From contig NZ_AIDW01000004.1 of assembly GCF_000251145.1 (NCBI RefSeq), positions 186,001-250,000 on the forward strand: a stretch of 64,000 nucleotides of DNA, given 5' to 3'. Each line of letters begins with the position of its first letter. The stretch's first letter is position 1. Both the position numbers and the translations under genes were made by a program. This DNA comes from Sphingomonas sp. PAMC 26621 (GTDB lineage: Bacteria; Pseudomonadota; Alphaproteobacteria; Sphingomonadales; Sphingomonadaceae). This document shows, piece after piece, positions 1-64,000 of the stretch. The notes beneath the pieces were generated by a model that was not told where the DNA came from, made no database searches, and saw only the letters and a program-made list of their open reading frames with translations.

Positions 1-1
1 G

Positions 2-850
2 TATGACGACTGGACCATCGCGCGGATGGCCGCGGCGATGGGTCGGCGCGATGTCGCGGCGACCTTCGGCAAGCGCGCCGCCAACTGGCGCAACAGCTTC
101 GATGCGAAGACCGGCTTCGTCCGCGCGCGCAAGAGCGACGGCACGTTCCGTGTGCCGTTCGATCCGACCGCGATCAACTACGGGTCGGACTATACCGAGG
201 GCAATGCGTGGCAATACAGCTGGTTCGTGCCGCAGGACCAGGCCGCGCTGGTCACCGCGCTGGGGGGCGACGCGGCGACCGTCGCCAAGCTCGACGCGAT
301 GTTCGCCTATGACACCTCGAAACTCGACTATAGCCATACCGAGGATATCGCCGGGCTGATCGGCCAATATATCCACGGCAACGAGCCCAGCCACCATGTC
401 GCTTATCTTTACAGTTATGCCGGTGCGCCGTGGCGAACGCAGGCCAGGCTGAAGCAGATCGTCGAAAGCCAGTACCATCCGACGCCCGACGGGCTCGCGG
501 GGAACGACGATCTCGGCCAGATGTCGGCGTGGCTGGTCTTCACCGCGCTCGGTTTCTATCCGGTCACGCCCGGGAGCCTCGAATATGTCATCGGTCGCCC
601 CTTCGTCGACCACGCCGTGCTCGCGCTCCCCAACGGCAAGCGGCTGACGATCGTGGCAGAGGGGCTGGACGCGACGCACCCTTATGTCGGCGGGGTGACG
701 TTGAACGGCGTGTCGGTGACCAAGGCGTATCTGCGACATGAGCAGATCATGGCCGGAGGAGAAGTGCGTTTCCGGATGCAAGCGACACCTGACCGGGCCT
801 GGGGGGGCGCGCGCACGGATCGGCCGTATTCCCGCAGCACCCGCGATTAG
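2..850 (+). CDS. GH92 family alpha-mannosidase, C-terminal part (gene enters from the left edge)
   Basis: Reading frame 2 is open from the window edge to a TAG at 848-850, giving about 282 residues of a longer protein; the start lies outside. The fragment carries two stretches typical of the catalytic domain of glycoside hydrolase family 92 (exo-acting, calcium-dependent alpha-mannosidases): GNEPSHHVAYLYSYAGAPW, and GNDDLGQMSAWLVF followed by GFYPVTPGS. Family members remove terminal alpha-mannose from glycans in the periplasm or outside the cell. No signal peptide can be judged because the 5' end is missing. The C-terminal tail after residue VRFRM is low-complexity and unremarkable. Family assignment is firm; the exact linkage cleaved cannot be inferred. 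Confidence 0.9.
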   Translation, partial: YDDWTIARMAAAMGRRDVAATFGKRAANWRNSFDAKTGFVRARKSDGTFRVPFDPTAINYGSDYTEGNAWQYSWFVPQDQAALVTALGGDAATVAKLDAMFAYDTSKLDYSHTEDIAGLIGQYIHGNEPSHHVAYLYSYAGAPWRTQARLKQIVESQYHPTPDGLAGNDDLGQMSAWLVFTALGFYPVTPGSLEYVIGRPFVDHAVLALPNGKRLTIVAEGLDATHPYVGGVTLNGVSVTKAYLRHEQIMAGGEVRFRMQATPDRAWGGARTDRPYSRSTRD

Positions 851-858
851 CCAACCCC

Positions 859-877
859 CTGTCAGTAGAAATTACAG
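859..877. promoter_or_regulatory. Imperfect palindrome, candidate upstream activator site
   Basis: CTGTCAGTAGAAATTACAG is an imperfect inverted repeat (outer arms CTGT/ACAG) lying about 43 bp upstream of the -24 element of the sigma-54 promoter at 919-936. Sigma-54 promoters need an enhancer-bound activator upstream; this is the only palindromic candidate in the gap. Function is inferred from position only. Confidence 0.35.
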
Positions 878-918
878 TCTGGGTAAGGGGGTTACGCGAC
901 ATTGTTGAAAAACAGGGG

Positions 919-936
919 TTGGCACGCTCCTTGCTA
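919..936 (+). promoter_or_regulatory. Sigma-54 (-24/-12) promoter of the PEPxxWA-CTERM gene
   Basis: TTGGCACGCTCCTTGCTA matches the sigma-54 consensus TGGCACG-N4-TTGCW at every consensus position, with the invariant GG and GC in the right register. It predicts transcription starting near 946, about 22 nt before the ATG at 968, with the GGAGAG ribosome site in between. RpoN-dependent transcription of PEP-CTERM genes through the PrsK/PrsR pair is known in other bacteria; its use here is inferred. Confidence 0.85.
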
Positions 937-967
937 CCATGTGGCTATCTTAGTTGGAGAGTAACCC

Positions 968-1540
968 ATGCGTACCAAGCTTCTTTCTGCCGCTGCTGCC
1001 CTCGTCGCCATCGCTGCTGTCGCTCCGGCGTCGGCTGCAACCTTCGCGGTCAACGACACGGTCGGCAACACCGCCAAGGGCGGTTCGTTCACCGGCACCC
1101 CCGGCGCGAACGGCACGTTCAACGGCACGTTCGGCGTGCAGAACATTGCCCTCGGCAACTTCTCCGAGATCTTCACGTTCACCCTGCCGACCGACGGTTT
1201 CGGCAGCGGTTCGGTAACCTCGATCGCATCGGGCAAGCTGATGTCGACCACCGACATCAACTTCACGTCGGTGTTCTTCAACGGCACGGCTGCTGCAATG
1301 ATGCCGAACGGTCGTTTCGAGTTCGCGTCGCTTGAGCTCGTTCCGATCACGGCTGGCCAGCTCAACACGCTAACCGTCAACGGCTTCTCGTATGGCGGCG
1401 CATCGATCGGCGGCAGCCTGTCGTTCACCCCGACGGCTGTTCCGGAAGCAGCAACCTGGGCGATGATGCTCGTCGGCTTCGGCATGATGGGTGCAGGCCT
1501 GCGCTACGGTCGTCGCAAGTCGACGGTTGCTTTCGCCTAA
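968..1540 (+). CDS. PEPxxWA-CTERM sorting-domain protein (secreted, exosortase substrate)
   Basis: 190 residues. A signal peptide (about residues 1-23, ending ASA) precedes a low-complexity body rich in Gly, Thr, Asn and Phe. The C-terminus (about 157-185) has the sorting signal: VPEAATWAMM, a hydrophobic stretch rich in Gly and Met, then the basic cluster RYGRRK. This tripartite tail is the substrate signal for exosortase-type transpeptidases, so the mature protein should be processed at the membrane and exported to the surface or matrix. The body resembles no enzyme; a structural or exopolysaccharide-associated role is likely. The ATG follows GGAGAG. The gene has its own sigma-54 promoter and a strong terminator (1570-1600), so it is monocistronic. 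Confidence 0.88.
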   Translation: MRTKLLSAAAALVAIAAVAPASAATFAVNDTVGNTAKGGSFTGTPGANGTFNGTFGVQNIALGNFSEIFTFTLPTDGFGSGSVTSIASGKLMSTTDINFTSVFFNGTAAAMMPNGRFEFASLELVPITAGQLNTLTVNGFSYGGASIGGSLSFTPTAVPEAATWAMMLVGFGMMGAGLRYGRRKSTVAFA

Positions 1541-1569
1541 AAGCGATTTGCCAGACTTCTGGTAAAGGA

Positions 1570-1600
1570 ATGCCGCCGGTTCCGACCGGCGGCATTTTTT
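1570..1600 (+). terminator. Rho-independent terminator after the PEPxxWA-CTERM gene
   Basis: An 11-bp GC-rich stem (ATGCCGCCGGT with ACCGGCGGCAT), a TCCG tetraloop and a run of six T at 1595-1600. It lies 29 nt after the stop codon. Confidence 0.92.
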
Positions 1601-1603
1601 GTG

Positions 1604-2395
1604 TCAGAATGCGGGGAGGAACAGTTTGACCCGCGCGTCCTGCGTCGCGCGATCGGACGTGAGCTGCTCGGCCAGTTCGAGCGCGTCGCCGTGCGAGAAG
1701 AACAGCGCGTAGAGCGAGCGCGGGATCGGGTCCGACCCGTCCAGGGCGGCTGCTTCGATCCGCCGGCGGATGCTCGATATCTCGAGCCACATCAATTGCG
1801 ACGGCGCAGCGACGCTGGTGTTGGTGCGCGGCGTGCCGATCGGCGTGAACCCCAGCATCGCCTGATAGAACCGCCGGTGGCGCGGATTGACCTCGATGAA
1901 CAGGTCGGTGCAGCGGTGATGATGATAGCCGTAGATGAAGACGATGTGGAACAGCGCCGCCAGCAACGGCTTGGACGGCATTCCAGCGTCGAACGCCAGT
2001 TTGCCGAGCTCGCAGATCTTGCGTCCGGGGGTTTCGCGGAAGGGATGAAGCTGGTCGGCAAAGATCGCATCGGCCGCGAGACCCGCTTCGGAATCGACCA
2101 CCAGCGTGACCGTCCCGAGAACACTGCTGTCGTCGGACGCGGTAAAGGTCGCGGTCGCGCGATGCGCCGGAACGACATGGTGGCTGCCATAACCACGCCA
2201 GGCATAGCGGCGGTTGATCAAAGAACGCGCGCCTTCGCGCCGGTCGCATGTATCGGCAAGCTGGATATCGACGACCTTCGCGGACGAGCGCGCATGCAGT
2301 TGCGGCCGTAACTCCGCCCCCGATACCAAACGCTCAAGCTCCTGCGGGGGCGCAGGGTCTCGGTCAGGAACGCACGCACTCGGCTGCAACAACAT
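1604..2395 (-). CDS. FeeM-like long-chain N-acyl amino acid synthase (GNAT-type acyltransferase)
   Basis: 263 residues. The middle of the protein follows the N-acyl amino acid synthase (FeeM) pattern: RRYAWRGYGSHH near residue 82, LGTVTLVVDS followed by GLAADAIFADQL, the core CELGKLAFD, and a GNAT-like end IEVNPRHRRFYQAMLGF (arginine/histidine-rich acyl-donor-binding turn). Such enzymes join a long acyl chain, usually from acyl-ACP, to an amino acid such as tyrosine; related proteins are linked to PEP-CTERM/exosortase gene sets. ATG chosen at 2395. The gene faces the PEPxxWA-CTERM gene tail to tail across the terminator at 1570-1600. Family confidence is good; the amino acid substrate is unknown. 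Confidence 0.72.
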   Translation of the reverse strand: MLLQPSACVPDRDPAPPQELERLVSGAELRPQLHARSSAKVVDIQLADTCDRREGARSLINRRYAWRGYGSHHVVPAHRATATFTASDDSSVLGTVTLVVDSEAGLAADAIFADQLHPFRETPGRKICELGKLAFDAGMPSKPLLAALFHIVFIYGYHHHRCTDLFIEVNPRHRRFYQAMLGFTPIGTPRTNTSVAAPSQLMWLEISSIRRRIEAAALDGSDPIPRSLYALFFSHGDALELAEQLTSDRATQDARVKLFLPAF

Positions 2396-2580
2396 CGCAA
2401 ACCCCCAGTTTTCGGCAGCGCTTGCCGATCACGCTTCTAGCCTGGAGGCTCGATCTATAAGATACTGTTTATGAACGGCGTTCCAGACGCCGCTGCCTTG
2501 CACAGCTTGGTTAATGAAGACTAGGCCGAGGGCAGGACCGCTTCGGCCAGACGTGCCGTTTGCAAGGTTAACGCGTCGAA

Positions 2581-2871
2581 CTACTTTGCGCGCGGCCCCG
2601 TCGGGATAAATTTTACAACAAAAGGATGACGTTGCGGGCCGACACCGTAACCGTTGGCGGCGCTTGTCGGAAGGAAGGGCGATTCGCCATACTTGGATGG
2701 ATTGGCGGCCGTTGCGGTGTTGAAGGAAATGCCGTCGATCCAGGCCGTCCGGCGGAGCAGGTCATGCGCGCCGAACGGGCAGGGCGAAGCCTGCCAAATC
2801 GCGCCAACCGCATCGGCATATCCCGCCTCGAAGGCGTCGATCACATCGTTCAGGTTCTGGTCCTGCAGCAT
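2581..2871 (-). CDS. Small RMF/CrpP-like protein
   Basis: 96 residues. The N-terminal half (residues 12-50) has the layout of the ribosome modulation factor/CrpP family: AFEAGYADAV, then a short spacer, SPCPFG, then LLRRTAWIDGISF. In that family the pattern is GY..G, C-P-F/Y and a W-x-x-G helix. RMF dimerises ribosomes in stationary phase; CrpP was described as a quinolone-modifying protein, so function cannot be transferred safely. The C-terminal 45 residues look unstructured. ATG follows GAGGG nine bases upstream. It lies 81 bp upstream of the transporter stop, same strand, probably a separate unit. Confidence 0.5.
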   Translation of the reverse strand: MLQDQNLNDVIDAFEAGYADAVGAIWQASPCPFGAHDLLRRTAWIDGISFNTATAANPSKYGESPFLPTSAANGYGVGPQRHPFVVKFIPTGPRAK

Positions 2872-2952
2872 GATCGTCTAACCCTCGTGTCCACCCGGAG
2901 GTTCCGTCCGGCGGAGGAATCAGGGCGCCACCGTGACGCTGGCGGGTCGCGC

Positions 2953-4266
2953 TCAGCGCGTGTCGTGGAGCGGATCGGTCCCGCGGGTGTTGCGCATCAG
3001 CAATGCGGTAAGGAACGCGACCGCGCAGATCGCGGTGACATACCAGTAAAAGCCCGATTCCCGCCCCGCCGCCTTGAACGACAAGGCGACATATTCCGCC
3101 GATCCGCCGAAGAGCGCGTTGCCGATCCCGTAGGCGAGGCTCACGCCGAGCGCGCGGACATGGACCGGGAACAGCTCCGCTTTGAACAGCCCGCTGATCG
3201 AGGTGTAGAGGCTGTTGATCGCCAGCCCCGCCAGCACCAGCACGAACGCCGCGGTCGCGCTCTGTACCTGCGCCAGCAACGACAGCAACGGCACCGTCGT
3301 GATCGTCGCAAGCGCGCCGAACAGCAGCATGTTGGTGCGCCGACCGATCCGGTCCGACAGCAGCCCGAACACCGGCTGCAACAGCGCGAACGGGATCAGC
3401 ACCGCGGTCATCACCCAATTGACCGTCTTGGGGTCCATGTGCGCGGTGTTGACCAAGTATTTCTGCATGTAGGTCGAGAAGACGTAGAACATCAGCGATC
3501 CGCCCGCCGTCAGCCCGAGAACGGTGACGAACGCGCGCCAGTGCGGGAGCAGGCCGCGGATCGTCCCCGCGTCGGGATGCTGCGCGCCGGTGCGGGTGGT
3601 CTCGTGCAGGACATGCCGGAAGAGCAGGATCGTCATCGCCGCGACCGCGCCGATCGCGAACGGAATCCGCCACCCGAACGCGCGCATCTCCTCGGTGGTC
3701 AGCAGCTGCTGGAGGACCAGGATCACCGCGAGCGCGATCAACTGCCCGCCGATCAGCGTGACATATTGGAACGATGCGAAGAAGCCGCGCCGCCCGGTAA
3801 ACGCGATCTCGCTGAGATAGGTCGCGGCGGTGCCATATTGCCCCCCGGTCGAGAAACCCTGGATCATCCGCCCGAGCAACAGCAAGGCGGGGGCGAACGC
3901 GCCGATCGCGGCATAGGTCGGCAGCACCGCGATCAGCGCGGAGCCGATCCCCATCAGCACGATCGACACGACCATCGCGCGGCGTCGCCCGTGCCGGTCC
4001 GCAAAGCGCCCGAAATACCAGCCGCCGAGCGGGCGCAGCAGGAAACCGACCGCGAAAATCCCCGACGTGCCGAGCAACTGCGCGGTGCGATCGCCGATCG
4101 GGAAGAATTCGGCGGAGAAATACAGCGCGGTGAAGGCATAGACGTAGAAGTCGTACCATTCGATCAGATTGCCCATCGATCCCGCGATGATGGCGCGCGC
4201 GCGACCAGCGGTGCTGAGCTCGGCGGCAGGGTTGCCGATCGGGGTGGCCTGTGGTTCGGTCGTCAT
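2953..4266 (-). CDS. MFS transporter of the metabolite:H+ symporter (MHS) family, alpha-ketoglutarate/shikimate permease type
   Basis: 437 residues with 12 predicted hydrophobic segments. Family marks are NLIEWYDFYVYAF at the first helix, the loop motif GRFADRHGRRRAM between helices 2 and 3, the GRMIQGFSTGGQYGTAATYLSE motif region (here with Gly-Gly-Gln) and the second loop copy DRIGRRTNM. MHS members import dicarboxylates, alpha-ketoglutarate, proline/betaine or shikimate with protons; KgtP is the nearest well-known relative by overall pattern. The substrate cannot be fixed from sequence. The gene stands alone between the RMF/CrpP-like gene and the glycosyltransferase. Confidence 0.82.
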   Translation of the reverse strand: MTTEPQATPIGNPAAELSTAGRARAIIAGSMGNLIEWYDFYVYAFTALYFSAEFFPIGDRTAQLLGTSGIFAVGFLLRPLGGWYFGRFADRHGRRRAMVVSIVLMGIGSALIAVLPTYAAIGAFAPALLLLGRMIQGFSTGGQYGTAATYLSEIAFTGRRGFFASFQYVTLIGGQLIALAVILVLQQLLTTEEMRAFGWRIPFAIGAVAAMTILLFRHVLHETTRTGAQHPDAGTIRGLLPHWRAFVTVLGLTAGGSLMFYVFSTYMQKYLVNTAHMDPKTVNWVMTAVLIPFALLQPVFGLLSDRIGRRTNMLLFGALATITTVPLLSLLAQVQSATAAFVLVLAGLAINSLYTSISGLFKAELFPVHVRALGVSLAYGIGNALFGGSAEYVALSFKAAGRESGFYWYVTAICAVAFLTALLMRNTRGTDPLHDTR

Positions 4267-4370
4267 CGACCTGCTTGTGAACCCTGGCGTTCAGGCCCGC
4301 AACCGCACAGACACAAGACGTTGCAAAGCGTGGCGCCCCCCGCCAACCGCTCACGGCATCGGGCACCGTG

Positions 4371-5492
4371 TCACGCGGCTACCGCTTGAGCCGGCGCGGG
4401 GATGCGGTCGAGCAACGATCGCGAGAGCAGGACGTGATGGCGGACGAAGCTGTGCGCACTGAGCCCGTCGTTCCCCATCCGCGCCTGCGCACGTTGCGCC
4501 ATTTCCAATGCCGCGGCCGGATTCGTGTCCAAGTCGAGGATCGCCTGTCGCAGCGCCGCGGCGTCGCCGGGGGGCGTGTAGCGCACCGCGTCGGGAGCGA
4601 AATAGGCACGCAGGCCGCCGGTATCGCTGACGATCAACGGCAGACCGAACAGCGCCGCCTCTTCCGCGACCGTGCAACCGGACGCGTGGAGATTGGGTTT
4701 GAGCGGCAGGACCGCGATATCAGCGTCGTGGTACAGCGTCTTCAAGGCGTCGTTGCTCGCGACGCCCGCGATCTCGACATTGGCGATGCCGTCGGCCAGC
4801 GAGGGCGGGCAGGTGGTCGATACGATCCGCAACCGGCACGTCGGCAAGTCGCGAACTGCCTCGACGAGGCACGGCCAGTCGCGCTCGGTATCATTGCCCA
4901 CCGCAAGCAGGCGTAGCGGCACCCCGAAGCGACGCTGCGGATCGCGCGGATAGCGGTCATCCGCTCGGATTCCGTACAACACCAGCTCGCATCGCTTCTC
5001 CGGGAACATCGTGCGGGCCCGGGCCAGATTGTCGGGGGAGTGGAACGTCAGCACATCGGCTTCGCGGACCAGCCGACGCCACAGCATCCGGCGCAGGACC
5101 GGCTGGCGATCCCAATGGTCGATCAGCCAGACGCTTTGCGCGATCAGTTTCGGCCGGTCCCGTCCGCGTTTCAGCACGGCGAACAGCAGGCAGAAGGCGA
5201 GGAATTGCGACTCCGTGTGCGTCCAGATCACCTCCGCCGCGAAGGCGCGGCGGCGGTTGCGCACGGCGTGGAGCAGGTCGAACCCAAGCAGCCAGCGAAA
5301 CCCCAGTCGCACCAGCCGCCCGAGCCGTCCCTCGCGGTGATCGTGCGATGTCTCGAGCGTCGCACCCATCGCTTCCGCCCGGCGGTAGCCATAGGCATCC
5401 CGGTCGTTGATGCCGATCAGCGCGCCCGCATCATACCGACGCGCCCAATTCTCGTCGCCGAACCCGAAGGCCAGATGCACGAAGACCCGCAA
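4371..5492 (-). CDS. Glycosyltransferase family 4 (group 1) protein
   Basis: 373 residues. The C-terminal half carries the GT4 signature HASGCTVAEEAALFGLPLI and the nucleotide-sugar-binding context DADIAVLPLKPN; VGNDTERDWPCLVEAV starts the second Rossmann domain. The N-terminal half (FGFGDENWARRYDAG) is the acceptor domain. GT4 enzymes are retaining transferases acting in polysaccharide or glycolipid synthesis. The start is a TTG at 5492 with AAGGGA eight bases upstream; no ATG fits as well. Next to flhA it could in principle glycosylate flagellin or exopolysaccharide, but no neighbour supports either. Confidence 0.78.
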   Translation of the reverse strand: MRVFVHLAFGFGDENWARRYDAGALIGINDRDAYGYRRAEAMGATLETSHDHREGRLGRLVRLGFRWLLGFDLLHAVRNRRRAFAAEVIWTHTESQFLAFCLLFAVLKRGRDRPKLIAQSVWLIDHWDRQPVLRRMLWRRLVREADVLTFHSPDNLARARTMFPEKRCELVLYGIRADDRYPRDPQRRFGVPLRLLAVGNDTERDWPCLVEAVRDLPTCRLRIVSTTCPPSLADGIANVEIAGVASNDALKTLYHDADIAVLPLKPNLHASGCTVAEEAALFGLPLIVSDTGGLRAYFAPDAVRYTPPGDAAALRQAILDLDTNPAAALEMAQRAQARMGNDGLSAHSFVRHHVLLSRSLLDRIPAPAQAVAA

Positions 5493-5646
5493 GATGACAG
5501 TCCCTTATGCTGATTTTGTGCGCCGTGGGTCGGTAAAGGAACGCAAGCCGCCCAACGCCTGTAGAAAAGGCATACCAAATATCGCCGAAAAGACGAGTCC
5601 GGAGAATATCCCGAAGACGCGGAGCCAACCTATTCGTCGTCGCGTC

Positions 5647-7728
5647 TTAGCCGATGCTCCCGAGCGCGCGTACCCGTGCGCGCGCGTGGATCTCGTTTTG
5701 CGACAGCACTACGGTCGCGGGGCGGACGCGCTCGATCACCGAGCGGACGAACGGGCGGATCGTCGGGTTGGTCAGCAGGCACGGGATCTCGCCTTCGCCC
5801 GCCAGCCGGTCGAACGTCTCGCGGACCGCGGCGATGAACCCCTGCAACGCGGACGGTGCCATCGCGAGTTGGCGCTCGTCGCCGTGGCCGATGATGCTCT
5901 CCGCGAACGCAATGTCCCAATCGGGGGACAGCGTGACGATCGGGATCGCGCCGTCGAGCGCCTGTTGCGCAGAAATCTGCCGCGCCAGCCGCGCGCGGAC
6001 GTGTTCGGTCATCTGCGTCAGGTTGGCGGTGATCGGCGCGGCCTCGGCGATGCCCTCGAGGATCGTGGGGATGTCGCGGATCGACACGCCCTCGCTCAAC
6101 AGGTTCTGCAGGATCCGCTGGACCCCCGACACCGAGATCCGGCTTGGCACGATCTCCGCGACCAGCTTGGCCGAATCCGGGTGGATCTCGCCGAGCAGCT
6201 TCTGCACTTCGGTATAGCTCAGCAGGTCGGCGATGCTGCCCTTGACCAGCTCGGTCAGGTGCGTGGTGATGATCGTGCCTGCGTCGACCACGGTCAGACC
6301 GCGGAACCCCGCTTCCTCGCGCAGATCGCGGTCGATCCACAAGGCGGGCAGGTTGAAGACGGGTTCGCGCGTCGCCTCTCCGGGGATGCCGACCGGCCCG
6401 CCGCCGGGATTGATGACGAGCAGCCGATCGAGCCGGATCTCGCCGCGTGCGGCCTCGGTCTCCTTGATATAGACGAGATACTCGTCGGGCTTGAGCGCGA
6501 GATTGTCGATGATGCGGACTGCCGGGAGCACGAAGCCGAACTCCGTCGCCATCTGGCGCCGTAAAGCGCGGACCTGATCGTCGAGCCGCGGCTCGCGCGC
6601 GGCGTCGTTGATGATCGGGAGCAGCCCGTAGCCGATCTCGATCCGCACCGCGTCGATCGCGAGCGTGCGCGAGATCGGTTCCTCCGCGGTCGCCGAGGCT
6701 TCCGCTTCGGCGGCGGCCTCTGCGGCGACGGCGCGCTCGGTGCGCTGGGTCGCGGCTCGCGACAGCGCCCAGGCGGCATAGCCCGCGATCCCCGAGAACA
6801 GCGCAAACGGGACGAACGGCAGGCCGGGCAGCAGCGCGAGCGCGCCCATCAACGCGGACACCATCCCGAACGCCTTGGGGTAGCGCCCGAGCTGCTCGCC
6901 CAGCGCCGCGCCGGTCTTGCCCGCGACCCCGCCTTTGGACACGAGCAGCCCCGCCGCCATCGACACGATCAGCGCGGGGATCTGGCTGACCAGCCCGTCG
7001 CCAATCGTCAGTAACGTATAGGTGTGGAACGCCTCGCTGATCGGCACGCCGTGGACCCCGACGCCGATCACCAGCCCGACCAGCACGTTGATCGCGGTGA
7101 TCAGCAGCGCGGCGATCGCATCGCCCTTCACGAACTTGGACGCGCCGTCCATCGCGCCGTAGAAACCGCTTTCGGCCTCGACTTCGGCGCGACGGTCGCG
7201 CGCCTGCTGCTCGGTGATCATCCCCGCGGACAGGTCCGCGTCGATCGCCATCTGCTTGCCGGGCATCGCATCGAGGCTAAAGCGCGCGGCGACCTCTGCG
7301 ATGCGCCCCGCGCCCTTGGTGATGACGACGAAATTGATGACGACGAGGATCGCGAAGATCGTCAGCCCGATGATCGTGTCGCCCCCGATCAGGAATTCCC
7401 CGAACGCGCCGATCACCCCGCCTGCGGCATGCGCGCCCTCATGCCCATGCGCGAGGATCAGCCGGGTCGAGGCAAGGTTGAGCCCGAGCCGGAGCATCGT
7501 CGCGATCAGCAGGATCGTCGGAAAGGCGGAGAGCTGGAGCGGTTTCTCGATGAACAAGGCGGTCATCAGGATCATCACCGACAGCGTGATCGACAGCGCG
7601 AGCCCGAGGTCGAGCAGCCACGCGGGCATCGGCAGGATCAGCATCGCGATGATCGCGATGACGCCGAACGCGAGCGCCATGTCGCGATTGGCGCCGATCT
7701 GGCCAAGCAGGCGGTTGAGCGCGGGCAT
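5647..7728 (-). CDS. flhA: Flagellar biosynthesis protein FlhA (export gate)
   Basis: 693 residues, the normal size. The N-terminal half has eight hydrophobic segments, with the conserved cytoplasmic FHIPEP-type block STRLILAHGHEGAHAAGG and AARFSLDAMPGKQMAIDADL. The C-terminal half (from about 350) is the cytosolic nonameric ring domain that docks chaperone-substrate complexes, including ATREPVFNLPALWID and LSEGVSIRDIPTILEGI. FlhA with FlhB and FliP/Q/R forms the type III export gate. It starts 3 nt after the FlbD-like stop and is the last gene of the minus-strand flagellar array; 154 bp without a gene follow before the glycosyltransferase. Confidence 0.97.
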   Translation of the reverse strand: MPALNRLLGQIGANRDMALAFGVIAIIAMLILPMPAWLLDLGLALSITLSVMILMTALFIEKPLQLSAFPTILLIATMLRLGLNLASTRLILAHGHEGAHAAGGVIGAFGEFLIGGDTIIGLTIFAILVVINFVVITKGAGRIAEVAARFSLDAMPGKQMAIDADLSAGMITEQQARDRRAEVEAESGFYGAMDGASKFVKGDAIAALLITAINVLVGLVIGVGVHGVPISEAFHTYTLLTIGDGLVSQIPALIVSMAAGLLVSKGGVAGKTGAALGEQLGRYPKAFGMVSALMGALALLPGLPFVPFALFSGIAGYAAWALSRAATQRTERAVAAEAAAEAEASATAEEPISRTLAIDAVRIEIGYGLLPIINDAAREPRLDDQVRALRRQMATEFGFVLPAVRIIDNLALKPDEYLVYIKETEAARGEIRLDRLLVINPGGGPVGIPGEATREPVFNLPALWIDRDLREEAGFRGLTVVDAGTIITTHLTELVKGSIADLLSYTEVQKLLGEIHPDSAKLVAEIVPSRISVSGVQRILQNLLSEGVSIRDIPTILEGIAEAAPITANLTQMTEHVRARLARQISAQQALDGAIPIVTLSPDWDIAFAESIIGHGDERQLAMAPSALQGFIAAVRETFDRLAGEGEIPCLLTNPTIRPFVRSVIERVRPATVVLSQNEIHARARVRALGSIG

Positions 7729-7731
7729 CGG

Positions 7732-9033
7732 CTACAGCGCCGGAGTGACGGGGATACCCGCCTCGACGAACGCGCGGAGCTTGTTGCGCATCGTCCGCAC
7801 CGAAATCCCTAGGATCTGCGAGGCGGAGGTGCGGTTGCCGCGACACCGCTCGAGCGTCAGCAGGATCAGGTCGCGCTCGACATCCTCGACCGTGCGCCCG
7901 ACGAGCGCGTCCATTTCGGCCGGGCCGTTCGCGCTGCCGGCGGTCGCGGCGAGCGACGATCCGTCGGCGAGGACGAGCGCGGGCGGGGTGATCTCCGGCC
8001 CTGCGCCAAGCAGGACCGCACGGTGCATCACCTCCTGCAACTCGGCGACGTTGCCGGGCCAGCCATAACCGCAAAGCAGGCGGCAGGTGTCGTCGCTCAG
8101 CGTCGGCGCGGTGCGGCCTTCGGCGGCGGCGGACGCGGTCGCGAAGCTGCGGGCGAGCAACGCGAGGTCGCCCCCGCGCGCGCGCAGCGGCGGCAGCACG
8201 ATCGTCGCCAGCGCAAAGCGCGCGAGCAGATCGGCACGAAACCGTCCTGCCTCCACCAGCGGGTCCAGCGCCCGCCGCGCGCTCGCGATCAGCCGCGGCG
8301 CGCCGGGGTCTTCGAGTCCGCCGAGCAGCCGGGTCTGCAACGGCGCGGGCAACACGTCGATATCGCGCAGGAAGACGGTACCGCCGCGCGCGGTCGTCAT
8401 CGCGCCACGCCGGCCCGCGCGCGCGCTGGGGAAGGCGGTGCCGTCATGGCCGAACAGTTCATATTCGAGGATGTCGGGCGCGACACCGGCGCATTCGATC
8501 GTCACGAAGCTCCCCATGCCGCGCCCGGCCTGGTGGATCGCCTGCGCGACGCGTTCCTTGCCGGTGCCGCGTTCGCCGGTCAGCAGGATCGGCGCGTGGC
8601 TCGGCCCCATCGCGCGCGCGAAATCGAGCGCGCGGGTGAAGCTCGGGTGGTCGCCGATCAGCGGCCCGGCGGGGAGCGCGGCGATCTCGCGGATCGCGGC
8701 GGCGATCAGGTCGCGGTCGGGCGGCAGCGGGACATAATCGCGCGCGCCCGCGCGGATCGCGGCGACCGCGCGCGCCGCGGAGGCGTCGATCCCGCACGCG
8801 ATCACCGGGACCGCGAAGCGTTCCGCCGCGAGATCCGCGAGGAAACCGCAGACGTCCGCCGCGACGTCGATCATCACCAGCGCGGCGCCCTGCTGGCGCA
8901 GGCAGTCGAGCGCCGCCGCCACCGTCGTTGCGGTCGCGACTTCGGCCCCCGCATCGCGCGCCATTCCCGCCGCGACGTGAAACGCGCCATCGGCTGGCCC
9001 GACCAGCAGCATCCGGACGATCGCCCCCGCCAC
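7732..9033 (-). CDS. flbD: FlbD-like sigma-54-type flagellar regulator with degenerate AAA+ motifs
   Basis: 433 residues. Domain order: degenerate receiver-like region (1-115, without the usual acidic phosphorylation pocket), AAA+ domain (about 125-345) and a Fis-type helix-turn-helix (403-423, SASQILGISVRTMRNKLR). Walker A is intact (GERGTGKE, 153-160). The sigma-54 contact loop, normally GAFTGA after ELFGH, reads GTAFPSA (198-204), and Walker B reads GTVFLRDID instead of GTLFLDEID, so the catalytic Asp-Glu pair is altered. In Caulobacter FlbD activates late and represses early flagellar genes under FliX control; a FliX homologue lies at 17983. The GTG at 9033 is used; ATG at 9012 is an alternative. 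It sits between fliN and flhA. Confidence 0.8.
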   Translation of the reverse strand: MAGAIVRMLLVGPADGAFHVAAGMARDAGAEVATATTVAAALDCLRQQGAALVMIDVAADVCGFLADLAAERFAVPVIACGIDASAARAVAAIRAGARDYVPLPPDRDLIAAAIREIAALPAGPLIGDHPSFTRALDFARAMGPSHAPILLTGERGTGKERVAQAIHQAGRGMGSFVTIECAGVAPDILEYELFGHDGTAFPSARAGRRGAMTTARGGTVFLRDIDVLPAPLQTRLLGGLEDPGAPRLIASARRALDPLVEAGRFRADLLARFALATIVLPPLRARGGDLALLARSFATASAAAEGRTAPTLSDDTCRLLCGYGWPGNVAELQEVMHRAVLLGAGPEITPPALVLADGSSLAATAGSANGPAEMDALVGRTVEDVERDLILLTLERCRGNRTSASQILGISVRTMRNKLRAFVEAGIPVTPAL

Positions 9034-9037
9034 CGGT

Positions 9038-9430
9038 TCAGCGCCCTGCCCGGACGATTTCGGTGAGCGTCACGCCAAGCGCGTGATCGACCAGCACCAC
9101 CTCGCCGCGCGCGACGAGGCGATCGTTGACGAACACGTCGACGGGTTCGCCGACACGCCGGTCGAGTTCGAACACCATTCCGGTGCACAGCCCGAGCAGA
9201 TCCCCGACCGGCATCTGCGCGCGCCCGAGCACCGCCTGCACCTTGACCGGGACCTCGTGCACTGCTTCCAGCCCGGTCGGGGGGGCAGGGGGCGTCGCTG
9301 CCACCGGATCGTCGAATTCCTGATAGACCGGACCGATCGAGTCCTCGGTCGTGCCGGCGAATGTCGCCAGATCGTGCGATGCCTGCGCGTCGTCGGGAAA
9401 GACCGGGTCGGACATGCTCTGCTCCATCAT
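9038..9430 (-). CDS. fliN: Flagellar motor switch protein FliN
   Basis: 130 residues from the ATG that overlaps the fliF stop codon (ATGA). The C-terminal 75 residues are the FliN/FliM-C surface-presentation domain: VPVKVQAVLGRAQMPVGDLL, FELDRRVGEPVDVFVNDRLVARGEVVLVD and VTLTEIV. The acidic, proline-rich N-terminal 50 residues are variable in the family. FliN builds the lower C-ring with FliM (28559) and FliG (15434). A GTG at 9442 in the same frame would add four residues, but the ATGA overlap implies translational coupling to fliF. Confidence 0.95.
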   Translation of the reverse strand: MMEQSMSDPVFPDDAQASHDLATFAGTTEDSIGPVYQEFDDPVAATPPAPPTGLEAVHEVPVKVQAVLGRAQMPVGDLLGLCTGMVFELDRRVGEPVDVFVNDRLVARGEVVLVDHALGVTLTEIVRAGR

Positions 9431-11046
9431 GCGTTCATCCACTGGCGCAGGACCGCTGCCGCCTCGGGCGGGCTGGCGGCGACGCTGTCGCCGATCTTCT
9501 TCAGGACCGATGCCTTCACGCGGCCATCGACCTGCGCGACGGTGATCTCATGGTCGAGCAGCGGCTGGTCGCTCTGCGCGGCCTGCAGCGCCTCGAGCTG
9601 GCGCAGTGCGTCGGGATCGCCGCCTGCGGCCTGCTCGGCGATCGCGAGCATTTCCGCCTGCTGGTCGGCGAGCGCCACCTGCGGGTCTTCGGCGGGGGCC
9701 GCCACCGCCGGATCGCGCCGCGCGCGGATCATCCGCAGCGCGACCAGCCCGACCCCGGCAATCACCAGCAGCTTGACCAGCCCGACGACCTGATCCGACG
9801 TCAGCACCGCCCACCATGCGCTCTTGCTGTCCGCCAGCGCGCCGTCCGCGGCGAACGCCATGCTTTCGATCACCACGCTGTCGCCGCGCTGCGCATCGAG
9901 CCCGACGGTATTCTCGACCAGCCCCTTCAGCCGCTGGATCTGCGGCGCGGGCAGGCCCTTGGTGCCGCCATCGACCATCACCGCGACGGTCAGCCGGTTG
10001 ATCTTCCCCGGCGCGCGGACGACCATGCTGTGCGTGGTGCTGTTGGCGTAGGTCGTGTCCTCGGAGGTCTCCTTGCGCGCGGTCTGCCGCGTGTCGCCGC
10101 CCCCGGTAGCCGGGGGTTGCCCTTGCGCTTCGGGAAGTTGCGTCGCGACGGTTGCCGCGCCGGTGCTCTGGAGTTCGCGATTCTGGTCGTCATTGTCGAC
10201 CGTCACCTGCCGCGCGATCACCTGCTTGTCGGGATCGAACACGGTCGAATCCTCGCGCGTCTGGTCGCGGTCGATCTGCGCCGCGACTTCCGCGCGGACC
10301 TTGCCCTGGCCGACGATCGGCTCGAGCAAGGCGACGATCTGGTCGCGCAGCTTCCCCTCGACCTGCGCCTGGCGCGTGTCGGCGTCGCTGCCGCCCATCG
10401 CATTCGCTTCGCCCGCGCGCGCGAGCAGCGCGCCGGTCTGGTCGACGATCGACACCGCTTCGGGCGCCAGTTCGGGAACCGCGGACGAGACGAGGTAGCG
10501 GATCGCCTGGATCGTCTCGGCGGGGAGCCGTCCGCGCGTCTTGACCGTGACGGCGGCCGATGCACGGCGCGCCTCGGCGGCGAACATCTGGCGTTCGGGC
10601 ATGACGAGATGGACGCGCGCCTGCGTTACCGCGTCGATACTCTGGATCGAGCGCGCGAGTTCCCCCTCGATCGCGCGGGTCTCGTCCATCTTGGCGCGCG
10701 AGGCCGAGACGCCGAACGGCTGTTCGGCATCGAGCACGTCATAGCCGATCTTGCCGCCGAGCCGGTCGCCCGCAAGCGTCATGCGGAGGGTGGCGATCTT
10801 GTCCTGCGGCGCGAGCACCGCGCTGCCGTCGGCCGAAAGCTGGAACGGGATGTTCTGCGCGCGCAGCTTCTCGCCGATCGCGGCGGCGGCGGTCGGGTCG
10901 AGGTCGGTGAACAGGAACGCGATCGTCCGGTCCTCGCCGCGCAGCGCGACGACCCCGAGCACCGCGAGCAGCGCGGCGGCGACCACACCCATCACGATCA
11001 GGCGTTTGGGCCCCAATTGGGCGATCAGTTGGCGGAACTGCTCCAA
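9427..11046 (-). CDS. fliF: Flagellar MS-ring protein FliF
   Basis: 539 residues from a TTG at 11046, chosen because the frame upstream runs through the TATAAT element at 11090-11095 and because CACGGGG lies six bases before this TTG. Transmembrane helix at about 20-40, then YscJ/FliF ring-building motifs (FLFTDLDPTAAAAIGEKL, QARVHLVMPERQMF), the variable Gln/Thr-rich loop, the second helix near 440 and the FliG-binding C-terminus (VRAEV... EAAAVLRQWMNA). FliF is the platform for basal body assembly. It heads fliF-fliN-flbD-flhA, with 97 nt to the upstream c-di-GMP gene. The C-terminal tail ends in the canonical Trp-Met pattern. Confidence 0.93.
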   Translation of the reverse strand: MEQFRQLIAQLGPKRLIVMGVVAAALLAVLGVVALRGEDRTIAFLFTDLDPTAAAAIGEKLRAQNIPFQLSADGSAVLAPQDKIATLRMTLAGDRLGGKIGYDVLDAEQPFGVSASRAKMDETRAIEGELARSIQSIDAVTQARVHLVMPERQMFAAEARRASAAVTVKTRGRLPAETIQAIRYLVSSAVPELAPEAVSIVDQTGALLARAGEANAMGGSDADTRQAQVEGKLRDQIVALLEPIVGQGKVRAEVAAQIDRDQTREDSTVFDPDKQVIARQVTVDNDDQNRELQSTGAATVATQLPEAQGQPPATGGGDTRQTARKETSEDTTYANSTTHSMVVRAPGKINRLTVAVMVDGGTKGLPAPQIQRLKGLVENTVGLDAQRGDSVVIESMAFAADGALADSKSAWWAVLTSDQVVGLVKLLVIAGVGLVALRMIRARRDPAVAAPAEDPQVALADQQAEMLAIAEQAAGGDPDALRQLEALQAAQSDQPLLDHEITVAQVDGRVKASVLKKIGDSVAASPPEAAAVLRQWMNA

Positions 11047-11087
11047 GCGCGACCCCGTGGCGTTGCGGGGCAACAGCCCCGTTTGCC

Positions 11088-11098
11088 GAATTATAGGC
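11088..11098 (-). promoter_or_regulatory. Flagellar TATAAT-type element upstream of fliF
   Basis: On the minus strand this reads GCCTATAATTC, with the TATAAT hexamer at 11095-11090, 43 nt before the fliF TTG. It is one of six related elements upstream of flagellar operons in this window (see 15489, 17961, 21529, 26281, 29182). No TTGACA-like -35 lies 16-18 bp upstream. Confidence 0.55.
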
Positions 11099-11143
11099 AG
11101 GCGGGGGCGGGGCAGGTCTTGCCGGTGGGAAAAACTTGCCGGG

Positions 11144-13159
11144 TCAGCCCGCGTCCCGTGGCGCGAGCAGCGTCGCGGCATGGCTCGCGACCGCAGGGCG
11201 GCCGAAATGATAGCCCTGGCCCAGCTCGCAGCCGAGCTCGATCAGCAACTCCGCCTGCGCCGGGGTCTCGATCCCCTCGGCGACGATCGTCATGCCGATG
11301 GTCCGCGCGAGTGCGACGATCGCGCGGACGATGCCGTCGCCCTTGCCGTGCCCGTCCATCGCCATCACGAAGCTGCGGTCGATCTTGAGCACGTCGAACG
11401 GCAGGCGGTGGAGCGAGGACAGCGAGGAAAAGCCGGTCCCGAAATCGTCGAGGCTGGTCTGCACCCCCCAGCGCCGGATTTCCTCGATCACCTGGCAGGT
11501 ATGGTCGATATCGACGATCGCGGTGCTTTCGGTCAGCTCGAGCCGGATCCGCGTCGGGTCGACCCCGGTCTCGAGCACGATCTGCCGCACGCGCGCGGCA
11601 AAGCCCGGCTGCGCGAACTGGCGCGCGGAAATGTTGATGCTGATGAACGGCGCGACCCCGTCGCGCATCGGCCAGCTCGCCGCGGTCGCGCAGGCCTCGC
11701 GCAGCACCCAGTCGCCGAGGAACAGGATCAGCCCACTCGTTTCCGCCACGTCGATGAACTCGGCGGGCAACAGCCGACCGCGGAGCGGATGGTTCCAGCG
11801 CACCAGCGCCTCGAACCCGCAGACCGACCGGCTTGCGTCGAGCGTCACGATCGGCTGGTAATCGAGCTCGAACTGACGGCTTTCGATCGCGGCGCGCAAT
11901 TCGTCGGTCAGCCGCGCGCGGTCGCGCAGCGTTTCCCCCAGCGCCTCGGTAAAGCCGATCGTGCGGCCACGGCCCCCCGCCTTCGCCTCGTACATCGCCA
12001 GATCGGCGTCGCGCAGCAAATGGTCGACATTGGCGTGGAGCGCATTGCCGATCGCAAAGCCGATCGAGGTTCCGACCGGCGCGATGTCGGTGACGAGGCC
12101 AAGCCTGTCCTGCAACGCGTCGTGCAGCGCGGTGGCGATCGTGCCGATCGTGCCGTGTGCCGCAAGGTCCTCGCCCGCCAGATCCTCGACCAGAATCGTG
12201 AATTCGTCGCCGCCCATCCGTGCGGGGGAGGCGCGCCAAGCGGCGGGATGCGCCTCGCGCTCGCCCTCCAGCCGCGCCAGCGTGTCGCGCAGGATATCCG
12301 CGACGCGGATCAGCACGCGGTCCCCGGCATGGTGGCCAAGCGAATCGTTGACCAGCTTGAAGCCATCGAGATCGAGCACCATCACCGCGAGCGCATGCCG
12401 CCGCGGCGGCGCGAGTCGGTCGAAGCTCGCCTGCAGCCGATCGCTGAACAACGCGCGATTGGGCAGGCGGGTCAGCGGATCGTGCAGCGCGTCATGGACC
12501 AGCGCGCGCTGCGCGCGGTCCCGCTCGAACACGCGACCGAGCTGGATCCCCGCCTGTTCGAGGATGCCGATGATCTCGGTGTCCTCGGGCACCGCCTGGC
12601 GCATGTAGAATTCGAGCACGGCTACCACGTCATTGCCCGCGAGCACCGGAAACGCGCAGCCGGTGCCGAGCCCGCAACGCGCGGCGACGTCAGCGCGGAG
12701 GAAGTGTTCGGAATGGCCCGGATCGGTGATCCACTCGGAGCGCCCCCTCGCGAAGACCCGGCCCGGCAGCCCTTCGCCACGGCCGAACGGCATGCGCCGC
12801 GATGCCTCGACGAACGCCATCACGTCTGCCGCATCGGTCGCGCGCCAGATGTCGCACGCCTCGACCCGGAGCAGATCGTGCGACACCATCAACACGTTGC
12901 CGACCGTCCAGCTCATCCGCTCGCAGATCATTTCCAGCGCGGCATCGAGTGCCTCGGGAATCGTGCGCGCGCTGTTGGCAAGCTCGGTGATATGCTGGAG
13001 CAGCTGCAACCGCTGCTTGCTTTCGTACAGCGTGCGGAGCCCGTGTTCGGCGATTCGCTCGGCCTCTAGCCGCGCCGCGCGTTCGCGCTGGGCAATCCGT
13101 TCGGCGCGCGCGAGCTGTTGCTCTAACGCCGGAGCCGCCGCCACGAGGGCGTGTTTCAT
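11144..13159 (-). CDS. GAF-GGDEF-EAL protein (dual c-di-GMP enzyme) coupled to H-NOX
   Basis: 671 residues from the ATG overlapping the H-NOX stop codon (ATGA). A coiled-coil lead (about 10-50) and GAF-like sensor (about 55-210) are followed by GGDEF (about 220-390) and EAL (about 400-660). The cyclase signature is intact (MGGDEF, with LDLDGFKLVND for metal), and no RxxD inhibitory site precedes it (RASP). The phosphodiesterase motifs are also intact: FEALVRW, NISARQF, DDFGTGFSSLSSL, KIDRSFV, EGIE and QGYHFGRP. It could therefore both make and degrade c-di-GMP. Pairing with an H-NOX is a known NO-to-c-di-GMP arrangement, in which NO-bound H-NOX alters the balance of activities. The location between fliH and fliF suggests control of motility. 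Confidence 0.93.
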   Translation of the reverse strand: MKHALVAAAPALEQQLARAERIAQRERAARLEAERIAEHGLRTLYESKQRLQLLQHITELANSARTIPEALDAALEMICERMSWTVGNVLMVSHDLLRVEACDIWRATDAADVMAFVEASRRMPFGRGEGLPGRVFARGRSEWITDPGHSEHFLRADVAARCGLGTGCAFPVLAGNDVVAVLEFYMRQAVPEDTEIIGILEQAGIQLGRVFERDRAQRALVHDALHDPLTRLPNRALFSDRLQASFDRLAPPRRHALAVMVLDLDGFKLVNDSLGHHAGDRVLIRVADILRDTLARLEGEREAHPAAWRASPARMGGDEFTILVEDLAGEDLAAHGTIGTIATALHDALQDRLGLVTDIAPVGTSIGFAIGNALHANVDHLLRDADLAMYEAKAGGRGRTIGFTEALGETLRDRARLTDELRAAIESRQFELDYQPIVTLDASRSVCGFEALVRWNHPLRGRLLPAEFIDVAETSGLILFLGDWVLREACATAASWPMRDGVAPFISINISARQFAQPGFAARVRQIVLETGVDPTRIRLELTESTAIVDIDHTCQVIEEIRRWGVQTSLDDFGTGFSSLSSLHRLPFDVLKIDRSFVMAMDGHGKGDGIVRAIVALARTIGMTIVAEGIETPAQAELLIELGCELGQGYHFGRPAVASHAATLLAPRDAG

Positions 13160-13695
13160 CCGTCCCACCGGACGCGAAGCCGACAGAGCGGGCTGTCGTC
13201 CAGCATGCAGGCCAGATGCGAGACCGTTACCTGTTCGCCATAATGCACCGCCGCGCCCCGGATGAACCCCTCCGCCAGCGCGCACAGCCGGCGCGGCGAC
13301 TGGTAGCCGATGATCAGGTCGCCATCGGGCGTGGTGCTGAACTGGAAGTGCGGGCAGCCCGCGCCCGAGTAAAGCTTGCGGACTTCGGGGTGGATGATCT
13401 CGTTGACGCTCAGGATGAAGCTGCGCGCGCTGCGGTGCCCCTGGAAGAAGACACCATAGCGTTCGGCGAGCAAGGGGATTGCCGCCTCGCCGAACCAGCG
13501 CAGGACGTCCGGCGGGGCGGCGCCGGTCGCGGCGGCGGCGGCGTCGACGAGCGCGAGCATCGTCTCGTCGGGGTAGCTGCCAAGCGAGGTGAAGGCGCCG
13601 TCGACGCCTGCTGCATCGAGCAGGTCATCCCATGTGTCCGGTCCGTGCTCAAGCGTGACGGCTTCTTCCAGGATATTGAAAATAATGCCCTTCAT
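13156..13695 (-). CDS. H-NOX heme nitric oxide sensor
   Basis: 179 residues, the normal length of a stand-alone H-NOX. The N-terminus MKGIIFNILEE and GSYPDE are typical. The proximal heme ligand falls exactly at H102 (EIIHPEVRKLY) and the propionate-binding YxSxR motif at Y131, S133, R135 (GYQSPRR), matching the reference numbering of the family. Residue 140 is Leu rather than the distal Tyr of the oxygen-binding member from Caldanaerobacter, so NO selectivity is likely. It begins 14 nt after fliH and its stop overlaps the GGDEF-EAL start, so it is probably co-transcribed with fliG and fliH. Confidence 0.93.
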   Translation of the reverse strand: MKGIIFNILEEAVTLEHGPDTWDDLLDAAGVDGAFTSLGSYPDETMLALVDAAAAATGAAPPDVLRWFGEAAIPLLAERYGVFFQGHRSARSFILSVNEIIHPEVRKLYSGAGCPHFQFSTTPDGDLIIGYQSPRRLCALAEGFIRGAAVHYGEQVTVSHLACMLDDSPLCRLRVRWDG

Positions 13696-13709
13696 ACGCC
13701 GGCTGCCCC

Positions 13710-14387
13710 TTACTGAACCGGGCTGGAATGAGACAATAACATTGCGATTTCGTTGCCGACGATGGCATCGCGCGCGGCGCGGTCGAGGCTCAGGCCACCG
13801 TCGTCCCACGCGATCCGCGCGTCGCCCGGTGCCAGCGCCGGGTCCGCAGTGACGTGCAGGTTTAGACGACGACGGTCCTGCGCCTGCCGCTGCGCGATGC
13901 GATCCGCGACTGGTTCCAGGAGATCGGGGTGGACTCGCACGACCAGCTCGGTCCCGCGCGCCACCTGCGCGAGTGCGCGGCCGATCGCCGCGTCGACCGG
14001 TGCGGCGGGATCGAGTGCAAGCGTGTGCGCGGCGAGGTGTTCGGCGGCGGTCCGCGCGAGGGCGGCGGCATCGCGGAGCAGCTCGGCGCGGGTTTCGCCG
14101 AGCGTGTCGGTCAGCGCCTCGACCCCGCAATGGAGCGCATCGATCGCCGCGAGCAGCGCGGTCTCGCGGTCCGCCCGGGCATGGACCAGCCCTGCGGCGA
14201 AGCCGTCGGCGCGCGCGCGGGCGAGTTCGTCGCGGTGCGCTGCATCGCGGCGCGCCGCTTCGGCCTGCGCCAGCTCGAGCTCGATCGCGAGCGACTCCGC
14301 ATCGCGGGGCTCGTCTTCGGCCTGCGGGGCGGCGGCGGTGAACACGCGGTCGAACGCGAACGGGCGCGCGTGGAACGACAAATCCAT
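13710..14387 (-). CDS. fliH: Flagellar assembly protein FliH
   Basis: 225 residues. Assignment rests on position directly after fliG and on composition: a long Ala/Glu/Arg-rich coiled coil (about 28-110, starting ESLAIELELAQAEAARR) followed by a globular end with ALAQVARGTELVVRVHPDLL, a HisKA-like beta-strand pattern of FliH/YscL, and GGLSLDRAARDAIVGNEI. FliH is the peripheral stalk that binds and regulates the export ATPase FliI; fliI is not in this window. The gap to fliG is 15 nt and to the H-NOX gene 14 nt, consistent with one operon. Confidence 0.85.
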   Translation of the reverse strand: MDLSFHARPFAFDRVFTAAAPQAEDEPRDAESLAIELELAQAEAARRDAAHRDELARARADGFAAGLVHARADRETALLAAIDALHCGVEALTDTLGETRAELLRDAAALARTAAEHLAAHTLALDPAAPVDAAIGRALAQVARGTELVVRVHPDLLEPVADRIAQRQAQDRRRLNLHVTADPALAPGDARIAWDDGGLSLDRAARDAIVGNEIAMLLSHSSPVQ

Positions 14388-14402
14388 CGAAATCCCCTTC
14401 GG

Positions 14403-15434
14403 TTACAGGATCATCGTATCGTCGCTCTTGGGGTCGACCAGCACGATCTCCCCCCGTTCGGCGAGCGATTTGGCGAGCCGCACGAGCGCGCTTTGCGCTT
14501 CCTCGCAGTCGCGCGCGCGGATCGGGCCCATCCCGGCCATGTCCTCGCGCAGCAGCTTCGCCGAGCGCTCGGTCATCGTCGAGAAGAACAGTTGCTTGAT
14601 GAGCTCGGGCGCGCCCTTGAGGGCGAGCGCCATCTGCCTTTTGTCGGCCTGGCGGACGATCACGCCGATCGCGGCGGGGAGCAGGTTGGCGAGGTCCTCG
14701 AAGGTGAACATCAGCGCGCGGATCCGTTCGGCGGACTCGGGCGCCTTGGCATCGAGTGCCTCGAGCATCGCTTCCTCGGTCGCGCGGTCCATCGCGTTGA
14801 ACAGCTCGGCCATCGATTCATGCGGGTCGCGGCGTTGCGAGCGCGCGAAATTGGCCATGAACTCGTTCTTGAGCGTCGCCTCGACCTGCGCGAGCACTTC
14901 CTTCTGCACCGTGTCCATCCGCAGCATTCGCTGGACGACATCCACCGCCAGATCGCGCGGCAGCGCGGCGAGCACGCGCGCGGCATGGTCGGACTTGAGC
15001 TTGGACAGGATCACCGCGATCGTCTGCGGATATTCGTTGCGCAGATAGCCGGCGAGCACGCCTTCGCTAACGTTCGACAATTTGTCCCACATCGTCCGGC
15101 CGGACGGCCCACGAATATCCTCCATGATGTCGCGCACGCGCTCGGGCGGCATCATTCCGTTCAGCAGCCGCTCGGTCGTCTCGAACGAGCCGTGGCAGGA
15201 GGAAAGGCTCGAAATCTCGGTGGTGAACTGGAGCAGCAGATGCTCGATCACCGCGGCGGGCACGCGCCCGAGCTGCGACATCGCCGACGACAGCTCCTTC
15301 ATCTCCTCGACCGACAGCTGCTCCCAGATCGGCGCGCCATAATCCTGCCCGAGCGCGAGCATCAGCGCGGCGGCGCGCTCGCGTTGCGAGAAGCGTTTGA
15401 GCTCGGCGGGTTCGGCGACGGGGGCCATCAGCAT
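14403..15434 (-). CDS. fliG: Flagellar motor switch protein FliG
   Basis: 343 residues from the ATG at 15434, which has GGAG nine bases upstream. The three FliG domains are visible: N-terminal FliF-binding region (RAAALMLALGQDYGAPIWEQL), middle domain with YLRNEYPQTIAVILSKL and the EHPQT-like motif, and the C-terminal torque domain with FTFEDLANLL, the charged ridge and MGPIRARDCEEAQ. FliG links rotor to stator. It heads fliG-fliH-hnox-GGDEF/EAL. Its upstream gap (144 bp), shared with divergent flgB, holds the TCTATTATAGA element. Confidence 0.96.
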   Translation of the reverse strand: MLMAPVAEPAELKRFSQRERAAALMLALGQDYGAPIWEQLSVEEMKELSSAMSQLGRVPAAVIEHLLLQFTTEISSLSSCHGSFETTERLLNGMMPPERVRDIMEDIRGPSGRTMWDKLSNVSEGVLAGYLRNEYPQTIAVILSKLKSDHAARVLAALPRDLAVDVVQRMLRMDTVQKEVLAQVEATLKNEFMANFARSQRRDPHESMAELFNAMDRATEEAMLEALDAKAPESAERIRALMFTFEDLANLLPAAIGVIVRQADKRQMALALKGAPELIKQLFFSTMTERSAKLLREDMAGMGPIRARDCEEAQSALVRLAKSLAERGEIVLVDPKSDDTMIL

Positions 15435-15488
15435 GACGGAATGCTCCAGCAACAGACTTGGTAACGCCGCCGGATGCCGCGCGGCACG

Positions 15489-15499
15489 TCTATTATAGA
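15489..15499. promoter_or_regulatory. Flagellar TCTATTATAGA element between fliG and flgB
   Basis: TCTATTATAGA, near-palindromic. The minus strand reads TCTATAATAGA, giving a TATAAT hexamer 57 nt before the fliG ATG; the plus strand gives TATTAT 82 nt before flgB. It is identical to the copy at 26281. Confidence 0.6.
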
Positions 15500-15578
15500 G
15501 GCGGGACGGCCCATCTCGGGCCGCCGCCCGTGTGTTTAGAAGCGCTGCCCGCGCCAGCCAGGATGGGACTGCACGAGA

Positions 15579-15986
15579 ATGACCGATCTGATCGCCGGTG
15601 CAGTCCGCCAGATGAAGCATCTTGCCGAACGCCAGCGCGTGGTCGCGCAGAACATCGCCAACAGCGAGACGCCCGGCTTCAAGGCGCAGGACGTCGCGGC
15701 CCCCGATTTCGGGACGCTGCTGGACGGGGGCGGAAGTTCCAGCGTCGCCGCGCCGCGCGTCGCGCCGACCGCGGCAATGGTCGCGCTCGGCGCACGGCCG
15801 GGGGCGGGCACCGCGCTCATTCCGGATCGCGATACGTTCGAGACCAAGCCCGACGGCAACACGGTCACGCTGGAGGATCAGTTGCTCAAGATGGGCCAGA
15901 TCCAGGCGGACTTCGCGGCAGTCACGGGCATCTACCGCAAGCAGCAGGCGCTGCTCCAGACCGCGCTCGGCAAGCATGGGGGGTGA
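15579..15986 (+). CDS. flgB: Flagellar basal body rod protein FlgB
   Basis: 135 residues. The N-terminus has the rod/hook family signature shifted as in FlgB: RQRVVAQNIANSETPGFKAQDV. The C-terminal helix LLKMGQIQADFAAVTGIYRKQQALLQTAL completes the coiled coil. FlgB forms the proximal rod. It is divergent from fliG and, unusually, is not followed by flgC and fliE: a REP-like repeat and the convergent flgN-like gene come next, so the normal flgBC-fliE operon is broken here. Confidence 0.95.
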   Translation: MTDLIAGAVRQMKHLAERQRVVAQNIANSETPGFKAQDVAAPDFGTLLDGGGSSSVAAPRVAPTAAMVALGARPGAGTALIPDRDTFETKPDGNTVTLEDQLLKMGQIQADFAAVTGIYRKQQALLQTALGKHGG

Positions 15987-15995
15987 TCCCCCCAT

Positions 15996-16065
15996 CCGTT
16001 CGGGCTGAGCGCAGTCGAAGCCCCTGGCACGCCGCGGGCCCTGCAACTTCGCTGAGGGCGAACCG
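15996..16065. repeat. REP-like inverted pair after flgB
   Basis: 15996-16024 (CCGTTCGGGCTGAGCGCAGT then CGAAGCCCC) and 16041-16065 (TGCAACTTCGCTGAGGGCGA then ACCG) are opposite-facing copies of the short TCGGGCTGAGC/CAGTCGAAG palindromic unit common between sphingomonad genes. Another copy lies at 61785-61813. The pair separates convergent flgB and flgN-like genes. Confidence 0.75.
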
Positions 16066-16076
16066 CGTGAGGCCTC

Positions 16077-16499
16077 TTACAAACTCGTATTGATCGCGAT
16101 CGGTGCTGCCTGTTCGGTGTTCCACAGCAGCCCGCCCGCGCTATAAGCCGTCGCGGTCGCGCCGGTGCGGCGTTGCGCTTCCTGCGCGATCGCGCCGAGC
16201 AGATCGTCAGACAGCGCGATTTGCCGTTCGAGGACCACGGCATTGGCGCGCGCCGCCTGCATCAGGGCTTCCGACGCCGTTGCCAGCACCGCGCGGGTGT
16301 CCGGATCGAGCGTCGCCTGCCAGCCCGGGGTCTCGCGGTCGTTCCGCGCGAGCCGAGTCTCAAGCGCGGCGACGACGCGGCCCTTGGCCGTGGCAAGTTC
16401 GCCGATCCGGCGATAGCCGCCGGGCCGGGCGAGCAGGTCGCTCTCCTCGCCGATCAGGAGCGTGAGCGACTGGACGAGATCGAGGAGTTCAGCGGGCAT
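16077..16499 (-). CDS. FlgN-like flagellar export chaperone
   Basis: 140 residues, nearly all helical, with no signal peptide or membrane segment. It follows flgI and flgJ with an 11-bp overlap, a place often taken by FlgN-type chaperones for the hook-associated proteins FlgK and FlgL. The pattern LLDLVQSLTLLIGEESDLLARPGGYRRIGELATAKGRVVAALE (read in two pieces around PGG) resembles the L-x-x-E...L...D...L...K FlgN layout. The assignment is by context and helix pattern, not by strong motifs. Confidence 0.6.
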   Translation of the reverse strand: MPAELLDLVQSLTLLIGEESDLLARPGGYRRIGELATAKGRVVAALETRLARNDRETPGWQATLDPDTRAVLATASEALMQAARANAVVLERQIALSDDLLGAIAQEAQRRTGATATAYSAGGLLWNTEQAAPIAINTSL

Positions 16500-16800
16500 C
16501 GGGGGTTCCTTGCTGGAGGCGCAGGATTTGGTCGAGGACGCTCGGCGCGAGGCCGAGCCCGCCGCGCGCGGCCATTGCGGTGCCGAGCTTCTCCGCGAGC
16601 ACGCCGCGGAACACGTCCTCGCCATTGCCGCCCGAGAATTCGCCGGGGTCGACGCTTTCCATCATCAGCTGCGTCATCTGGCCGAGGAACACCGCCTCGA
16701 ACGATTCCGCGGTCTTGCGGTCCTTCGGGGTCGCCGTCGGTGTCGCTGTCGGGGCGGGCGTGGCGGGCACAGCGAGGGCGGGGCGCGCGGAGTCCATCAT
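16489..16800 (-). CDS. flgJ: FlgJ-like rod-binding protein (no muramidase domain)
   Basis: 103 residues. The Rod-binding domain is recognised in RKTAESFEAVFLGQMTQLMM and GNGEDVFRGVLAEKLGTAMA, followed by GLGLAPSVLDQILRLQ. The peptidoglycan-hydrolase domain of enterobacterial FlgJ is absent, as is usual in alphaproteobacteria where a separate lytic enzyme is used. It overlaps the flgI stop (ATGA) and is translationally coupled. Confidence 0.88.
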   Translation of the reverse strand: MMDSARPALAVPATPAPTATPTATPKDRKTAESFEAVFLGQMTQLMMESVDPGEFSGGNGEDVFRGVLAEKLGTAMAARGGLGLAPSVLDQILRLQQGTPDAR

Positions 16801-17924
16801 TGCACCTGGATATCGGCCTGAAGCGCGCCTGCGCTCTTCACCGCCTGGAGGATCGTGATCAGGTCGCGCGGGCTGACCCCGAGCGTGTTGAGCCCGGAGA
16901 CGAGTGCCGCGAGCGTCGGTTCCCCGCCGACCAGCCCGAGCGAGGCGTTGTTGCCGTCGTTGACGGTGATCGCCGTGCGCGGGACGGTCGTCGTCTGGCC
17001 GTTCGACAAGGGCGCGGGTTGCGACACGACCGGGCTTTCGGTGACGCTGATCGTCAGCCCGCCCTGCGCGATCGCGACCGGGCTGATCCGCACGTCCGCG
17101 CCCATCACGACCGTTCCCGACGCCTCGTTGATGACGACGCGCGCGGGCTGATCGACCTTGACCGGCAGATTCTCGATCGCGCCGACCAGGTCGACCATCG
17201 ATCCGCCGAAGCCGCTGCCCGAATGCAGCTCGACCGTGGCGGGGTCGAGCACCGTCGCGGTCCCCGCGAACCGGCCGTTGACCGCCGCCGCGATCGTGTT
17301 GGCGGTGGTGAAATCGGGGTTCTTGAGCGCGAGCTTGAGCGTCGTTGCGGAGCGCAGTGCGTAGGGCACTTCGCGCTCGATGATCGCGCCGTCCGCGATC
17401 CGCGCGGAAGTGGCGACGCCGCGGCTGACGCTCGCGCCGGCCCCTTGCGCCTTGAACCCCGAGACCGCGAGCGGCCCCTGCGCGACCGCATAGATCTCGC
17501 CGTCGAGCGCGCGCAGCGAGGAGACGATCAGCGTGCCGCCCTGCAGGCTGGTGGCATCGCCGATCGCCGAGACGGTGACGTCGATCCGCGAGCCGGTGCG
17601 CGCGAACGGCGGCATCGTCGCGGTGATCGAGACCGCGGCGACGTTCTGCGTCTTGAGCGGGGAGCCGCGCACGTTGACCCCCATCCGCTCGAGCATCGCC
17701 TGGAGCGATTCCTCGGTGAACGGCGCGTTGCGCGTGCGGTCGCCGGTGCCCGCGAGCCCGACGACGATGCCATAGCCGACCAGCTGGTTGGAGCGGACGT
17801 TCTCGACGTCAACGACATCCTTGATCCGCCCGTTGGCGAGCGCCGCCGGAGCCGCCAGCACCATCGCGAGCGTGGCAAGCATGCGGATCACCCTCAAGGC
17901 CTGAAGCGTCGCGACGCTGCGCAT
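16797..17924 (-). CDS. flgI: Flagellar P-ring protein FlgI
   Basis: 375 residues from the ATG at 17924, preceded by AGGGGAAGGGAAAT; the GTG at 17948 lacks such a site. Signal peptide 1-31 (cleavage after AALA). Family motifs are RIKDVVDVENVRSNQLVGYG, VVGLAGTGDR, MLERMGVNV, KTQNVAAVSITATMPPFARTG, and the end GVSPRDLITILQAVKSAGAL. FlgI polymerises around the rod in the periplasm. It leads flgI-flgJ-flgN and is divergent from fliX, the same flgI/fliX divergence described in Caulobacter. FlgH, its usual upstream neighbour, is 13.5 kb away on the other strand. Confidence 0.97.
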   Translation of the reverse strand: MRSVATLQALRVIRMLATLAMVLAAPAALANGRIKDVVDVENVRSNQLVGYGIVVGLAGTGDRTRNAPFTEESLQAMLERMGVNVRGSPLKTQNVAAVSITATMPPFARTGSRIDVTVSAIGDATSLQGGTLIVSSLRALDGEIYAVAQGPLAVSGFKAQGAGASVSRGVATSARIADGAIIEREVPYALRSATTLKLALKNPDFTTANTIAAAVNGRFAGTATVLDPATVELHSGSGFGGSMVDLVGAIENLPVKVDQPARVVINEASGTVVMGADVRISPVAIAQGGLTISVTESPVVSQPAPLSNGQTTTVPRTAITVNDGNNASLGLVGGEPTLAALVSGLNTLGVSPRDLITILQAVKSAGALQADIQVQ

Positions 17925-17960
17925 ATTTCCCTTCCCCTCGGTCACCAAAGACCGTTCGCT

Positions 17961-17971
17961 TCTCTTATAGG
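17961..17971. promoter_or_regulatory. Weaker flagellar TATAAG element between flgI and fliX
   Basis: Plus strand TCTCTTATAGG; minus strand reads CCTATAAGAGA, 39 nt before the flgI ATG. It differs from the stronger copies in three positions and is included because of its matching place in a divergent flagellar gap. Confidence 0.4.
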
Positions 17972-17982
17972 AAGACAGAGCG

Positions 17983-18420
17983 GTGACGGTTCGCCGGGGA
18001 GAACGGGTTTTGCGCGTCGAAGGGGTTTCGGTGCCGGTTCAGGCGTTGCTCGCGGCGCTGCCGCGCGCGACCGCCGGGTTCCGCGCGACCGACGCCGCGC
18101 CCGCCGCAACCGAACTGCCCGCGCCACCGCGCCCGCTGCAGGCGGCGACCTCGGTCCAGATGCTCGTCGCGCTGGCGGCGACCGAACCCCCGCGCGAGCG
18201 CCGCCGCCGGCTTGTCGCCGAGGTCGATCACGGCCTCGGGCTGCTCGAACGGCTCCACGCCGCCACGGCCGCCGGCGTGGCCCCGCCCGCGATGCTCACC
18301 GAGCTGGCGGACTGGGCGGCGCGGTTCGTTCCGCCCGACGATCCCCAGGCCGCCGCAATCGCGCGCGACGTCGAACTGCGCGTCCGCGTCGAGCTCGCGC
18401 GGCACGAACGACACCTGTAA
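17983..18420 (+). CDS. fliX: FliX, class II flagellar assembly regulator
   Basis: 145 residues from a GTG with AGGAAG about eight bases upstream. The family pattern is visible: a Thr/Arg basic N-terminus, Ala/Pro-rich middle, RRRRLVAEVDHGLGLLERL (RR..RG...LD.L..L) and the C-terminal IARDVELRVRVELARHE, matching the FliX ending I..I.LRA.VELAK. In Caulobacter, FliX binds FlbD and couples completion of the early basal body to FlbD activity, and its gene is divergent from flgI, as here. Its likely partner is the FlbD-like protein at 7732-9033. Confidence 0.85.
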   Translation: MTVRRGERVLRVEGVSVPVQALLAALPRATAGFRATDAAPAATELPAPPRPLQAATSVQMLVALAATEPPRERRRRLVAEVDHGLGLLERLHAATAAGVAPPAMLTELADWAARFVPPDDPQAAAIARDVELRVRVELARHERHL

Positions 18421-18431
18421 CCCCGCCTGCG

Positions 18432-18460
18432 TTGACGGTCAGCACTATGGACCATATACG
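18432..18460 (+). promoter_or_regulatory. Sigma-70-type promoter of the ParD-like/map operon
   Basis: TTGACG (18432-18437) and TATACG (18455-18460) are separated by 17 bp. The inverted repeat at 18450-18472 covers the -10 hexamer. Confidence 0.55.
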
Positions 18461-18472
18461 GTTCATATGGTC
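18450..18472. promoter_or_regulatory. Perfect inverted repeat overlapping the -10 box, candidate autoregulatory operator
   Basis: GACCATAT-7 nt-ATATGGTC: two perfect 8-bp arms. Ribbon-helix-helix antitoxins of the ParD type commonly bind palindromes over their own promoters, so the product of the first gene is the expected ligand. Confidence 0.6.
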
Positions 18473-18492
18473 TGGTTAGGCAAGGCGGTGAT

Positions 18493-18711
18493 ATGGGTAT
18501 CGTGAAGATCGACGACGTTTTGCACGAGGATGCGCGACTGGCGGCGAGCGTGATGTGCCGCTCGATCAACGCGCAGGCCGAATTCTGGATGAAGATCGGG
18601 ATGCTTGCGGAAGCGCATCCGACCTTGTCGTTCAACGACATCGTCACTGCGCAACTGGCGTCCGCGCGGGTCCATCGGCCCGAGATCGCTGCGCCGCGCG
18701 ACACCGTCTGA
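18493..18711 (+). CDS. ParD-like antitoxin-family protein
   Basis: 72 residues matching the ParD_like family, notably MGIVKIDDVLHEDARLAASV, MCRSINAQAEFWMKIGMLAE and PTLSFNDIV. The fold is expected to be ribbon-helix-helix (DNA binding through the N-terminal strand VKIDD) with a C-terminal tail that would cover a partner. There is no ParE/RelE toxin beside it; instead a complete methionine aminopeptidase gene begins one base after its stop. The ATG has AAGG seven bases upstream. It is the first gene of the operon under the 18450-18472 palindrome. Confidence 0.85.
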   Translation: MGIVKIDDVLHEDARLAASVMCRSINAQAEFWMKIGMLAEAHPTLSFNDIVTAQLASARVHRPEIAAPRDTV

Positions 18712-18712
18712 G

Positions 18713-19483
18713 ATGATCAAGACCGCTGCCGAAATCGCGCTGCTGCGCGTGTCGGGGAAATTGCTCGCGTCCGTTTTCGAGATGCTCGACACGCAGGATC
18801 TGGTCGGCATGACGACGTTGCAGGTTAACGACCTAGTCGAGCGGTTCATCACCGTGGATCTCGCATCGCGCCCCGCGAGCAAGGGGCAATACGGGTTTCA
18901 ATACGTGCTCAACTGCTCGATCAACCACGTCGTCTGCCACGGCGTCCCCAGCGCGGACGCGGTGATCGCGGCGGGCGACATCATCAACCTCGACATCACG
19001 CTCGAGAAGAACGGCTTCATCGCGGATTCGAGCAAGACCTATATCGTCGGTACGGCAACCCCCGCCGCGCGGCGGCTGGTGCGCGTGACGCAGGAAGCGA
19101 TGTGGAAGGGGATCGGCGCCGTGCGGCCCGGCGCGCATCTCGGCGACATCGGCTTCGCGATCGAACGCCATGCCAAGTGGAACGGATATGCGGTCGTGCG
19201 CGACTATGCCGGGCACGGCATCGGTCGCGAGATGCACGAGGAACCGACCGTCCTGCATTTCGGCCGCGCCGGGACCGGGATGCTGCTGCGCGAGGGGATG
19301 GTCTTCACGATCGAGCCGATGCTCAACCAGGGCACCCGCAAGGTTTCGACCAAGGCGGATGGCTGGACCGTCGTCACCAACGACGGCAAATTGTCCGCGC
19401 AGTTCGAGCATACCGTCACAGTGACCGCCACCGGGGTCGAGGTGCTGACGCTGCGTCAGGGGGAAACCGCGGGCGAGCGGTAG
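18713..19483 (+). CDS. map: Type I methionine aminopeptidase
   Basis: 256 residues. The pita-bread fold and all five metal ligands are present: INLDIT and FIADSSKTY (two Asp), GHGIGREMHEEP (His), FTIEPML (Glu) and AQFEHTV (Glu), plus the active-site histidine in NHVVCHGVPS. It removes the initiator methionine from nascent proteins. It starts one base after the ParD-like stop, so the two are one operon. It lies inside the flagellar region, away from the ribosomal loci that usually hold the housekeeping map, so it may be a second, regulated copy. Confidence 0.93.
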   Translation: MIKTAAEIALLRVSGKLLASVFEMLDTQDLVGMTTLQVNDLVERFITVDLASRPASKGQYGFQYVLNCSINHVVCHGVPSADAVIAAGDIINLDITLEKNGFIADSSKTYIVGTATPAARRLVRVTQEAMWKGIGAVRPGAHLGDIGFAIERHAKWNGYAVVRDYAGHGIGREMHEEPTVLHFGRAGTGMLLREGMVFTIEPMLNQGTRKVSTKADGWTVVTNDGKLSAQFEHTVTVTATGVEVLTLRQGETAGER

Positions 19484-19569
19484 CATCCTTCAACGTGATG
19501 CAGGTGGGCGACGCGCAAAACGAACGGGGAGGGGCAATTCGCAGGAATGCCCCTCCCCATCGATGGTCT

Positions 19570-21468
19570 TCAGAACTCGTCCCAATCGTCCTTGTCGCGC
19601 ACCAGCGCGGGGATCGCGGCGGCGGGGAGCGGCTTGACCGGTGCGAGATAGGCGGGCGTCGTCTTGGCCGGTGCGGCATTTTTAGCAGCCGCCTTCGCAA
19701 CGGGCCTGGCGACCGTCTTTGCCGTCGTCACGTGCTGCCCGATCGTGAACACCGCCGCCTTCTGCGTCAGCGTCCCGACTTCGCCGTTGAGGTTGCGCGC
19801 GGCGGCGGAGGCCTCCTCGACCATCGCCGCATTCTTCTGCGTCCCTTCGTCCATGTCGTGGATCGCGGTGGCGATCTGCTGGATCGCGGCGGCCTGCGCG
19901 GCATTGTCCACCGACATCGAGGCGAGCAGCTCGTGCACCACGCCGACATCGTCCGAAATCGCGAGCAGCGCGCGATCGACCTTGTGGACCGCGTCGACCG
20001 CGAGGACGACGTCGTTCTGCGTCGTGGTCAATTGCTCGCGGGCGCGCTTGGCTTCTTCCTCGGAGCGCATCGCGAGCTGCCCGACGAGATCCGCGACCAC
20101 CGCGAAGCCGCGCCCGGATTCGCCCGCGCGCCCCGCCTCGACCGCGGCGTTCATCGCGAGCACGCGGGTCTGGAATGCGATCTTGTCGAGCCCCTCGATC
20201 ACGCTGTTGATCCCCTTCGCGCTGTCCGACACGCGGTGCATCGCCTGGACCGCCTCGCCCGCGGTGCCGCGACCGGTGCCGACCGTCGCGATCGCCTGGT
20301 CCGCGCGCTCGACCGTACGGTGCGCATTGTCAGCGCCGGTGCGGAGCCGGTCGTTGATCTGCGTGACCGCAGCCGAGGTTTCCTCCAGCGACGCGGCGCT
20401 CGCCTCGGTCCGGCGGGCAAGGTCTTCCGATGCCTGTTCGATCTCGCTCGATCCCGCACGGATCGTCCGCGCGCTGTCCGACACCGCGCCGATCAGGTCG
20501 CGCAGGCTGGCGAGCGCGGCGTTGTAATGCGCCCGCAACTCGGCGTAGCTCGGCGGGAACTCGCGCGTGATCGGCTGGGTCAGGTCGCCCTTCGCCATCC
20601 GCTCGAGATGCCCCGAGACGGTCTCGATCACCATCGCCTGGTCCGCGTCGGCAATCTTCTTCGCGGCGGCCTGCCGGTCCTGTTCGACCGCATTGTCGCG
20701 GAACACCAGCAACGCGCGGGCCATTGCGCCGACTTCGTCGCGCCGTTCGGTGCCGTCGACGTCGATCGCGTTGGTCCCGCCGGCAAGCGTGCGCATGCCC
20801 TTCTCGAGCGCGCCAAGCGGCCCCGTGATCGTCCGCTGCGTCACCAGGATGCTGGCGCCGATCGCGACGATCACGCCGATCACGCCGATCAGCACCAGGC
20901 TGTGCTGCGTCGCGGACGCGCGCGCCGCGAGCGCGGCCGTGGTGTCGTTCGAGGCGGTTTCGCGCGTGTCGATCAGCGTGGCGATACTCTCCCTGAACTG
21001 CGCGGCAAGCTGGTCGGCCTCGCTCAACGAGCGGCGCGCGCCGTCATTGTCGTTGCGCAGGCCCTGCTCCATCGCGTGCCCGACGCTGGCATCGAGGCGC
21101 GACAATCGCGTTTCGATCGCGCGAAGCGCTGCGGCGGCGGCGGGTTCGGCCTGTGCCACCTTCCGCAGCAGGTCATGCGCCTCGGCGGTGTCGCGGCGTT
21201 CCTGCGCGGCGGCGTCGCGCGCTTCCTTGCTGGCGCCGTCATACGCCATCGTCTTGTAACCGGCATAGACCAGCGATCCTGACAGATCGCTGATCCGCGC
21301 CAGCCGCGTATCGTTGGGCAGGGTCGTCCCCGACAGCGCGGCATAGCCGGTGCTGATCGAGCCCAATTGGCTTGCGCCGTTGAACACGACGAACAGGGTC
21401 ACGACCCCGAGCGACAGGATCAGGACCGCGATCTTGATCGCGATCTTGAGATTGGTGAAGAAGGTCAT
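19570..21468 (-). CDS. Methyl-accepting chemotaxis protein with C-terminal CheR-tether pentapeptide
   Basis: 632 residues. Order: transmembrane helix (about 8-30), helical periplasmic sensor domain (about 31-195), second helix (about 196-215), HAMP (about 215-270), then the signalling domain with the hairpin GLDKIAFQTRVLAMNAAVEAGRAG, where LAMNAAVEAARAGE is usual. An Ala/Lys/Pro-rich linker of about 60 residues leads to the end KDDWDEF, a W-x-x-F pentapeptide of the kind that tethers CheR/CheB. ATG at 21468. The TATAAT element at 21532-21537 lies 63 nt upstream. It is probably monocistronic and faces map convergently. Confidence 0.93.
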   Translation of the reverse strand: MTFFTNLKIAIKIAVLILSLGVVTLFVVFNGASQLGSISTGYAALSGTTLPNDTRLARISDLSGSLVYAGYKTMAYDGASKEARDAAAQERRDTAEAHDLLRKVAQAEPAAAAALRAIETRLSRLDASVGHAMEQGLRNDNDGARRSLSEADQLAAQFRESIATLIDTRETASNDTTAALAARASATQHSLVLIGVIGVIVAIGASILVTQRTITGPLGALEKGMRTLAGGTNAIDVDGTERRDEVGAMARALLVFRDNAVEQDRQAAAKKIADADQAMVIETVSGHLERMAKGDLTQPITREFPPSYAELRAHYNAALASLRDLIGAVSDSARTIRAGSSEIEQASEDLARRTEASAASLEETSAAVTQINDRLRTGADNAHRTVERADQAIATVGTGRGTAGEAVQAMHRVSDSAKGINSVIEGLDKIAFQTRVLAMNAAVEAGRAGESGRGFAVVADLVGQLAMRSEEEAKRAREQLTTTQNDVVLAVDAVHKVDRALLAISDDVGVVHELLASMSVDNAAQAAAIQQIATAIHDMDEGTQKNAAMVEEASAAARNLNGEVGTLTQKAAVFTIGQHVTTAKTVARPVAKAAAKNAAPAKTTPAYLAPVKPLPAAAIPALVRDKDDWDEF

Positions 21469-21528
21469 CGTTGCCCCTTTGCGTGCAAGACTCCACCGCA
21501 CGGAAGGAGCGGCGATGGATCGATCCCG

Positions 21529-21539
21529 GATATTATAGA
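21529..21539 (-). promoter_or_regulatory. Flagellar TATAAT-type element upstream of the chemoreceptor
   Basis: Minus strand TCTATAATATC, 63 nt before the ATG of the chemoreceptor. It differs from the 15489 and 26281 copies at the two outermost positions on one side. Confidence 0.55.
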
Positions 21540-21580
21540 GTGCAGGCGGCGCGCCCGTTGTCGCCCTGCCGACAATTCGC

Positions 21581-22483
21581 TCACCGCAGGTAATCGGCGA
21601 GGCTGAGCCCGCTCAACTGGCTGAACACCGAATAGCTTGCCTGCAGCATTGTCTTCTGTTGCGACAGGTCCATCGCGATCTGCCCGAGATCGGCATCCTC
21701 CTGGGTGCTGATGATCCCCTTGAACAGCGTCGCGCGGTCCTCGGCGCGCGTCGTGAGCGTCTCGGCCTGCGCCTGGCGGTGCCCGTTTTCGGCGTTGAGC
21801 GCGCGAACCCCCGTCATTGCACGGTCGAGCGCGGTTCCGGCGTCCTTCAGCGCGGTGCTCTGCGCCGCGGTCAGCGGGCCGGTGAACGGCCCCGCATCCG
21901 CCAGCTTGCGGAACACCTGTGCGACCGCGCCGCCGAGATCGCTGGCGGAGATGCCGTACACCATGTCGCGATTGTCGCCGACCCGCGCGCTGGCGCGGAC
22001 GCTGCCATTGGTGAAATCCTTGGCGGGGTCGCTCGACAGGTCCTGCAGCGTGGCAGGGGTGAACGGCTTCGCGTCCTGCCCGCCGCCAAACAGCGGAACG
22101 CCGCCCTCCTCGGTATTGAGCAGCGCGGAAAATTGCGCGAACGCGCTCTGGATCGTATCCTGCAGCCCCGCGGTTTCTCCGGTTCCCTTCGCGGTCAGCA
22201 GGCTTTGCTGGAGGTCGGTGCCGAGCGTGTCGATCCCGCTGATCGCGGTGTCGTACAGCGATAGCGTGGTGCCGAGCTGCCTGGCGACGGTCGATTGCGC
22301 CTCGGCGCGCGCCAGCATCGAATGCGTCGTCAGCGTGCGCACCGCATCGCTGCCGAGCGCGGCGAGGTCGTTCGCTTTCTTGCCCGACGCAAGCTGCGCC
22401 TGCGTTTCCGCAAGCCGCGCCTGGTTGCGCTGGATCGCGTCGGCGGTGAGGCGTTGCTGCGGAATGGTGGCGATACGGGTCAT
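21581..22483 (-). CDS. flgL: Flagellar hook-associated protein 3 FlgL
   Basis: 300 residues. The N-terminal helix MTRIATIPQQRLTADAIQRN with LASGKKANDLAALGSDAV, and the C-terminal helix AMDLSQQKTMLQASYSVFSQLSGLSLADYL, are the flagellin-family ends shared by FlgL and FliC; the intermediate length and the place after flgK identify FlgL. It forms the second hook-filament junction ring. The gap to the flgK stop is 11 nt, so it belonged to a flgK-flgL operon whose 5' part is now missing. Confidence 0.92.
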   Translation of the reverse strand: MTRIATIPQQRLTADAIQRNQARLAETQAQLASGKKANDLAALGSDAVRTLTTHSMLARAEAQSTVARQLGTTLSLYDTAISGIDTLGTDLQQSLLTAKGTGETAGLQDTIQSAFAQFSALLNTEEGGVPLFGGGQDAKPFTPATLQDLSSDPAKDFTNGSVRASARVGDNRDMVYGISASDLGGAVAQVFRKLADAGPFTGPLTAAQSTALKDAGTALDRAMTGVRALNAENGHRQAQAETLTTRAEDRATLFKGIISTQEDADLGQIAMDLSQQKTMLQASYSVFSQLSGLSLADYLR

Positions 22484-22494
22484 GCCGGTTCCTT

Positions 22495-23199
22495 TCAACG
22501 GACCATGGTGAGCAGCGTGTCGTACATCGCGTTCACCGTGGAGATGACGCGCGCGGCGGCCGAATAGCTGTTCTGCAGCACGACCATCTGCGACAGTTCC
22601 TCGTCGATGTTGACGCCCGAAAAGCTGTCGCGCCGGTTGACCGCATCGTCGCGCCGCGCGGTCGCCTCGGTCAGCCGCATCTTGGCGAGCGCGGCACTGC
22701 TGCCCGCGCCGCCGAGCACCTGCGCGGCCAGCTTTTCTACCGAAACCGTGCCCGCGACACCGAGGTCGATCGGCTTGCCCTGCGCGTCGGCATAGCCCGC
22801 CGCGCCCGTACGGTCGGTGCTGCCGAGCGCGATTCCGCCGGGCACCGCGCGCGTATCGAGCAGCGCGAGCGGCAGGCGGCCGGTATTGCCCTGGATATCG
22901 GGGCGGATCTTGCCCGACTGGAGCACGCTTGCCCCGCCGGTCAGCCCCGCGATCATCGTGAAGCTGCGCCCGGTCCCCGCGCGATCGGTCGAATCGCCGG
23001 GAATGCTCAGCGAAGCGCCCGCGACAGTGGGGTTGGCGGCGAACCGCATGCGGCCCGTCGCATCGAGCGAGACCTGGCCGAACTGCCCGAGCGGACTTGC
23101 GTTGAGACTGGTGACGAGATCGCCGAACGTGCCCCCCGCGACCGGCGCCAGCGTATATTGCGCGAGCAGCCGCCCCGCACCGTCGCGCAGCATGATCGC
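22495..23199 (-). pseudogene. flgK: 5'-truncated flgK (hook-associated protein 1, C-terminal half only)
   Basis: Only the C-terminal 232 or so residues of FlgK are encoded: from LRDGAGRLLAQYTLAPVAGG through DLVTSLNASPLGQFG to the canonical end GVNIDEELSQMVVLQNSYSA and ARVISTVNAMYDTLL. The N-terminal coiled-coil half (the MSDLL..GTSGL..Y / NNVANA..PGY type start) is absent. FlgK homology ends at about 23199, exactly where flhB begins on the opposite strand; the open frame beyond that point is only the antisense of flhB. Without both terminal helices FlgK cannot assemble, so this copy is non-functional. See the corresponding finding. Confidence 0.8.
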
Positions 23200-24264
23200 A
23201 TGGCCGCGGACAAGGACCAGAAGACTCACGACCCAACCGAAAAACGGCTGAGCGACGCGCGCAAGAAGGGCGATGTCGCGCAGGCACCCGAGCTGCGCCA
23301 CGCGTTCGGCTTCGTCGCGATGCTGATCGCGACCGGCAGCGTCGGCACGATCGCATTCGCGCGGCTCGGCACCGGCCTCGCGCATCTGTGGGGCAATGCC
23401 GAGGCGGTCCCGCTCGCGCCCGACGGCGCGCACGCGCTGCTGACCGCGCTGTTCGGCGCGACCTTTACCGCGCTGCTGCCATTGTTCGCGTGCCTCGTCG
23501 GGTGCGCGCTGGTCGGCGGGGTGGTGCAGGCGCGCCCGATGCTGGTGTGGTCGCGGATCGCGCCCAAATGGTCCAAGCTGTCGCCGATTGCGGGGGCGAA
23601 GCGGCTGTTCGGTCCGCGCGCGCTGGTCGAATTCGGCAAGACGCTCGCCAAGCTGGTCGGGGTGGGTACGATCGCGGGTGTCGCCCTGCGGCCGTTCGTG
23701 CCGGGGTTCGAGACGCTGGTCGGGCTCGATCCGATGGCGATTGGCACGGTCGCGGGCGGGATCGTCGCGCAGCTGATCCGCTCGGTCGCGATCCTCGTCG
23801 GCGCGATCGCCTTGTTCGACTTCGTCTGGCAGCGCCGCAGCTGGATGGCGAAGATGCGGATGTCGCTCCAGGAGATCAAGGACGAGCACAAGCAGCAGGA
23901 AGGCGACCCCAAGATCAAGGCCAAGATCCGCGCGATCGGGATGCAGCGCGCGCGGCGGCGGATGATGGCGGCGGTGCCGGGCGCGAGTGTGGTGATCACC
24001 AACCCGACGCATTATGCGGTCGCTTTGCGCTACGATCACGGCAAGGGGTCCGCGCCGATCGTCGTCGCCAAGGGCACCGACGCGGTCGCGCTCAGGATCC
24101 GCGAAGTCGCCACCGCCGCGGGCGTGCCGCTGGTCGAGAACCGCCCGCTCGCGCGCGCGCTGTATGCCAGCGCCGAGATCGACCGCGCGATCCCGGTCGA
24201 ACAGTATGCCGCGGTCGCGGAAGTGATCGGCTACGTCCTGCGGCTGGCGCGCGAACGCGGGTAG
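23200..24264 (+). CDS. flhB: Flagellar biosynthesis protein FlhB (export gate switch)
   Basis: 354 residues. The start MAADKDQKTHDPTEKRLSDA then RKKGDVAQ is the usual FlhB beginning. Four hydrophobic segments (about 35-55, 85-110, 145-165, 185-210) precede the cytoplasmic domain with the self-cleavage site NPTH (268-271, TNPTHYAVAL). FlhB switches export specificity from rod/hook to filament substrates. The ATG lies at the junction with the truncated flgK and has no clear Shine-Dalgarno sequence, the preceding bases being flgK antisense. Its natural leader therefore seems lost. Confidence 0.95.
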   Translation: MAADKDQKTHDPTEKRLSDARKKGDVAQAPELRHAFGFVAMLIATGSVGTIAFARLGTGLAHLWGNAEAVPLAPDGAHALLTALFGATFTALLPLFACLVGCALVGGVVQARPMLVWSRIAPKWSKLSPIAGAKRLFGPRALVEFGKTLAKLVGVGTIAGVALRPFVPGFETLVGLDPMAIGTVAGGIVAQLIRSVAILVGAIALFDFVWQRRSWMAKMRMSLQEIKDEHKQQEGDPKIKAKIRAIGMQRARRRMMAAVPGASVVITNPTHYAVALRYDHGKGSAPIVVAKGTDAVALRIREVATAAGVPLVENRPLARALYASAEIDRAIPVEQYAAVAEVIGYVLRLARERG

Positions 24265-24291
24265 GCGGCATTGGGGCAGCCCGAACCCCTT

Positions 24292-26031
24292 TCAGTTGCG
24301 CCCGGCCAGCCCCGCGAGCGGCGCGGGCGCATCCAGCGCCGACAGCTTGGCGAACGCCTTGTCCGCCTTCGCCGGATCGAGCGTCGCGGCGGGCGCGGTC
24401 AGGAAATCGAACGCATCGTGCGTGTCGAGCGCGGCGAAGCCGCCCGCGTAGCGCGCGCGCAATGCGCCAAGCGCCGCGCGATCCCCCGTCCGCGACAGCG
24501 CGACCGCCTGCCGCAGCACGCGCGCCTGCGCCGCCGCGTCGAGCGCGCGCGGTGGTGGCAGCGCGCGCGCATTGTCCGCGGCGAAGCGCGGCCAGTCGTG
24601 CTTCTGCCACAGGATATCGTTCCGCAACGCGTCGCCCCCGGGAGTCCCGTCGAGCAGCGCGAGCGCCTCGTCCGGCTTGCCCAGCCGAACCAGCGCCGTC
24701 GCCTCGATCGTGCGGCGCCGCGCCTGAATGTCGGCGGGGAAGACGATCGCCTGCCCCGCGCGGAGCGTCCGCACCGCGCGGTCGGGCGCGCCCGCGAGCA
24801 GGTCGAGCTCGGCGACGCGGATCGACAGCGGCCCGGTTGCGGCATCAGCCGGGCGGCGCTCGAGCAGGAAGCGCAGCAGATCGGCCGCGCGCGCATAGAG
24901 CCCCGCCGCCGCGAGCCGGTCGGCCAGCCGCGCGGCGATCGTCTCGCCCTCGCCCCCGCCGGGGAGCAGGTCGCGATAATCCCAGAACAGCCCCGCCGCC
25001 GGCCCGACCGCCGCGCCATCCGCGCTTGTGACCAACGCACGCAGATGATCCTGCAGCCGCAGCAAGGTCGGCGCGGTCTGGTCGCCCAGATCGAAATAGC
25101 GGAACAGCGTCGCCCCCGCCGCGAGCGCGGCGCGCGGGTCGCTGCGCCCGTCCGCGAGCCGCCAGCGCAGCTGCAACGCCCGCCGCTCGACCGCATCGCC
25201 GCGCCAGAAGGTTACGGTGTCGAGCGCCTTGAGTGCGGCGGCGTTGGTCAGTTCGCGCGTCGCGACACGATCCTCGGTAAGCGCGAGCGTCGCCTCCGCG
25301 CGCTCGCCAGGCGTCCCGTGCAGCGCGACGCGTTCGAGCAACAGCCGCCCGCCGGGCCGGTCCCCCAGCGCGAGCGCGGCGCGCGCGCGGCGGAGGTTGG
25401 CGGCGGAATCCTGTTCGCCGAGCGTCGCAAGCATCCGCGTGACGTCGCCGGGATGCGCGCTGGCCAGCGCGACATCGGCGAAGGCGAGCACGAAACCGCG
25501 TCGCGCCGCGCGGCCGCGCGCCGAGACGGCGGGCACCGCACAGCGCATCGCGCGCGCCGCGGTCGCCGTCTCGCCAAGCGCGTCGGCGGCGCGCACCCGC
25601 CATGCGCACGCCTCGGGATAGCTTTCCAGCAACGGCGCATCGAGCGCGGCCAGCGCCGCGCGCGACCGGTCCATCCGCGCGAGCACCACGCCGTGCGCGA
25701 GCTGCCACGCCGCGGTCAGCGCGAGCGCGGGATCGTCGGCGACCATCGTGTCGAGCACGCCCGCCGCCTCGGCCATGCGGTCCGTGGCGATCAGCGCCTG
25801 CGCGAGCGTCCAGCGCGCGGCCTGGCGCGTCTCGGCGGTCGACCGTGCGATCGCTGCCCAGGCGGTCGAATCCTGCGTGCGCAGCCACGCACCGTTGGCG
25901 GCGGGAAGCGGTTGCTCGGCAAGGATCGCGGCGAAGGAAGCGACCGGACGCGCGGCGGGCGGAGCCGGCACGGGCGCGGTCCCGATCAGGCTCGTCGACA
26001 GCGCGAGCAAAGCGAGGCGCGGGCGGATCAT
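24292..26031 (-). CDS. Secreted helical-repeat (TPR-like) protein of the flagellar locus, function unknown
   Basis: 579 residues. A signal peptide (about 1-18; ALSTSLIGTAPVPAPPAA) is followed by a near-continuous series of Ala/Arg/Leu-rich helical pairs, for example WTLAQALIATDRMAEAAGVL and AALALGDRPGGRLLLERVAL, the spacing of TPR-like solenoids. No catalytic motif is seen. It is translationally coupled (ATGA overlap) to the small membrane protein before it and shares the flagellar TCTATTATAGA element upstream. A periplasmic scaffold or motor-associated role is plausible; proteins of similar kind, such as rhizobial MotC, exist, but no homology is claimed. Confidence 0.7.
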   Translation of the reverse strand: MIRPRLALLALSTSLIGTAPVPAPPAARPVASFAAILAEQPLPAANGAWLRTQDSTAWAAIARSTAETRQAARWTLAQALIATDRMAEAAGVLDTMVADDPALALTAAWQLAHGVVLARMDRSRAALAALDAPLLESYPEACAWRVRAADALGETATAARAMRCAVPAVSARGRAARRGFVLAFADVALASAHPGDVTRMLATLGEQDSAANLRRARAALALGDRPGGRLLLERVALHGTPGERAEATLALTEDRVATRELTNAAALKALDTVTFWRGDAVERRALQLRWRLADGRSDPRAALAAGATLFRYFDLGDQTAPTLLRLQDHLRALVTSADGAAVGPAAGLFWDYRDLLPGGGEGETIAARLADRLAAAGLYARAADLLRFLLERRPADAATGPLSIRVAELDLLAGAPDRAVRTLRAGQAIVFPADIQARRRTIEATALVRLGKPDEALALLDGTPGGDALRNDILWQKHDWPRFAADNARALPPPRALDAAAQARVLRQAVALSRTGDRAALGALRARYAGGFAALDTHDAFDFLTAPAATLDPAKADKAFAKLSALDAPAPLAGLAGRN

Positions 26032-26255
26032 GGCAACAGCGCCGCCGCCAGCGCCCCGCCGATCCCCGCCGCAGCCACGAATATCAGCGCCAGCAGCAGG
26101 GTGGCGACACTTTCGCGCGAGGCGGATTGCGGCGTGCCCGAGCCGGGTTCACCGATTGCCGTCGCCGCGTCTTCGCCACCGGTGCCGCCCGTTTCCGGCG
26201 GTGTCTGTCCGACGGAGACGACGCGCACCCGCGCCGGTTTCTGGTCCTGGCTCAT
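26028..26255 (-). CDS. Small single-pass membrane protein in the flagellar locus
   Basis: 75 residues from the ATG at 26255. A basic N-terminus (MSQDQKPARVRVVSVG), a Gly/Thr/Glu-rich linker and one C-terminal transmembrane helix (about 52-73, ATLLLALIFVAAAGIGGALA). It would be tail-anchored with the N-terminus in the cytoplasm. The stop overlaps the start of the helical-repeat protein. The TATAAT element at 26284-26289 is only 28 nt upstream. No family recognised; the arrangement suggests it is an anchor or partner for the secreted repeat protein. Confidence 0.7.
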   Translation of the reverse strand: MSQDQKPARVRVVSVGQTPPETGGTGGEDAATAIGEPGSGTPQSASRESVATLLLALIFVAAAGIGGALAAALLP

Positions 26256-26280
26256 TGCGATCCGCCTGTGAGGGTTCGTG

Positions 26281-26291
26281 TCTATTATAGA
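26281..26291. promoter_or_regulatory. Flagellar TCTATTATAGA element between 26255(-) and 26335(+)
   Basis: TCTATTATAGA, identical to the fliG/flgB copy and followed by the same AGGCGG. The minus-strand TATAAT is 28 nt before the small membrane protein; the plus-strand TATTAT ends 46 nt before the FliL-like secreted protein. Confidence 0.6.
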
Positions 26292-26334
26292 GGCGGGGGC
26301 GCGCACCGGGTGGCCGCGCCGAGGGAGACGTTCG

Positions 26335-26724
26335 ATGCCGCGTGCGGCCGGTTCGCTTGTGTTTGCGCTGCTGGCGGTGCTGCCGGCCCCCGCCCTGGCG
26401 TCGGAGGGCGGCGCGGCGTCGATCGTGCCGGTCGCCGAACTGCGGGTGCCGATCCTCGATGCCGGGCGGTTTGCGGGCACGCTCCGTGTCCAGTCGGCGC
26501 TCGATTATGCCAATCCGGCGGACGGCAAGGCCGCCACCGAACGCGCACCCGAGCTGCGCGCGGCGGCGCTCGCGGCAGGGCTGGACTTCGCGCGGCTCCA
26601 TGTGTCCGCGCTCGCGCCGATCGATGCAGCGCTGCTTTCGGAAACGCTGACCCGCGCGGCGCGCAGCGTCGACCCGCATGTCCGGCGCGTGCTGATCCTC
26701 GACCTCAGCGCGCGGCAGCCATAG
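26335..26724 (+). CDS. Small secreted FliL-like protein
   Basis: 129 residues from the ATG at 26335, with GGGAG about nine bases upstream. Signal peptide 1-22 (LAVLPAPALA then SEGG). The body ends in a helix and strand DPHVRRVLILDLSARQ that mirrors the C-terminus of FliL in this window (AVKDVLIQDLIQQ); the preceding RAAALAAGLDFARLHV and LLSETLTRAARSV also follow the FliL periplasmic domain order. A stand-alone periplasmic FliL-type domain could contact the stator or rod. The assignment is tentative. The 3' end overlaps the convergent MotE-like gene by 20 bp. Confidence 0.55.
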   Translation: MPRAAGSLVFALLAVLPAPALASEGGAASIVPVAELRVPILDAGRFAGTLRVQSALDYANPADGKAATERAPELRAAALAAGLDFARLHVSALAPIDAALLSETLTRAARSVDPHVRRVLILDLSARQP

Positions 26725-27208
26725 CGCGCGGCGCGCGCGCCAGCGCCATCGTCAGCTTTGCCGCCCCCTTCGGCGTCATCGCCGCGAGGATCATACCCGT
26801 AGAGCGCTCGCGCATCTTCCGCGCGACTTTCACCTGCACGTCGAGCTCGAGCTGTTCGAACACCAGCGCGGCCTTGGCGGGCTTCATCGCCTGATAGATG
26901 CTCGCAAGGTCCGAAAAGCTGTCGGTCGCCGCCTCGGGCGCGCCCGCCTGCGGCCCGGCGGCGGGCGCGGCGCGCGCCGCCTCGAGCTCGGCCTTGATCC
27001 GCGCGGCGCTCGCACGGACCGCCTGTTCGCGCAGGTCGAGCGCCTGCTGGCGCTGCGCCGATTGCCGGTCGCGCGTGGCGATGTCCTGCTGCACCGACAG
27101 CCCGAGCCGGCTGTCGGTCGCAGGCGACGCGACCGCCACCGCATTGCCGATCGCGGCGATCCCCGCCATTCCGGCGGTGAGCGTGAGCAACGGGATCCGC
27201 ATCGTCAC
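26705..27208 (-). CDS. MotE-like flagellar protein (MgtE-N-type C-terminal domain)
   Basis: 167 residues. An N-terminal membrane or signal helix (about 5-28), a coiled coil (about 45-75, QSAQRQQALDLREQAVRA) and a C-terminal domain SDLASIYQAMKPAKAALVFE then VKVARKMRERSTGMILAAMTPKGAAKL, which is the MgtE-intracellular-domain-like fold seen in MotE and in FliG-related proteins. MotE helps fold and place the periplasmic motility protein MotC in rhizobia. The GTG at 27208 overlaps the preceding stop (GTGA); an in-frame ATG follows at 27202. Last gene of fliL-fliM-DUF6468-motE. Confidence 0.75.
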   Translation of the reverse strand: MTMRIPLLTLTAGMAGIAAIGNAVAVASPATDSRLGLSVQQDIATRDRQSAQRQQALDLREQAVRASAARIKAELEAARAAPAAGPQAGAPEAATDSFSDLASIYQAMKPAKAALVFEQLELDVQVKVARKMRERSTGMILAAMTPKGAAKLTMALARAPRAMAAAR

Positions 27209-27546
27209 GATACCGCCTCGGAAACGTCCGCCGCGCGGTTCGCCGAGCCCGCGGTGGCGAGCCGCTCGGCGGCGGCATCGGCGATCTCGATCATCATCCG
27301 GAGTTCATCGAGCACCGCCTTGCCCTCGGCGGCGGCGGCGACCTGCCCGCTTCCGGCGGCAAGCGTGCCCTTGAGCTCGGACAGCACGATCCGCGCCTGG
27401 ACGGTCGACTGGTCGAGCGCGGTCACGACCTGTGCGAGGTCACCGCGCCGGATCGTGTCGAGCGCGCGCTTGACCCGCTGGCTCTGCACCGTGACCGCGA
27501 TGCACAGCAGCATCGTCAGCAAATTGGCGATCGTCGCGAACGTCAT
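27205..27546 (-). CDS. DUF6468-type membrane-anchored flagellar-locus protein
   Basis: 113 residues. One N-terminal transmembrane helix (about 4-22, ATIANLLTMLLCIAVTV) followed by a long helix with QRVKRALDTIRRGDLAQVV and a central LDQSTVQARIVLSELKGTL, then an Ala/Glu-rich tail. Proteins of this kind follow fliM in many alphaproteobacterial flagellar operons and have no established role. It is coupled to fliM by an ATGA overlap and to the next gene by a GTGA overlap, implying fixed stoichiometry. Confidence 0.7.
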   Translation of the reverse strand: MTFATIANLLTMLLCIAVTVQSQRVKRALDTIRRGDLAQVVTALDQSTVQARIVLSELKGTLAAGSGQVAAAAEGKAVLDELRMMIEIADAAAERLATAGSANRAADVSEAVS

Positions 27547-28559
27547 GCCCTTGGTCCCTTCGCAATATCGGTCATCATCCGGACCGCGATGTTGTTCGAG
27601 CGTTGCCCGATCTGCACGCGCCCGAGCGTGACGCCGCCGCATTGCAGGTCGAGCGGATCGTCCGGTCCGCGCCGCAGCGGGATCGTCTGCCCCACCGCGA
27701 AATCGCGCACCGTTTCGAGCGGCAGCAGCCGCTCGCCGAGCACGACGTCGACGCTGACCGTGGTCTTGCGGACCTCGTCCGCCATATGCGGTTCCCAGAT
27801 CCCGTCGCGCCCCAGCTTCTCGCCCATGAAGCGCTGGCCGAACAGGTGCTTGACCGGTTCGATCGTGGCGTAGGGGAGGAGGATGCTGAACCGCCCGCCG
27901 CGCTCGTCCATGTCGACGCGGAAGGTCGCCACCGTGCAGATGTTGGTCGACCCAGCGATCGTCGCGAAGCGCGGGCTCGTCTCGATCCGTTCCAGCTTCA
28001 TCGTATTGGGGGTGATCGGCGCGAGCGCCGCGCTCATGTCGGCAAGCACGGTGCGGAGCATCCGTCCGACCAGGTCGCTTTCGATCGTGGTGAAGCCGCG
28101 CCCGTCGATCAGCACCGTCGCGCCGCCGCGCCGCCCGCCGAGCAGCGCATCGACGACCGCGTAGATCAGCCCGGAATCCACCGTGACCAGCCCGTAATTC
28201 TCCCATTCCTCGATCCGGAACACGCCGATCATCGCGGGCAGCGCAACCCGGCTGAGGAAATCGCCGAAGCGCACCGAGCTGACTTCCTCGAGGCTGACGT
28301 CGATCGCGTCCGAGGTGAGGTTGCGCATCGACGTCGCGAAGATCCGCACCATCCGGTCGAACACGACCTCGAGCATCGGCAACCGTTCGTGGCTGATCAC
28401 GTCGGATTCGATCACCGCGCGCAGCCCCTGCTTGGGGTCGACCGGCGCGCCGATATCGCCGAACAGCGCGTCGATATCGGCCTGGCCGAGCATCGCGTCG
28501 CCGCCGATCATCCCGACCGGGGGTTCGGGCAGGTCGAAATCCTCGAGATCGATGCTCAT
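27543..28559 (-). CDS. fliM: Flagellar motor switch protein FliM
   Basis: 338 residues. The N-terminal acidic segment (LGQADIDALFGDIG) contains the LSQxEIDALL-type motif that binds CheY-P. The CheC-like middle domain holds SSVRFGDFLSRVALPAMIGVF, VDALLGGRRG and FTTIESDLVGRMLRTVLAD; the C-terminal FliN-like domain spans LGERLLPLETVRDFAVGQTI to GRVQIGQRSNNIAVRM. It connects chemotaxis signalling to rotor direction. The start overlaps the fliL stop, and its own stop overlaps the next start. Confidence 0.96.
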   Translation of the reverse strand: MSIDLEDFDLPEPPVGMIGGDAMLGQADIDALFGDIGAPVDPKQGLRAVIESDVISHERLPMLEVVFDRMVRIFATSMRNLTSDAIDVSLEEVSSVRFGDFLSRVALPAMIGVFRIEEWENYGLVTVDSGLIYAVVDALLGGRRGGATVLIDGRGFTTIESDLVGRMLRTVLADMSAALAPITPNTMKLERIETSPRFATIAGSTNICTVATFRVDMDERGGRFSILLPYATIEPVKHLFGQRFMGEKLGRDGIWEPHMADEVRKTTVSVDVVLGERLLPLETVRDFAVGQTIPLRRGPDDPLDLQCGGVTLGRVQIGQRSNNIAVRMMTDIAKGPRA

Positions 28560-29131
28560 TGCTGAATCAGGTCCTGGATGAGAACGTCCTTCACCGCGCC
28601 GTCGCCGAGCGTCTGGTGTGCGCGGACGAGCATCTCTTCCTTCACGCGATACACCGCCGCCGATCCGGCGAGATCGTCGGGGCGCAATTCGCGCAGGAAC
28701 GGCTGATAGGCGTCGAGCAGCAGCGGCAGTTTCGCGGTGATCGCTTCGGGATTGCCCTTGTCGCCCGGAACCAGCACGAAATGGAGCTTGAGGAAGCGCG
28801 AAGCGCCGTCCGCGCTGCGCAGGTTCACGACCATCGCGGGGACGTCGACGAAATGCGCGGCTTCCTTGCCCTTTTCGCCCTCCTTCTCGCCCCCCTTTTC
28901 ACCGGCACCACCGCCTTCCTTGGCGGACGCTTCGGCCGCAGCCTCCTCCTGCGCGGGTGTCTTGCCGCTGCTGCCGAGCAGCATATACGCGCCGCCCCCG
29001 CCGCCCAGCAGCAACACCGCACCGATCGCGCCGAACAGCATCAGCTTCTTCTTCTTGTTGGGCGCGGGCGCGGGCGCTTCGCCGCCTTCGCCCGCTGCGC
29101 CGGCACCGCTGTCCTTGTCCGCCTTGCTCAT
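28556..29131 (-). CDS. fliL: Flagellar basal body-associated protein FliL
   Basis: 191 residues. A Lys-rich cytoplasmic N-terminus, one transmembrane helix (about 31-51, LMLFGAIGAVLLLGGGGGAY), a charged Gly/Glu/Lys linker of about 40 residues and the periplasmic FliL domain from HFVDVPAMVVNLRS, through FLKLHFVLVPGD, to the end VKDVLIQDLIQQ. FliL rings surround the stator and raise torque. It heads fliL-fliM-DUF6468-motE and is divergent from flgF across the element at 29182. Confidence 0.95.
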   Translation of the reverse strand: MSKADKDSGAGAAGEGGEAPAPAPNKKKKLMLFGAIGAVLLLGGGGGAYMLLGSSGKTPAQEEAAAEASAKEGGGAGEKGGEKEGEKGKEAAHFVDVPAMVVNLRSADGASRFLKLHFVLVPGDKGNPEAITAKLPLLLDAYQPFLRELRPDDLAGSAAVYRVKEEMLVRAHQTLGDGAVKDVLIQDLIQQ

Positions 29132-29181
29132 GATCGGTCCCCTCTTGGCACCACGGCGGCGACCGCCCCGGCCATTTGCCG

Positions 29182-29192
29182 ACTATTATAGA
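29182..29192. promoter_or_regulatory. Flagellar ACTATTATAGA element between fliL and flgF
   Basis: Minus strand TCTATAATAGT, with TATAAT 53 nt before the fliL ATG; plus strand TATTAT lies 65 nt before the flgF GTG. One base differs from the 15489 and 26281 copies. Confidence 0.6.
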
Positions 29193-29254
29193 AGCGCAGC
29201 CGGGCAGTTTTTGCCTAGCGGCGACAAAAAGCGATTTTCCCGAGGGACTGCCTG

Positions 29255-29995
29255 GTGGACATATCCTCTACCGTATTGCTGAGCCACGAGCAGGCGCTGC
29301 GCCGCCAGCTCGACGTCGCGGCGAACAATCTCGCCAACGTCTCGACCGCCGGGTTCAAGCGCGAAGCGCCGGTGTTCCGCGAATATGTCGAGAAGACCGC
29401 CGATCCGCAGGCCCCGGTCCAGACCACCTCCTTCGTGCTCGACCAGGGCGCGACGCACGACACCGCGCCGGGCGGGTTCCAGCCGACCGGCAACGCGATC
29501 GACGTGATGATCGACGGTGCCGGCTATCTCGCGGTCGACGCGCCCGACGGGACCGTCGCCTATACGCGCGCGGGGTATCTCAAGGTCGGCGACGACGGGT
29601 CACTCGTCACCGCGGGCGGCTTGCCCGTGCGCGGCGAGGGCGGGCAACCGATCGCGATTCCGCCCGACCAGATCGGCAAGCTCAGCATCGGTACGGACGG
29701 CTCGGTGACAGGGCCGGGCGGCGTGCTCGGGCGGATCGAGGTGACCGTGTTCGACAATGAGGCGGGGGTCGATCCGCGTGGCGACGGACTGTTCACCGCG
29801 AGCGGTGGCCGCGCGTTGACCGCCGCCGAAACCAAGCTGCGCAGCGGCGGGATCGAGGGCTCGAACGTCCAGCCGATCGTCGAGACGACCAACATGGTCG
29901 AGATCCTGCGCGCCTATCAGACCAGCATGAAGATGAGCGAGGCGATCGGCGACATGCGCAAGGCCGCGATCGACAAGCTCGGCCGGTTCGGCTGA
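29255..29995 (+). CDS. flgF: Flagellar basal body rod protein FlgF
   Basis: 246 residues from a GTG preceded by GAGGG. The rod/hook N-terminal signature is LRRQLDVAANNLANVSTAGF, and the C-terminal motif is GGIEGSNVQPIVETTNMVEI with LRAYQTSMKM. Its length, and its place before flgG, identify FlgF, a proximal rod protein. It starts flgF-flgG-flgA-flgH, the order found in Caulobacter. Gap to flgG is 24 nt. Confidence 0.95.
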   Translation: MDISSTVLLSHEQALRRQLDVAANNLANVSTAGFKREAPVFREYVEKTADPQAPVQTTSFVLDQGATHDTAPGGFQPTGNAIDVMIDGAGYLAVDAPDGTVAYTRAGYLKVGDDGSLVTAGGLPVRGEGGQPIAIPPDQIGKLSIGTDGSVTGPGGVLGRIEVTVFDNEAGVDPRGDGLFTASGGRALTAAETKLRSGGIEGSNVQPIVETTNMVEILRAYQTSMKMSEAIGDMRKAAIDKLGRFG

Positions 29996-30019
29996 CCCCT
30001 TTCCACCCAGGAGACCTGT

Positions 30020-30802
30020 ATGCGTTCCCTCTCGATTGCCGGCACTGGCATGCTCGCGCAGCAGACCAACGTCGATGTCATCTCGAACAACATCGCCAAC
30101 ATGAACACCACCGCGTTCAAGCGGCAGCGGGCCGAATTCCAGGACCTGCTGTACGAGCAGGTCTCGCGCCCCGGCGCTGCGGCGGGGGGCGACAATCGCG
30201 TGCCGACCGGGATCCAGATCGGCGCGGGCGTCAAGACCGGCGGGGTGTACCGCATCGCGACGCAGGGTGCGCTGACGCAGACCGACAATCGCTACGACAT
30301 CGCGGTGCAGGGTCGGGGCTATTTCCCCGTCACCTTGCCTTCGGGCGAGACTGGCTACACGCGCGACGGGTCGTTCCAGCTCTCCGACCAGGGGCAGCTC
30401 GTGACGGCCGATGGCCTGCCGGTCGAACCCGGGATCACCGTGCCGCCCGAGGCGGTCGATGTCAGCGTGTCCAAGACCGGGCTGGTCCAGGTCAAGCTGG
30501 CCGGGCAGCCTGACCTGCAGACCGTCGGCCAGTTGCAGCTCGCGACCTTCGTCAACGAAGGCGGGCTCGAGGCGCAGGGCGGGAACATGTTCCTCGCGAC
30601 CGGATCGTCGGGGCAGCCGACGCTCGCCAATCCGGGGGAGCCGGGGTTCGGGACGATCCAGCAGGGCTTCATCGAGGCGTCGAACGTCAATCCGGTGTCC
30701 GAGATCACCGCGCTGATCACCGCGCAGCGCGCCTATGAGATGAACAGCCGCGTCGTGAAGACCGCCGACGAAATGCTCGCGACGACGAGCCAGATGCGAT
30801 GA
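30020..30802 (+). CDS. flgG: Flagellar distal rod protein FlgG
   Basis: 260 residues, the standard length. N-terminal MRSLSIAGTGMLAQQTNVDV and SNNIANMNTTAFKRQRAEFQ, the FlgG-type DLLYEQ, and the C-terminal GFIEASNVNPVSEITALITA with QRAYEMNSRVVKTADEML. FlgG is the most abundant distal rod subunit. ATG after GGAGACC. Its stop overlaps the flgA start by four bases. Confidence 0.97.
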   Translation: MRSLSIAGTGMLAQQTNVDVISNNIANMNTTAFKRQRAEFQDLLYEQVSRPGAAAGGDNRVPTGIQIGAGVKTGGVYRIATQGALTQTDNRYDIAVQGRGYFPVTLPSGETGYTRDGSFQLSDQGQLVTADGLPVEPGITVPPEAVDVSVSKTGLVQVKLAGQPDLQTVGQLQLATFVNEGGLEAQGGNMFLATGSSGQPTLANPGEPGFGTIQQGFIEASNVNPVSEITALITAQRAYEMNSRVVKTADEMLATTSQMR

Positions 30803-31272
30803 GCGTGCGGTTGGCGAAGTTCGCGCTGCTGGCGCTCGGCGCTGTCACCGGTCCTGTGCCGGGGCAGGGTGTTGCCCCCGTGGCGCGGCCCGCAATGGTC
30901 CGGGTCGCGGTGCTGGGGCACCCGGTCGGGCAGGGGAAAACGCTTGTCGCAAAAGATTTTACTTATGAGGACCGCGCCATCGGCCAGGCCCGTGGGGCGC
31001 TCGATCCGGCCGACGCGATCGGCAAGGAAGCGGTGCGCGGACTCGCGCCCGGCAGCGTCGTGCGGATCACCGACGTGGTCGCGCCCCGGCTGGTCCGCCG
31101 CGGCGAGCCGGTGCTGATCGCCTATCGCAGCCACGGTCTGCTGATCACCACCAGCGGCCGCGCGCTCGCCAGCGCCGGATCGGGCGAACCGGTCCGCGTG
31201 GTCTCCACCGCAACCACCCGCACGCTGGACGGCGTCGCGGCGGCGAGCGGGCTGGTGCTGGTCGGGCCGTAA
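30799..31272 (+). CDS. flgA: Flagellar P-ring assembly chaperone FlgA
   Basis: 157 residues. A short hydrophobic signal region (about 5-25) and a SAF-type domain: VLVAKDFTYEDR-like (KTLVAKDFTYEDRAIGQARG), IGKEAVRGLAPGSVVRITDV, RRGEPVLIAYRSHGLLIT, and the end in which FlgA proteins carry VRVVSTATTRTLDGVA. It helps assemble FlgI in the periplasm. It is coupled to flgG by the ATGA overlap; 187 bp with a REP-like inverted repeat separate it from flgH. Confidence 0.9.
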   Translation: MSVRLAKFALLALGAVTGPVPGQGVAPVARPAMVRVAVLGHPVGQGKTLVAKDFTYEDRAIGQARGALDPADAIGKEAVRGLAPGSVVRITDVVAPRLVRRGEPVLIAYRSHGLLITTSGRALASAGSGEPVRVVSTATTRTLDGVAAASGLVLVGP

Positions 31273-31301
31273 ACGCGGGCGAGCTGGATCGTTCCGTAGA
31301 T

Positions 31302-31413
31302 CACCCCCCCGGCGAAGGCCGGGGCCCAGTCGAAGGACAGCCGGAGCTTGAGGACCGCGCTTCGTTACCACGATCCGCGCGATTGGGCCCCGGCCTTCGC
31401 CGGGGGGGGGGGG
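31302..31413. repeat. Inverted repeat with a 12-G run between flgA and flgH
   Basis: 31304-31331 (CCCCCCC GGCGAAGGCCGGGGCCCAGT) and 31382-31413 are inverted copies, the right arm being ATTGGGCCCCGGCCTTCGCC then twelve G. About 50 nt lie between the arms. The unit is a REP-like palindrome of a kind found between sphingomonad genes, and it sits inside an otherwise continuous flgF-flgG-flgA-flgH operon. The G run at 31402-31413 is the longest homopolymer noticed in the window. Confidence 0.8.
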
Positions 31414-31459
31414 TGGGTTCACCGCCGAGGTTCGGGCACGCTAACAAGGGACAGATGAA

Positions 31460-32224
31460 ATGAAGACCATTTTTGCGATTGCGGGCGGCGCGCTGTTGCT
31501 GTCCGGCTGCGGCGCGGTCGGGCGGCTGCAGACGATCGGCAAGGCACCCAGGATGTCGCCCACGCAAATGACCGAGACCGTCGCCGCCGAACCTTCGCTG
31601 GGGCAGGCGGGCGCGACGCTGCGGCGCGAGGCGCGGACCCCGGGAACGGGCTATGCCGCCACCCCGGCCCGCCCGGTCACCGCCTCGCTGTTCCGCGCGG
31701 GCGCCGCCGCCTTCCTTGCTGACCAGCGCGCGACCCGGACCGGCGACATCCTGACGATCCGGATCAACATCGCGGACAAGGCCGAGGTCGGCAACAACAC
31801 CACGCGCAACCGCACCGGATCCGAGAACGCCAGTGTCGGCAGCCTGCTCGGCCTGCAGAAGCTGCTGCCCAAGAGCATCGACCCGACCAATCTGGCGAGC
31901 ACCAGCAGCAAGTCCGCCTCGGCCGGCGGCGGCAACATCAGCCGGTCGGAGACGATCAGCATGACGATGTCCGCGATCGTCACCGACGTCCTGCCCAACG
32001 GCAATCTGGCGGTGCGGGGACGGCAGGAGGTGCGCGTCAACAACGAGCTGCGCGAGCTGATCGTCACCGGCTTCGTCCGCCCGCAGGACATCGCACGCGA
32101 CAATTCGGTGCTCCATTCGCAGATCGCCGAGGCGCGCATCAGCTACGGCGGGCGCGGGCAATTGTCCGATGCGCAGCAGGCGCGCTGGGGCCAGCAGATC
32201 TACGACGCGTTGTTCCCGTTCTGA
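31460..32224 (+). CDS. flgH: Flagellar L-ring lipoprotein FlgH
   Basis: 254 residues, a little longer than enterobacterial FlgH. Lipobox LLSGC with Cys17. Family motifs are SLFRAGAAAFLADQRATRTG, DILTIRINIADKAEVGNNTT, NVLPNGNLAVRG-like (DVLPNGNLAVRGRQEVRVNN), GFVRPQDIARDNSV, and ISYGGRGQLSDAQQARWGQQ at the end. FlgH forms the outer-membrane bushing. The ATG at 31460 follows AGGGACAG; the ATG six bases upstream runs straight into a stop. Confidence 0.97.
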   Translation: MKTIFAIAGGALLLSGCGAVGRLQTIGKAPRMSPTQMTETVAAEPSLGQAGATLRREARTPGTGYAATPARPVTASLFRAGAAAFLADQRATRTGDILTIRINIADKAEVGNNTTRNRTGSENASVGSLLGLQKLLPKSIDPTNLASTSSKSASAGGGNISRSETISMTMSAIVTDVLPNGNLAVRGRQEVRVNNELRELIVTGFVRPQDIARDNSVLHSQIAEARISYGGRGQLSDAQQARWGQQIYDALFPF

Positions 32225-32264
32225 CGGCTACCGTTCTGCCCCTCCGACTACGGTCGGCTTCTTC

Positions 32265-32298
32265 GACGGGCGCGTGCAGCAAGGTGCACGCGCCCGTC
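32265..32298. terminator. Strong hairpin after flgH
   Basis: A perfect 14-bp stem (GACGGGCGCGTGCA / TGCACGCGCCCGTC) with a GCAAGG loop, 41 nt after the flgH stop. No T run follows, so it may be a transcript-stabilising 3' structure or a factor-assisted terminator rather than a simple intrinsic one. Confidence 0.65.
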
Positions 32299-32365
32299 AC
32301 CCGTTTCGGGCGGATTTAAGCGCATGCGCGCGTCCGGCAATGGTGGCGGCGTCTTACTATAGCCT

Positions 32366-32785
32366 ATGCAGCAAGATGGCTTTCCCCGGGTCAGAGAGAT
32401 CGTCGACGCGCTCGGCCTCAGGGTGCGCCTGTATGCCGAGCGGCACCCGGCGGGCGCGCGGATCATGGTCCAGCGGCCCGATGTCGCGGGGCAACCGCAG
32501 GCGACGCTCGATCTGCACGGTGCAGAAGTGCTGTGGGGGTTCCTGATGTCCGCGCGGCTGGCGGTCCCGGGCGTGCTCCCCGACGAACGGATTTTCGGCA
32601 CCTGGAGCGCAACGTTGCGGCTGGTGAGCGAGCCGGTCAGCCGGATCGAGCTCGAGACCGACCGGACCGGACCGCCGTTATGGATTCCCTGCACGCTGTG
32701 GGACTGTCTCTTCGCCGAACTGTGCCTGATCCTTGCACACGGCCGCGCCGATCCGAAAGTATTTCCCCGGCATGCGCTACAATAA
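32366..32785 (+). CDS. Hypothetical protein, soluble, unknown
   Basis: 139 residues, no signal peptide or membrane segment. The sequence looks like a folded beta-rich domain: VRLYAERHPAGARIMVQRPD, then QATLDLHGAEVLWGFLMSAR, FGTWSATLRLVSEP and a Cys/Leu-rich C-terminal helix CTLWDCLFAELCLILAHG. I do not recognise a family. The ATG at 32366 comes a few bases after ACTATAGCC, distantly like the flagellar elements. It lies between the flagellar block and the two-component system, with its own upstream gap holding the flgH hairpin. Confidence 0.6.
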   Translation: MQQDGFPRVREIVDALGLRVRLYAERHPAGARIMVQRPDVAGQPQATLDLHGAEVLWGFLMSARLAVPGVLPDERIFGTWSATLRLVSEPVSRIELETDRTGPPLWIPCTLWDCLFAELCLILAHGRADPKVFPRHALQ

Positions 32786-32880
32786 GAGTACATACAACAG
32801 TAGTTGTCCAGTATATCTTGGCGCTGCGTGGGGGCCTATACCCATCGGGTCGTTGAACGGCCTGTTTTGTAGGATGTACG

Positions 32881-33264
32881 ATGTACGCATTCGATCATAA
32901 CGCCTTCGCCAGCACGCCGGCCGGTCAAGCCGTTCCTATCGGTCCGCAACCGCAGTTCCGGGTCACGCTTACCTTCGTGCTGGACGATGAAAGCGCCTTA
33001 TGGTCGGCCGCGCGACAGCGCCTGCTTGCGGACGGCCTGACGACCGACGAGATGGTCCACGAGACGATCGGCCCCCCCGATGCTCCGTCGCTCGAGGACT
33101 GTCTCGCCGTTCTGTGCGACCCCGCGGCCTTCCTCCGCATGGTGCCGGTTCCGGGCTGCCATGCCGATGATTTCTGGATCGATACGATCCCGGGGCTGCC
33201 CGGGCACGACGCGCGCGGAACCCCGCGCAGCGTTTCCCTGCCCGGCGCGGGCATCGGTTCCTGA
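32881..33264 (+). CDS. Hypothetical protein, soluble, unknown
   Basis: 127 residues from an ATG with TAGGA six bases upstream. No membrane or export signal. Features are a beta-type segment PQFRVTLTFVLDDESALWSA, a helix RQRLLADGLTTDEMVHETIG and the patch LEDCLAVLCDPAAFLRMVPV with GCHADDFWID. Not recognised. It is 88 bp upstream of the response regulator on the same strand and could be co-transcribed with it. Confidence 0.55.
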   Translation: MYAFDHNAFASTPAGQAVPIGPQPQFRVTLTFVLDDESALWSAARQRLLADGLTTDEMVHETIGPPDAPSLEDCLAVLCDPAAFLRMVPVPGCHADDFWIDTIPGLPGHDARGTPRSVSLPGAGIGS

Positions 33265-33352
33265 GCTGCGGTCGTCCGCGCGATTGCATTTGTAACCTCC
33301 GCCCGAACAGGCGATGGCTCTGGCGCGATTTTGCGTCAGGGAACCACCGATC

Positions 33353-34030
33353 ATGCGTCTTCTGGTCGTCGAGGATGATGCCCGCGCGGCACGGATGCTG
33401 GTCAGCGATCTGGCCGAGCTCGGGCATCACAGCGTGGTGGCCGAGGACGGGCGCATCGCCTTGCTGCGCGCGACCGAAGATCCGTTCGACGCGGTGCTGC
33501 TGGATGTGATGCTCCCGCATGTCGATGGGGTCGGGGTGGCGACCGCGTTGCGCGAACGAGGTGTGAGCGTCCCGATCGTGATGCTCACTGCGCTCGGCGA
33601 TCTCGAACAGCGCCTTGCCGGGCTGGATGCCGGTGCCGACGATTATCTCGTGAAGCCCGCCGCGCCGACCGAGATCGAGGCGCGAATCCGCGCAATCCTG
33701 CGCCGTACAGCGCGCGCGACCGACAGCGGGCTGATGCGCGCGGGGGATATCGAGGTCAACGAGGTCAAGCATCGCGTGGTCCGCGGCGGCCGCGTGCTGA
33801 GCTTGCCGAAACTCGAGTTCGACATGTTGTGCGAACTGATCCGCAACAAGAACAGCGTCGTCACGCGGCAGATGTTCTACAAGACGGTGTGGGACTATGA
33901 TTTCGAGCCCGCCACCAACATCGTCGAATCCTATATCCGGCGAGTCCGCGCGCAATTGTGCGCCGCCGACGAACCCGACCCGATCGTGACGATCCGCGGG
34001 GTCGGCTACATGCTCGTCGACCAGGGATGA
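33353..34030 (+). CDS. OmpR-family response regulator
   Basis: 225 residues. The receiver domain (1-118) has the acidic pair E7-D8-D9, phospho-acceptor D51 (LLDVMLP), the Thr of VMLTALG and the Lys of YLVKPAA. The winged-helix DNA-binding domain (about 128-222) shows LSLPKLEFDMLCELIRN and ESYIRRVRAQL to TIRGVGYMLVD. The ATG at 33353 is chosen over an upstream ATG because the receiver starts exactly there. The stop overlaps the histidine kinase start (ATGA). Confidence 0.95.
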   Translation: MRLLVVEDDARAARMLVSDLAELGHHSVVAEDGRIALLRATEDPFDAVLLDVMLPHVDGVGVATALRERGVSVPIVMLTALGDLEQRLAGLDAGADDYLVKPAAPTEIEARIRAILRRTARATDSGLMRAGDIEVNEVKHRVVRGGRVLSLPKLEFDMLCELIRNKNSVVTRQMFYKTVWDYDFEPATNIVESYIRRVRAQLCAADEPDPIVTIRGVGYMLVDQG

Positions 34031-35373
34031 GGTTCCGCCCGCGCTCGTTCCGCGCGACGGTGGCGGTTTATGTGGGGGTGATCTTCGTCGCGCTGATCGC
34101 GGTCCGCGTGACCAACCAAGTGATCGTGCACGACGCGCTCAACCGTGCGGTCGATCGACGGCTGGAAGAGGAGATGGACGAGATCGCGGGTCCTCCGCGC
34201 GACGCCACGGTGGCAACGATGGCGCAGCGGATCGCGGCGAAGCAAGCCACGCACGAAAGCGCCGATCTCATCTTCCTGCTGCGTGACCCGGCAGGCCGCG
34301 CCGTCGCCGGGAAGCTCCGGCTCGCGGCTCCGCCACCGGTTGGTTTTTCGGACGTCGGCGATATCGCGGGCGTCGACGGCGTCGCACACGGCCGCGTGCT
34401 GGTTGCGCGCGTGACCGGGGGCGCGAGCCTGACGATCGTTTCCGACAATGATGTCGTCGACGGGTTCGACGCGCTACTGTTTCAGGTCCAGCTTGCCAGC
34501 CTCGCGATCGGATTGCTGGTCTTTGCGGGGGGCGCGGCGGCGATCGTCTGGGAAGTCAGCCGCCGTCTCCGCGCAATGCAGCGGACGTTCGATTCGGTCA
34601 TGGCGGGGAACCTCGCCAGCCGCATCCCGGTCGACGGCTCGGGCAGCGAGTTCGACCGGCAGGCCGCTGCCTTCAACGCGATGCTCGACCGGATCGACGC
34701 GCTGATGGCGAACGTCAAACACGCCGCGCGCGACGTCGCGCATGAATTGAAAAGCCCGCTTGCGCGGCTGCGCAACCGTGTCGCGGGGCTTGAGCGACGC
34801 GCGCGGGATTCACCGTTCGCGGTGGATAGCGCCGCGATCCTCGCCGAGACCGACGAACTGCTCGAGCTGTTCGCCAGCCTGATGCGGCTGTGGGAGATCG
34901 AGGGCGGGGAACGCCGCGGGCGATTCGGCGCGGTCGACGTGGCGCAGCTCGCGCACGAGGTCGGCGACACGCTGCGCCCGGTGGCGGAGGACCGCGGGGA
35001 CCGGCTGACGGTCAGTGCGACCGGGCCGGCGCTGGTGCGCGGCGATATGCGGCTGCTGCGCCAGCTGGTGGTCAACCTCGTCGAAAACGCAATCCGACAC
35101 ACGCCGGAGGGGGCGCAGGTCGCAATCGACGTGCGGCCCGGCGCCGGGTGGGTCGCCATAAGCGTCGTGGACGACGGCACCGGCATTCCGGCCGAAGCGC
35201 ATGCCACCGTCATCTTGCGGTTCGGCCGGCTGGAGACCGCCGCGGACCGCCCAGGGCAGGGCCTTGGGCTGACGCTGGTCGACGCGATCGCGCGGCTTCA
35301 TGGCGGGGCGTTGCGGCTGGAAGATGCGGCACCCGGGCTGCGCGCCGTGGTCACGCTTCCCGCGCAGGCATGA
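34027..35373 (+). CDS. Sensor histidine kinase (EnvZ/QseC-like layout)
   Basis: 448 residues. Transmembrane helices at about 9-28 and 152-175 flank a periplasmic sensor of about 120 residues. HAMP (about 176-228) is followed by the dimerisation helix with H239 (DVAHELKSPLARLRNR) and the ATPase domain: N-box VNLVENAIRHTPEG, G1 VDDGTGIP, F-box ILRFGRLE and G2 GQGLGLTLV. It partners the response regulator before it. No signal can be deduced. The gene ends five bases before a terminator shared with the convergent TonB receptor. Confidence 0.95.
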   Translation: MRFRPRSFRATVAVYVGVIFVALIAVRVTNQVIVHDALNRAVDRRLEEEMDEIAGPPRDATVATMAQRIAAKQATHESADLIFLLRDPAGRAVAGKLRLAAPPPVGFSDVGDIAGVDGVAHGRVLVARVTGGASLTIVSDNDVVDGFDALLFQVQLASLAIGLLVFAGGAAAIVWEVSRRLRAMQRTFDSVMAGNLASRIPVDGSGSEFDRQAAAFNAMLDRIDALMANVKHAARDVAHELKSPLARLRNRVAGLERRARDSPFAVDSAAILAETDELLELFASLMRLWEIEGGERRGRFGAVDVAQLAHEVGDTLRPVAEDRGDRLTVSATGPALVRGDMRLLRQLVVNLVENAIRHTPEGAQVAIDVRPGAGWVAISVVDDGTGIPAEAHATVILRFGRLETAADRPGQGLGLTLVDAIARLHGGALRLEDAAPGLRAVVTLPAQA

Positions 35374-35405
35374 AAAACCCGGCCCGAGCATGCGCTCGGG
35401 CCGGG
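35373..35405 (-). terminator. Terminator between the histidine kinase and the TonB receptor
   Basis: A 12-bp stem (CCCGGCCCGAGC / GCTCGGGCCGGG) with an ATGC loop. The AAAAA at 35373-35377 is the T run for minus-strand transcription, so it mainly terminates the receptor gene; the strong hairpin may also act on the other strand. Confidence 0.88.
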
Positions 35406-35434
35406 TCGTCAGATGCCCGTCGTGATCGGAACGA

Positions 35435-38086
35435 TCAGAACTTGGCCGAGAGCTCCAGGCCCCAGGTCCGCGGCGGGTTGAAGTTGCCGTAATCGCCGAG
35501 GATGCCGCCGTAGTTGGTGGAGATCAACTGACCGTTGGCACCGATGTTCTGGACCGGCCCGGAGTTCGCCGCCGAGCGACGGTAGACGTACGTCGTGTCG
35601 AGCAGGTTGCGCGCCCACACCGCGACGGTGACCTTGTTATGGTCGTTCACCGAGATGTCGGCGAGCGCAAGGCGACCGTTCATCACGAAGCTCGCATCGG
35701 TCTTGGTCGGCTCGAGCTGGAAGCTGTACTGGCTGCTCGCATAGTTGCCGTCGAGATGCAGGCGGACGCTGGCATCGCCGATGTGGATCGGCGTGACATA
35801 GTCGATCGCGCCGGATGCCGCATTGTTAGGCGTGTAGACGATGTACAGCTGCTGCAGACCACCACCCAGCGGGCTGATCGCCGACGGCGCCTTCCAGTAG
35901 GTGTAGGCATAGGAACCGGTCAGCGTCAGTTCCGGGAACGGCTTCACCGTCAGATCGGCTTCGATGCCGCGGATCTTGCTGTTGCCGGCATTGACGGTCT
36001 GCTCGATGTGGCTGCCGTTGGTGACGCTCGAACCGTTCGTATCGAAATAATCGAAGTCGAACTGGGTGTTCTTGCGATCCATGATGTAGCCGGCGAGGTT
36101 CAAGCGCGCGCGATGCTGCAGGAAGTCCATCTTCGCGCCGACTTCATACGACTTGACCGATTCAGGACCGAAGGCGTTGAACTGGAGCGAACGGTCGTTC
36201 GCACCACCGGCACGGAAGCCCGTTGCATACTTTGCGTAGAGGTGAACGTCCGGCGTTGCGTCGAACGCGATGTTGATCATCGGGTCGAAGCGGCTGATGT
36301 TGCTCTTGAACGTGAACGGCGTCGCGGTGCTGTTGGCGACCGTGGTGACGGGGTTCAGATCGGTCCGGTTGTTGACGACGTAGAGCAGACCGTGCCGATC
36401 GTCCTTCGTCCAGCGACCGCCAGCCGTGATGTGCACGACGTTGCCGAGCGCTTCCGGGGTGAAGGTCAAGTTGCCGAACACCGAGTAGTTGTGGTCCGTC
36501 GCCGCGCTGGCGCGGGTGATGAACTGGCAGCTGTTGCGGAATTGCGGCGCGGTGTTTGCCAGGCCGTTGTTGCACGACGGATCATACTGCTGATAACCCG
36601 AGTTCGCGGCGGTGATCGCCGAGGCATTGCCCGGGATCGGCGAGCGGACGGTGTAGGCGGTGCCGTCGGTGTTCCACTGGTTGCTGAGCGGGGTCGCGGC
36701 ATATTCGGACGCCTGCTCGGTGTAGTAATAGCCGCCGACGACATAATCGAACTGCGGGATGCTGCCGACTGCCTGGACTTCCTGGCTGAACTGATGCTGG
36801 CGCAGGAACGACAGGCTGTAGCGGCTGAACGTGCCGGTCGTGTTGATCGCGGTCGGGTTTGCGGTGTTGGGCACGAACGGCGCGAAGGTGCTGCGCTCCG
36901 GTCCGCCCGAGTTGTCCCACTGGTCGGTGCTGACGCCGCGCCATGCGGTGATCGAGCGCAGCTCGATCCAGGGTGCGAGCTTGTACTTCAGGTTGGCCGA
37001 GAAGCCATGCGTGATATCGACGCTGGGCTGCTGCGGTACGCCCACGTCGGCAACGGTCTGGCGATCGGGGTGAACCCCAACCAGCGGGCCCTTCGGTGCG
37101 ACGCAGATCTGGCGGCCGGCCGCGGTCTGGGCCGGCGTGATCGTCCCGCCGCAAGCAGCGCCGTTGAGCGTGAGTCCGCCCGCTGCATTGTACGTGCCGA
37201 CGGCGTAGTTGTTCGGGTTGTAGTTGAGCAGCTGGCTGTACTGCGGAGTGTTCTCGTCCTTCGCATAGTCATAGGCGAAGTCGGCGGTGAAGCCGTCGAT
37301 CGGCTGCCAGCGCGCGGCAGCGCGGCCGCCCTTGCGGTCGTAATAGTTCCAGCCGGTCGAACCCGTGAGCGGATCCTTCACGGTCGGATCCTGATGCTGG
37401 TAGACGCCATCGAACTTGAGCGAGATGTTGTAGAAGCTCGGCAGGTCGAGGTGAAGATCGGCGTTGTGGCTGCCATAGTTGCCGACGCCCGCGGTGACGC
37501 GACCGCCGAGGATGCCGGTCGGCGCCTTGGAGACGAGCGACAGCGCGCCGCCCTCGGTGTTGCGGCCGAACAGCGTGCCCTGCGGACCCTTGAGGACTTC
37601 GATCCGCTCGATGTCGAACAGCGCGGCGTTGAGGCCCTGCGTCTTTCCGAGCGCGATACCGTCGATGTAGACGCCGACGCCGCCGTCACGGGCGGTCTGG
37701 TTCTGGTCGTACGGAACGATGCCGCGGATGCCGATCGTCAGCGCCGACTGGCGCGCTTCGAAGGTCGCGACGCGGAGCGACGGGATCGAGCCATCCGCCA
37801 GGTTGAACAGGCTCTGGACGTGGCGATCGGCGATGCCCTGGCTGCTCAGTACGCTGATCGAGATCGGCGTCTTCTGCAGGTTGGTTTCGCGGCGAGTCGC
37901 GGTGACGACGATATCGCCGATCCCCTGCTGGTCGGTCGCGGCAGTCGCGGTCGGCGCGACATCGCCAGCAGGCGTCTGCGCGGCATCGGCAGCGGTCGTG
38001 GTCTGCGCCATGGCCGGCGCGGCGGTGAGGGCCAGCATCGCGCCACCCAGAAGCAACTGCAGGCGCAGGCCCGATCGAACAGTCAT
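35435..38086 (-). CDS. TonB-dependent outer-membrane receptor
   Basis: 883 residues. Signal peptide 1-27 (cleavage after AMA). The plug domain (about 57-185) opens with the TonB-box-like DIVVTATRRETN and has the landmarks RGIVPYDQNQ, VGVYIDGIALGKTQG, IERIEVLKGPQGTLFGRNTE and GGALSLVSKAPTG. A 22-strand barrel follows, ending in the aromatic WGLELSAKF. It imports large scarce substrates such as siderophores, carbohydrates or aromatics; nothing nearby fixes which. It has a 480-bp AT-rich upstream gap with palindromes and a terminator shared with the two-component system. Confidence 0.93.
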   Translation of the reverse strand: MTVRSGLRLQLLLGGAMLALTAAPAMAQTTTAADAAQTPAGDVAPTATAATDQQGIGDIVVTATRRETNLQKTPISISVLSSQGIADRHVQSLFNLADGSIPSLRVATFEARQSALTIGIRGIVPYDQNQTARDGGVGVYIDGIALGKTQGLNAALFDIERIEVLKGPQGTLFGRNTEGGALSLVSKAPTGILGGRVTAGVGNYGSHNADLHLDLPSFYNISLKFDGVYQHQDPTVKDPLTGSTGWNYYDRKGGRAAARWQPIDGFTADFAYDYAKDENTPQYSQLLNYNPNNYAVGTYNAAGGLTLNGAACGGTITPAQTAAGRQICVAPKGPLVGVHPDRQTVADVGVPQQPSVDITHGFSANLKYKLAPWIELRSITAWRGVSTDQWDNSGGPERSTFAPFVPNTANPTAINTTGTFSRYSLSFLRQHQFSQEVQAVGSIPQFDYVVGGYYYTEQASEYAATPLSNQWNTDGTAYTVRSPIPGNASAITAANSGYQQYDPSCNNGLANTAPQFRNSCQFITRASAATDHNYSVFGNLTFTPEALGNVVHITAGGRWTKDDRHGLLYVVNNRTDLNPVTTVANSTATPFTFKSNISRFDPMINIAFDATPDVHLYAKYATGFRAGGANDRSLQFNAFGPESVKSYEVGAKMDFLQHRARLNLAGYIMDRKNTQFDFDYFDTNGSSVTNGSHIEQTVNAGNSKIRGIEADLTVKPFPELTLTGSYAYTYWKAPSAISPLGGGLQQLYIVYTPNNAASGAIDYVTPIHIGDASVRLHLDGNYASSQYSFQLEPTKTDASFVMNGRLALADISVNDHNKVTVAVWARNLLDTTYVYRRSAANSGPVQNIGANGQLISTNYGGILGDYGNFNPPRTWGLELSAKF

Positions 38087-38570
38087 TGTGAATTCCCCTG
38101 AACCCTGAGACGTGTCTCATCCCGGTCCAGCGCCCGCTACAGAGCGATTAGGTCATCATTGTTACAGTCACGGTAACATGCGGGTTTCACCTCTGTCATG
38201 TTCGCGTCATGTTGCAGTTATGGATTCTGATCTCAGAACGTATGCAAGTTAAGTAGTCCAAATCATAATATCCCTATCCATTGGACGAGATGAAAATCTG
38301 CTAAGTCAAACTATAAAGCTGTTACCAAGATGAAGTAAGAAGATCGTCGATCATGCAAGAAAGCGACTTATCGGCAGCTATAGCTAGAGACCGCAACGGG
38401 ACATACTTGAAGAAGTCCCCTTTCGCTTGCCACATCCAAACTGCATCGGCGCAGGATACCGTTGCAGAAGCGTCACACTCGCCCGGGAAACGCCTCGGGA
38501 AATGCCTAGGGTCCTGAATCAGCCACGCCCCCCGCGATCTTTTGCGGTGAAGCGGCGCTGCACCGCCTGA
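38087..38570. other. 484-bp non-coding, AT-rich gap upstream of the TonB receptor
   Basis: No supportable gene on either strand. The part nearest the receptor holds two inverted repeats, TGAGAC-GT-GTCTCA (38106-38119) and TGTTAC-7 nt-GTAACA (38160-38178), plus the tandem words TCATGTT/CGCG/TCATGTT around 38196-38214; these are candidate operators. From about 38215 to 38460 the base composition is clearly poorer in G+C than the rest of the window. I see no tRNA, RNA gene or mobile element. Confidence 0.6.
38160..38178. promoter_or_regulatory. Inverted repeat TGTTAC-N7-GTAACA upstream of the TonB receptor
   Basis: Perfect 6-bp arms about 75-90 bp upstream of the receptor ATG on the minus strand. 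Likely an operator for a dimeric regulator; the regulator is unknown. Confidence 0.45.
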
Positions 38571-39896
38571 TCAGCCTGCATCGCGGAGCGCATCCCGCGT
38601 CATCCGTGCGTCGGGTAAGCGCGTCGACTCGATCGGACCAGGCGTGGTTTCGTCCGAAATGGGCCGGTACAGCAGCACCACCAATAGTGCGACGCTCGAA
38701 CAGCCCACCATCCCCGCGAGCGTCGCCCCGGGAGACCTGGCGAGCGTCAGCGCGATCACCGTCGGGGCCAGCGCCTGCCCGAGCTTGCGCGCGATATTGG
38801 CGAGCGCATACACTCGCCCGGCATAGCCCCCGCCTTCCATCTCCCGTTCGCATTCGGCGACCGCAGCGGGGACGAGCGACCAGAACATGACCGAAATGCC
38901 GCAGCCGGCAACGATCGCAACGCACGTCAGCACGATGACCGCGGCGACATTCTCCCGCAGCAGATACGTCAATACGGTCGCCGCCACCTGCAGCGCCGCG
39001 CCGACGAGGAGGGTCGACGGCCGCCCGATCCGGGTGCCGACCATCGCCCATCCCGGGGTCGTCACGAGCAGCGCCGTCGCCGGGGCGAGCGCCACGAACA
39101 GCCCGAGCCGGGGCGCGCCGATTTCCTCGAACAGGAACAGCAGCGACTTGTTGATCACCGTCACCGCAAGCCCCGCCGCAAGGATGGTTGCGAGCAACCG
39201 ACGCAGCGCGGGGGAGTATCGCAGCAACCCGACGGTCGCCCGGGCACCGCGCCACAGGCTCGCGGTCTCGCCGATCGGTCGTGGTCGTGTCGGCGCGGGA
39301 ACCCGTTCGCGCACGCCAAGGAACGTCGCGAGGAACGCCGGAAGCGCAAGCACCGCGAGGAGCAGTGCGCCGCTGCGAAAATCGGTCGTCCCCTGCGCGG
39401 TCGGCAGCAGCGCAAAGACAAGCGCGGCAATCAGGCCACCGATCGCGGCCCCCTGCATCCGCGCGCTGCTCAACGCGAGATGGTCGGCCGGGTCGGTCGA
39501 GATCCGTGCGGTCAGTGCACCATAAGGGATGTTGCCGATGCCGTAAGCAATCCGCAGCGCAAGATAGACCGCGAGCGCGACAGGCGGGATCCACGCCCGG
39601 GGCACAGGCAAGGGCGCGAACGCCAAGGCGAGCAGCAGCACCGACAGCGGCCCGCCCGCCAGAACCCATAACCGGAGCGGGATGCGCGGTGCGGCACGAT
39701 CCGCGATCGCGCCGACGAGCGGATCGATTCCCCAGTCGACCACCGCGCCGACCAGGAAGATCGCCGAGGCGACCGCCGGCGCGATTCCGAGCGTGCGGAT
39801 GTAATAGAACAGCAGGTAGAGCTCGACCGATTGCCATACGAAGTTGAAGCCGAGATCCCCGGCGGCATAGCTCCAGCGTTCGCGGCGGGAAATCAT
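38571..39896 (-). CDS. GPH-type sugar:cation symporter (MFS, MelB-like)
   Basis: 441 residues with 12 hydrophobic segments. GPH marks are the start SYAAGDLGFNFVWQSVELYL, LVGAVVDWGIDPLVGAIADR after helix 2, and RIAYGIGNIPYGALTA in the first half. This family carries glycosides, pentosides and hexuronides with H+ or Na+. The ATG overlaps the stop of the LacI-type regulator (ATGA), so regulator and permease are coupled, and the divergent TonB receptor and GH1 enzyme complete an uptake and hydrolysis pathway, probably for a beta-glucoside. The C-terminal 35 residues are cytoplasmic and charged. Confidence 0.88.
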   Translation of the reverse strand: MISRRERWSYAAGDLGFNFVWQSVELYLLFYYIRTLGIAPAVASAIFLVGAVVDWGIDPLVGAIADRAAPRIPLRLWVLAGGPLSVLLLALAFAPLPVPRAWIPPVALAVYLALRIAYGIGNIPYGALTARISTDPADHLALSSARMQGAAIGGLIAALVFALLPTAQGTTDFRSGALLLAVLALPAFLATFLGVRERVPAPTRPRPIGETASLWRGARATVGLLRYSPALRRLLATILAAGLAVTVINKSLLFLFEEIGAPRLGLFVALAPATALLVTTPGWAMVGTRIGRPSTLLVGAALQVAATVLTYLLRENVAAVIVLTCVAIVAGCGISVMFWSLVPAAVAECEREMEGGGYAGRVYALANIARKLGQALAPTVIALTLARSPGATLAGMVGCSSVALLVVLLYRPISDETTPGPIESTRLPDARMTRDALRDAG

Positions 39897-40942
39897 GCCG
39901 ATGGATCGCCGGGCGCGGTCGGCCGCGGCAACGCTGCCGTTGAATCGCGAACCTGCAGCATGTTCGTGTGATGTGTCTGGCGCTGCGAGGCGCGGCCCTC
40001 GAGGTCGGCGATCAGCATGTCGGTCGCGGCGACCGCCATTTCGAACACCGGCTGACGGACCGTGGTAAGCCGCGGCCAGGCGATCCGGGAGACTTCGGCA
40101 TCGTCGAACCCGGCAATCGACAGGTCGTCGGGCAGCGAAAGCCCGAGCTCGCGCGCGGCGAGCATGACGCCGACCGCCATTTCATCATTCTGCACCAGGA
40201 TCGCGGTCGGCCGGTCCATGCCGCCGAGCAGACGTCGCCCCGCCGCATGTCCGCCATCGAAGGTGAACAGACCGGTCTCGATCCGATCGAGCCGCATGGT
40301 GCAGCCCGCGTCGCGGAACGCCTCGCCATAGCCGATCAGTCGCGCGTCGGTCGCGGCATGATCGGGGTCGCCCTTGATAATCCCGATGTCGCGATGCCCC
40401 AGCGCGAGCAGATGCGCCGCGACCGCGCGCGCGCCCGCGACGTCGTCGAGCAGGGTCGACGAGCCAAGCTCGAGCTGACGCGTCGGTGCGATCCGCGCAT
40501 AGCGGATTCCCGCAGCGTCGAGTTGCGCCAGGATCATGAGATGGTCGGACGCGGGCGGCGCGAGCACTACCCCGTCGAGCGCCGCCGCCCGCAACAGCCC
40601 GACGATATCCGCCGCGTTCTGCTGGACCGATTGCACCGGGATCACGATCAGCCGATAGCCTTCCCCCTCCAGCCGCTCGAGCACCCCCTCCTGCAGTTCG
40701 ACGACATAGCTCGCGCTCGGCTTTTCATAGACCAGCCCGATCAGGTGCGAGCGTCGCCGCACCAGCGACTGAGCGAACACGTTTGGGTGATAATTGAGCG
40801 CGCTGGCCGCCGCGCGGACGCGTTGTTTCACCGCATCGCTGACGTGCGGCTCGTCGTTGAAGACGCGCGATACGGTCTTGGTCGAGACGCCTGCGTGGCG
40901 TCCGACATCGACGATCGTTGTGCGTTTGATCTCTCGGGGCAG
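39893..40942 (-). CDS. LacI-family transcriptional regulator, likely CTG start
   Basis: 349 residues if translation begins at CTG 40942. The frame encodes the LacI helix-turn-helix in full: KRTTIVDVGRHAGVSTKTVS then RVFNDEPHVSDAVKQRV, followed by the periplasmic-binding-like effector domain (LIGLVYEKPSASYVVELQEG to PDDLSIAGFDDAEVSRIAWP). No ATG, GTG or TTG lies between the in-frame upstream stop and the HTH. The CTG has GAAGGA eight bases before it. A GTG at 40831 would delete the DNA-binding domain. It presumably represses the divergent receptor and the GH1 gene through operators at 41091 and 44546. It is translationally coupled to the GPH permease. Confidence 0.88.
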   Translation of the reverse strand: MPREIKRTTIVDVGRHAGVSTKTVSRVFNDEPHVSDAVKQRVRAAASALNYHPNVFAQSLVRRRSHLIGLVYEKPSASYVVELQEGVLERLEGEGYRLIVIPVQSVQQNAADIVGLLRAAALDGVVLAPPASDHLMILAQLDAAGIRYARIAPTRQLELGSSTLLDDVAGARAVAAHLLALGHRDIGIIKGDPDHAATDARLIGYGEAFRDAGCTMRLDRIETGLFTFDGGHAAGRRLLGGMDRPTAILVQNDEMAVGVMLAARELGLSLPDDLSIAGFDDAEVSRIAWPRLTTVRQPVFEMAVAATDMLIADLEGRASQRQTHHTNMLQVRDSTAALPRPTAPGDPSA

Positions 40943-41090
40943 GGAATCGGTCCTTCACGGGTTCGGACGAAACGGTACGGACGATACAGACAACGGTGTC
41001 GGATTCGCGTGCGGTTCCCAAGGCGCGTCGAGCAAATATACGAATTCAAAGCGCTTTTCCGTTTGGTTCCCGGCCATGTCAAATCTTGAA

Positions 41091-41107
41091 TTGACAACGT
41101 AAGACAA
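41091..41107. promoter_or_regulatory. Candidate LacI-type operator upstream of the TonB receptor (half-site degenerate)
   Basis: TTGACAACGTAAGACAA shares its first nine bases with the perfect palindrome TTGACAACGATGTCAA in front of the GH1 gene (44546). The right arm is imperfect. It lies about 90 bp upstream of the receptor ATG and 150 bp upstream of the divergent regulator. Confidence 0.5.
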
Positions 41108-41194
41108 TTTGCTACCGCTACCAACACGGTAAGTGGTTCAAAACGGACAGCAGCCGTCCGCGAAACAGGGATCGCGGCCAGGGAGGGGATTACA

Positions 41195-44100
41195 ATGAAG
41201 GGTTTTTACCCGGCGAGCATGCTCGCGCGTACGACATCCACCATCGCACTTGCCATCGGGCTCGCCATTCCGGCGCACGGGTTCGCGCAGACCGCGCCCG
41301 CCGCTGGTGCGGAAGCAACCAATGCGCAGCCGGTCACACAGGATCCGGCCGCCACGGCACCGCCGGTTTCGGACGATATCGTCGTCACCGGCATCCGCGC
41401 CTCGCTTGAGCGTTCGATCGACATCAAGCGCAACTCGTTCGGCATCGTCGACGCGATCTCGGCGCAGGATATCGGCAAGTTCCCGGATACCAATCTCGCG
41501 GAATCGCTGCAGCGCATCACCGGCGTGTCGATCAACCGGCGCAACGGTGAGGGTGCGCAGGTGACGGTCCGCGGCTTCGGTCCGGACTATAACATGGTGA
41601 CGCTCAACGGACGCCAGCTTGCCGCGTCCGACCAGACGTCGGTCGGCGGCGAGAACGACTTCACGCGCAGCACCGGCCGCTCGTTCGACTTCTCCAATCT
41701 CGCATCCGAAGGCGTCAGGACGCTGGAGGTCTACAAGACCGGGCGGGCAGCGATCCCGTCGGGCGGGATCGGCGCCGCGATCAACGTCGTTACCCGTCGC
41801 CCGCTCGACGCGCGCGAAAGCGGGTTGAACGGCTCGTTCGGGGTAAAGGCGGATTACGACACGAGCGCGGATGCCTGCATCGACTGCGGCAGTCACGTCA
41901 CCCCGCAGGGCTCCGGATTGCTGAGCTGGTCGAACCCCAGCCACACCTTCGGTGCGTCCCTGTTCGGCAGCTATCAGAAGCGCAACTTCTCGGCGGCGAG
42001 CGCATCGGTCAACGGCTGGAACATCAGCACGCTGGCGGCCTTGCTCGACCCGAGCGGCAGCCACGTCAACGCCGCGACCAAGATCAACAACGCCCCGAGC
42101 GACCCCAACACGCTGGTCGCCCGACCGGACGATGCGCGCTATCACTTCGCCGAAGATACCAACGAGCGGATGAATTTCCAGGGTTCGCTGCAATTCAAGC
42201 CGACCGATCGGCTGACCCTCACCGCCGATGGCCTCTACGCGCAGAATCGCGCTTCGGAGCGGCGCTCGGACGAGGCGAACTGGTTCGCCGGCCTCTTCGA
42301 CGAGATCACCTTCGACAAGAACAAGGACGTCGCGACCGCGACGTATCTGCACGAGACGAACAGCGGGGCCCAGAAGGATTCCGGTGCGGAGCAGCAGTAT
42401 CGTGCGCAGAAGAACCAGCTGCAGGATTTCGGCCTCAACGCCAAGTGGGACCTGACCGACAATTTCACGGTCACCGCCGATGGCCACGTCGGTCTCTCCC
42501 GCAGCACGCCTGACAACCCCAATGGCATGAGCTCGACGCTGATCTCGCTGTCGATCCCGCTGCTGGCGCAGCATTCGTGGGATTATTCGAACAACGGCTT
42601 CCCGGTGCAGACCGTGCAGTTCAGCGATCCGGCGACTCCGGCCCCGGGCAATGCGATCATCAAGGGCAACGGCAACGGCAAACTGGACGTCGGCGATCTC
42701 GGCAGCCAGGTCGGACGCCAGATCTCGACCAGCTTGCGGCAGACGATCAAGGAAGGCCGGATCGACGCCGGTTGGGATCTTGGCGGCGGCAGCCGTTTCC
42801 ACTTCGGCGGCGATTATCGCAAGACCGACACGCGATCGACGCAGACGACCTATTACCAGACACTGGGCGACTGGGGGAACAACTTCCCCGGGGACGTCCA
42901 GAAGATCGCACCCGGTCAGGTGAACCAGTTCTGCCTGGTCTGCAAATTCACGCACTTCGACCCGAAGGCGAGCGGTGACGGTCTGGTGGCGTTCCGTACC
43001 GAAGATCCGACGGCACTCTACAACGCGCTCAGCAGCGCGTATGCCAACGTTCCGGGGCATGCCAATGGTGTGAACGGCTACGGCAACGACCGCGTCCGGG
43101 AGGAAATCTGGGCGGCCTACGGTCAGGTGACATGGAAGGGTCAGCTCGCCGGGCATGATGCCGGTCTCGTCGCAGGCGCTCGCTACGAGCAGACCACCGT
43201 GCATGCCAACGGCACGCTGTATGCACCGGCGGATATCCGCTGGCAGTCCGACAACGACTTCACGCAGGACCTGATCTTCGATGCCAAATACCTGCAGACG
43301 ACGCAGGGGCGCGGCAAGTACAACAATCTGCTGCCGTCGATGGATTTCCAGTTCAACATCAAGTCGAACCTGATCGGTCGTTTCTCGGCGAGCCGCACGA
43401 TCGCGCGCCCGACCTATAACAACCTGTTCACTTCGGCGAGTGTCGGGAATCCCAACGATGCCACCGCAGTTGGCGGCCAGACCGGTGGCAGTTCGGGCAA
43501 CCCCAATCTGAAGCCGTTGATTTCCGACAATTTCGACGTCGCGCTGGAGTGGTATTTCAAGCCCGGCGCCTATCTCTCGGCGGGGTTCTTCGACAAGCGC
43601 GTCCACAATTTCATCGGCACGTCGGTCGTTCCGCAGTCGCTGTACGGTCTGCGCGATCCGTCCTCCGGGGTGTCGGGACGGTCGGGCACCGCCAAGACCC
43701 AGCTCCAGGCGATCGGGGCGGACGTCACCGACGTCAATCTGTTCACCTATACGGCGCTGCTGGTTCAGAACGGCGGCAATACCAACACCGCGACCAGCAC
43801 GTTCCTGGCGAACTACAACACGGTGAACCGGTCGCTGACCCAATCGTTCGTCGACTCGACGTTGAACGCGGTGGACATCATCGCCGATGCGAACGATCCC
43901 TTGTTCAAGTTCAACGTCAGCACGCCGATCAACAACAAGGATGCCGAGATCTACGGCTTCGAACTGGCCGGACAGTATTTCTTCGGTCGGACCGGGATCG
44001 GTATCGCGGCGCAATATACGCACGTCGAGAGCGATATCGGCATCAACGTCGCGGCGTCGATCAACGAGGACCAGTTTGCGCTCGTCGGTTTGTCGGACAC

Positions 44101-44401
44101 CGCCAACGCAACGCTGATCTACGACAAATATGGCGTCTCGGCTCGCCTGTCGTACAATTGGCGCGACAAGTTCCTGTCGGGGATCAACGCCGACAGCTAC
44201 CACAGCCCGCGCTTTACTGCGGCGCACAGCCAGGTCGACTTCAACGTCAGCTACGACGTTACGCCGCACATCGCGGTGTCGGTGGAAGGGATCAACATCT
44301 TCGAGGATGGCCTGAAGATCTATGGCCGTTCGCCGAACGAGGTCTTCTTCGAACAGGAAGGGTCGGCGCGGTATCTGTTGGGCGCTCGGTTCAAGTTCTG
44401 A
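41195..44401 (+). CDS. TonB-dependent receptor (Xanthomonas/Caulobacter carbohydrate type)
   Basis: 1068 residues, the large size typical of this class. Signal peptide 1-31 (GFA then QT); TonB box DIVVTGIR (61-68); plug with RASLERSIDIKRNSFGIVDA, ISAQDIGKFPDTNLAESLQR, ITGVSINRRNGEGAQVTVRG and FGPDYNMVTLNGRQLA, the marks of TonB receptors of the Xanth-Caul subfamily. The barrel ends in LLGARFKF. Such receptors import oligosaccharides. It is divergent from the LacI regulator and 199 bp upstream of the GH1 beta-glucosidase, so its likely cargo is a beta-glucoside or cello-oligosaccharide. GGGAGGGG precedes the ATG. Confidence 0.95.
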   Translation: MKGFYPASMLARTTSTIALAIGLAIPAHGFAQTAPAAGAEATNAQPVTQDPAATAPPVSDDIVVTGIRASLERSIDIKRNSFGIVDAISAQDIGKFPDTNLAESLQRITGVSINRRNGEGAQVTVRGFGPDYNMVTLNGRQLAASDQTSVGGENDFTRSTGRSFDFSNLASEGVRTLEVYKTGRAAIPSGGIGAAINVVTRRPLDARESGLNGSFGVKADYDTSADACIDCGSHVTPQGSGLLSWSNPSHTFGASLFGSYQKRNFSAASASVNGWNISTLAALLDPSGSHVNAATKINNAPSDPNTLVARPDDARYHFAEDTNERMNFQGSLQFKPTDRLTLTADGLYAQNRASERRSDEANWFAGLFDEITFDKNKDVATATYLHETNSGAQKDSGAEQQYRAQKNQLQDFGLNAKWDLTDNFTVTADGHVGLSRSTPDNPNGMSSTLISLSIPLLAQHSWDYSNNGFPVQTVQFSDPATPAPGNAIIKGNGNGKLDVGDLGSQVGRQISTSLRQTIKEGRIDAGWDLGGGSRFHFGGDYRKTDTRSTQTTYYQTLGDWGNNFPGDVQKIAPGQVNQFCLVCKFTHFDPKASGDGLVAFRTEDPTALYNALSSAYANVPGHANGVNGYGNDRVREEIWAAYGQVTWKGQLAGHDAGLVAGARYEQTTVHANGTLYAPADIRWQSDNDFTQDLIFDAKYLQTTQGRGKYNNLLPSMDFQFNIKSNLIGRFSASRTIARPTYNNLFTSASVGNPNDATAVGGQTGGSSGNPNLKPLISDNFDVALEWYFKPGAYLSAGFFDKRVHNFIGTSVVPQSLYGLRDPSSGVSGRSGTAKTQLQAIGADVTDVNLFTYTALLVQNGGNTNTATSTFLANYNTVNRSLTQSFVDSTLNAVDIIADANDPLFKFNVSTPINNKDAEIYGFELAGQYFFGRTGIGIAAQYTHVESDIGINVAASINEDQFALVGLSDTANATLIYDKYGVSARLSYNWRDKFLSGINADSYHSPRFTAAHSQVDFNVSYDVTPHIAVSVEGINIFEDGLKIYGRSPNEVFFEQEGSARYLLGARFKF

Positions 44402-44416
44402 ACCGGTTCTGACGAA

Positions 44417-44460
44417 AAAGGGGAGGGAGCATGGTCGCCCTGGCGGCATCCTCCCTCTTC
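44417..44460 (+). terminator. Possible terminator after the TonB receptor
   Basis: GGGAGG and CCTCCC form a stem around a 20-odd base loop, followed by the pyrimidine stretch TCTTCTGTCC. It is not a classic T run, so strength is uncertain. Confidence 0.4.
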
Positions 44461-44545
44461 TGTCCTGTAAATTACGAAGCGAACCCGCCGGCCTGCCCTT
44501 CGAGCCGTTCGCCAGGCGTGGTTCAGGCACATCTGCGGTCGTGCA

Positions 44546-44561
44546 TTGACAACGATGTCAA
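44546..44561. promoter_or_regulatory. LacI-type operator upstream of the GH1 beta-glucosidase
   Basis: TTGACA-ACGA-TGTCAA: perfect 6-bp arms around a CG-containing centre, the usual form of LacI-family operators. TTGACA also serves as a -35 hexamer, so bound repressor would block polymerase. It ends 39 bp before the ATG. Confidence 0.65.
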
Positions 44562-44600
44562 GGTTTTCACTGATATCAAGGCACTGAACGGGAGAGGAAT

Positions 44601-46034
44601 ATGGACCGGCGCGATTTTATCAGGGGCGGCGTGCTAGGCGCGGCGCTCGCCGGTGGATCGGGGGGCGCACTGGCCGCGGTGGCGCAGCGTGCGCCTGCCG
44701 GCCCGTCGTCCTTCCCCGAGGATTTCGTGTGGGGGTGCGCGACCGCTTCGTATCAGATCGAGGGTGCAGTCGCCGAGGACGGGCGTGGGCGCACCAACTG
44801 GGACGTGTTCGCGCACAGCAAGGGCCGAGTCGCCAACGGCGATACCGGCGATATCGCGTGCGACAGCTACCATCGCTATCCCGAGGATATCGCGCTGCTC
44901 AAGGGATTGGGCGTCAAGGCGTATCGGATGTCGCTCGCCTGGTCGCGGATCTTCCCCGACGGGCGCGGCACGCCGAACCAGAAGGGCGTGGATTATTACA
45001 ACAGACTGATCGACGCGCTGCTCGCTGCCGGGATCACGCCCTATGTCACGATGTTCCACTGGGACCTGCCCGAAGCCCTGCCGGGCGGCTGGCAATCGCG
45101 CGACACCGCCTTGGCATTTGCGGACTACGCCGGGTTCATGGCGGGCAAATTGTCCGACCGCGTCGGGCATTTCATGACCGTCAACGAACTGCGCTGCTTC
45201 ACCGATATCGGCCATGTCGAGGGTCGCCACGCGCCCGGCCTCCAATTGCCACCGGCCGCGGGAAACCAGGTCCGGCACCACGGCGTGCTCGCGCACGGGC
45301 TTGGCGTCCAGGCGATCCGCGCGCACGCCCGCAGCGGGACGCAGGTCGGGCTTGCGGACAACAGCAACTTCTACGTCCCCGTGATCGAGACCCCCGAGCA
45401 TATCGCCGCCGCCAAACAGGCAGTGCGCGAGGAAAATGCGATGTTCCTGACCGCGGTGCTCGAGGGGCGCTATACCGACGGTTACCTCGCGCGTGAGGGT
45501 GCGAACGCGCCGCGCGTTGCGAGCGGGGACATGGCGGCGATCGGTAGCCCGCTCGATTTCGTCGCGCTGAACATCTATGCGCCGAACTACGTCCGCGCCG
45601 ATGCGGGGCCGAGCGGCTACAAGATTCTGCCGCATCTCCCGTCGTCGCCCCGAATGGCGTCGCCGTGGCTCTATGTCGGGCCAGAGGTCGCCTATTGGGG
45701 CGTGCGCACCGTCTCCGAACTGTGGAAGCCAAAGGCGATCTACATTTCGGAAAACGGCACGTCGGCGGATGACGTGATGGTCGACGGGCGAGTCGATGAC
45801 AGCGACCGGATCATGTATCTGCGCAATTATCTGACCGAATTCCATCGCGCGACCGCCGAGGGCTTTCCGCTCAAGGGCTATTTCCTGTGGAGCCTGATGG
45901 ACAATTTCGAATGGGCGGATGGCTATACCAAGCGCTTCGGGCTCCATCACGTCGATTTCGCGACACAGGTCCGCACCCCCAAGCTGAGCGCGGCCTGGTA
46001 TCGCGAACTGATCCGCCGGAACGCACTGGTCTGA
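44601..46034 (+). CDS. GH1 beta-glucosidase with Tat signal
   Basis: 477 residues. Twin-arginine signal MDRRDFIRGGVLGAALAGG, then the GH1 barrel beginning FPEDFVWGCATASYQIEGA. The acid/base is E196 (TVNEL, usually TFNEP) and the nucleophile E384 (YISENG). YFLWSLMDNFEWADGYTKRF and FGLHHVDF are the aglycone and sugar-binding Trp/Glu region. It hydrolyses beta-glucosides or cellobiose; the Tat signal places a folded enzyme in the periplasm. With the TonB receptor, GPH permease and LacI regulator it forms a complete uptake and hydrolysis route. Confidence 0.95.
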   Translation: MDRRDFIRGGVLGAALAGGSGGALAAVAQRAPAGPSSFPEDFVWGCATASYQIEGAVAEDGRGRTNWDVFAHSKGRVANGDTGDIACDSYHRYPEDIALLKGLGVKAYRMSLAWSRIFPDGRGTPNQKGVDYYNRLIDALLAAGITPYVTMFHWDLPEALPGGWQSRDTALAFADYAGFMAGKLSDRVGHFMTVNELRCFTDIGHVEGRHAPGLQLPPAAGNQVRHHGVLAHGLGVQAIRAHARSGTQVGLADNSNFYVPVIETPEHIAAAKQAVREENAMFLTAVLEGRYTDGYLAREGANAPRVASGDMAAIGSPLDFVALNIYAPNYVRADAGPSGYKILPHLPSSPRMASPWLYVGPEVAYWGVRTVSELWKPKAIYISENGTSADDVMVDGRVDDSDRIMYLRNYLTEFHRATAEGFPLKGYFLWSLMDNFEWADGYTKRFGLHHVDFATQVRTPKLSAAWYRELIRRNALV

Positions 46035-46071
46035 AACGTCGAGGTCGCGGCGCGGCAATCGCGCCGCGACG

Positions 46072-46386
46072 TCAGCGTTTCTTGACGAACTCGGCGCGCA
46101 GCACGAGGCCCTTGATCCCGTCGAACCGGCAATCGATCTCCTGCGCGTCGCCGGTCAGGCGGATCGCCTTGATCAGCGTGCCCCGCTTGAGCGTCTGGCC
46201 CGCGCCCTTAACGGTCAGATCCTTGATCAACGTCACCTGATCGCCATCGGCGAGCACGTTGCCGACCGAATCGCGGACGACCACTGCATCGCCATCGGCG
46301 GTGCCCTTCGCGGCGGCATCGCTCGCGCTGATCCACTCGCCGCTCGCCTCGTCATAGACGAACGCGTCGCTGTCCCCCTCGGCCAT
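46072..46386 (-). CDS. PhnA/YjdM-like protein
   Basis: 104 residues from the ATG at 46386. The C-terminal 75 residues match the PhnA C-terminal domain: VVRDSVGNVLADGDQVTLIK, DLTVKGAGQTLKRGTLIKAI, RLTGDAQEIDCRFDGIKGLV and LRAEFVKK. The zinc-ribbon N-terminal part of longer PhnA proteins is absent. Despite the name, the family is not needed for phosphonate breakdown; its function is unclear. Two bases separate it from the small Lys-rich gene upstream. Confidence 0.82.
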   Translation of the reverse strand: MAEGDSDAFVYDEASGEWISASDAAAKGTADGDAVVVRDSVGNVLADGDQVTLIKDLTVKGAGQTLKRGTLIKAIRLTGDAQEIDCRFDGIKGLVLRAEFVKKR

Positions 46387-46388
46387 GC

Positions 46389-46517
46389 TCACCCCTTGAT
46401 ATTGACCATCGCGACCGGCTGGCCCTTGGCGGTCGGGTTGGAGGCATTCGCCTTCGGTGCCTTTTCGGCCTTGGGTTTGCGCGTTTCCTTGTTCGACTTC
46501 TTCTGGCTCTTGGCCAT
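46389..46517 (-). CDS. Small lysine-rich protein
   Basis: 42 residues: MAKSQKKSNKETRKPKAEKA followed by an Ala/Asn/Gly tail ending MVNIKG. Highly basic N-terminus, no fold or membrane segment expected. Very similar short MAK..KSNKE-type proteins are common in sphingomonad genomes with no known role. It immediately precedes the PhnA-like gene and is probably co-transcribed with it. The in-frame upstream ATG would add 22 unrelated residues and lacks a ribosome site. Confidence 0.65.
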   Translation of the reverse strand: MAKSQKKSNKETRKPKAEKAPKANASNPTAKGQPVAMVNIKG

Positions 46518-46610
46518 CGGACTTACCTTCGGAGGCGGGAGGCCCCGGGTGCTTGTAGCGCCAAAGCGGCGCCGCACCGGCATCTTTTCGGTCTGGCGCA
46601 GGCACGGCGC

Positions 46611-46628
46611 GGTTAACCGAGGTTAACC
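46611..46628. promoter_or_regulatory. Tandem GGTTAACC palindromes
   Basis: GGTTAACC occurs twice (46611-46618 and 46621-46628), spaced ten bases centre to centre, in the divergent gap between the Lys-rich/PhnA pair and the YciE-like gene. One-helical-turn spacing suggests a cooperative binding site. The regulator is unknown; the TTAA spacing (6, not 7) does not fit a standard CtrA box. Confidence 0.4.
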
Positions 46629-46748
46629 TGATTTGATCGGACCGGACGCAACCACCCTCGACCCGGTCCGTTTGGAGCAGAAGCCGGACGTGCCACCCCT
46701 CGCGTCCGGCTACCCCCCTTCCAGTAGCCGCACGCCAGGAGACACGAC

Positions 46749-47270
46749 ATGGGCCTGTTCACCAAGGATATCGCGACCTTCGAGGATCTCTTCCTGCATC
46801 AGCTCCAGGACGTCTATTACGCCGAGAACCAGATCACCAAGGCGCTGCCCAAGATGATCGACAAGGCAACCGACGCTGGGCTGAAGAGCGGCTTCCAGAC
46901 GCATCTGACCGAGACCGAAGTCCAGATCCGCCGGCTCGAGCAGGTGTTCGACCTGCTGGGCGAGCAGCCCAAGGGTGCGACGTGCCCTGCGATCGAAGGC
47001 ATCATCAAGGAAGCCAACGAGGTCGCCAGCGAAATCGCGGACAAGGCGGTTCTCGATGCCGCACTCATCGCTTCGGCCCAGGCGGTCGAGCATTATGAGA
47101 TCACGCGTTACGGCACGCTGATCGCCTGGTCGAGGCAGCTCGGCCGCGACCAGATCGCCGCGATCCTGCAGGAAACGCTCGACGAGGAATATGCCACCGA
47201 CGACAAGCTGACGCAGATGGCGACGAGCAAGACCAACGCGAAGGCAGAGGCAGCGAGCCCGGCCGAGTAA
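46749..47270 (+). CDS. YciE/YciF-type ferritin-like protein (DUF892)
   Basis: 173 residues, all helical. The family start MGLFTKDIATFEDLFLHQLQ and DVYYAENQITKALPKMIDKA is clear; E/H metal-ligand residues recur in THLTETEVQIRRLEQVF and QAVEHYEITRYGTL with LDEEYATDDKL. DUF892 proteins form ferritin-like four-helix bundles and are linked to stress responses. GGAGAC precedes the ATG. A short Lys/Ala tail extends the core. Confidence 0.92.
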   Translation: MGLFTKDIATFEDLFLHQLQDVYYAENQITKALPKMIDKATDAGLKSGFQTHLTETEVQIRRLEQVFDLLGEQPKGATCPAIEGIIKEANEVASEIADKAVLDAALIASAQAVEHYEITRYGTLIAWSRQLGRDQIAAILQETLDEEYATDDKLTQMATSKTNAKAEAASPAE

Positions 47271-47295
47271 GGCCGGCTAGCGAAAAACGTGACTT

Positions 47296-47324
47296 CGCCA
47301 TCCTTGGGTAACCCCGGGATGGCG
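47296..47324. terminator. Hairpin after the YciE-like gene
   Basis: CGCCATCC (47296-47303) pairs with GGATGGCG (47317-47324); the loop contains the small palindrome GGGTAACCC. No T run, so it is a weak terminator at best. Confidence 0.4.
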
Positions 47325-47469
47325 GAAATCGCCTGCTGACCCACGCGTGGCACAAGTCGGGGCCTGGTGGAAATAGTCGACGCAGGTACACGTAGACGCT
47401 GCCGTCTACCGCTGTGCTACCGGGGCCACGTCCAGGCCGGGCAGGGGGCTAAACGTTGACCCCTCCGCC

Positions 47470-48933
47470 TTAAAACGATCCTGGCACCTCGCGCTGTACG
47501 GTGTCGGGCGCGTCAGGCGTCAGCAATTCAAGCGGGTTCGTCCTGGTGCGCAGCGATAGCGTCCCCTGTGTCCCCGCCGCCGCCACGATCGGCGTGCAAC
47601 TCTTGCCGCCAAGATAATCCAGCGCCGCCCGGGTCGAGGCCTCCTGCGGATCACCCAGCGGATGAGTCAGGTCGTCACCCGCCTTGCAGCTTGCTTCCAT
47701 GATGCTCGCAAGCCCGTCGTAATAGGCCCCCTGTCGCGCAGAGTTTTGCAGCGCAAAGGCGATGACGCGCAGCCGGTCGTCGCATTGCGGCCGGTCCAGT
47801 GCGATCTGGCCGACCGGCTTGCCATAGGTATTGGCGCCGATCAGTCCGACATTGGCGTGGAAATACGGAATCGCCTGCGCGATCACCAATTCGCTCGCCG
47901 AGGCACTGCTCCCGGTTCCGATGAACGCGATCCTGGTCGGCGCAATCGACTCGGGCTGTCGCGCATAGAAGGCCGTGACGTTGCTCGCGGACTTTTCGGG
48001 GCGGAAGGTCGTGTAGTCGATCACGTCGCTGCTGTTGCGCGCACCGCCGAGCAGATTCGCCATCAACTCCGCGATCGAGACCAGCCCTCCGCCATTGTAG
48101 CGCACATCGATGATGACATTGGTGACGCCCGCCGTCTTGAAGCGCGCGAAGGCGGCGCGCAACGCCGGGTCGGCGGTCGAGATGAAGCTGCGCAGGTTGA
48201 TATAACCGACCTGCTGCCCGCCATCGGTGAGGATCTGTGCGCCATAGCGGCTCGACACCGGGGTCAGCGCATAATCGGTCTTGGCGAGCGATACGCTGCG
48301 TGTCCCTTGTGAATCGGTGATCCGCAACCGTCGCGTGGTGCCTGCGGTATTTGGCCCGAGCGCGTCGATGACGCCCGCGGTCCCCTGCGCCGCGATGATC
48401 GAATCGACCGAGCGCAGGTCGGTGTCGCTGGTGCCGATCGCAACGATTTCCGTGCCGCGATCGATCCCGGCGGACAGTGCGGCGGTGCCTTCGAAACTTT
48501 CGGAAACGAACACGCGCCGCGCGCCGGTGTCATAGGACAAACGGAACCCGAACCCGGCACTCGCCCCGGAGTCGTAATAGGCATCCTCGGAGGCGATCGA
48601 GGTGCGATAGGTGAAATACCGGTCCTTGCGTTGCGCGCGCGCCGTGGCGGTGAGCGCGTCGATATAGGCATCGACCGTCGTATAGGGCGTCGGGTCGAGC
48701 GCGGCGGGGAGCGTTTCGGGGAACAGATACCATTCGCGCAATTGCGCCGCCGCCCAATCCTGCCGGTCGCGCAGCGTGCAACTCACGGCGGCTGCGGTCG
48801 GTGTCGGGCTAGGGGTAGGGGCCGGTGCGGCGACGACGCCGGTCGCCGCGCCCGATCCACCGCCGCCCCCGCCACAGGCGGAAAGCAGCGCGGCAAGGGT
48901 CAGTATCGAAACACCGTAACGTATTCGGCTCAT
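47470..48933 (-). CDS. S41 (C-terminal processing type) peptidase, lipoprotein
   Basis: 487 residues. Lipobox LLSAC with Cys20, then a Gly run and a Pro/Thr-rich linker (33-49). A small PDZ-like segment (about 130-215, GAGIDRGTEIVAIG-type LSAGIDRGTEIVAIGTSD) precedes the S41 core: VTNVIIDVRYNGGGLVSIAE, nucleophile region GSSASASELV (341-350) and the general-base Lys of YGKPVGQ (K372). Such enzymes trim C-termini of envelope proteins. As a lipoprotein it should be membrane-anchored, facing the periplasm. It stands alone. Confidence 0.9.
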   Translation of the reverse strand: MSRIRYGVSILTLAALLSACGGGGGGSGAATGVVAAPAPTPSPTPTAAAVSCTLRDRQDWAAAQLREWYLFPETLPAALDPTPYTTVDAYIDALTATARAQRKDRYFTYRTSIASEDAYYDSGASAGFGFRLSYDTGARRVFVSESFEGTAALSAGIDRGTEIVAIGTSDTDLRSVDSIIAAQGTAGVIDALGPNTAGTTRRLRITDSQGTRSVSLAKTDYALTPVSSRYGAQILTDGGQQVGYINLRSFISTADPALRAAFARFKTAGVTNVIIDVRYNGGGLVSIAELMANLLGGARNSSDVIDYTTFRPEKSASNVTAFYARQPESIAPTRIAFIGTGSSASASELVIAQAIPYFHANVGLIGANTYGKPVGQIALDRPQCDDRLRVIAFALQNSARQGAYYDGLASIMEASCKAGDDLTHPLGDPQEASTRAALDYLGGKSCTPIVAAAGTQGTLSLRTRTNPLELLTPDAPDTVQREVPGSF

Positions 48934-49020
48934 GTGCCACCTCGAAGTCCGAGGCTAGCGCGTCGCTTTGCCGATGTCAGCGCGAAAAGTGCGGGATCGC
49001 AAAGCCTTGTCGGGAAGCGA

Positions 49021-49131
49021 TTACGCGATGGGGGCGAAGGATACCGCAGTCGACGCAAGAACGGTGGTGAGGACGAGCGCGGCTGCGAGCGAAACGGCGA
49101 CGCGCTGGACTGCTTCGAAACGAGCGAACAT
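49021..49131 (-). CDS. 36-residue hydrophobic small protein
   Basis: MFARFEAVQRVAVSLAAALV followed by LTTVLASTAVSFAPIA. AGGAG lies eight bases before the ATG, an excellent ribosome site. One transmembrane helix (about 11-30) with a basic/amphipathic N-terminus. Short proteins of this form, starting MFAR.E..QR and ending P-I-A, recur in sphingomonads without a known function. It lies alone between the S41 peptidase and diguanylate cyclase genes. Confidence 0.6.
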   Translation of the reverse strand: MFARFEAVQRVAVSLAAALVLTTVLASTAVSFAPIA

Positions 49132-49304
49132 GGGGGTAACTCCTGGATGATGTGGCGGTCCGGACCATTCCGTCGCCGACATTTCAGGTTTTGCAGGGAC
49201 CGTGCCAGATGATGAATCTGGCGGGTTACTGCGCTTTTTTCGAAAAGTTCCCGGTGAGTCTAGTTGGGAGGCCAGTGATTCTCGCCAAATCTTGGGGATA
49301 TTTG

Positions 49305-50327
49305 CTACGCGCGATGGATCCTGTTCCGGCCGTTGTCCTTGGCGGCATAAAGCAGCTTGTCGGCCCGTCCGAAAACCGCGCCGAGGAACTCGCCGGGTTG
49401 CGATTCGGTAATCCCGGCAGAGAAGGTCACCGCGCCGAGCGGTTCGTCCGACTCGCGCAGGCGATACCGCTTCGTCGCGACGATGCCGCGTGCCTGGTCG
49501 AGCGTGGCATAGGCCTGATCGAGCGTGATACCGGCGAACAACACGGTGAATTCCTCGCCGCCATAGCGGGCGACGAGATGCCCGGGACAGGCCGTGGTCA
49601 ACGCTTCGGCGATCGCGCGAAGAACCCGGTCGCCGACCGAATGGCCGAAGCGATCGTTGACTCGCTTGAACCGATCGACGTCGCACACCGCGAGGCATAC
49701 CTGCTCCCCGGCGACCATGTGCGCCGCGAATCTCTCCTCGAACGCGCGCCGGTTGGGCAGGTCGGTCAGCGGGTCGCGCCGCGCATTGTCGCGCGCTTCC
49801 TCGAGCTTGAGCCGAAGTTCCTCGGCTTCGTGAGTCGCCGCAGCAAGTCGCGCCTCGGCGGACTGGACCCGATCGAGCATCACGTTGGTCAACCGGACGA
49901 TATCCTCCGTGCGATCGGTCGATCGCATCGCGTCCGCGCTCGCTGCGAGATTGCGCCCGAAATCCTGCGTCTCCGCGCGGATCGCGTGCATCATGTCGGT
50001 GAAGCCTTCGACCTGCATCTGCGTTTGCGCGACGAGTCCGTCGGTGGCGCTTGGCGCCTCCGCCCCTTCCGGTTGCGTTACGGCGGTCACGACCTGTCCG
50101 CCGAGCTTTTCGATATCGCGTGCGGTCAGCCGGATCCCGCCTTCGGTCAGTGCCGCCACCGATTGCGCGAGCACGCCCGCAGGATTGGAAACCACGCGGT
50201 GCGCAAACGCATAATGGAGCGGATCGGGGCTCAGCCGGTGCTGGGCCAGAAACAACCCGATCCGGTCGAACACCGGGTCGGCGCGGTTGTCGAGCGCAAC
50301 CCGTCGTGCCTCCCTTGCCGTCGCCAT
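49305..50327 (-). CDS. Diguanylate cyclase (GGDEF), soluble
   Basis: 340 residues. The N-terminal 165 residues are helical with a long coiled coil (about 150-172, AAATHEAEELRLKLEEARDN) and no membrane helix. The GGDEF domain follows: DPLTDLPNRRAFEERFAAHM, CDVDRFKRVNDRFGHSVGD and the active site YGGEEF. The allosteric I-site RxxD is not present before it (GHLVARYGGEEF). It makes c-di-GMP; the N-terminal region would set dimerisation or localisation. ATG at 50327; monocistronic. Confidence 0.92.
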   Translation of the reverse strand: MATAREARRVALDNRADPVFDRIGLFLAQHRLSPDPLHYAFAHRVVSNPAGVLAQSVAALTEGGIRLTARDIEKLGGQVVTAVTQPEGAEAPSATDGLVAQTQMQVEGFTDMMHAIRAETQDFGRNLAASADAMRSTDRTEDIVRLTNVMLDRVQSAEARLAAATHEAEELRLKLEEARDNARRDPLTDLPNRRAFEERFAAHMVAGEQVCLAVCDVDRFKRVNDRFGHSVGDRVLRAIAEALTTACPGHLVARYGGEEFTVLFAGITLDQAYATLDQARGIVATKRYRLRESDEPLGAVTFSAGITESQPGEFLGAVFGRADKLLYAAKDNGRNRIHRA

Positions 50328-50444
50328 CGGTAGAACCCGTCCCTTGATCCCGGTCGCGTCAAAACGACCCTTGTCTGTGGCCCGTGCTAGGCCGAAACTG
50401 CTAAAATACAGTGACCGAATGCGTAACGATAGCGGGGCGGTGCG

Positions 50445-51536
50445 TCAGCGCGTCAGCGCGATGCCGAAGCGGGCGTGATTGACGATCCGGTTGTACGCGA
50501 TCAGCGTTTCGGCATAGCCGGTGTAGAAATCGCCGAACAGGTAGATGTGCGGCAGGCGCTGGTCGATCCGCGCGAGCGGATAGGAGACGAAGGTCTCGGC
50601 GCTGCCCTTGCCCGTCCCCGGATTGCCCCGGCCGCTCACCGCGACCTTGACCCCGTCGCGCTGGCCGATCGACAGACCGAGCGACGTATAGCCCCAATAG
50701 CGGTCGAGATCGGGTGCGAGGCCCTGGTCGCCGAAATAGCCCCACACCATCGGCGCGATCCCGAGGTTCCACCCCTTGCCCAGCGCGACCGTCTTGTTCG
50801 CGCGCAAGAAGAAGCGGTTGACGTCGATCGAGTTGGTCACGCCGCCACCGTTCGAATCATGGCGATAGCCGCCGCCGATGACGAGCGTGCGGTCGACCGG
50901 CACGTCGAGGAACACCTCGGGGGCGAAACCCTGCGCGGTCAGCGGGGCGGACGGCTTGTCGGTCGCAAGGAAGAAGGTGTGGGTATAGGCAAAATCGAGC
51001 CGCGGACCGTCATCGCGGCCGAGCACCCTGAAATCGAAGCTGACCGACAGTTTTGACCCCGAATTGCCAGCACCCATCACCGCATAGGTCGGTGCGAACG
51101 GATGCAGCCGGTCAAGAAACGCGCCAGACCCGCCACGCGAGGTCGCGACCAGCGACTCGCCCTTTGCCGGGGCACCCGCGAGAGGCGCTGCCGCCGTCGC
51201 CTCCGGCCTGGCCGGCGGTGCCACGGCGGCGAGCGGATAGGAGGCCGCAAGCCGGTAGCGCAGCCGCGCAAATCCGCCCGGGGCGACCGTCGCGGGTTCG
51301 TCGGGGGCGGCGATCAGCCGCAGCCGGGTGCCGTCGCGCGCGACCGTCTCGATTTCGGCGGGCCCGTGTGCAGGTTGCGCGGCGGTGGTTTCGTTGAGGA
51401 CGAACACCTCGACCCCGGCGCGCGCGGCATCGGCGGAAGCGGGCGGATCGAGCAGCGGACGAAGCTGCGCTGCCGCCGGCGGGGCGACACCGGCGATCAG
51501 CGCGCCGCCGCCAAGTCCCAAGATTCGCAGCCGCAT
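50445..51536 (-). CDS. pldA: Outer-membrane phospholipase A (OMPLA/PldA-like)
   Basis: 363 residues from the ATG at 51536, with GGGGAAG upstream. Signal peptide 1-23 (ending AAA). A Pro/Ala-rich N-terminal region of about 120 residues precedes the barrel. The catalytic triad is clear: H226 and S228 in YRHDSNGGG and N240 in SIDVNRFFLRA, with the same 2- and 14-residue spacing as H142, S144 and N156 of the Escherichia coli enzyme. It hydrolyses phospholipids misplaced in the outer leaflet. The N-terminal extension is longer than in the enterobacterial protein. Confidence 0.9.
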   Translation of the reverse strand: MRLRILGLGGGALIAGVAPPAAAQLRPLLDPPASADAARAGVEVFVLNETTAAQPAHGPAEIETVARDGTRLRLIAAPDEPATVAPGGFARLRYRLAASYPLAAVAPPARPEATAAAPLAGAPAKGESLVATSRGGSGAFLDRLHPFAPTYAVMGAGNSGSKLSVSFDFRVLGRDDGPRLDFAYTHTFFLATDKPSAPLTAQGFAPEVFLDVPVDRTLVIGGGYRHDSNGGGVTNSIDVNRFFLRANKTVALGKGWNLGIAPMVWGYFGDQGLAPDLDRYWGYTSLGLSIGQRDGVKVAVSGRGNPGTGKGSAETFVSYPLARIDQRLPHIYLFGDFYTGYAETLIAYNRIVNHARFGIALTR

Positions 51537-51619
51537 CTGCTTGGCTTCCCCGTTCGCCAGACCCCGCCGCCTCATCGCATGGACTGGCGATTTGATGCCA
51601 GCCGGATTACGCAGGCCGG

Positions 51620-52405
51620 ATGCGAATTACCGAATCCGATTTAGCCCTTGCCGCCGCGCTCGCCGATGCCGCGGGCGCCGCGATCCGTCCCTATTGGCGC
51701 ACCGAGCAGGGGCTCGAGATGAAGGGCGATGCGTCGCCCGTCACGCTCGCCGACCGCGCGGCGGAGGCCGCGATGCGCGCGCTGATCGAACGGACCTTCC
51801 CCGACGATGCGATCATCGGCGAGGAATATGGCGTACGCGAGGGGCCCTCGGGGCGCGCGTGGGTGCTCGACCCGATCGACGGGACGCGTGCGTTCATTTC
51901 CGGGCGGCCGATCTTCGGGACGCTGATCGCTCTGGTGGTCGAGGGGTGGCCGATGCTCGGCGTGCTCGACCAGCCGATCATCGGCGAGCGCTGGGTGGGG
52001 ACGACCGGCAAGCCGACGCTGTTCAACGGCAAGCCCGCTTCCACGCGGCGCTGCGCGGATCTGGGGGAGGCGTTGCTCGCGACGACCTCGCCCGCGCTGT
52101 TCACGGATGATCAGTTGCATGCGTTCGAGCACCTCGACGCGAAGGTCCGCAGCACCGTGCTGGGGGGCGATTGCTACAATTACGGCTGCGTCGCGAGCGG
52201 GTGGCTCGACGTGGTGGTCGAAGCCGAGCTCAAGCTCCACGATTTCGCCGCTCTGGTGCCGATCGTCGAGGGGGCCGGCGGGCGGATGTGCGACTGGGCG
52301 GGCGACCCGCTGACCGCGGACAGCGTCGGCGAAGTCGTCGCAGCGGGTGATCCGGCGCGGATCGAGGAGATCCTCGAGGCGCTGGCGTGCCGCGGGGGGC
52401 ATTGA
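51620..52405 (+). CDS. hisN: Histidinol-phosphatase, inositol monophosphatase family (HisN)
   Basis: 261 residues. Metal-binding motifs of the IMPase fold are present: GDASPVTLADRAAE, FPDDAIIGEEYG, WVLDPIDGTRAFISGRPIFG, and the third site near LKLHDFAALVPIVEGAGG. The GTRAFISG form (rather than GTxNF) is typical of the histidinol-phosphate phosphatase subgroup. This supplies histidine synthesis in alphaproteobacteria lacking the HisB/PHP-type enzyme. The gene is divergent from pldA by 83 bp and convergent with the AsmA-like gene. Confidence 0.88.
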   Translation: MRITESDLALAAALADAAGAAIRPYWRTEQGLEMKGDASPVTLADRAAEAAMRALIERTFPDDAIIGEEYGVREGPSGRAWVLDPIDGTRAFISGRPIFGTLIALVVEGWPMLGVLDQPIIGERWVGTTGKPTLFNGKPASTRRCADLGEALLATTSPALFTDDQLHAFEHLDAKVRSTVLGGDCYNYGCVASGWLDVVVEAELKLHDFAALVPIVEGAGGRMCDWAGDPLTADSVGEVVAAGDPARIEEILEALACRGGH

Positions 52406-52515
52406 CCGCTTAGCAGCGTCATGCCGAACGCCCTTCGGCGCGCACCATCGCGCGGCGTCTGACAACGGTAGGGAAAGCCGCCATTACGCCCGAGGCGGGC
52501 TTCGAACGCAATTCC

Positions 52516-54639
52516 TCAGAATATCCCGAGGAACTTCTTCCGCGGTGCCTTGCCTGTCTTGTCCTTCTCAGCGGTTGCGGTGGTGCCGTGCCCGACATCG
52601 TCGCGTTGGTGGCCCTTGGTGGTGCGTTGCGCGCTGGCGGGGGCCGCCGCGAGGATCGGGCCGCATTGCGCGGCTTTCGCGTCGCCGACGTCGACGAACG
52701 CGAGAAGCCCCGCCACCGGAGTCGCGACGAGGCTGAGCCCCGCCGCCGCCCCCGCGCGTTCCAGCAACTGCGGCGTCAACACGTTGATCCCGGGTTTGGC
52801 GAACGATCCGACCAGCCCGACCGGGGATTGTGCCGAGAACAGGCTGATCCGCTTGCCATCCGCGCGGAACACGAGATCGAGATGCTCGTCGCGGAAACTG
52901 AACCCACCGCGTCCCGCGATCACATTCTTCTCGGTATCGATCAGGATCGGGTCCGCCGCCGCAACCCCGCCGCGCACGGTGAAGCCGATCAGCCCGCAGT
53001 TGATCTTGACCGGTTCCTTGAGCTTCCCCTGGAACAGCTTCTGCGCGAAGGTGCCGATGTCCAGTTCAGAGAGCTGGACGTTGCGCGCGGAGAAGTTCCC
53101 GCCGGGCATGACGAATGCGATCCGCCCGTGTGCCGTCGCCAGTGAGTCGTGGACCGTATCGCCGTCGCCGGTCAGCGCGATGCGGCCTTTGACGATCCCG
53201 GTCGTGCCCGATTCGATGACACCATAGCCCGCGAGCAGCCGCCCCATCGGGGTGGGCGACAGGCGGATGTCGTAGGTATCGTGCGCGGGACGGCGGCGGG
53301 CGTCGAAGGTGATATCTGCGGCAACGTTGCCCCGCGCCATCACGAAGGTGAGCGGCGATACCTTGAGCAGGCTGTCTTTCAGCGACAGCGTCAGATCGAT
53401 ATCGGAGACGGGGACGTTCTTCGAACGCACGACGCCGATTCGATATTTGAGGTCGGCGTTGAAATTCTTGAAGGTCTCGACCGGGATTGCCGCGTTGGGC
53501 AGGATTCGCGCGGGCGCGGCACCGGTGTCCGCAGCAGCGGCGACCGCACCCTTAGTCGCGACGATGTCCGGGTTGTAGCCGATGAACGGTGCCGCATCGA
53601 TGATGTCGAGCTTGCGCGTGGTCAGCGTCGCACCAATGTGGAGACGGGGCTCGATGTTCTGCACAGTGAACGCACCCGCCAGGTCGCTGTCCCCGAAGCG
53701 GCCGGTAAGCCGGGTGAAGGCGTAGGTCGTGCCGGTCTTCGTCAGGATTGCCTTGACGTGATAGGTCCGGCTGCGCGGAATCGCGACGCCGATGATGTCG
53801 AGCAGCTCGGCGAGGTTGCGCCCGCGCGACGTGACGGTCAGCGGGACGTTCTCGATGTCGGCGATGCTCGGGAGCGTGCCTGCCACGGTAACGTGGTTGT
53901 TGGCGGCATCGGCGGCGAGTTCGAGCTGGTTCCTGCCGCGCGCGACGGTGGCGTCAGGGGAAAGCAGCGCGCCCTTGAGCGTAAACGGGGTGGCGCGAAC
54001 CTTGCCGTCGCCGGTGAAGCGGACCGACTTGCCGATTCGCGCATCGGTCGAGGTGATCGTCTGGAACGCCAGATCGGTGCGCAACAGCATCTTGGGGTCG
54101 AGGTAGCGCAGCGTCGTTCCCGCCACGGTCGCGACGTCGATCCGCGGGAAATCGAGCGGCTTGCCGCCCTTCTTCTCGCTGAACGTCCAGCTATTGTGGG
54201 TGTGCTGCTTGTTCCACTCGAGATCGACCGCGCCACCGGTCAGGTCGAGCGTGTAGAAATGGCGTTTGCCGAACAGCATCGACAGCGGCGCGATTCGCGC
54301 GTCGATCTGCTTGGCCGCGAACAGATTGGGGCGGGAGGCGTAGGACGGATTGGAGATCGTCATCCCGTCGGCGCGGAAGTGGATTGTGATCGGATCGAAA
54401 TAGAGCTGGAAGTCGTCGGTGACTTTCACGTCGCGATGCGTCGCGGAGGAGACGATTCGTTCGAACGGACCCTTCAGGAACCGTCCCTTGGTGATGTAGA
54501 GCACCAGCCACACGAGGAAGAGCGCGACCACCAGGCCGATCACGACGTTGCGCGCGATTCGCCACGCGCTGCGGCGCTTGACGGTTGCAGCGGACTGCGC
54601 CGGGGGCGCGGCAGGGGGCGGGGAGGGTGCAGCGTCCAT
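52516..54639 (-). CDS. AsmA-family envelope protein
   Basis: 707 residues from the ATG at 54639. A Pro/Ala cytoplasmic start and one transmembrane helix (about 28-50, ARNVVIGLVVALFLVWLVLY), then the AsmA/bridge-like region: FERIVSSATHRDVKVTDDFQ, the long beta-rich repeats (VTSRGRNLAELLDIIGVAIP) and the AsmA_2 type C-terminus with TGIVKGRIALTGDGDTV, LSELDIGTFAQKLF and GLIGFTVRGGVA. AsmA proteins are inner-membrane-anchored and span the periplasm, assisting phospholipid transport to the outer membrane. The C-terminal 50 residues are a charged low-complexity tail. Confidence 0.85.
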   Translation of the reverse strand: MDAAPSPPPAAPPAQSAATVKRRSAWRIARNVVIGLVVALFLVWLVLYITKGRFLKGPFERIVSSATHRDVKVTDDFQLYFDPITIHFRADGMTISNPSYASRPNLFAAKQIDARIAPLSMLFGKRHFYTLDLTGGAVDLEWNKQHTHNSWTFSEKKGGKPLDFPRIDVATVAGTTLRYLDPKMLLRTDLAFQTITSTDARIGKSVRFTGDGKVRATPFTLKGALLSPDATVARGRNQLELAADAANNHVTVAGTLPSIADIENVPLTVTSRGRNLAELLDIIGVAIPRSRTYHVKAILTKTGTTYAFTRLTGRFGDSDLAGAFTVQNIEPRLHIGATLTTRKLDIIDAAPFIGYNPDIVATKGAVAAAADTGAAPARILPNAAIPVETFKNFNADLKYRIGVVRSKNVPVSDIDLTLSLKDSLLKVSPLTFVMARGNVAADITFDARRRPAHDTYDIRLSPTPMGRLLAGYGVIESGTTGIVKGRIALTGDGDTVHDSLATAHGRIAFVMPGGNFSARNVQLSELDIGTFAQKLFQGKLKEPVKINCGLIGFTVRGGVAAADPILIDTEKNVIAGRGGFSFRDEHLDLVFRADGKRISLFSAQSPVGLVGSFAKPGINVLTPQLLERAGAAAGLSLVATPVAGLLAFVDVGDAKAAQCGPILAAAPASAQRTTKGHQRDDVGHGTTATAEKDKTGKAPRKKFLGIF

Positions 54640-54805
54640 CGCTGCCAAACCGTTCGCCTTGCGTAATCGTTCCTCCGCGCATCCGAGGTTGCGTTTTCGC
54701 AAGGGGCCGGGTATGCGCCCGCTTTCCTGCGAGTAAGAGGAACTGCCCGGCCGGTATGGGCTGCCGTGGCCGTTCATAGATCGTCGCAAAACTGAAAGGA
54801 CGAAA

Positions 54806-55009
54806 ATGCCCAAACTCAAGACGAAGAGCGGCGTCAAAAAGCGCTTCAAGCTCACCGCATCCGGCCTGTTGAAGCATGGCGTCGCTGGCAAGCGTCACCG
54901 CTTGATGAGCCACAACAGCAAGTACATCCGCCAGAACCGCGGCACCAAGCTGCTGTCCAAGGCCGACACGGCCACCGTCAAGGCGTGGGCGCCTTACGGT
55001 CTCGGCTGA
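54806..55009 (+). CDS. rpmI: Ribosomal protein bL35
   Basis: 67 residues: MPKLKTKSGVKKRFKLTASG, LLKHGVAGKRHRLMSHNSKY and the ending LLSKADTATVKAWAPYGLG. Canonical length. AAAGGA precedes the ATG. It starts the rpmI-rplT-pheS-pheT series; infC is not upstream here, the AsmA-like gene being divergent instead. Confidence 0.98.
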   Translation: MPKLKTKSGVKKRFKLTASGLLKHGVAGKRHRLMSHNSKYIRQNRGTKLLSKADTATVKAWAPYGLG

Positions 55010-55026
55010 GCGGAAGGAATTAGAGA

Positions 55027-55392
55027 ATGGCACGCGTAAAACGGGGTGTAACTACCCACGCAAAGCACAAGCGGATCCTCAATCTGGCGAAGGGCTATTA
55101 TGGCCGTCGCAAGAACACGATCCGTATCGCCCGTCAGGCCGTCGAGAAGGCCGGCCAGTATGCGTATCGTGACCGCAAGGTTAAGAAGCGCAACTTCCGC
55201 GCCCTGTGGATCCAGCGTATCAACGCAGCGGTCCGCGTCGAGGGTCTGACCTACGGCGTCTTCATGCATGGCCTCAAGCTTGCCGGCGTCGAACTCGATC
55301 GCAAGGTCCTCGCGGATCTCGCGATGCACGAGGGTGCCGCATTTAGCGCCATCATCGCGCAGGCGAAGGCGGCTCTGCCCCAGGCTGCCTGA
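55027..55392 (+). CDS. rplT: Ribosomal protein bL20
   Basis: 121 residues: [40 protein letters not shown], the RNA-binding [20 protein letters not shown] and the C-terminal globular part. Needed for early 50S assembly. The gap to rpmI is 17 nt with GGAAGGAAT as ribosome site. A strong terminator follows at 55421-55451, so pheS needs its own transcription start or read-through. Confidence 0.98.
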
Positions 55393-55420
55393 GGGCGATC
55401 TGTTGCGAGACTGAGATTTG

Positions 55421-55451
55421 GGGCGCCGGTGGCAACACCGGCGCCCTTTTT
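55421..55451 (+). terminator. Rho-independent terminator after rplT
   Basis: An 11-bp stem (GGGCGCCGGTG / CACCGGCGCCC), GCAA loop and five T, 28 nt after the rplT stop. Confidence 0.93.
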
Positions 55452-55500
55452 CTGTTTGGGGGTGTCCCTCCGGCGGCCATCCTCTCGACCCAAAAGCTGG

Positions 55501-55734
55501 CGTCATGCTGAACTTGTTTCAGCATCCACCGCGTAACGGGCATGGTCCGGGCTCGCGGAGGGCTGGATCCTGAAACGAGTTCAGGATGACGGACGGGTTG
55601 AAGAACAGCACTCCGTCGGCGTTACCATGAACCTCCCTGGCCGGCTGCATCAGCACCGCGCAGGGTTGATCAAGGGCTTCACCTCCCGCTACGGCGTCAC
55701 CCATGATGGGTTCCCGCCCTTACGGGAATGACGG
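55501..55734. repeat. REP-like repeats between rplT and pheS
   Basis: The 350-bp gap between rplT and pheS has no gene. After the terminator it holds GTCATGCTGAACTTGTTTCA with GCATCC (from 55502) and its inverted partner ending GTTCAGGATGACGG (55564-55592). A third related unit runs from 55705 (GATGGGTTCCCGCCCTTACG then GGAATGACGG) up to the pheS start. These are GTCATnC...GnATGAC palindromes of the REP class. Confidence 0.75.
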
Positions 55735-55742
55735 AGATGTAC

Positions 55743-56813
55743 GTGGCTGACCTTGCCGAGATTGAATCGCAGTTGCCGTCGATCGGCCAGGCCGATGCGG
55801 CGGAGCTCGAAACGCTCCGCGTCGCGCTGCTCGGCAAGCAGGGCAGCATCACCGCGTTGCTCAAGACGCTCGGCAAGATGTCGCCCGACGAGCGACTGGT
55901 GGAAGGTCCGCGCATCCAGGGCGTGCGCGAGGCGGTGACCACCGCGATCGCTGAACGGAAGGTAGCGCTCGACCGCGCCGAGCTCGACGCGCGGTTGGCG
56001 CGCGAGACGATCGACATGACGCTCCCCGCCGACGCGGCGCCGCAAGGGTCGGTCCATCCGGTCAGCCAGGTGCTCGACGAGATGGCGGAGATCTTCGCCG
56101 ACCTCGGCTTCGCGGTCGCGACCGGACCCGAGATCGAGGACCAGTGGCATAACTTCACCGCGCTCAACATGCCCGAGAGCCATCCCGCGCGCGCGATGCA
56201 CGACACCTTCTATCTCAAGGCGGGCGAGGGCGAGGAGGCGAAGGTGCTGCGCACCCACACCTCCCCCGTGCAGATCCGCACGATGATGGGGCAGGAGCCG
56301 CCGATCCGCATCATCGCGCCGGGCCGGGTCTATCGCTCGGACTGGGACGCGACGCACACGCCGATGTTTCACCAGATCGAGGGGCTGGTGATCGACAAGG
56401 GCATCACGCTCGGTCACCTGAAGTGGACGCTCGAGACCTTCCTCAAGGCGTTCTTCGAGCGAGACGACATCGTGCTTCGCCTGCGCCCGAGCTATTTCCC
56501 GTTCACCGAACCTTCGGCCGAGGTCGATGTCGGCTGGACGATGGAAAAGGGCCGCCGCGTGCTCGGCGGGTCAGAGGGCTGGATGGAGCTGCTCGGCAGC
56601 GGAATGGTGCACCCCAAGGTGATCGCCGCGTGCGGGCTCGATCCGAACGAGTGGCAGGGCTTCGCCTTCGGGGTCGGGGTCGATCGGCTCGCGATGCTCA
56701 AATACGGCATGGATGACCTGCGCCCGTTCTTCGAAGGCGATGCGCGCTGGATCAAGCATTACGGTTTTTCGGCACTCGACGTGCCCACGCTAAGCCAGGG
56801 AGTCGGCGCATGA
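55743..56813 (+). CDS. pheS: Phenylalanyl-tRNA synthetase alpha subunit
   Basis: 356 residues from the GTG at 55743, which has GGAG six bases upstream; in-frame ATGs at 55728 and 55737 are placed before or on top of that site. N-terminal coiled coil ([20 protein letters not shown]), then class II catalytic motifs: motif 1 [19 protein letters not shown], motif 2 [20 protein letters not shown], and motif 3 [17 protein letters not shown]. It pairs with pheT, whose ATG overlaps its stop. Confidence 0.97.
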
Positions 56814-59173
56814 AGGTTACGCTCGACTGGCTCAAGCAGCATATCGACACCGACGCTACGCTCGATACCATCGTCGAGACGCTGACGCGGATCGGCCTCG
56901 AGGTCGAAGGGGTCGAGAACCCCGGCGCGACGCTGGCTGCGTTCCGCGTCGCCAAGGTGCTGAGTGCCGCGCCGCATCCGCAGGCGGACAAGCTCCAGGT
57001 TCTTTCCGTGGATGCCGGCGATGGCCCGCTGCAGGTCGTCTGCGGCGCGCCCAATGCGCGCGCTGGCCTAGTCGGTGTGTTCGGCGCGCCCGGCGCGACG
57101 GTGCCGTCGAACGGCATGGTGCTCAAGGTCGCGGCGATCCGCGGGGTCGAATCGAACGGCATGATGTGCTCGACGCGCGAGCTCGAACTCGGCGAGGAGC
57201 ATGACGGGATCATCGAGCTTCCCGCCGATGCGCCGATCGGCATGGCCTATCCAGACTATGCCGGGCTCAACGACCCGGTGATCGAGGTGAACGTCCTCCC
57301 CAACCGCCCGGATTGCATGGGCGTGCGCGGGATCGCGCTCGATCTGGTCGCTGCCGGGCTCGGCACCGCGAAGCCGCTCGCCTACGCGCCGGTTGAGGGC
57401 GAGGGCGCAGGTCCCGACGTGCGTACCGAGGATGCCGACGGCTGCCCCGCTTTCTTCGCGCAGGGCGTCAGCGGCCTCGTCAACGGCACCGCGCCCGAAT
57501 GGATGCGCCGCCGCCTGACTGCGATCGGCCAGCGGTCGATCTCGACGCTGGTGGACATCACCAATTACGTGATGTTCGATCTCGGGCGTCCGCTTCATGT
57601 CTATGATCGCGCGAAGCTGTCGGGCGGGCTCGTCGCGCGCAAGGCGGCGGCGGGGGAGCAGGTCGTAGCGCTCAACGGCAAGACCTATACGCTGGCCGAG
57701 ACGATGACGGTGATCGCGGACGACGCACATGTCCACGACATCGGCGGGATCATGGGCGGCGAGGATTCGGGCGTTACCCCCGAGACCACCGACGTCGTGA
57801 TCGAATGCGCCTATTTCGACCCGGATTCGATCGCCCGCACCGGCCAGGCGCTGATGCTGACTTCGGACGCGCGCTCGCGGTTCGAACGCGGCGTGGACCC
57901 GGCGTTCCTCGAAGAGGGCCTCGCGATCGCGACGCGGCTGGTGCTCGACCTGTGCGGCGGCAGCGCGAGCGCGCCGACGCATTCGGGCACCCCGCCGACG
58001 ACGCGCAAGCGGATCGCTTACGATCCCGCGCGTGCCGAAACGCTCGGTGGTCTCGCGGTTGCGCCGGAACGGCAGCGCGAGATCCTGACTGCGCTCGGCT
58101 TCACGGTCGAGGACGACTGGACCGTCCTGCCGCCGCCCGCGCGACGCGACGTCGATGGCCCGGCCGATCTGGTCGAGGAAGTGATCCGCATCGTCGGGAT
58201 CGATTCGGTCCCCGCGACCCCGCTGCCGCGCGCAGCGGGCGTGGCGAAGCCGACCGCAACGCCAGCGCAGAAGATTGAGAGTCGCGTCCGCCGGGCGGCG
58301 GCTGCGCGGGGGCTCAACGAGACGATCACCTGGAGCTTCCTTTCGGACGCACAGGCGACCGCGATCGGCGGGGCGGCGTGGACGCTCGCCAACCCGATCA
58401 GCGAGGAGCTCAAGGTGATGCGCCCGTCGCTGCTCCCCGGCCTGCTGGCGGCAGCGGAGCGCAACATGAAGCGCGGCGCGGGTGGCGTCCGGCTGTTCGA
58501 GCTCGGGCGGCGGTATCTCGCCGATGGCGAACGCCCGACGCTGGGTGTGGTGCTCGCGGGCGAGGCGCGGTCACGCGGCTGGCAGGATGGCAAGGCGACT
58601 CAGTTCACTGCCTATGACGCCAAGGCCGAGGCGCTCGCGCTGCTGGCGGCGGCAGGCGCTCCGGTCGATAATCTGCAGGTGATGGGCGAGGCTGGCGATG
58701 CGTGGCATCCCGGCCAGTCGGGCACGCTGCGATTGGGTCCAAAGACGGTGCTCGCGGCGTTCGGCATGGTCCACCCGCTGACGACGCGCGCGTTCGACGT
58801 GGATGGTCCCGTTGCGGCGGTCGAGCTGTATCTTGATGCGATCCCCGCCAAGCGCGCGTCGAGCTTCGCGCGCGCGGCCTATGCGCCGCCGGCGTTGCAG
58901 GCGGTGCGGCGCGACTTCGCGTTCCTCGTGCCCGACAGCGTTTCGGGCGAGGCGCTGGTGCGCGCGGCGCGCGGGGCGGACAAGGCGGCGATCGTGGGGG
59001 CGCGGGTGTTCGACGTGTTCACGGGCGCGGGTGTCGAGCCGGGGCACAAGAGCATCGCGGTCGAGGTGACGCTCCAGCCGGGGGACAAGAGCTTCACCGA
59101 GGCGGAGCTGAAGGCGGTCGCGGACAAGGTGGTTGCTGCGGCTGGCAAGCTGGGGGCGAGTTTGCGGGGGTAA
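56810..59173 (+). CDS. pheT: Phenylalanyl-tRNA synthetase beta subunit
   Basis: 787 residues, full length. Domains in order: EMAP-type tRNA-binding domain (about 39-150, [20 protein letters not shown]), B3/B4 editing domain (about 200-385, [20 protein letters not shown]), B5 (about 400-470), catalytic-like core and C-terminal ferredoxin-fold anticodon-binding domain (about 695-787, [20 protein letters not shown]). Together with PheS it forms the alpha2-beta2 enzyme. A four-base overlap couples it to pheS. Confidence 0.97.
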
Positions 59174-59180
59174 CCTCTTC

Positions 59181-59277
59181 CGTCACCCCGGGCTTGTCCC
59201 GGGGTCCACCGGGGATTGCGCTTGCCGGCTGCGGGATGCGCGGCGCGGTGGATGCCGAGACGAGCCCGGCATGACGG
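59181..59277. repeat. REP-like inverted pair between pheT and the mutarotase gene
   Basis: 59181-59210 (CGTCACCCCGGGCTTGTCCC then GGGGTCCACC) and 59247-59277 (GGTGGATGCCGAGACGAGCC then CGGCATGACGG) face each other around 36 bp. The structure could act as a 3' stabiliser or weak terminator of pheST. Confidence 0.75.
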
Positions 59278-59314
59278 GGTGGGGGAGGTGATTTTCATAC
59301 AAGGACAGACCGAC

Positions 59315-60190
59315 ATGGCCGACGCTCTCATCACCATCGCCACGCCGCAGCTTTCCGCCGCGATCAACCCGCTCGGCGCGGAACTGACGCACCTGCACGA
59401 TGCGGAGGGTCGCGAGCTGATGACCAACGCCGACCCCGCGTTCTGGACCGGCCATGCGCCGTTGCTGTTCCCGATCGTCGGGCGGCTCAACGGGGACGTG
59501 CTCCACATCGACGGCACCGACTATCCGATGCAGCAGCATGGCTTCGCGCGCCGCAGCGTGTTCGCGCTGGTCGAGCATAGCGACGCGCAGGCGGTCTTCC
59601 TGCTCGAGGACAGCGCCGAAAGCCGCGCAATCTATCCCTTCGCCTTCGCGCTGCGCGTCACCTACACGATCACCGATGCCACACTCGACATTGCGGTGGT
59701 GATCGAGAATCGCGGCGGCGACGTGCTCCCGGCGAGCTTCGGTTTCCACCCCGCCTTTGCCTGGCCCCTCCCTTACGGCGCGCCGCGCGCCGACCACCGC
59801 ATCGTCTTTGCCGAGGACGAGTCCGAAGCGCTCCGCGAACTGGTCGACAGCGCTATCATCGAGCAACTCCGTCCGTCCCCGCTCGACGACCGTACGCTGG
59901 CGTTGAACGATGCGCTGTTCGAACGCGACGCGCTGATCTGGGACCAGCCGCACTCGCGCAGCGTCCGTTACGGCGCGCCGACCGGCCCGCAATTGCGCGT
60001 CGATTTTCCTCTCATGCCGATGCTCGGAATCTGGACCAAGCCGGGGGCCGCGTTCGTCTGCATCGAGCCGTGGCACGGCATCGCCGATCCGACGGGCTTC
60101 GCGGGCGATATCCGCGAGAAACCCGGTATCGTCGCGATCGCGCCGGGCGCGACGCTCGCCTGTGGGATGCAGGTGACGTTGGAGGCCTGA
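59315..60190 (+). CDS. Aldose 1-epimerase (mutarotase) family protein
   Basis: 291 residues from the ATG at 59315, with AAGGAC upstream. Galactose-mutarotase-like beta-sandwich: INPLGAELTHLHDAEGRELM, LLFPIVGRLNGD, the substrate-contact histidines in MQQHGFARRSVF and FGFHPAFAWPLP, and the general base Glu near FVCIEPWHGIADPTGF. This subfamily (LacX/YeaD-like) acts on sugars or sugar phosphates. It is 17 nt upstream of prfC, probably co-transcribed. Confidence 0.88.
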   Translation: MADALITIATPQLSAAINPLGAELTHLHDAEGRELMTNADPAFWTGHAPLLFPIVGRLNGDVLHIDGTDYPMQQHGFARRSVFALVEHSDAQAVFLLEDSAESRAIYPFAFALRVTYTITDATLDIAVVIENRGGDVLPASFGFHPAFAWPLPYGAPRADHRIVFAEDESEALRELVDSAIIEQLRPSPLDDRTLALNDALFERDALIWDQPHSRSVRYGAPTGPQLRVDFPLMPMLGIWTKPGAAFVCIEPWHGIADPTGFAGDIREKPGIVAIAPGATLACGMQVTLEA

Positions 60191-60207
60191 GGCGCTACAG
60201 CGCAGCG

Positions 60208-61779
60208 ATGAATCACACGTCCGACCGCCGCACCTTCGCGATCATCTCCCACCCAGACGCCGGCAAGACCACGCTGACCGAAAAGCTGCTGCTGTTCGGC
60301 GGCGCGATCCATCTTGCCGGCGAGGTCAAGGCGCGCGGGCAGAACCGTCGGGCGCGCTCGGACTGGATGAAGATCGAGCAGCAGCGCGGGATCTCGGTGA
60401 CGTCGTCGGTGATGACGTTCGAGCGCAACGGGCTGACCTTCAACTTGCTCGACACGCCGGGCCACGAAGACTTTTCCGAAGACACCTATCGCACGCTGAC
60501 CGCGGTCGATTCGGCAGTCATGGTGATCGACGCCGCACGCGGGATCGAGGCGCAGACGCGCAAGCTGTTCGAGGTCTGCCGGTTGCGCTCGGTGCCGATC
60601 ATCACCTTTGTCAACAAAGTCGACCGCGAGGGGCGCCCGCCGTTCGAGCTGCTCGACGAGATTGCCGAGATGCTCCAGCTCGACGTCACGCCGATGAGCT
60701 GGCCGGTCGGCATGGGGAGCGATTTCGAGGGGGTGTACGATCTCCACGCCAACAGCCTGAGCCGGCCCGAGGGGCCGAGCCGCGAGTTCCTCGGCAAGGC
60801 GCTGTCGTTCACCGGGCTCGACGACCCCGCGCTCGCCGCCACGCTTAGCCCGGCGGGGCTCCAGTTGCTCCAGGACGAGTCCGAGCTCGCGCTCGGCGGC
60901 TACGGCGCGTTCGACGTCGAGGCGTATCGCGGCGGCGACCAGACCCCGGTCTATTTCGGCTCGGCGCTGAAGGAGTTCGGGGTCGCCGAACTGATCGACG
61001 CGCTCGGCCGCCACGCACCCGGCCCCCGCCCGCAGCCGGCAGAGCCCGCCGAGGTGCTGCCCGACCGCGCCGACGTCACGGGCTTCGTGTTCAAGGTCCA
61101 GGCCAACATGGACCCCAACCACCGCGACCGGATCGCGTTCATGCGGCTCTGCTCGGGCACGTTCAAGCGCGGCATGAAGCTGACGCCGACCGGCCACGGC
61201 AAGCCGATCGCGATCCACTCGCCGATCCTGTTCTTCGCGCGCGAACGCGAACTGGCGGACGAGGCGTTTCCGGGCGACATCATCGGCATTCCCAACCACG
61301 GGACGCTGCGGGTGGGCGATACGCTGTCCGAGCGGGCGGACGTGCGCTTCACCGGCCTGCCGAACTTCGCGCCCGAAATCCTGCGCCGCGTCGCGCTCAA
61401 GGATCCAACCAAGACCAAGCAGTTGCGCAAGGCGCTCGACGACATGGCCGAAGAGGGGGTGACGCAGGTGTTCTACCCCGAGATCGGGTCAAACTGGATC
61501 ATCGGGGTGGTCGGTCAGCTCCAGCTCGAAGTGCTTCTGTCGCGGCTCGAGGCGGAATATAAGGTCGATGCGGGGCTGGAGATGGCGCCGTACGATACCG
61601 CGCGCTGGGTATCAGCGGCGGATCCGGCGGATCTCAAGGCGTTCATGGACCTCAACCGCACGTCGATGGCGAAGGATCGCGACAACAACCCGGTCTATAT
61701 GGCGAAGACCGCGTGGGACGTCGGCTATGTCGCGGATCGTTACCCCAAGGTCACCTTCGCGGCGACGCGCGAGCGCTGA
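60208..61779 (+). CDS. prfC: Peptide chain release factor 3
   Basis: 523 residues. GTPase motifs are G1 SHPDAGKTT, the switch I/II region QQRGISVTSSVMTF with DTPGHEDFSEDTYRTL (this last stretch marks RF3 rather than EF-G), and G4 NKVD. Domains 2 and 3 follow, with FRTG-like IGVVGQLQLEVLLSRLEAEY near 430. RF3 recycles RF1/RF2 after termination. The ATG chosen is the one where family homology starts; the long upstream frame is not part of it. Confidence 0.97.
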   Translation: MNHTSDRRTFAIISHPDAGKTTLTEKLLLFGGAIHLAGEVKARGQNRRARSDWMKIEQQRGISVTSSVMTFERNGLTFNLLDTPGHEDFSEDTYRTLTAVDSAVMVIDAARGIEAQTRKLFEVCRLRSVPIITFVNKVDREGRPPFELLDEIAEMLQLDVTPMSWPVGMGSDFEGVYDLHANSLSRPEGPSREFLGKALSFTGLDDPALAATLSPAGLQLLQDESELALGGYGAFDVEAYRGGDQTPVYFGSALKEFGVAELIDALGRHAPGPRPQPAEPAEVLPDRADVTGFVFKVQANMDPNHRDRIAFMRLCSGTFKRGMKLTPTGHGKPIAIHSPILFFARERELADEAFPGDIIGIPNHGTLRVGDTLSERADVRFTGLPNFAPEILRRVALKDPTKTKQLRKALDDMAEEGVTQVFYPEIGSNWIIGVVGQLQLEVLLSRLEAEYKVDAGLEMAPYDTARWVSAADPADLKAFMDLNRTSMAKDRDNNPVYMAKTAWDVGYVADRYPKVTFAATRER

Positions 61780-61784
61780 TGCGG

Positions 61785-61813
61785 GGGCCTTCGACTTCGC
61801 TCAGGGCGAACGG
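61785..61813. repeat. REP-like unit after prfC
   Basis: GGGCCTTCGACTTCGCTCAG then GGCGAACGG, the same unit as at 15996-16065. Confidence 0.7.
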
Positions 61814-61854
61814 AGGGGTCGGCCCGTCAGTTGCGGATATTCTACGATTCCTTC

Positions 61855-61930
61855 CCCCCGTTCGTTTCGAGCGAAGTCGAGAAACCCGGCACAGCGCAGG
61901 TTTCTCGACTTCGCTCGAAACGAACGGGGG
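61855..61930. repeat. Perfect 32-bp inverted repeat between prfC and the MerR gene
   Basis: 61855-61886 (CCCCCGTTCGTTTCGAGCGA then AGTCGAGAAACC) and 61899-61930 are exact inverted copies around a 12-nt loop. It is a paired REP unit that would fold into a very stable hairpin and sits in the tail-to-tail gap of prfC and merR, where it may block read-through both ways. Confidence 0.85.
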
Positions 61931-61953
61931 GGTAAGGGGATGCGCCTAGAGGC

Positions 61954-62316
61954 CTAAGCCAGCGCGTCCTGTTCCAACGCCTCGACCAGCGCCTCGCGGA
62001 CCGCCAGGATCGCGCCATAGCTCGCGGGCGGAAGCGGCGTCGCGGGAGAACGCTTGCGATCCGCCATCAACGCCTGTTGCACGCCCCGGATCGTGTAGCC
62101 CTCATCGTTGAGCATTCGCGCGATCCGCTGGACGAGAACGACGTCCTCGGGCCGGTAATAGCGCCGGTTTCCCGCGCGCTGAAGCGGTCGCAGCTGCGGA
62201 AAGCGGGTTTCCCAATAGCGCAGGATATGCTGCGGCAAGCCCGTCTCTTTCGACAGTTCTCCGATCGTGCGAAAGGCCCCCTCGGCCTTGCCGGGGATCG
62301 TCGGCGGCGTTGCCAT
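61954..62316 (-). CDS. MerR-family transcriptional regulator
   Basis: 120 residues from the ATG at 62316. The winged HTH is complete: FRTIGELSKETGLPQHILRY, WETRFPQLRPLQRAGNRRYY and the wing RPEDVVLVQRIARMLNDEGY. The C-terminal helix is short and has no cysteine cluster, so it is not a metal sensor of the MerR/CueR kind. This protein follows ihfA in many alphaproteobacteria; its target is unknown. Confidence 0.9.
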   Translation of the reverse strand: MATPPTIPGKAEGAFRTIGELSKETGLPQHILRYWETRFPQLRPLQRAGNRRYYRPEDVVLVQRIARMLNDEGYTIRGVQQALMADRKRSPATPLPPASYGAILAVREALVEALEQDALA

Positions 62317-62324
62317 GATGTGTC

Positions 62325-62624
62325 TCAGTCCGCGCTGACGATGCGGTCGCGCATCATCTGGCTTGCCCGGAACGTCAGGACGCGACGCGGCGCGATCGGC
62401 ACTTCGACCCCGGTCTTGGGATTGCGCCCGATCCGTTCGCCCTTGTCGCGCAGAACGAAGGTCCCGAAGCCCGAGATCTTGACGTTGTCCCCCTTCGCGA
62501 GGGCCCCGCACATGTGCGACAGAATTTGTTCGACGAGGCGCGACGAATCCGCGCGCGACAAGCCGACTTGATGATGAAGAGCCTCGGCCAGATCGGCCCG
62601 TGTCAACGTTCCTGCAGGCGCCAT
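62325..62624 (-). CDS. ihfA: Integration host factor subunit alpha
   Basis: 99 residues from the ATG at 62624 (GGGAGGG upstream). HU/IHF fold: [40 protein letters not shown], and the DNA-intercalating arm [20 protein letters not shown]. The IHF alpha-type arm Pro is present. It bends DNA at specific sites; sigma-54 promoters such as the one at 919 often need it. Order fabH-ihfA-merR is conserved in alphaproteobacteria. Confidence 0.95.
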
Positions 62625-62717
62625 TCCGGTTTCCCTCCCCAAGCGGCAAGACGTTGGTCTAACACACAGAAGGCACGAACGGAAAGGGCTAGTTACAGTA
62701 CCGTAACAAGGTTAATC

Positions 62718-63692
62718 TCAAAAACGGACCACTGCAGCGCCCCACGTGAACCCGCCGCCCATCGCTTCGAGCACGATCAGGTCGCCGCGCTTGATCCGGC
62801 CGTCCTTCACCGCGGTATCGAGCGCGAGCGGAACCGAGGCAGCGGAGGTGTTCGCATGCTGGTCGACCGTGACGATCACCTTCTCGGGCGGCAGGCCCAG
62901 CTTACGTGCGGTGGCATCCAGGATGCGCGCGTTCGCCTGGTGCGGGACGACCCAGTCGACATCCTCGGCGGAAAGGCCGCTGGCGGCGAGCGTCTCCGTC
63001 ATCACGCTCGCGAGGTTGACGACCGCGTGGCGGAAGACTTCGCGACCCTTCATGCGGACCTTGCCGACGGTGCCCGTGGTGGAGGGGCCGCCATCGACGT
63101 AGAGCAGCTCGTTGTGGCGACCGTCGGCATGCAGGCGTGTCGAGAGAATCCCGCGCCCCGCATTGCCGCTGTCGTTATTTTCCTGCCCTTCCAGAATGAT
63201 AGCACCCGCACCATCGCCGAACAGGACGCAGGTGGTGCGGTCCTCCCAGTCGAGGATGCGGCTGAACGTCTCGGACCCGATCACCAGCGCGCGGCGGGCA
63301 GACCCTGCGCGGATCATGCTGTCGGCGACCTGCACCGCATAGAGGAAGCCCGAGCAGACCGCCGCCACGTCGAAGGCGACGCAGTCGTTGATGCCCAGGC
63401 TCGCCTGCACCTTGGTCGCGCTCGACGGGAACGTCTGGTCGGGCGTCGCGGTCGCGAGCACGATCAGGTCGATGTCCTGCGCGGAGAGGCCGGCCGAACC
63501 CAAGGCAGCGCGGCATGCATCGGCAGCGAGCGTCGCGGTGGTTTCGTCGGGGGACGCGATATGGCGGAAGCGGATCCCGGTCCGCTCGACGATCCATTCG
63601 TCCGAGGTGTCGACGGTCTCGGCAAGCTCGGCATTCGAGACGCGCCGTGCGGGGAGCGCCGATCCGGTGCCGACGATGACCGATCGAATCAT
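62718..63692 (-). CDS. fabH: 3-oxoacyl-ACP synthase III (KAS III, FabH)
   Basis: 324 residues. The thiolase fold with the Cys-His-Asn triad: C113 in [11 protein letters not shown], His in VPHQANARI and Asn in [10 protein letters not shown]. It condenses acetyl-CoA with malonyl-ACP to start fatty acid synthesis. The ATG overlaps the plsX stop (ATGA), the usual coupling in this operon. Confidence 0.97.
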
Positions 63693-64000
63693 GCTGCTTT
63701 CGCCTCGAATTCACGCAAGTCCTCGGCGATTCGCCGAGTCAGGTCGTCGCGCACCATTTTTGCCGCCGCCGCGATCGCGGTTGCGACGCCAATCTCGTTT
63801 GCGCTGCCATGGCTTTTGACGACGAGCCCGTTGAGCCCGAGGAAGACCGCGCCATTGTGGTTGTTGGGGTCCAGATGATGCCGCAACAGGTCTGTCGCGG
63901 GCTTGGAGATCAGGAACCCGATTTTCGACCGGACCGACGAACGGAACGCGCGCTTGAGCAGGTCCGCGACGAAGCGCGCGGTGCCCTCGGCGGTCTTGAG
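63689..64000 (-). CDS. plsX: Phosphate acyltransferase PlsX, C-terminal part (gene leaves at the right edge)
   Basis: The last 103 residues of PlsX, including [39 protein letters not shown] and [20 protein letters not shown], which are strongly conserved. It makes acyl phosphate from acyl-ACP for glycerolipid synthesis. The N-terminus lies beyond the window. Confidence 0.95.

Follow-up and report, generated by a model that had tools for sequence, protein, structure and literature searches.

A predicted nitric oxide sensor and c-di-GMP enzyme gene pair that appears captured beside fliG in a small group of Sphingomonas

Introduction

In Shewanella woodyi the H-NOX gene SWOO_2751 adjoins SWOO_2750, which encodes an NO-controlled diguanylate cyclase/phosphodiesterase (DGC/PDE), according to PMC8738867. 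The same source gives a distal-pocket Tyr as the mark of the O2-binding H-NOX class. The biofilm outcome of NO/H-NOX is reported to differ in Paracoccus. Caulobacter fliF is controlled by FlbD at the ftr4 site (PMC3930126). Sphingomonas strains with several flagellar systems are described as dividing labour between swimming and plant attachment (preprint PMC13015449).

The locus described here has an H-NOX gene and a GAF-GGDEF-EAL gene, together called the cassette, next to fliG and fliH. By analogy, the cassette is most likely an H-NOX-controlled c-di-GMP enzyme of the Shewanella woodyi/Legionella kind; modules of this type are already known, and the novelty lies solely in where it sits. A first-pass annotation of this DNA knew of no described H-NOX case inside a flagellar switch operon, and none was found in the open-access literature among the matches listed.

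Organization of the locus

The window is the whole stretch of 64,000 nucleotides that was analyzed, from Sphingomonas sp. PAMC 26621. Four genes follow each other on the minus strand: fliG, flagellar switch protein (14403..15434; Pfam FliG_N, FliG_M and FliG_C); fliH, flagellar export protein (13710..14387; Pfam FliH, 24.2 bits vs a cut-off of 24.1); the gene of the haem NO sensor H-NOX (13156..13695; HNOB PF07700, 133 bits vs a cut-off of 25.5); and the gene of the GAF-GGDEF-EAL enzyme (11144..13159; Pfam EAL 246, GGDEF 111 and GAF_2 39 bits). With the NCBIfam flagellar assembly protein H models, fliH scored below cut-off. The gaps are 15 nt between fliG and fliH and 14 nt between fliH and H-NOX, and H-NOX and enzyme genes share a 4-nt ATGA overlap. 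The gene order, gaps and overlap, already given by the first-pass annotation, were exact on reading, translation and Pfam search.

The flanking genes were absent from that annotation. Downstream of the cassette, also on the minus strand, are fliF, which probably opens the following unit (9427..11046; YscJ_FliF and YscJ_FliF_C; TTG start, 539 aa), fliN (9038..9442; Pfam FliMN_C), an flbD-like sigma-54 activator gene (7732..9033; Pfam Sigma54_activat) and flhA (5647..7728; Pfam FHIPEP, 821 bits). Upstream, flgB (15579..15986; Pfam Flg_bb_rod) is on the plus strand, divergent from fliG. The TTG start of fliF is also available in three relatives. FlbD is the best NCBIfam model for the flbD-like gene, with 383 bits under its cut-off of 750, and FlgB is the best for flgB, below cut-off. 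The genome has three fliG matches and three fliF matches, taken as three flagellar systems.

Distribution in Sphingomonas

A total of 295 Sphingomonas genomes were searched, of which 83, counted by hand, have a fliG with at least 65% identity to that of the window. The first-pass annotation had proposed a survey of fliG-fliH neighbourhoods for H-NOX genes; run in Sphingomonas, it placed the cassette at the fliG locus in 4/83 genomes, and 79 are without it there (76 have no H-NOX match, while G338, G443 and G499 have H-NOX elsewhere). Across relatives the cassette is thus not a conserved feature of this flagellar locus. All four genomes with a fliG at least 94% identical to that of the window carry the arrangement, with protein identities in the three further genomes of 94-96% for fliG, 85-87% for H-NOX and about 81% for the enzyme. 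As the same order recurs in these three, the arrangement is not a chance one. Each of the four genomes has a single H-NOX match. The layout is preserved in all four; fliH and H-NOX are 14 nt apart in three, and overlap by 4 nt in L064.

No H-NOX match was present in 16 other fetched fliG loci of this type, including all eight of the nearest kind. In 15 of them fliF follows fliH, the sixteenth stopping at a contig edge; 11 of these cassette-free fliH/fliF junctions were read as DNA. The four cassette genomes group together in each tree, with support of 100/98 for fliG, 100/99 for flhA, 100/97 for H-NOX and 100/100 for the enzyme. Midpoint rooting served for drawing only, and the H-NOX and enzyme trees carry long-branch warnings; L048 and L051, with a partial partner match, were left out of the enzyme tree and retained in that of H-NOX. 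Over six pairs dN/dS was 0.09-0.12 for H-NOX, 0.11-0.19 for the enzyme and 0.17-0.29 for fliH. On these ratios H-NOX is under purifying selection, with values below those of the neighbouring fliH. The sequences compared suggest a single capture of the cassette in a small Sphingomonas group, followed by retention through selection.

Between fliG and flgB, which are 144 nt apart in the window, three related loci (L065, L067 and L073) have a gene of about 905-910 aa. That the cassette replaced a lost c-di-GMP gene was rejected, as this gene has no Pfam c-di-GMP domain. Copies of it occur elsewhere in the window's own genome.

The pair in other contexts

Another 23 H-NOX/GGDEF-EAL pairs were compared. 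All are free-standing, with no flagellar gene found in the stretch around each, and an overlap of the two genes is also present in free-standing copies, the starts being chosen mechanically. The first-pass annotation had named occurrence of the pair in other contexts among relatives as evidence against its reading, and these pairs are such occurrences. On this comparison the pair is an older cassette than its flagellar placement, and since no flagellar gene was found beside the free-standing pairs, the link with the flagellum reflects capture in a single clade and does not belong to the pair as such.

The pair might have reached a merely convenient landing site by a chance move, keeping a general NO-response role and using the flagellar promoter simply as a promoter. 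This fits the many non-flagellar contexts, and the cassette holds the only H-NOX match of the genome, so that it may have replaced a free-standing copy; a mere landing site is unlikely in view of an insertion that left both the fliH stop and the element before fliF intact on either side of it and that was retained in four species.

A general link of H-NOX with the flagellum was rejected: only 4/136 H-NOX loci had any match to 12 flagellar proteins by tblastn, in a scan in which several stretches came from short contigs or were truncated by a contig end, and in which divergent flagellar genes could escape. In this set, part of which is 60 regions taken from a larger number of positives, three genomes give two loci each, the positives G159 and G097 are left out, and 16 loci came by profile match, their own H-NOX being unmatched by tblastn. 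Three of the four loci with flagellar matches belong to cassette genomes. The fourth, L120, has flgI, flgH and flgF/G-type matches about 6 kb off, and its H-NOX adjoins an NtrC-like gene. A plasmid origin was considered and rejected. With H-NOX as the sole query, 19 plasmid records were matched, none reaching 60% identity and five of them rhizobial; the two Bradyrhizobium stretches examined carry the pair and have no flagellar matches.

Properties of the sensor and the enzyme

The motif table places H102, Y131, S133 and R135 of H-NOX at exactly those positions, and the haem His and YxSxR (131-135) align with the H-NOX structures 2kii and 4u99, which we take to be Shewanella proteins; the family register read earlier from the letters is borne out. 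No distal-pocket Tyr occurs in residues 132-151, as read in the protein's own sequence; the Tyr of the O2-binding class presumably falls near residue 140. With the HNOB match, the proximal His and YxSxR, and no distal Tyr, the protein is a predicted NO-binding H-NOX.

Residues C138, H160, C163 and C171 resemble a zinc site and are kept in all four cassette genomes, and for the H-NOX of V. cholerae a redox mode based on a zinc site has been reported (PMC8738867). Both would suit a sensor of opposite sign, by which NO raises c-di-GMP, or a redox sensor made by these Cys/His residues. This is very unlikely, with the haem ligand and YxSxR kept and with characterized partners of the DGC/PDE class answering NO with lower c-di-GMP (PMC8738867).

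The enzyme keeps the GGDEF, EAL, NIS, ELTES, DDFG, KID, AEGIE and QGY motifs, which confirms the earlier remark that both c-di-GMP domains retain their catalytic motifs; NIS reads NIA in two of the three other cassette genomes. At the positions ahead of GGDEF that we take to be those of the RxxD inhibitory site the enzyme has A and A, so that this site looks absent from the sequence. With an adjoining GGDEF-EAL gene that has the motifs of both domains, the pair qualifies as an H-NOX-associated c-di-GMP enzyme pair.

The first-pass annotation inferred that c-di-GMP would be set locally at, or in step with, the basal body. The local alternative was not supported, nothing found pointing to a physical link of the enzyme with FliG or FliH. 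An enzyme at or near the C-ring via either protein, tuning c-di-GMP by NO at one motor, is highly improbable: Pfam and NCBIfam matched no further domain able to dock, homologous pairs exist without flagellar neighbours, and the genome has 19 EAL domain matches able to act on a shared pool. In its favour are the placement within the fliG unit in 4/4 genomes and the three fliG and three fliF matches, which would make it reasonable for one system to have a control of its own.

Probable extent of the transcription unit

A promoter-like element with two CGGCAA boxes and TATAAT (11090..11141, minus strand) lies between the cassette and fliF, and is matched in 16/19 loci of this flagellar type. The pattern was written after seeing the same loci, so that count and chance test are descriptive only; elsewhere in the window the arrangement, so chosen, occurs only before fliL. 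That the element is coding sequence, as tblastn matches running through it could indicate, was rejected, as the fliF frame has a stop inside or after it in 14/16 loci, being open in the window and L066. A second promoter-like sequence, TCTATAATAGAC (15488..15499, minus strand), precedes fliG in all four genomes with the cassette; a looser version of its pattern is enriched in the window. As no promoter passed a generic sigma-70 scan of 10900-15800, both elements rest on conservation.

Scans of the window and of L063 detected no terminator between enzyme and fliF, so that transcription could read through into fliF. In both loci a weak terminator-like hairpin is flagged within the H-NOX gene, a result that does not exceed the number expected by chance. 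A single longer operon that begins at fliG, takes in the cassette and runs on to flhA, with MS-ring and export genes on the same message, would agree with this and with all genes being on one strand. It is quite unlikely given the conserved, mostly non-coding element before fliF and the strong terminators between fliH and fliF in both sister loci scanned, and it is ranked as less likely than a four-gene unit. The conserved element suggests that the unit ends before fliF, and because this non-coding promoter-like element precedes fliF, the pair looks like the tail of the four-gene fliG unit. Its position suggests co-transcription with fliG and fliH. Of the transcriptional tie inferred earlier, what is supported is a placement suited to co-transcription, kept in 4/4 genomes.

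Proposed function

The favoured reading, to which we give a probability of about 0.66, is that a pre-existing cassette was inserted once beside the fliG unit, giving a four-gene unit in which NO lowers c-di-GMP. The ancestor of four Sphingomonas species would have received the H-NOX and GAF-GGDEF-EAL genes between fliH and the pre-fliF element, where they became the last two genes of the unit. Judging from position, the four genes would come from one message starting before fliG, and sensor and enzyme would be made when this flagellum, one of three systems, is built. As in characterized relatives (PMC8738867), H-NOX would contact the enzyme, and NO binding would repress the cyclase and/or stimulate the phosphodiesterase; NO would therefore lower c-di-GMP and favour swimming over attachment. 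The effect would pass through the c-di-GMP pool of the cell, the flagellar link being one of timing and dose of expression, not of physical docking. Against this reading count the differing biofilm outcome in Paracoccus and the genome's lack of a copper nitrite reductase match above cut-off.

It is doubtful, though conceivable, that the captured switch, made only with its own switch complex, is a private NO input for one of the three flagellar systems. If so, NO from host or neighbour would tune this flagellum separately from the other two. The cassette bears on separate control of multiple flagellar systems in Sphingomonas strains. It offers a natural rewiring, the NO/c-di-GMP module being free-standing in other Sphingomonas and inside a flagellar unit in one clade, and with cassette-free loci alongside, the coupling of a gas sensor to motility through operon capture can be put to a direct test.

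Comparison with known systems

Like SWOO_2751/SWOO_2750 of Shewanella woodyi, the locus has an H-NOX gene with a neighbouring bifunctional cyclase/phosphodiesterase gene; unlike there, SWOO_2750 being compared by its description, the Sphingomonas partner has a GAF domain and the pair ends a fliG-fliH unit. Legionella pneumophila LPG1056/LPG1057 is likewise an H-NOX with a DGC/PDE partner, but the PDE domain of that partner is reported as likely inactive, whereas the Sphingomonas enzyme has EAL motifs (PMC8738867). Pden_3719/3720 of Paracoccus denitrificans is also an alphaproteobacterial H-NOX gene overlapping a GGDEF gene; that H-NOX is without the axial His, and the protein paired with it is described as a GGDEF-domain diguanylate cyclase. 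As in Caulobacter, the fliF unit includes an FlbD-like gene and fliF is preceded by a box-like element (PMC3930126), and by this analogy the box may be an ftr site. Unlike in Caulobacter, fliG and fliH lie ahead of fliF in Sphingomonas as a probable separate unit, which ends in the H-NOX and enzyme genes.

Organization of the flagellar locus

On the minus strand of the window the gene order is fliG, fliH, an H-NOX gene (hnox) and a gene for a GAF-GGDEF-EAL c-di-GMP enzyme; the last two form the cassette. The coordinates, gaps and motifs assigned to this run in the first-pass annotation were confirmed by re-reading, translation, Pfam and a motif table. Downstream of the enzyme gene are fliF, fliN, a gene for an FlbD-like activator and flhA, while flgB lies upstream of fliG and is divergent. 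Other flagellar genes in the window are of the flgI, flhB, fliM, fliL, flgF, flgG, flgA and flgH types. A separate GGDEF protein (340 aa) is encoded at 49305-50327 (-), about 36 kb from the cassette.

The gap between fliH and hnox is 14 nt in the window and in L062 and L063, the loci of two other cassette genomes. In these three, GGG directly follows the fliH stop codon TAA, and the resulting AAGGG can serve as a possible ribosome-binding site for hnox. In L064, the locus of a further cassette genome, fliH and hnox share a 4-nt overlap. The genes hnox and enzyme overlap at ATGA. The spacer between the enzyme gene and fliF is 97 nt in the window, and a TTG start for fliF is available in all four cassette genomes.

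Relatives carry a gene of about 905-910 aa between fliG and flgB (L065, 10510-13242; L067, 6675-9398; L073, 10674-13391), with no Pfam match above cut-off and one weak beta-propeller match. It is missing from this position at the window locus; matches to it occur on contigs C12 and C54 of the same genome, the latter near a flagellin match.

Distribution and surroundings of H-NOX genes

The H-NOX profile PF07700 matched 17 of the 295 genus genomes, and 47/298, 18/385 and 103/398 genomes of the family, class and phylum samples, respectively. The 17 genus genomes comprise four whose pair sits within the flagellar unit (the present genome, G328, G507 and G535), ten with a free-standing pair and three with other H-NOX genes. 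The tie between NO sensing and the flagellar unit proposed in the first-pass annotation would be limited to a single clade of four genomes and not be general. Of the 295 genus genomes, 83 have window-type fliG (at least 65% identity; counted twice by hand), at 85 places in all; four of the 83 have H-NOX in the unit, three have it elsewhere and 76 have no match.

Matches to the 12 flagellar proteins searched were found at four of 136 H-NOX loci, many of them with about 10 kb on each side and some shorter. Three of these are from cassette genomes; at the fourth, L120, matches to rod and ring genes lie about 6 kb away.

Sphingomonadaceae also have another kind of H-NOX (among L091 and L105-L137), which adjoins an NtrC-like gene instead of one for a c-di-GMP enzyme. 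The NtrC-like match was present in 28 loci out of the 56 from L082 to L137, in 27 of the 28 no more than about 310 nt from H-NOX, and has about 30% identity to the sigma-54 activator of the window. Bradyrhizobium plasmids typed as conjugative (L145, L146) carry an H-NOX/GGDEF pair next to further EAL and CHASE-domain genes.

Promoter-like elements and terminators

A promoter-like element with two CGGCAA boxes and TATAAT (fliF element; 11090-11141, -) lies within the enzyme-fliF spacer. A single pattern, written from the very loci then counted, gave a match at 16 of the 19 oriented loci with the window's flagellar type and none at L077, L078 and L080. In 14 of the 16 a stop in or after the element closes the fliF frame, and the element is not fliF coding sequence there; the frame is open through it in the window and L066. 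A box (GGCAA-N4-TGCC) plus TATAAT occurs in the window only before fliF (11090-11124, -) and before fliL (29185-29216, -), and in 0/100 Markov-1 resamples, the pattern having been picked after the sites were seen. FlbD of Caulobacter reportedly represses fliF and has a binding site upstream of this gene (PMC3930126); by analogy, the boxes before fliF and fliL may be regulatory sites of the FlbD type.

All four cassette genomes carry TCTATAATAGAC ahead of fliG. With one mismatch allowed, a CTATAATNNAC-like motif is enriched in the window (6 matches; 100 shuffles gave a mean of 1.1 and a maximum of 4), at 15488-15498, 26280-26290, 29181-29191 and 21528-21538 (-) and at 2455 and 13238 (+); some matches precede flagellar or chemotaxis genes. 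A generic scan of 10900-15800 gave no sigma-70 promoter. In the window and in L063 the stretch from the enzyme gene to fliF gave no terminator, and read-through into fliF is a less likely rival to a unit that ends with the cassette; a strong terminator lies 3' of fliH in both cassette-free junctions scanned (L068, L072).

Origin and conservation of the cassette

The four flagellar copies fall on one side of a branch in the H-NOX (100/97) and enzyme (100/100) trees, as do the fliG (100/98) and flhA (100/99) genes of these genomes. In the enzyme tree they group with G338, G450, G119 and G178, a grouping not found in the H-NOX tree. The 16 other window-type fliG loci fetched, two of which are second loci of cassette genomes, gave no H-NOX match, and their sole enzyme match is a fragment of 58 aa at the distal end of L065. 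In 15 of them fliH is followed by fliF, and L075 stops at a contig edge; eleven cassette-free junctions were read as DNA. The cassette is absent from the fliG loci of all eight genomes nearest by fliG identity (80-83%; G337, G380, G575, G533, G534, G443, G511 and G499). The simplest history would be that an already assembled pair was inserted once, between fliH and the fliF element.

Nei-Gojobori dN/dS values for the six pairs among the four, rough because dS reaches about 1 in some pairs, were 0.09-0.12 for H-NOX, 0.11-0.19 for the enzyme, 0.17-0.29 for fliH (overlapping slightly with the enzyme) and 0.05-0.08 for fliG. H102, the YxSxR motif and the GGDEF and EAL motifs listed are preserved in all four, except that NIS is NIA in two; this change also occurs in free-standing copies. 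The four were compared with 23 free-standing pairs (partner match >600 aa).

Proposed function and comparison with known systems

The genome has three fliG matches (C65, the contig whose positions 186001-250000 are the window, and C12) and three fliF matches (C65 near 106 kb and at 196 kb, and C8 at 45 kb), two fliF thus lying about 90 kb apart on one contig, and probably encodes three flagellar systems. With 19 EAL matches in addition, the cassette is therefore one of many inputs to the c-di-GMP pool. The best genome match to copper nitrite reductase reached 27 bits versus a cut-off of 296, so NO may come from outside the cell.

The earlier statement that no H-NOX gene is known within a flagellar switch operon agrees with the open-access literature, where the titles and abstract openings of the matches listed contain no such description. 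The links between H-NOX and motility found there are indirect, by way of quorum sensing in V. harveyi (PMC8738867) and of protein levels in Caulobacter with hnox deleted (PMC10746521). H-NOX with a DGC/PDE partner is described in Legionella and Shewanella woodyi as responding to NO by inhibition of the cyclase and/or stimulation of the phosphodiesterase (PMC8738867), and a variant is reported for Paracoccus. As in the Legionella and Shewanella woodyi pairs, NO acting through H-NOX would lower c-di-GMP; the position of the cassette would add expression together with fliG and fliH, and c-di-GMP control confined to the basal body is a guess.
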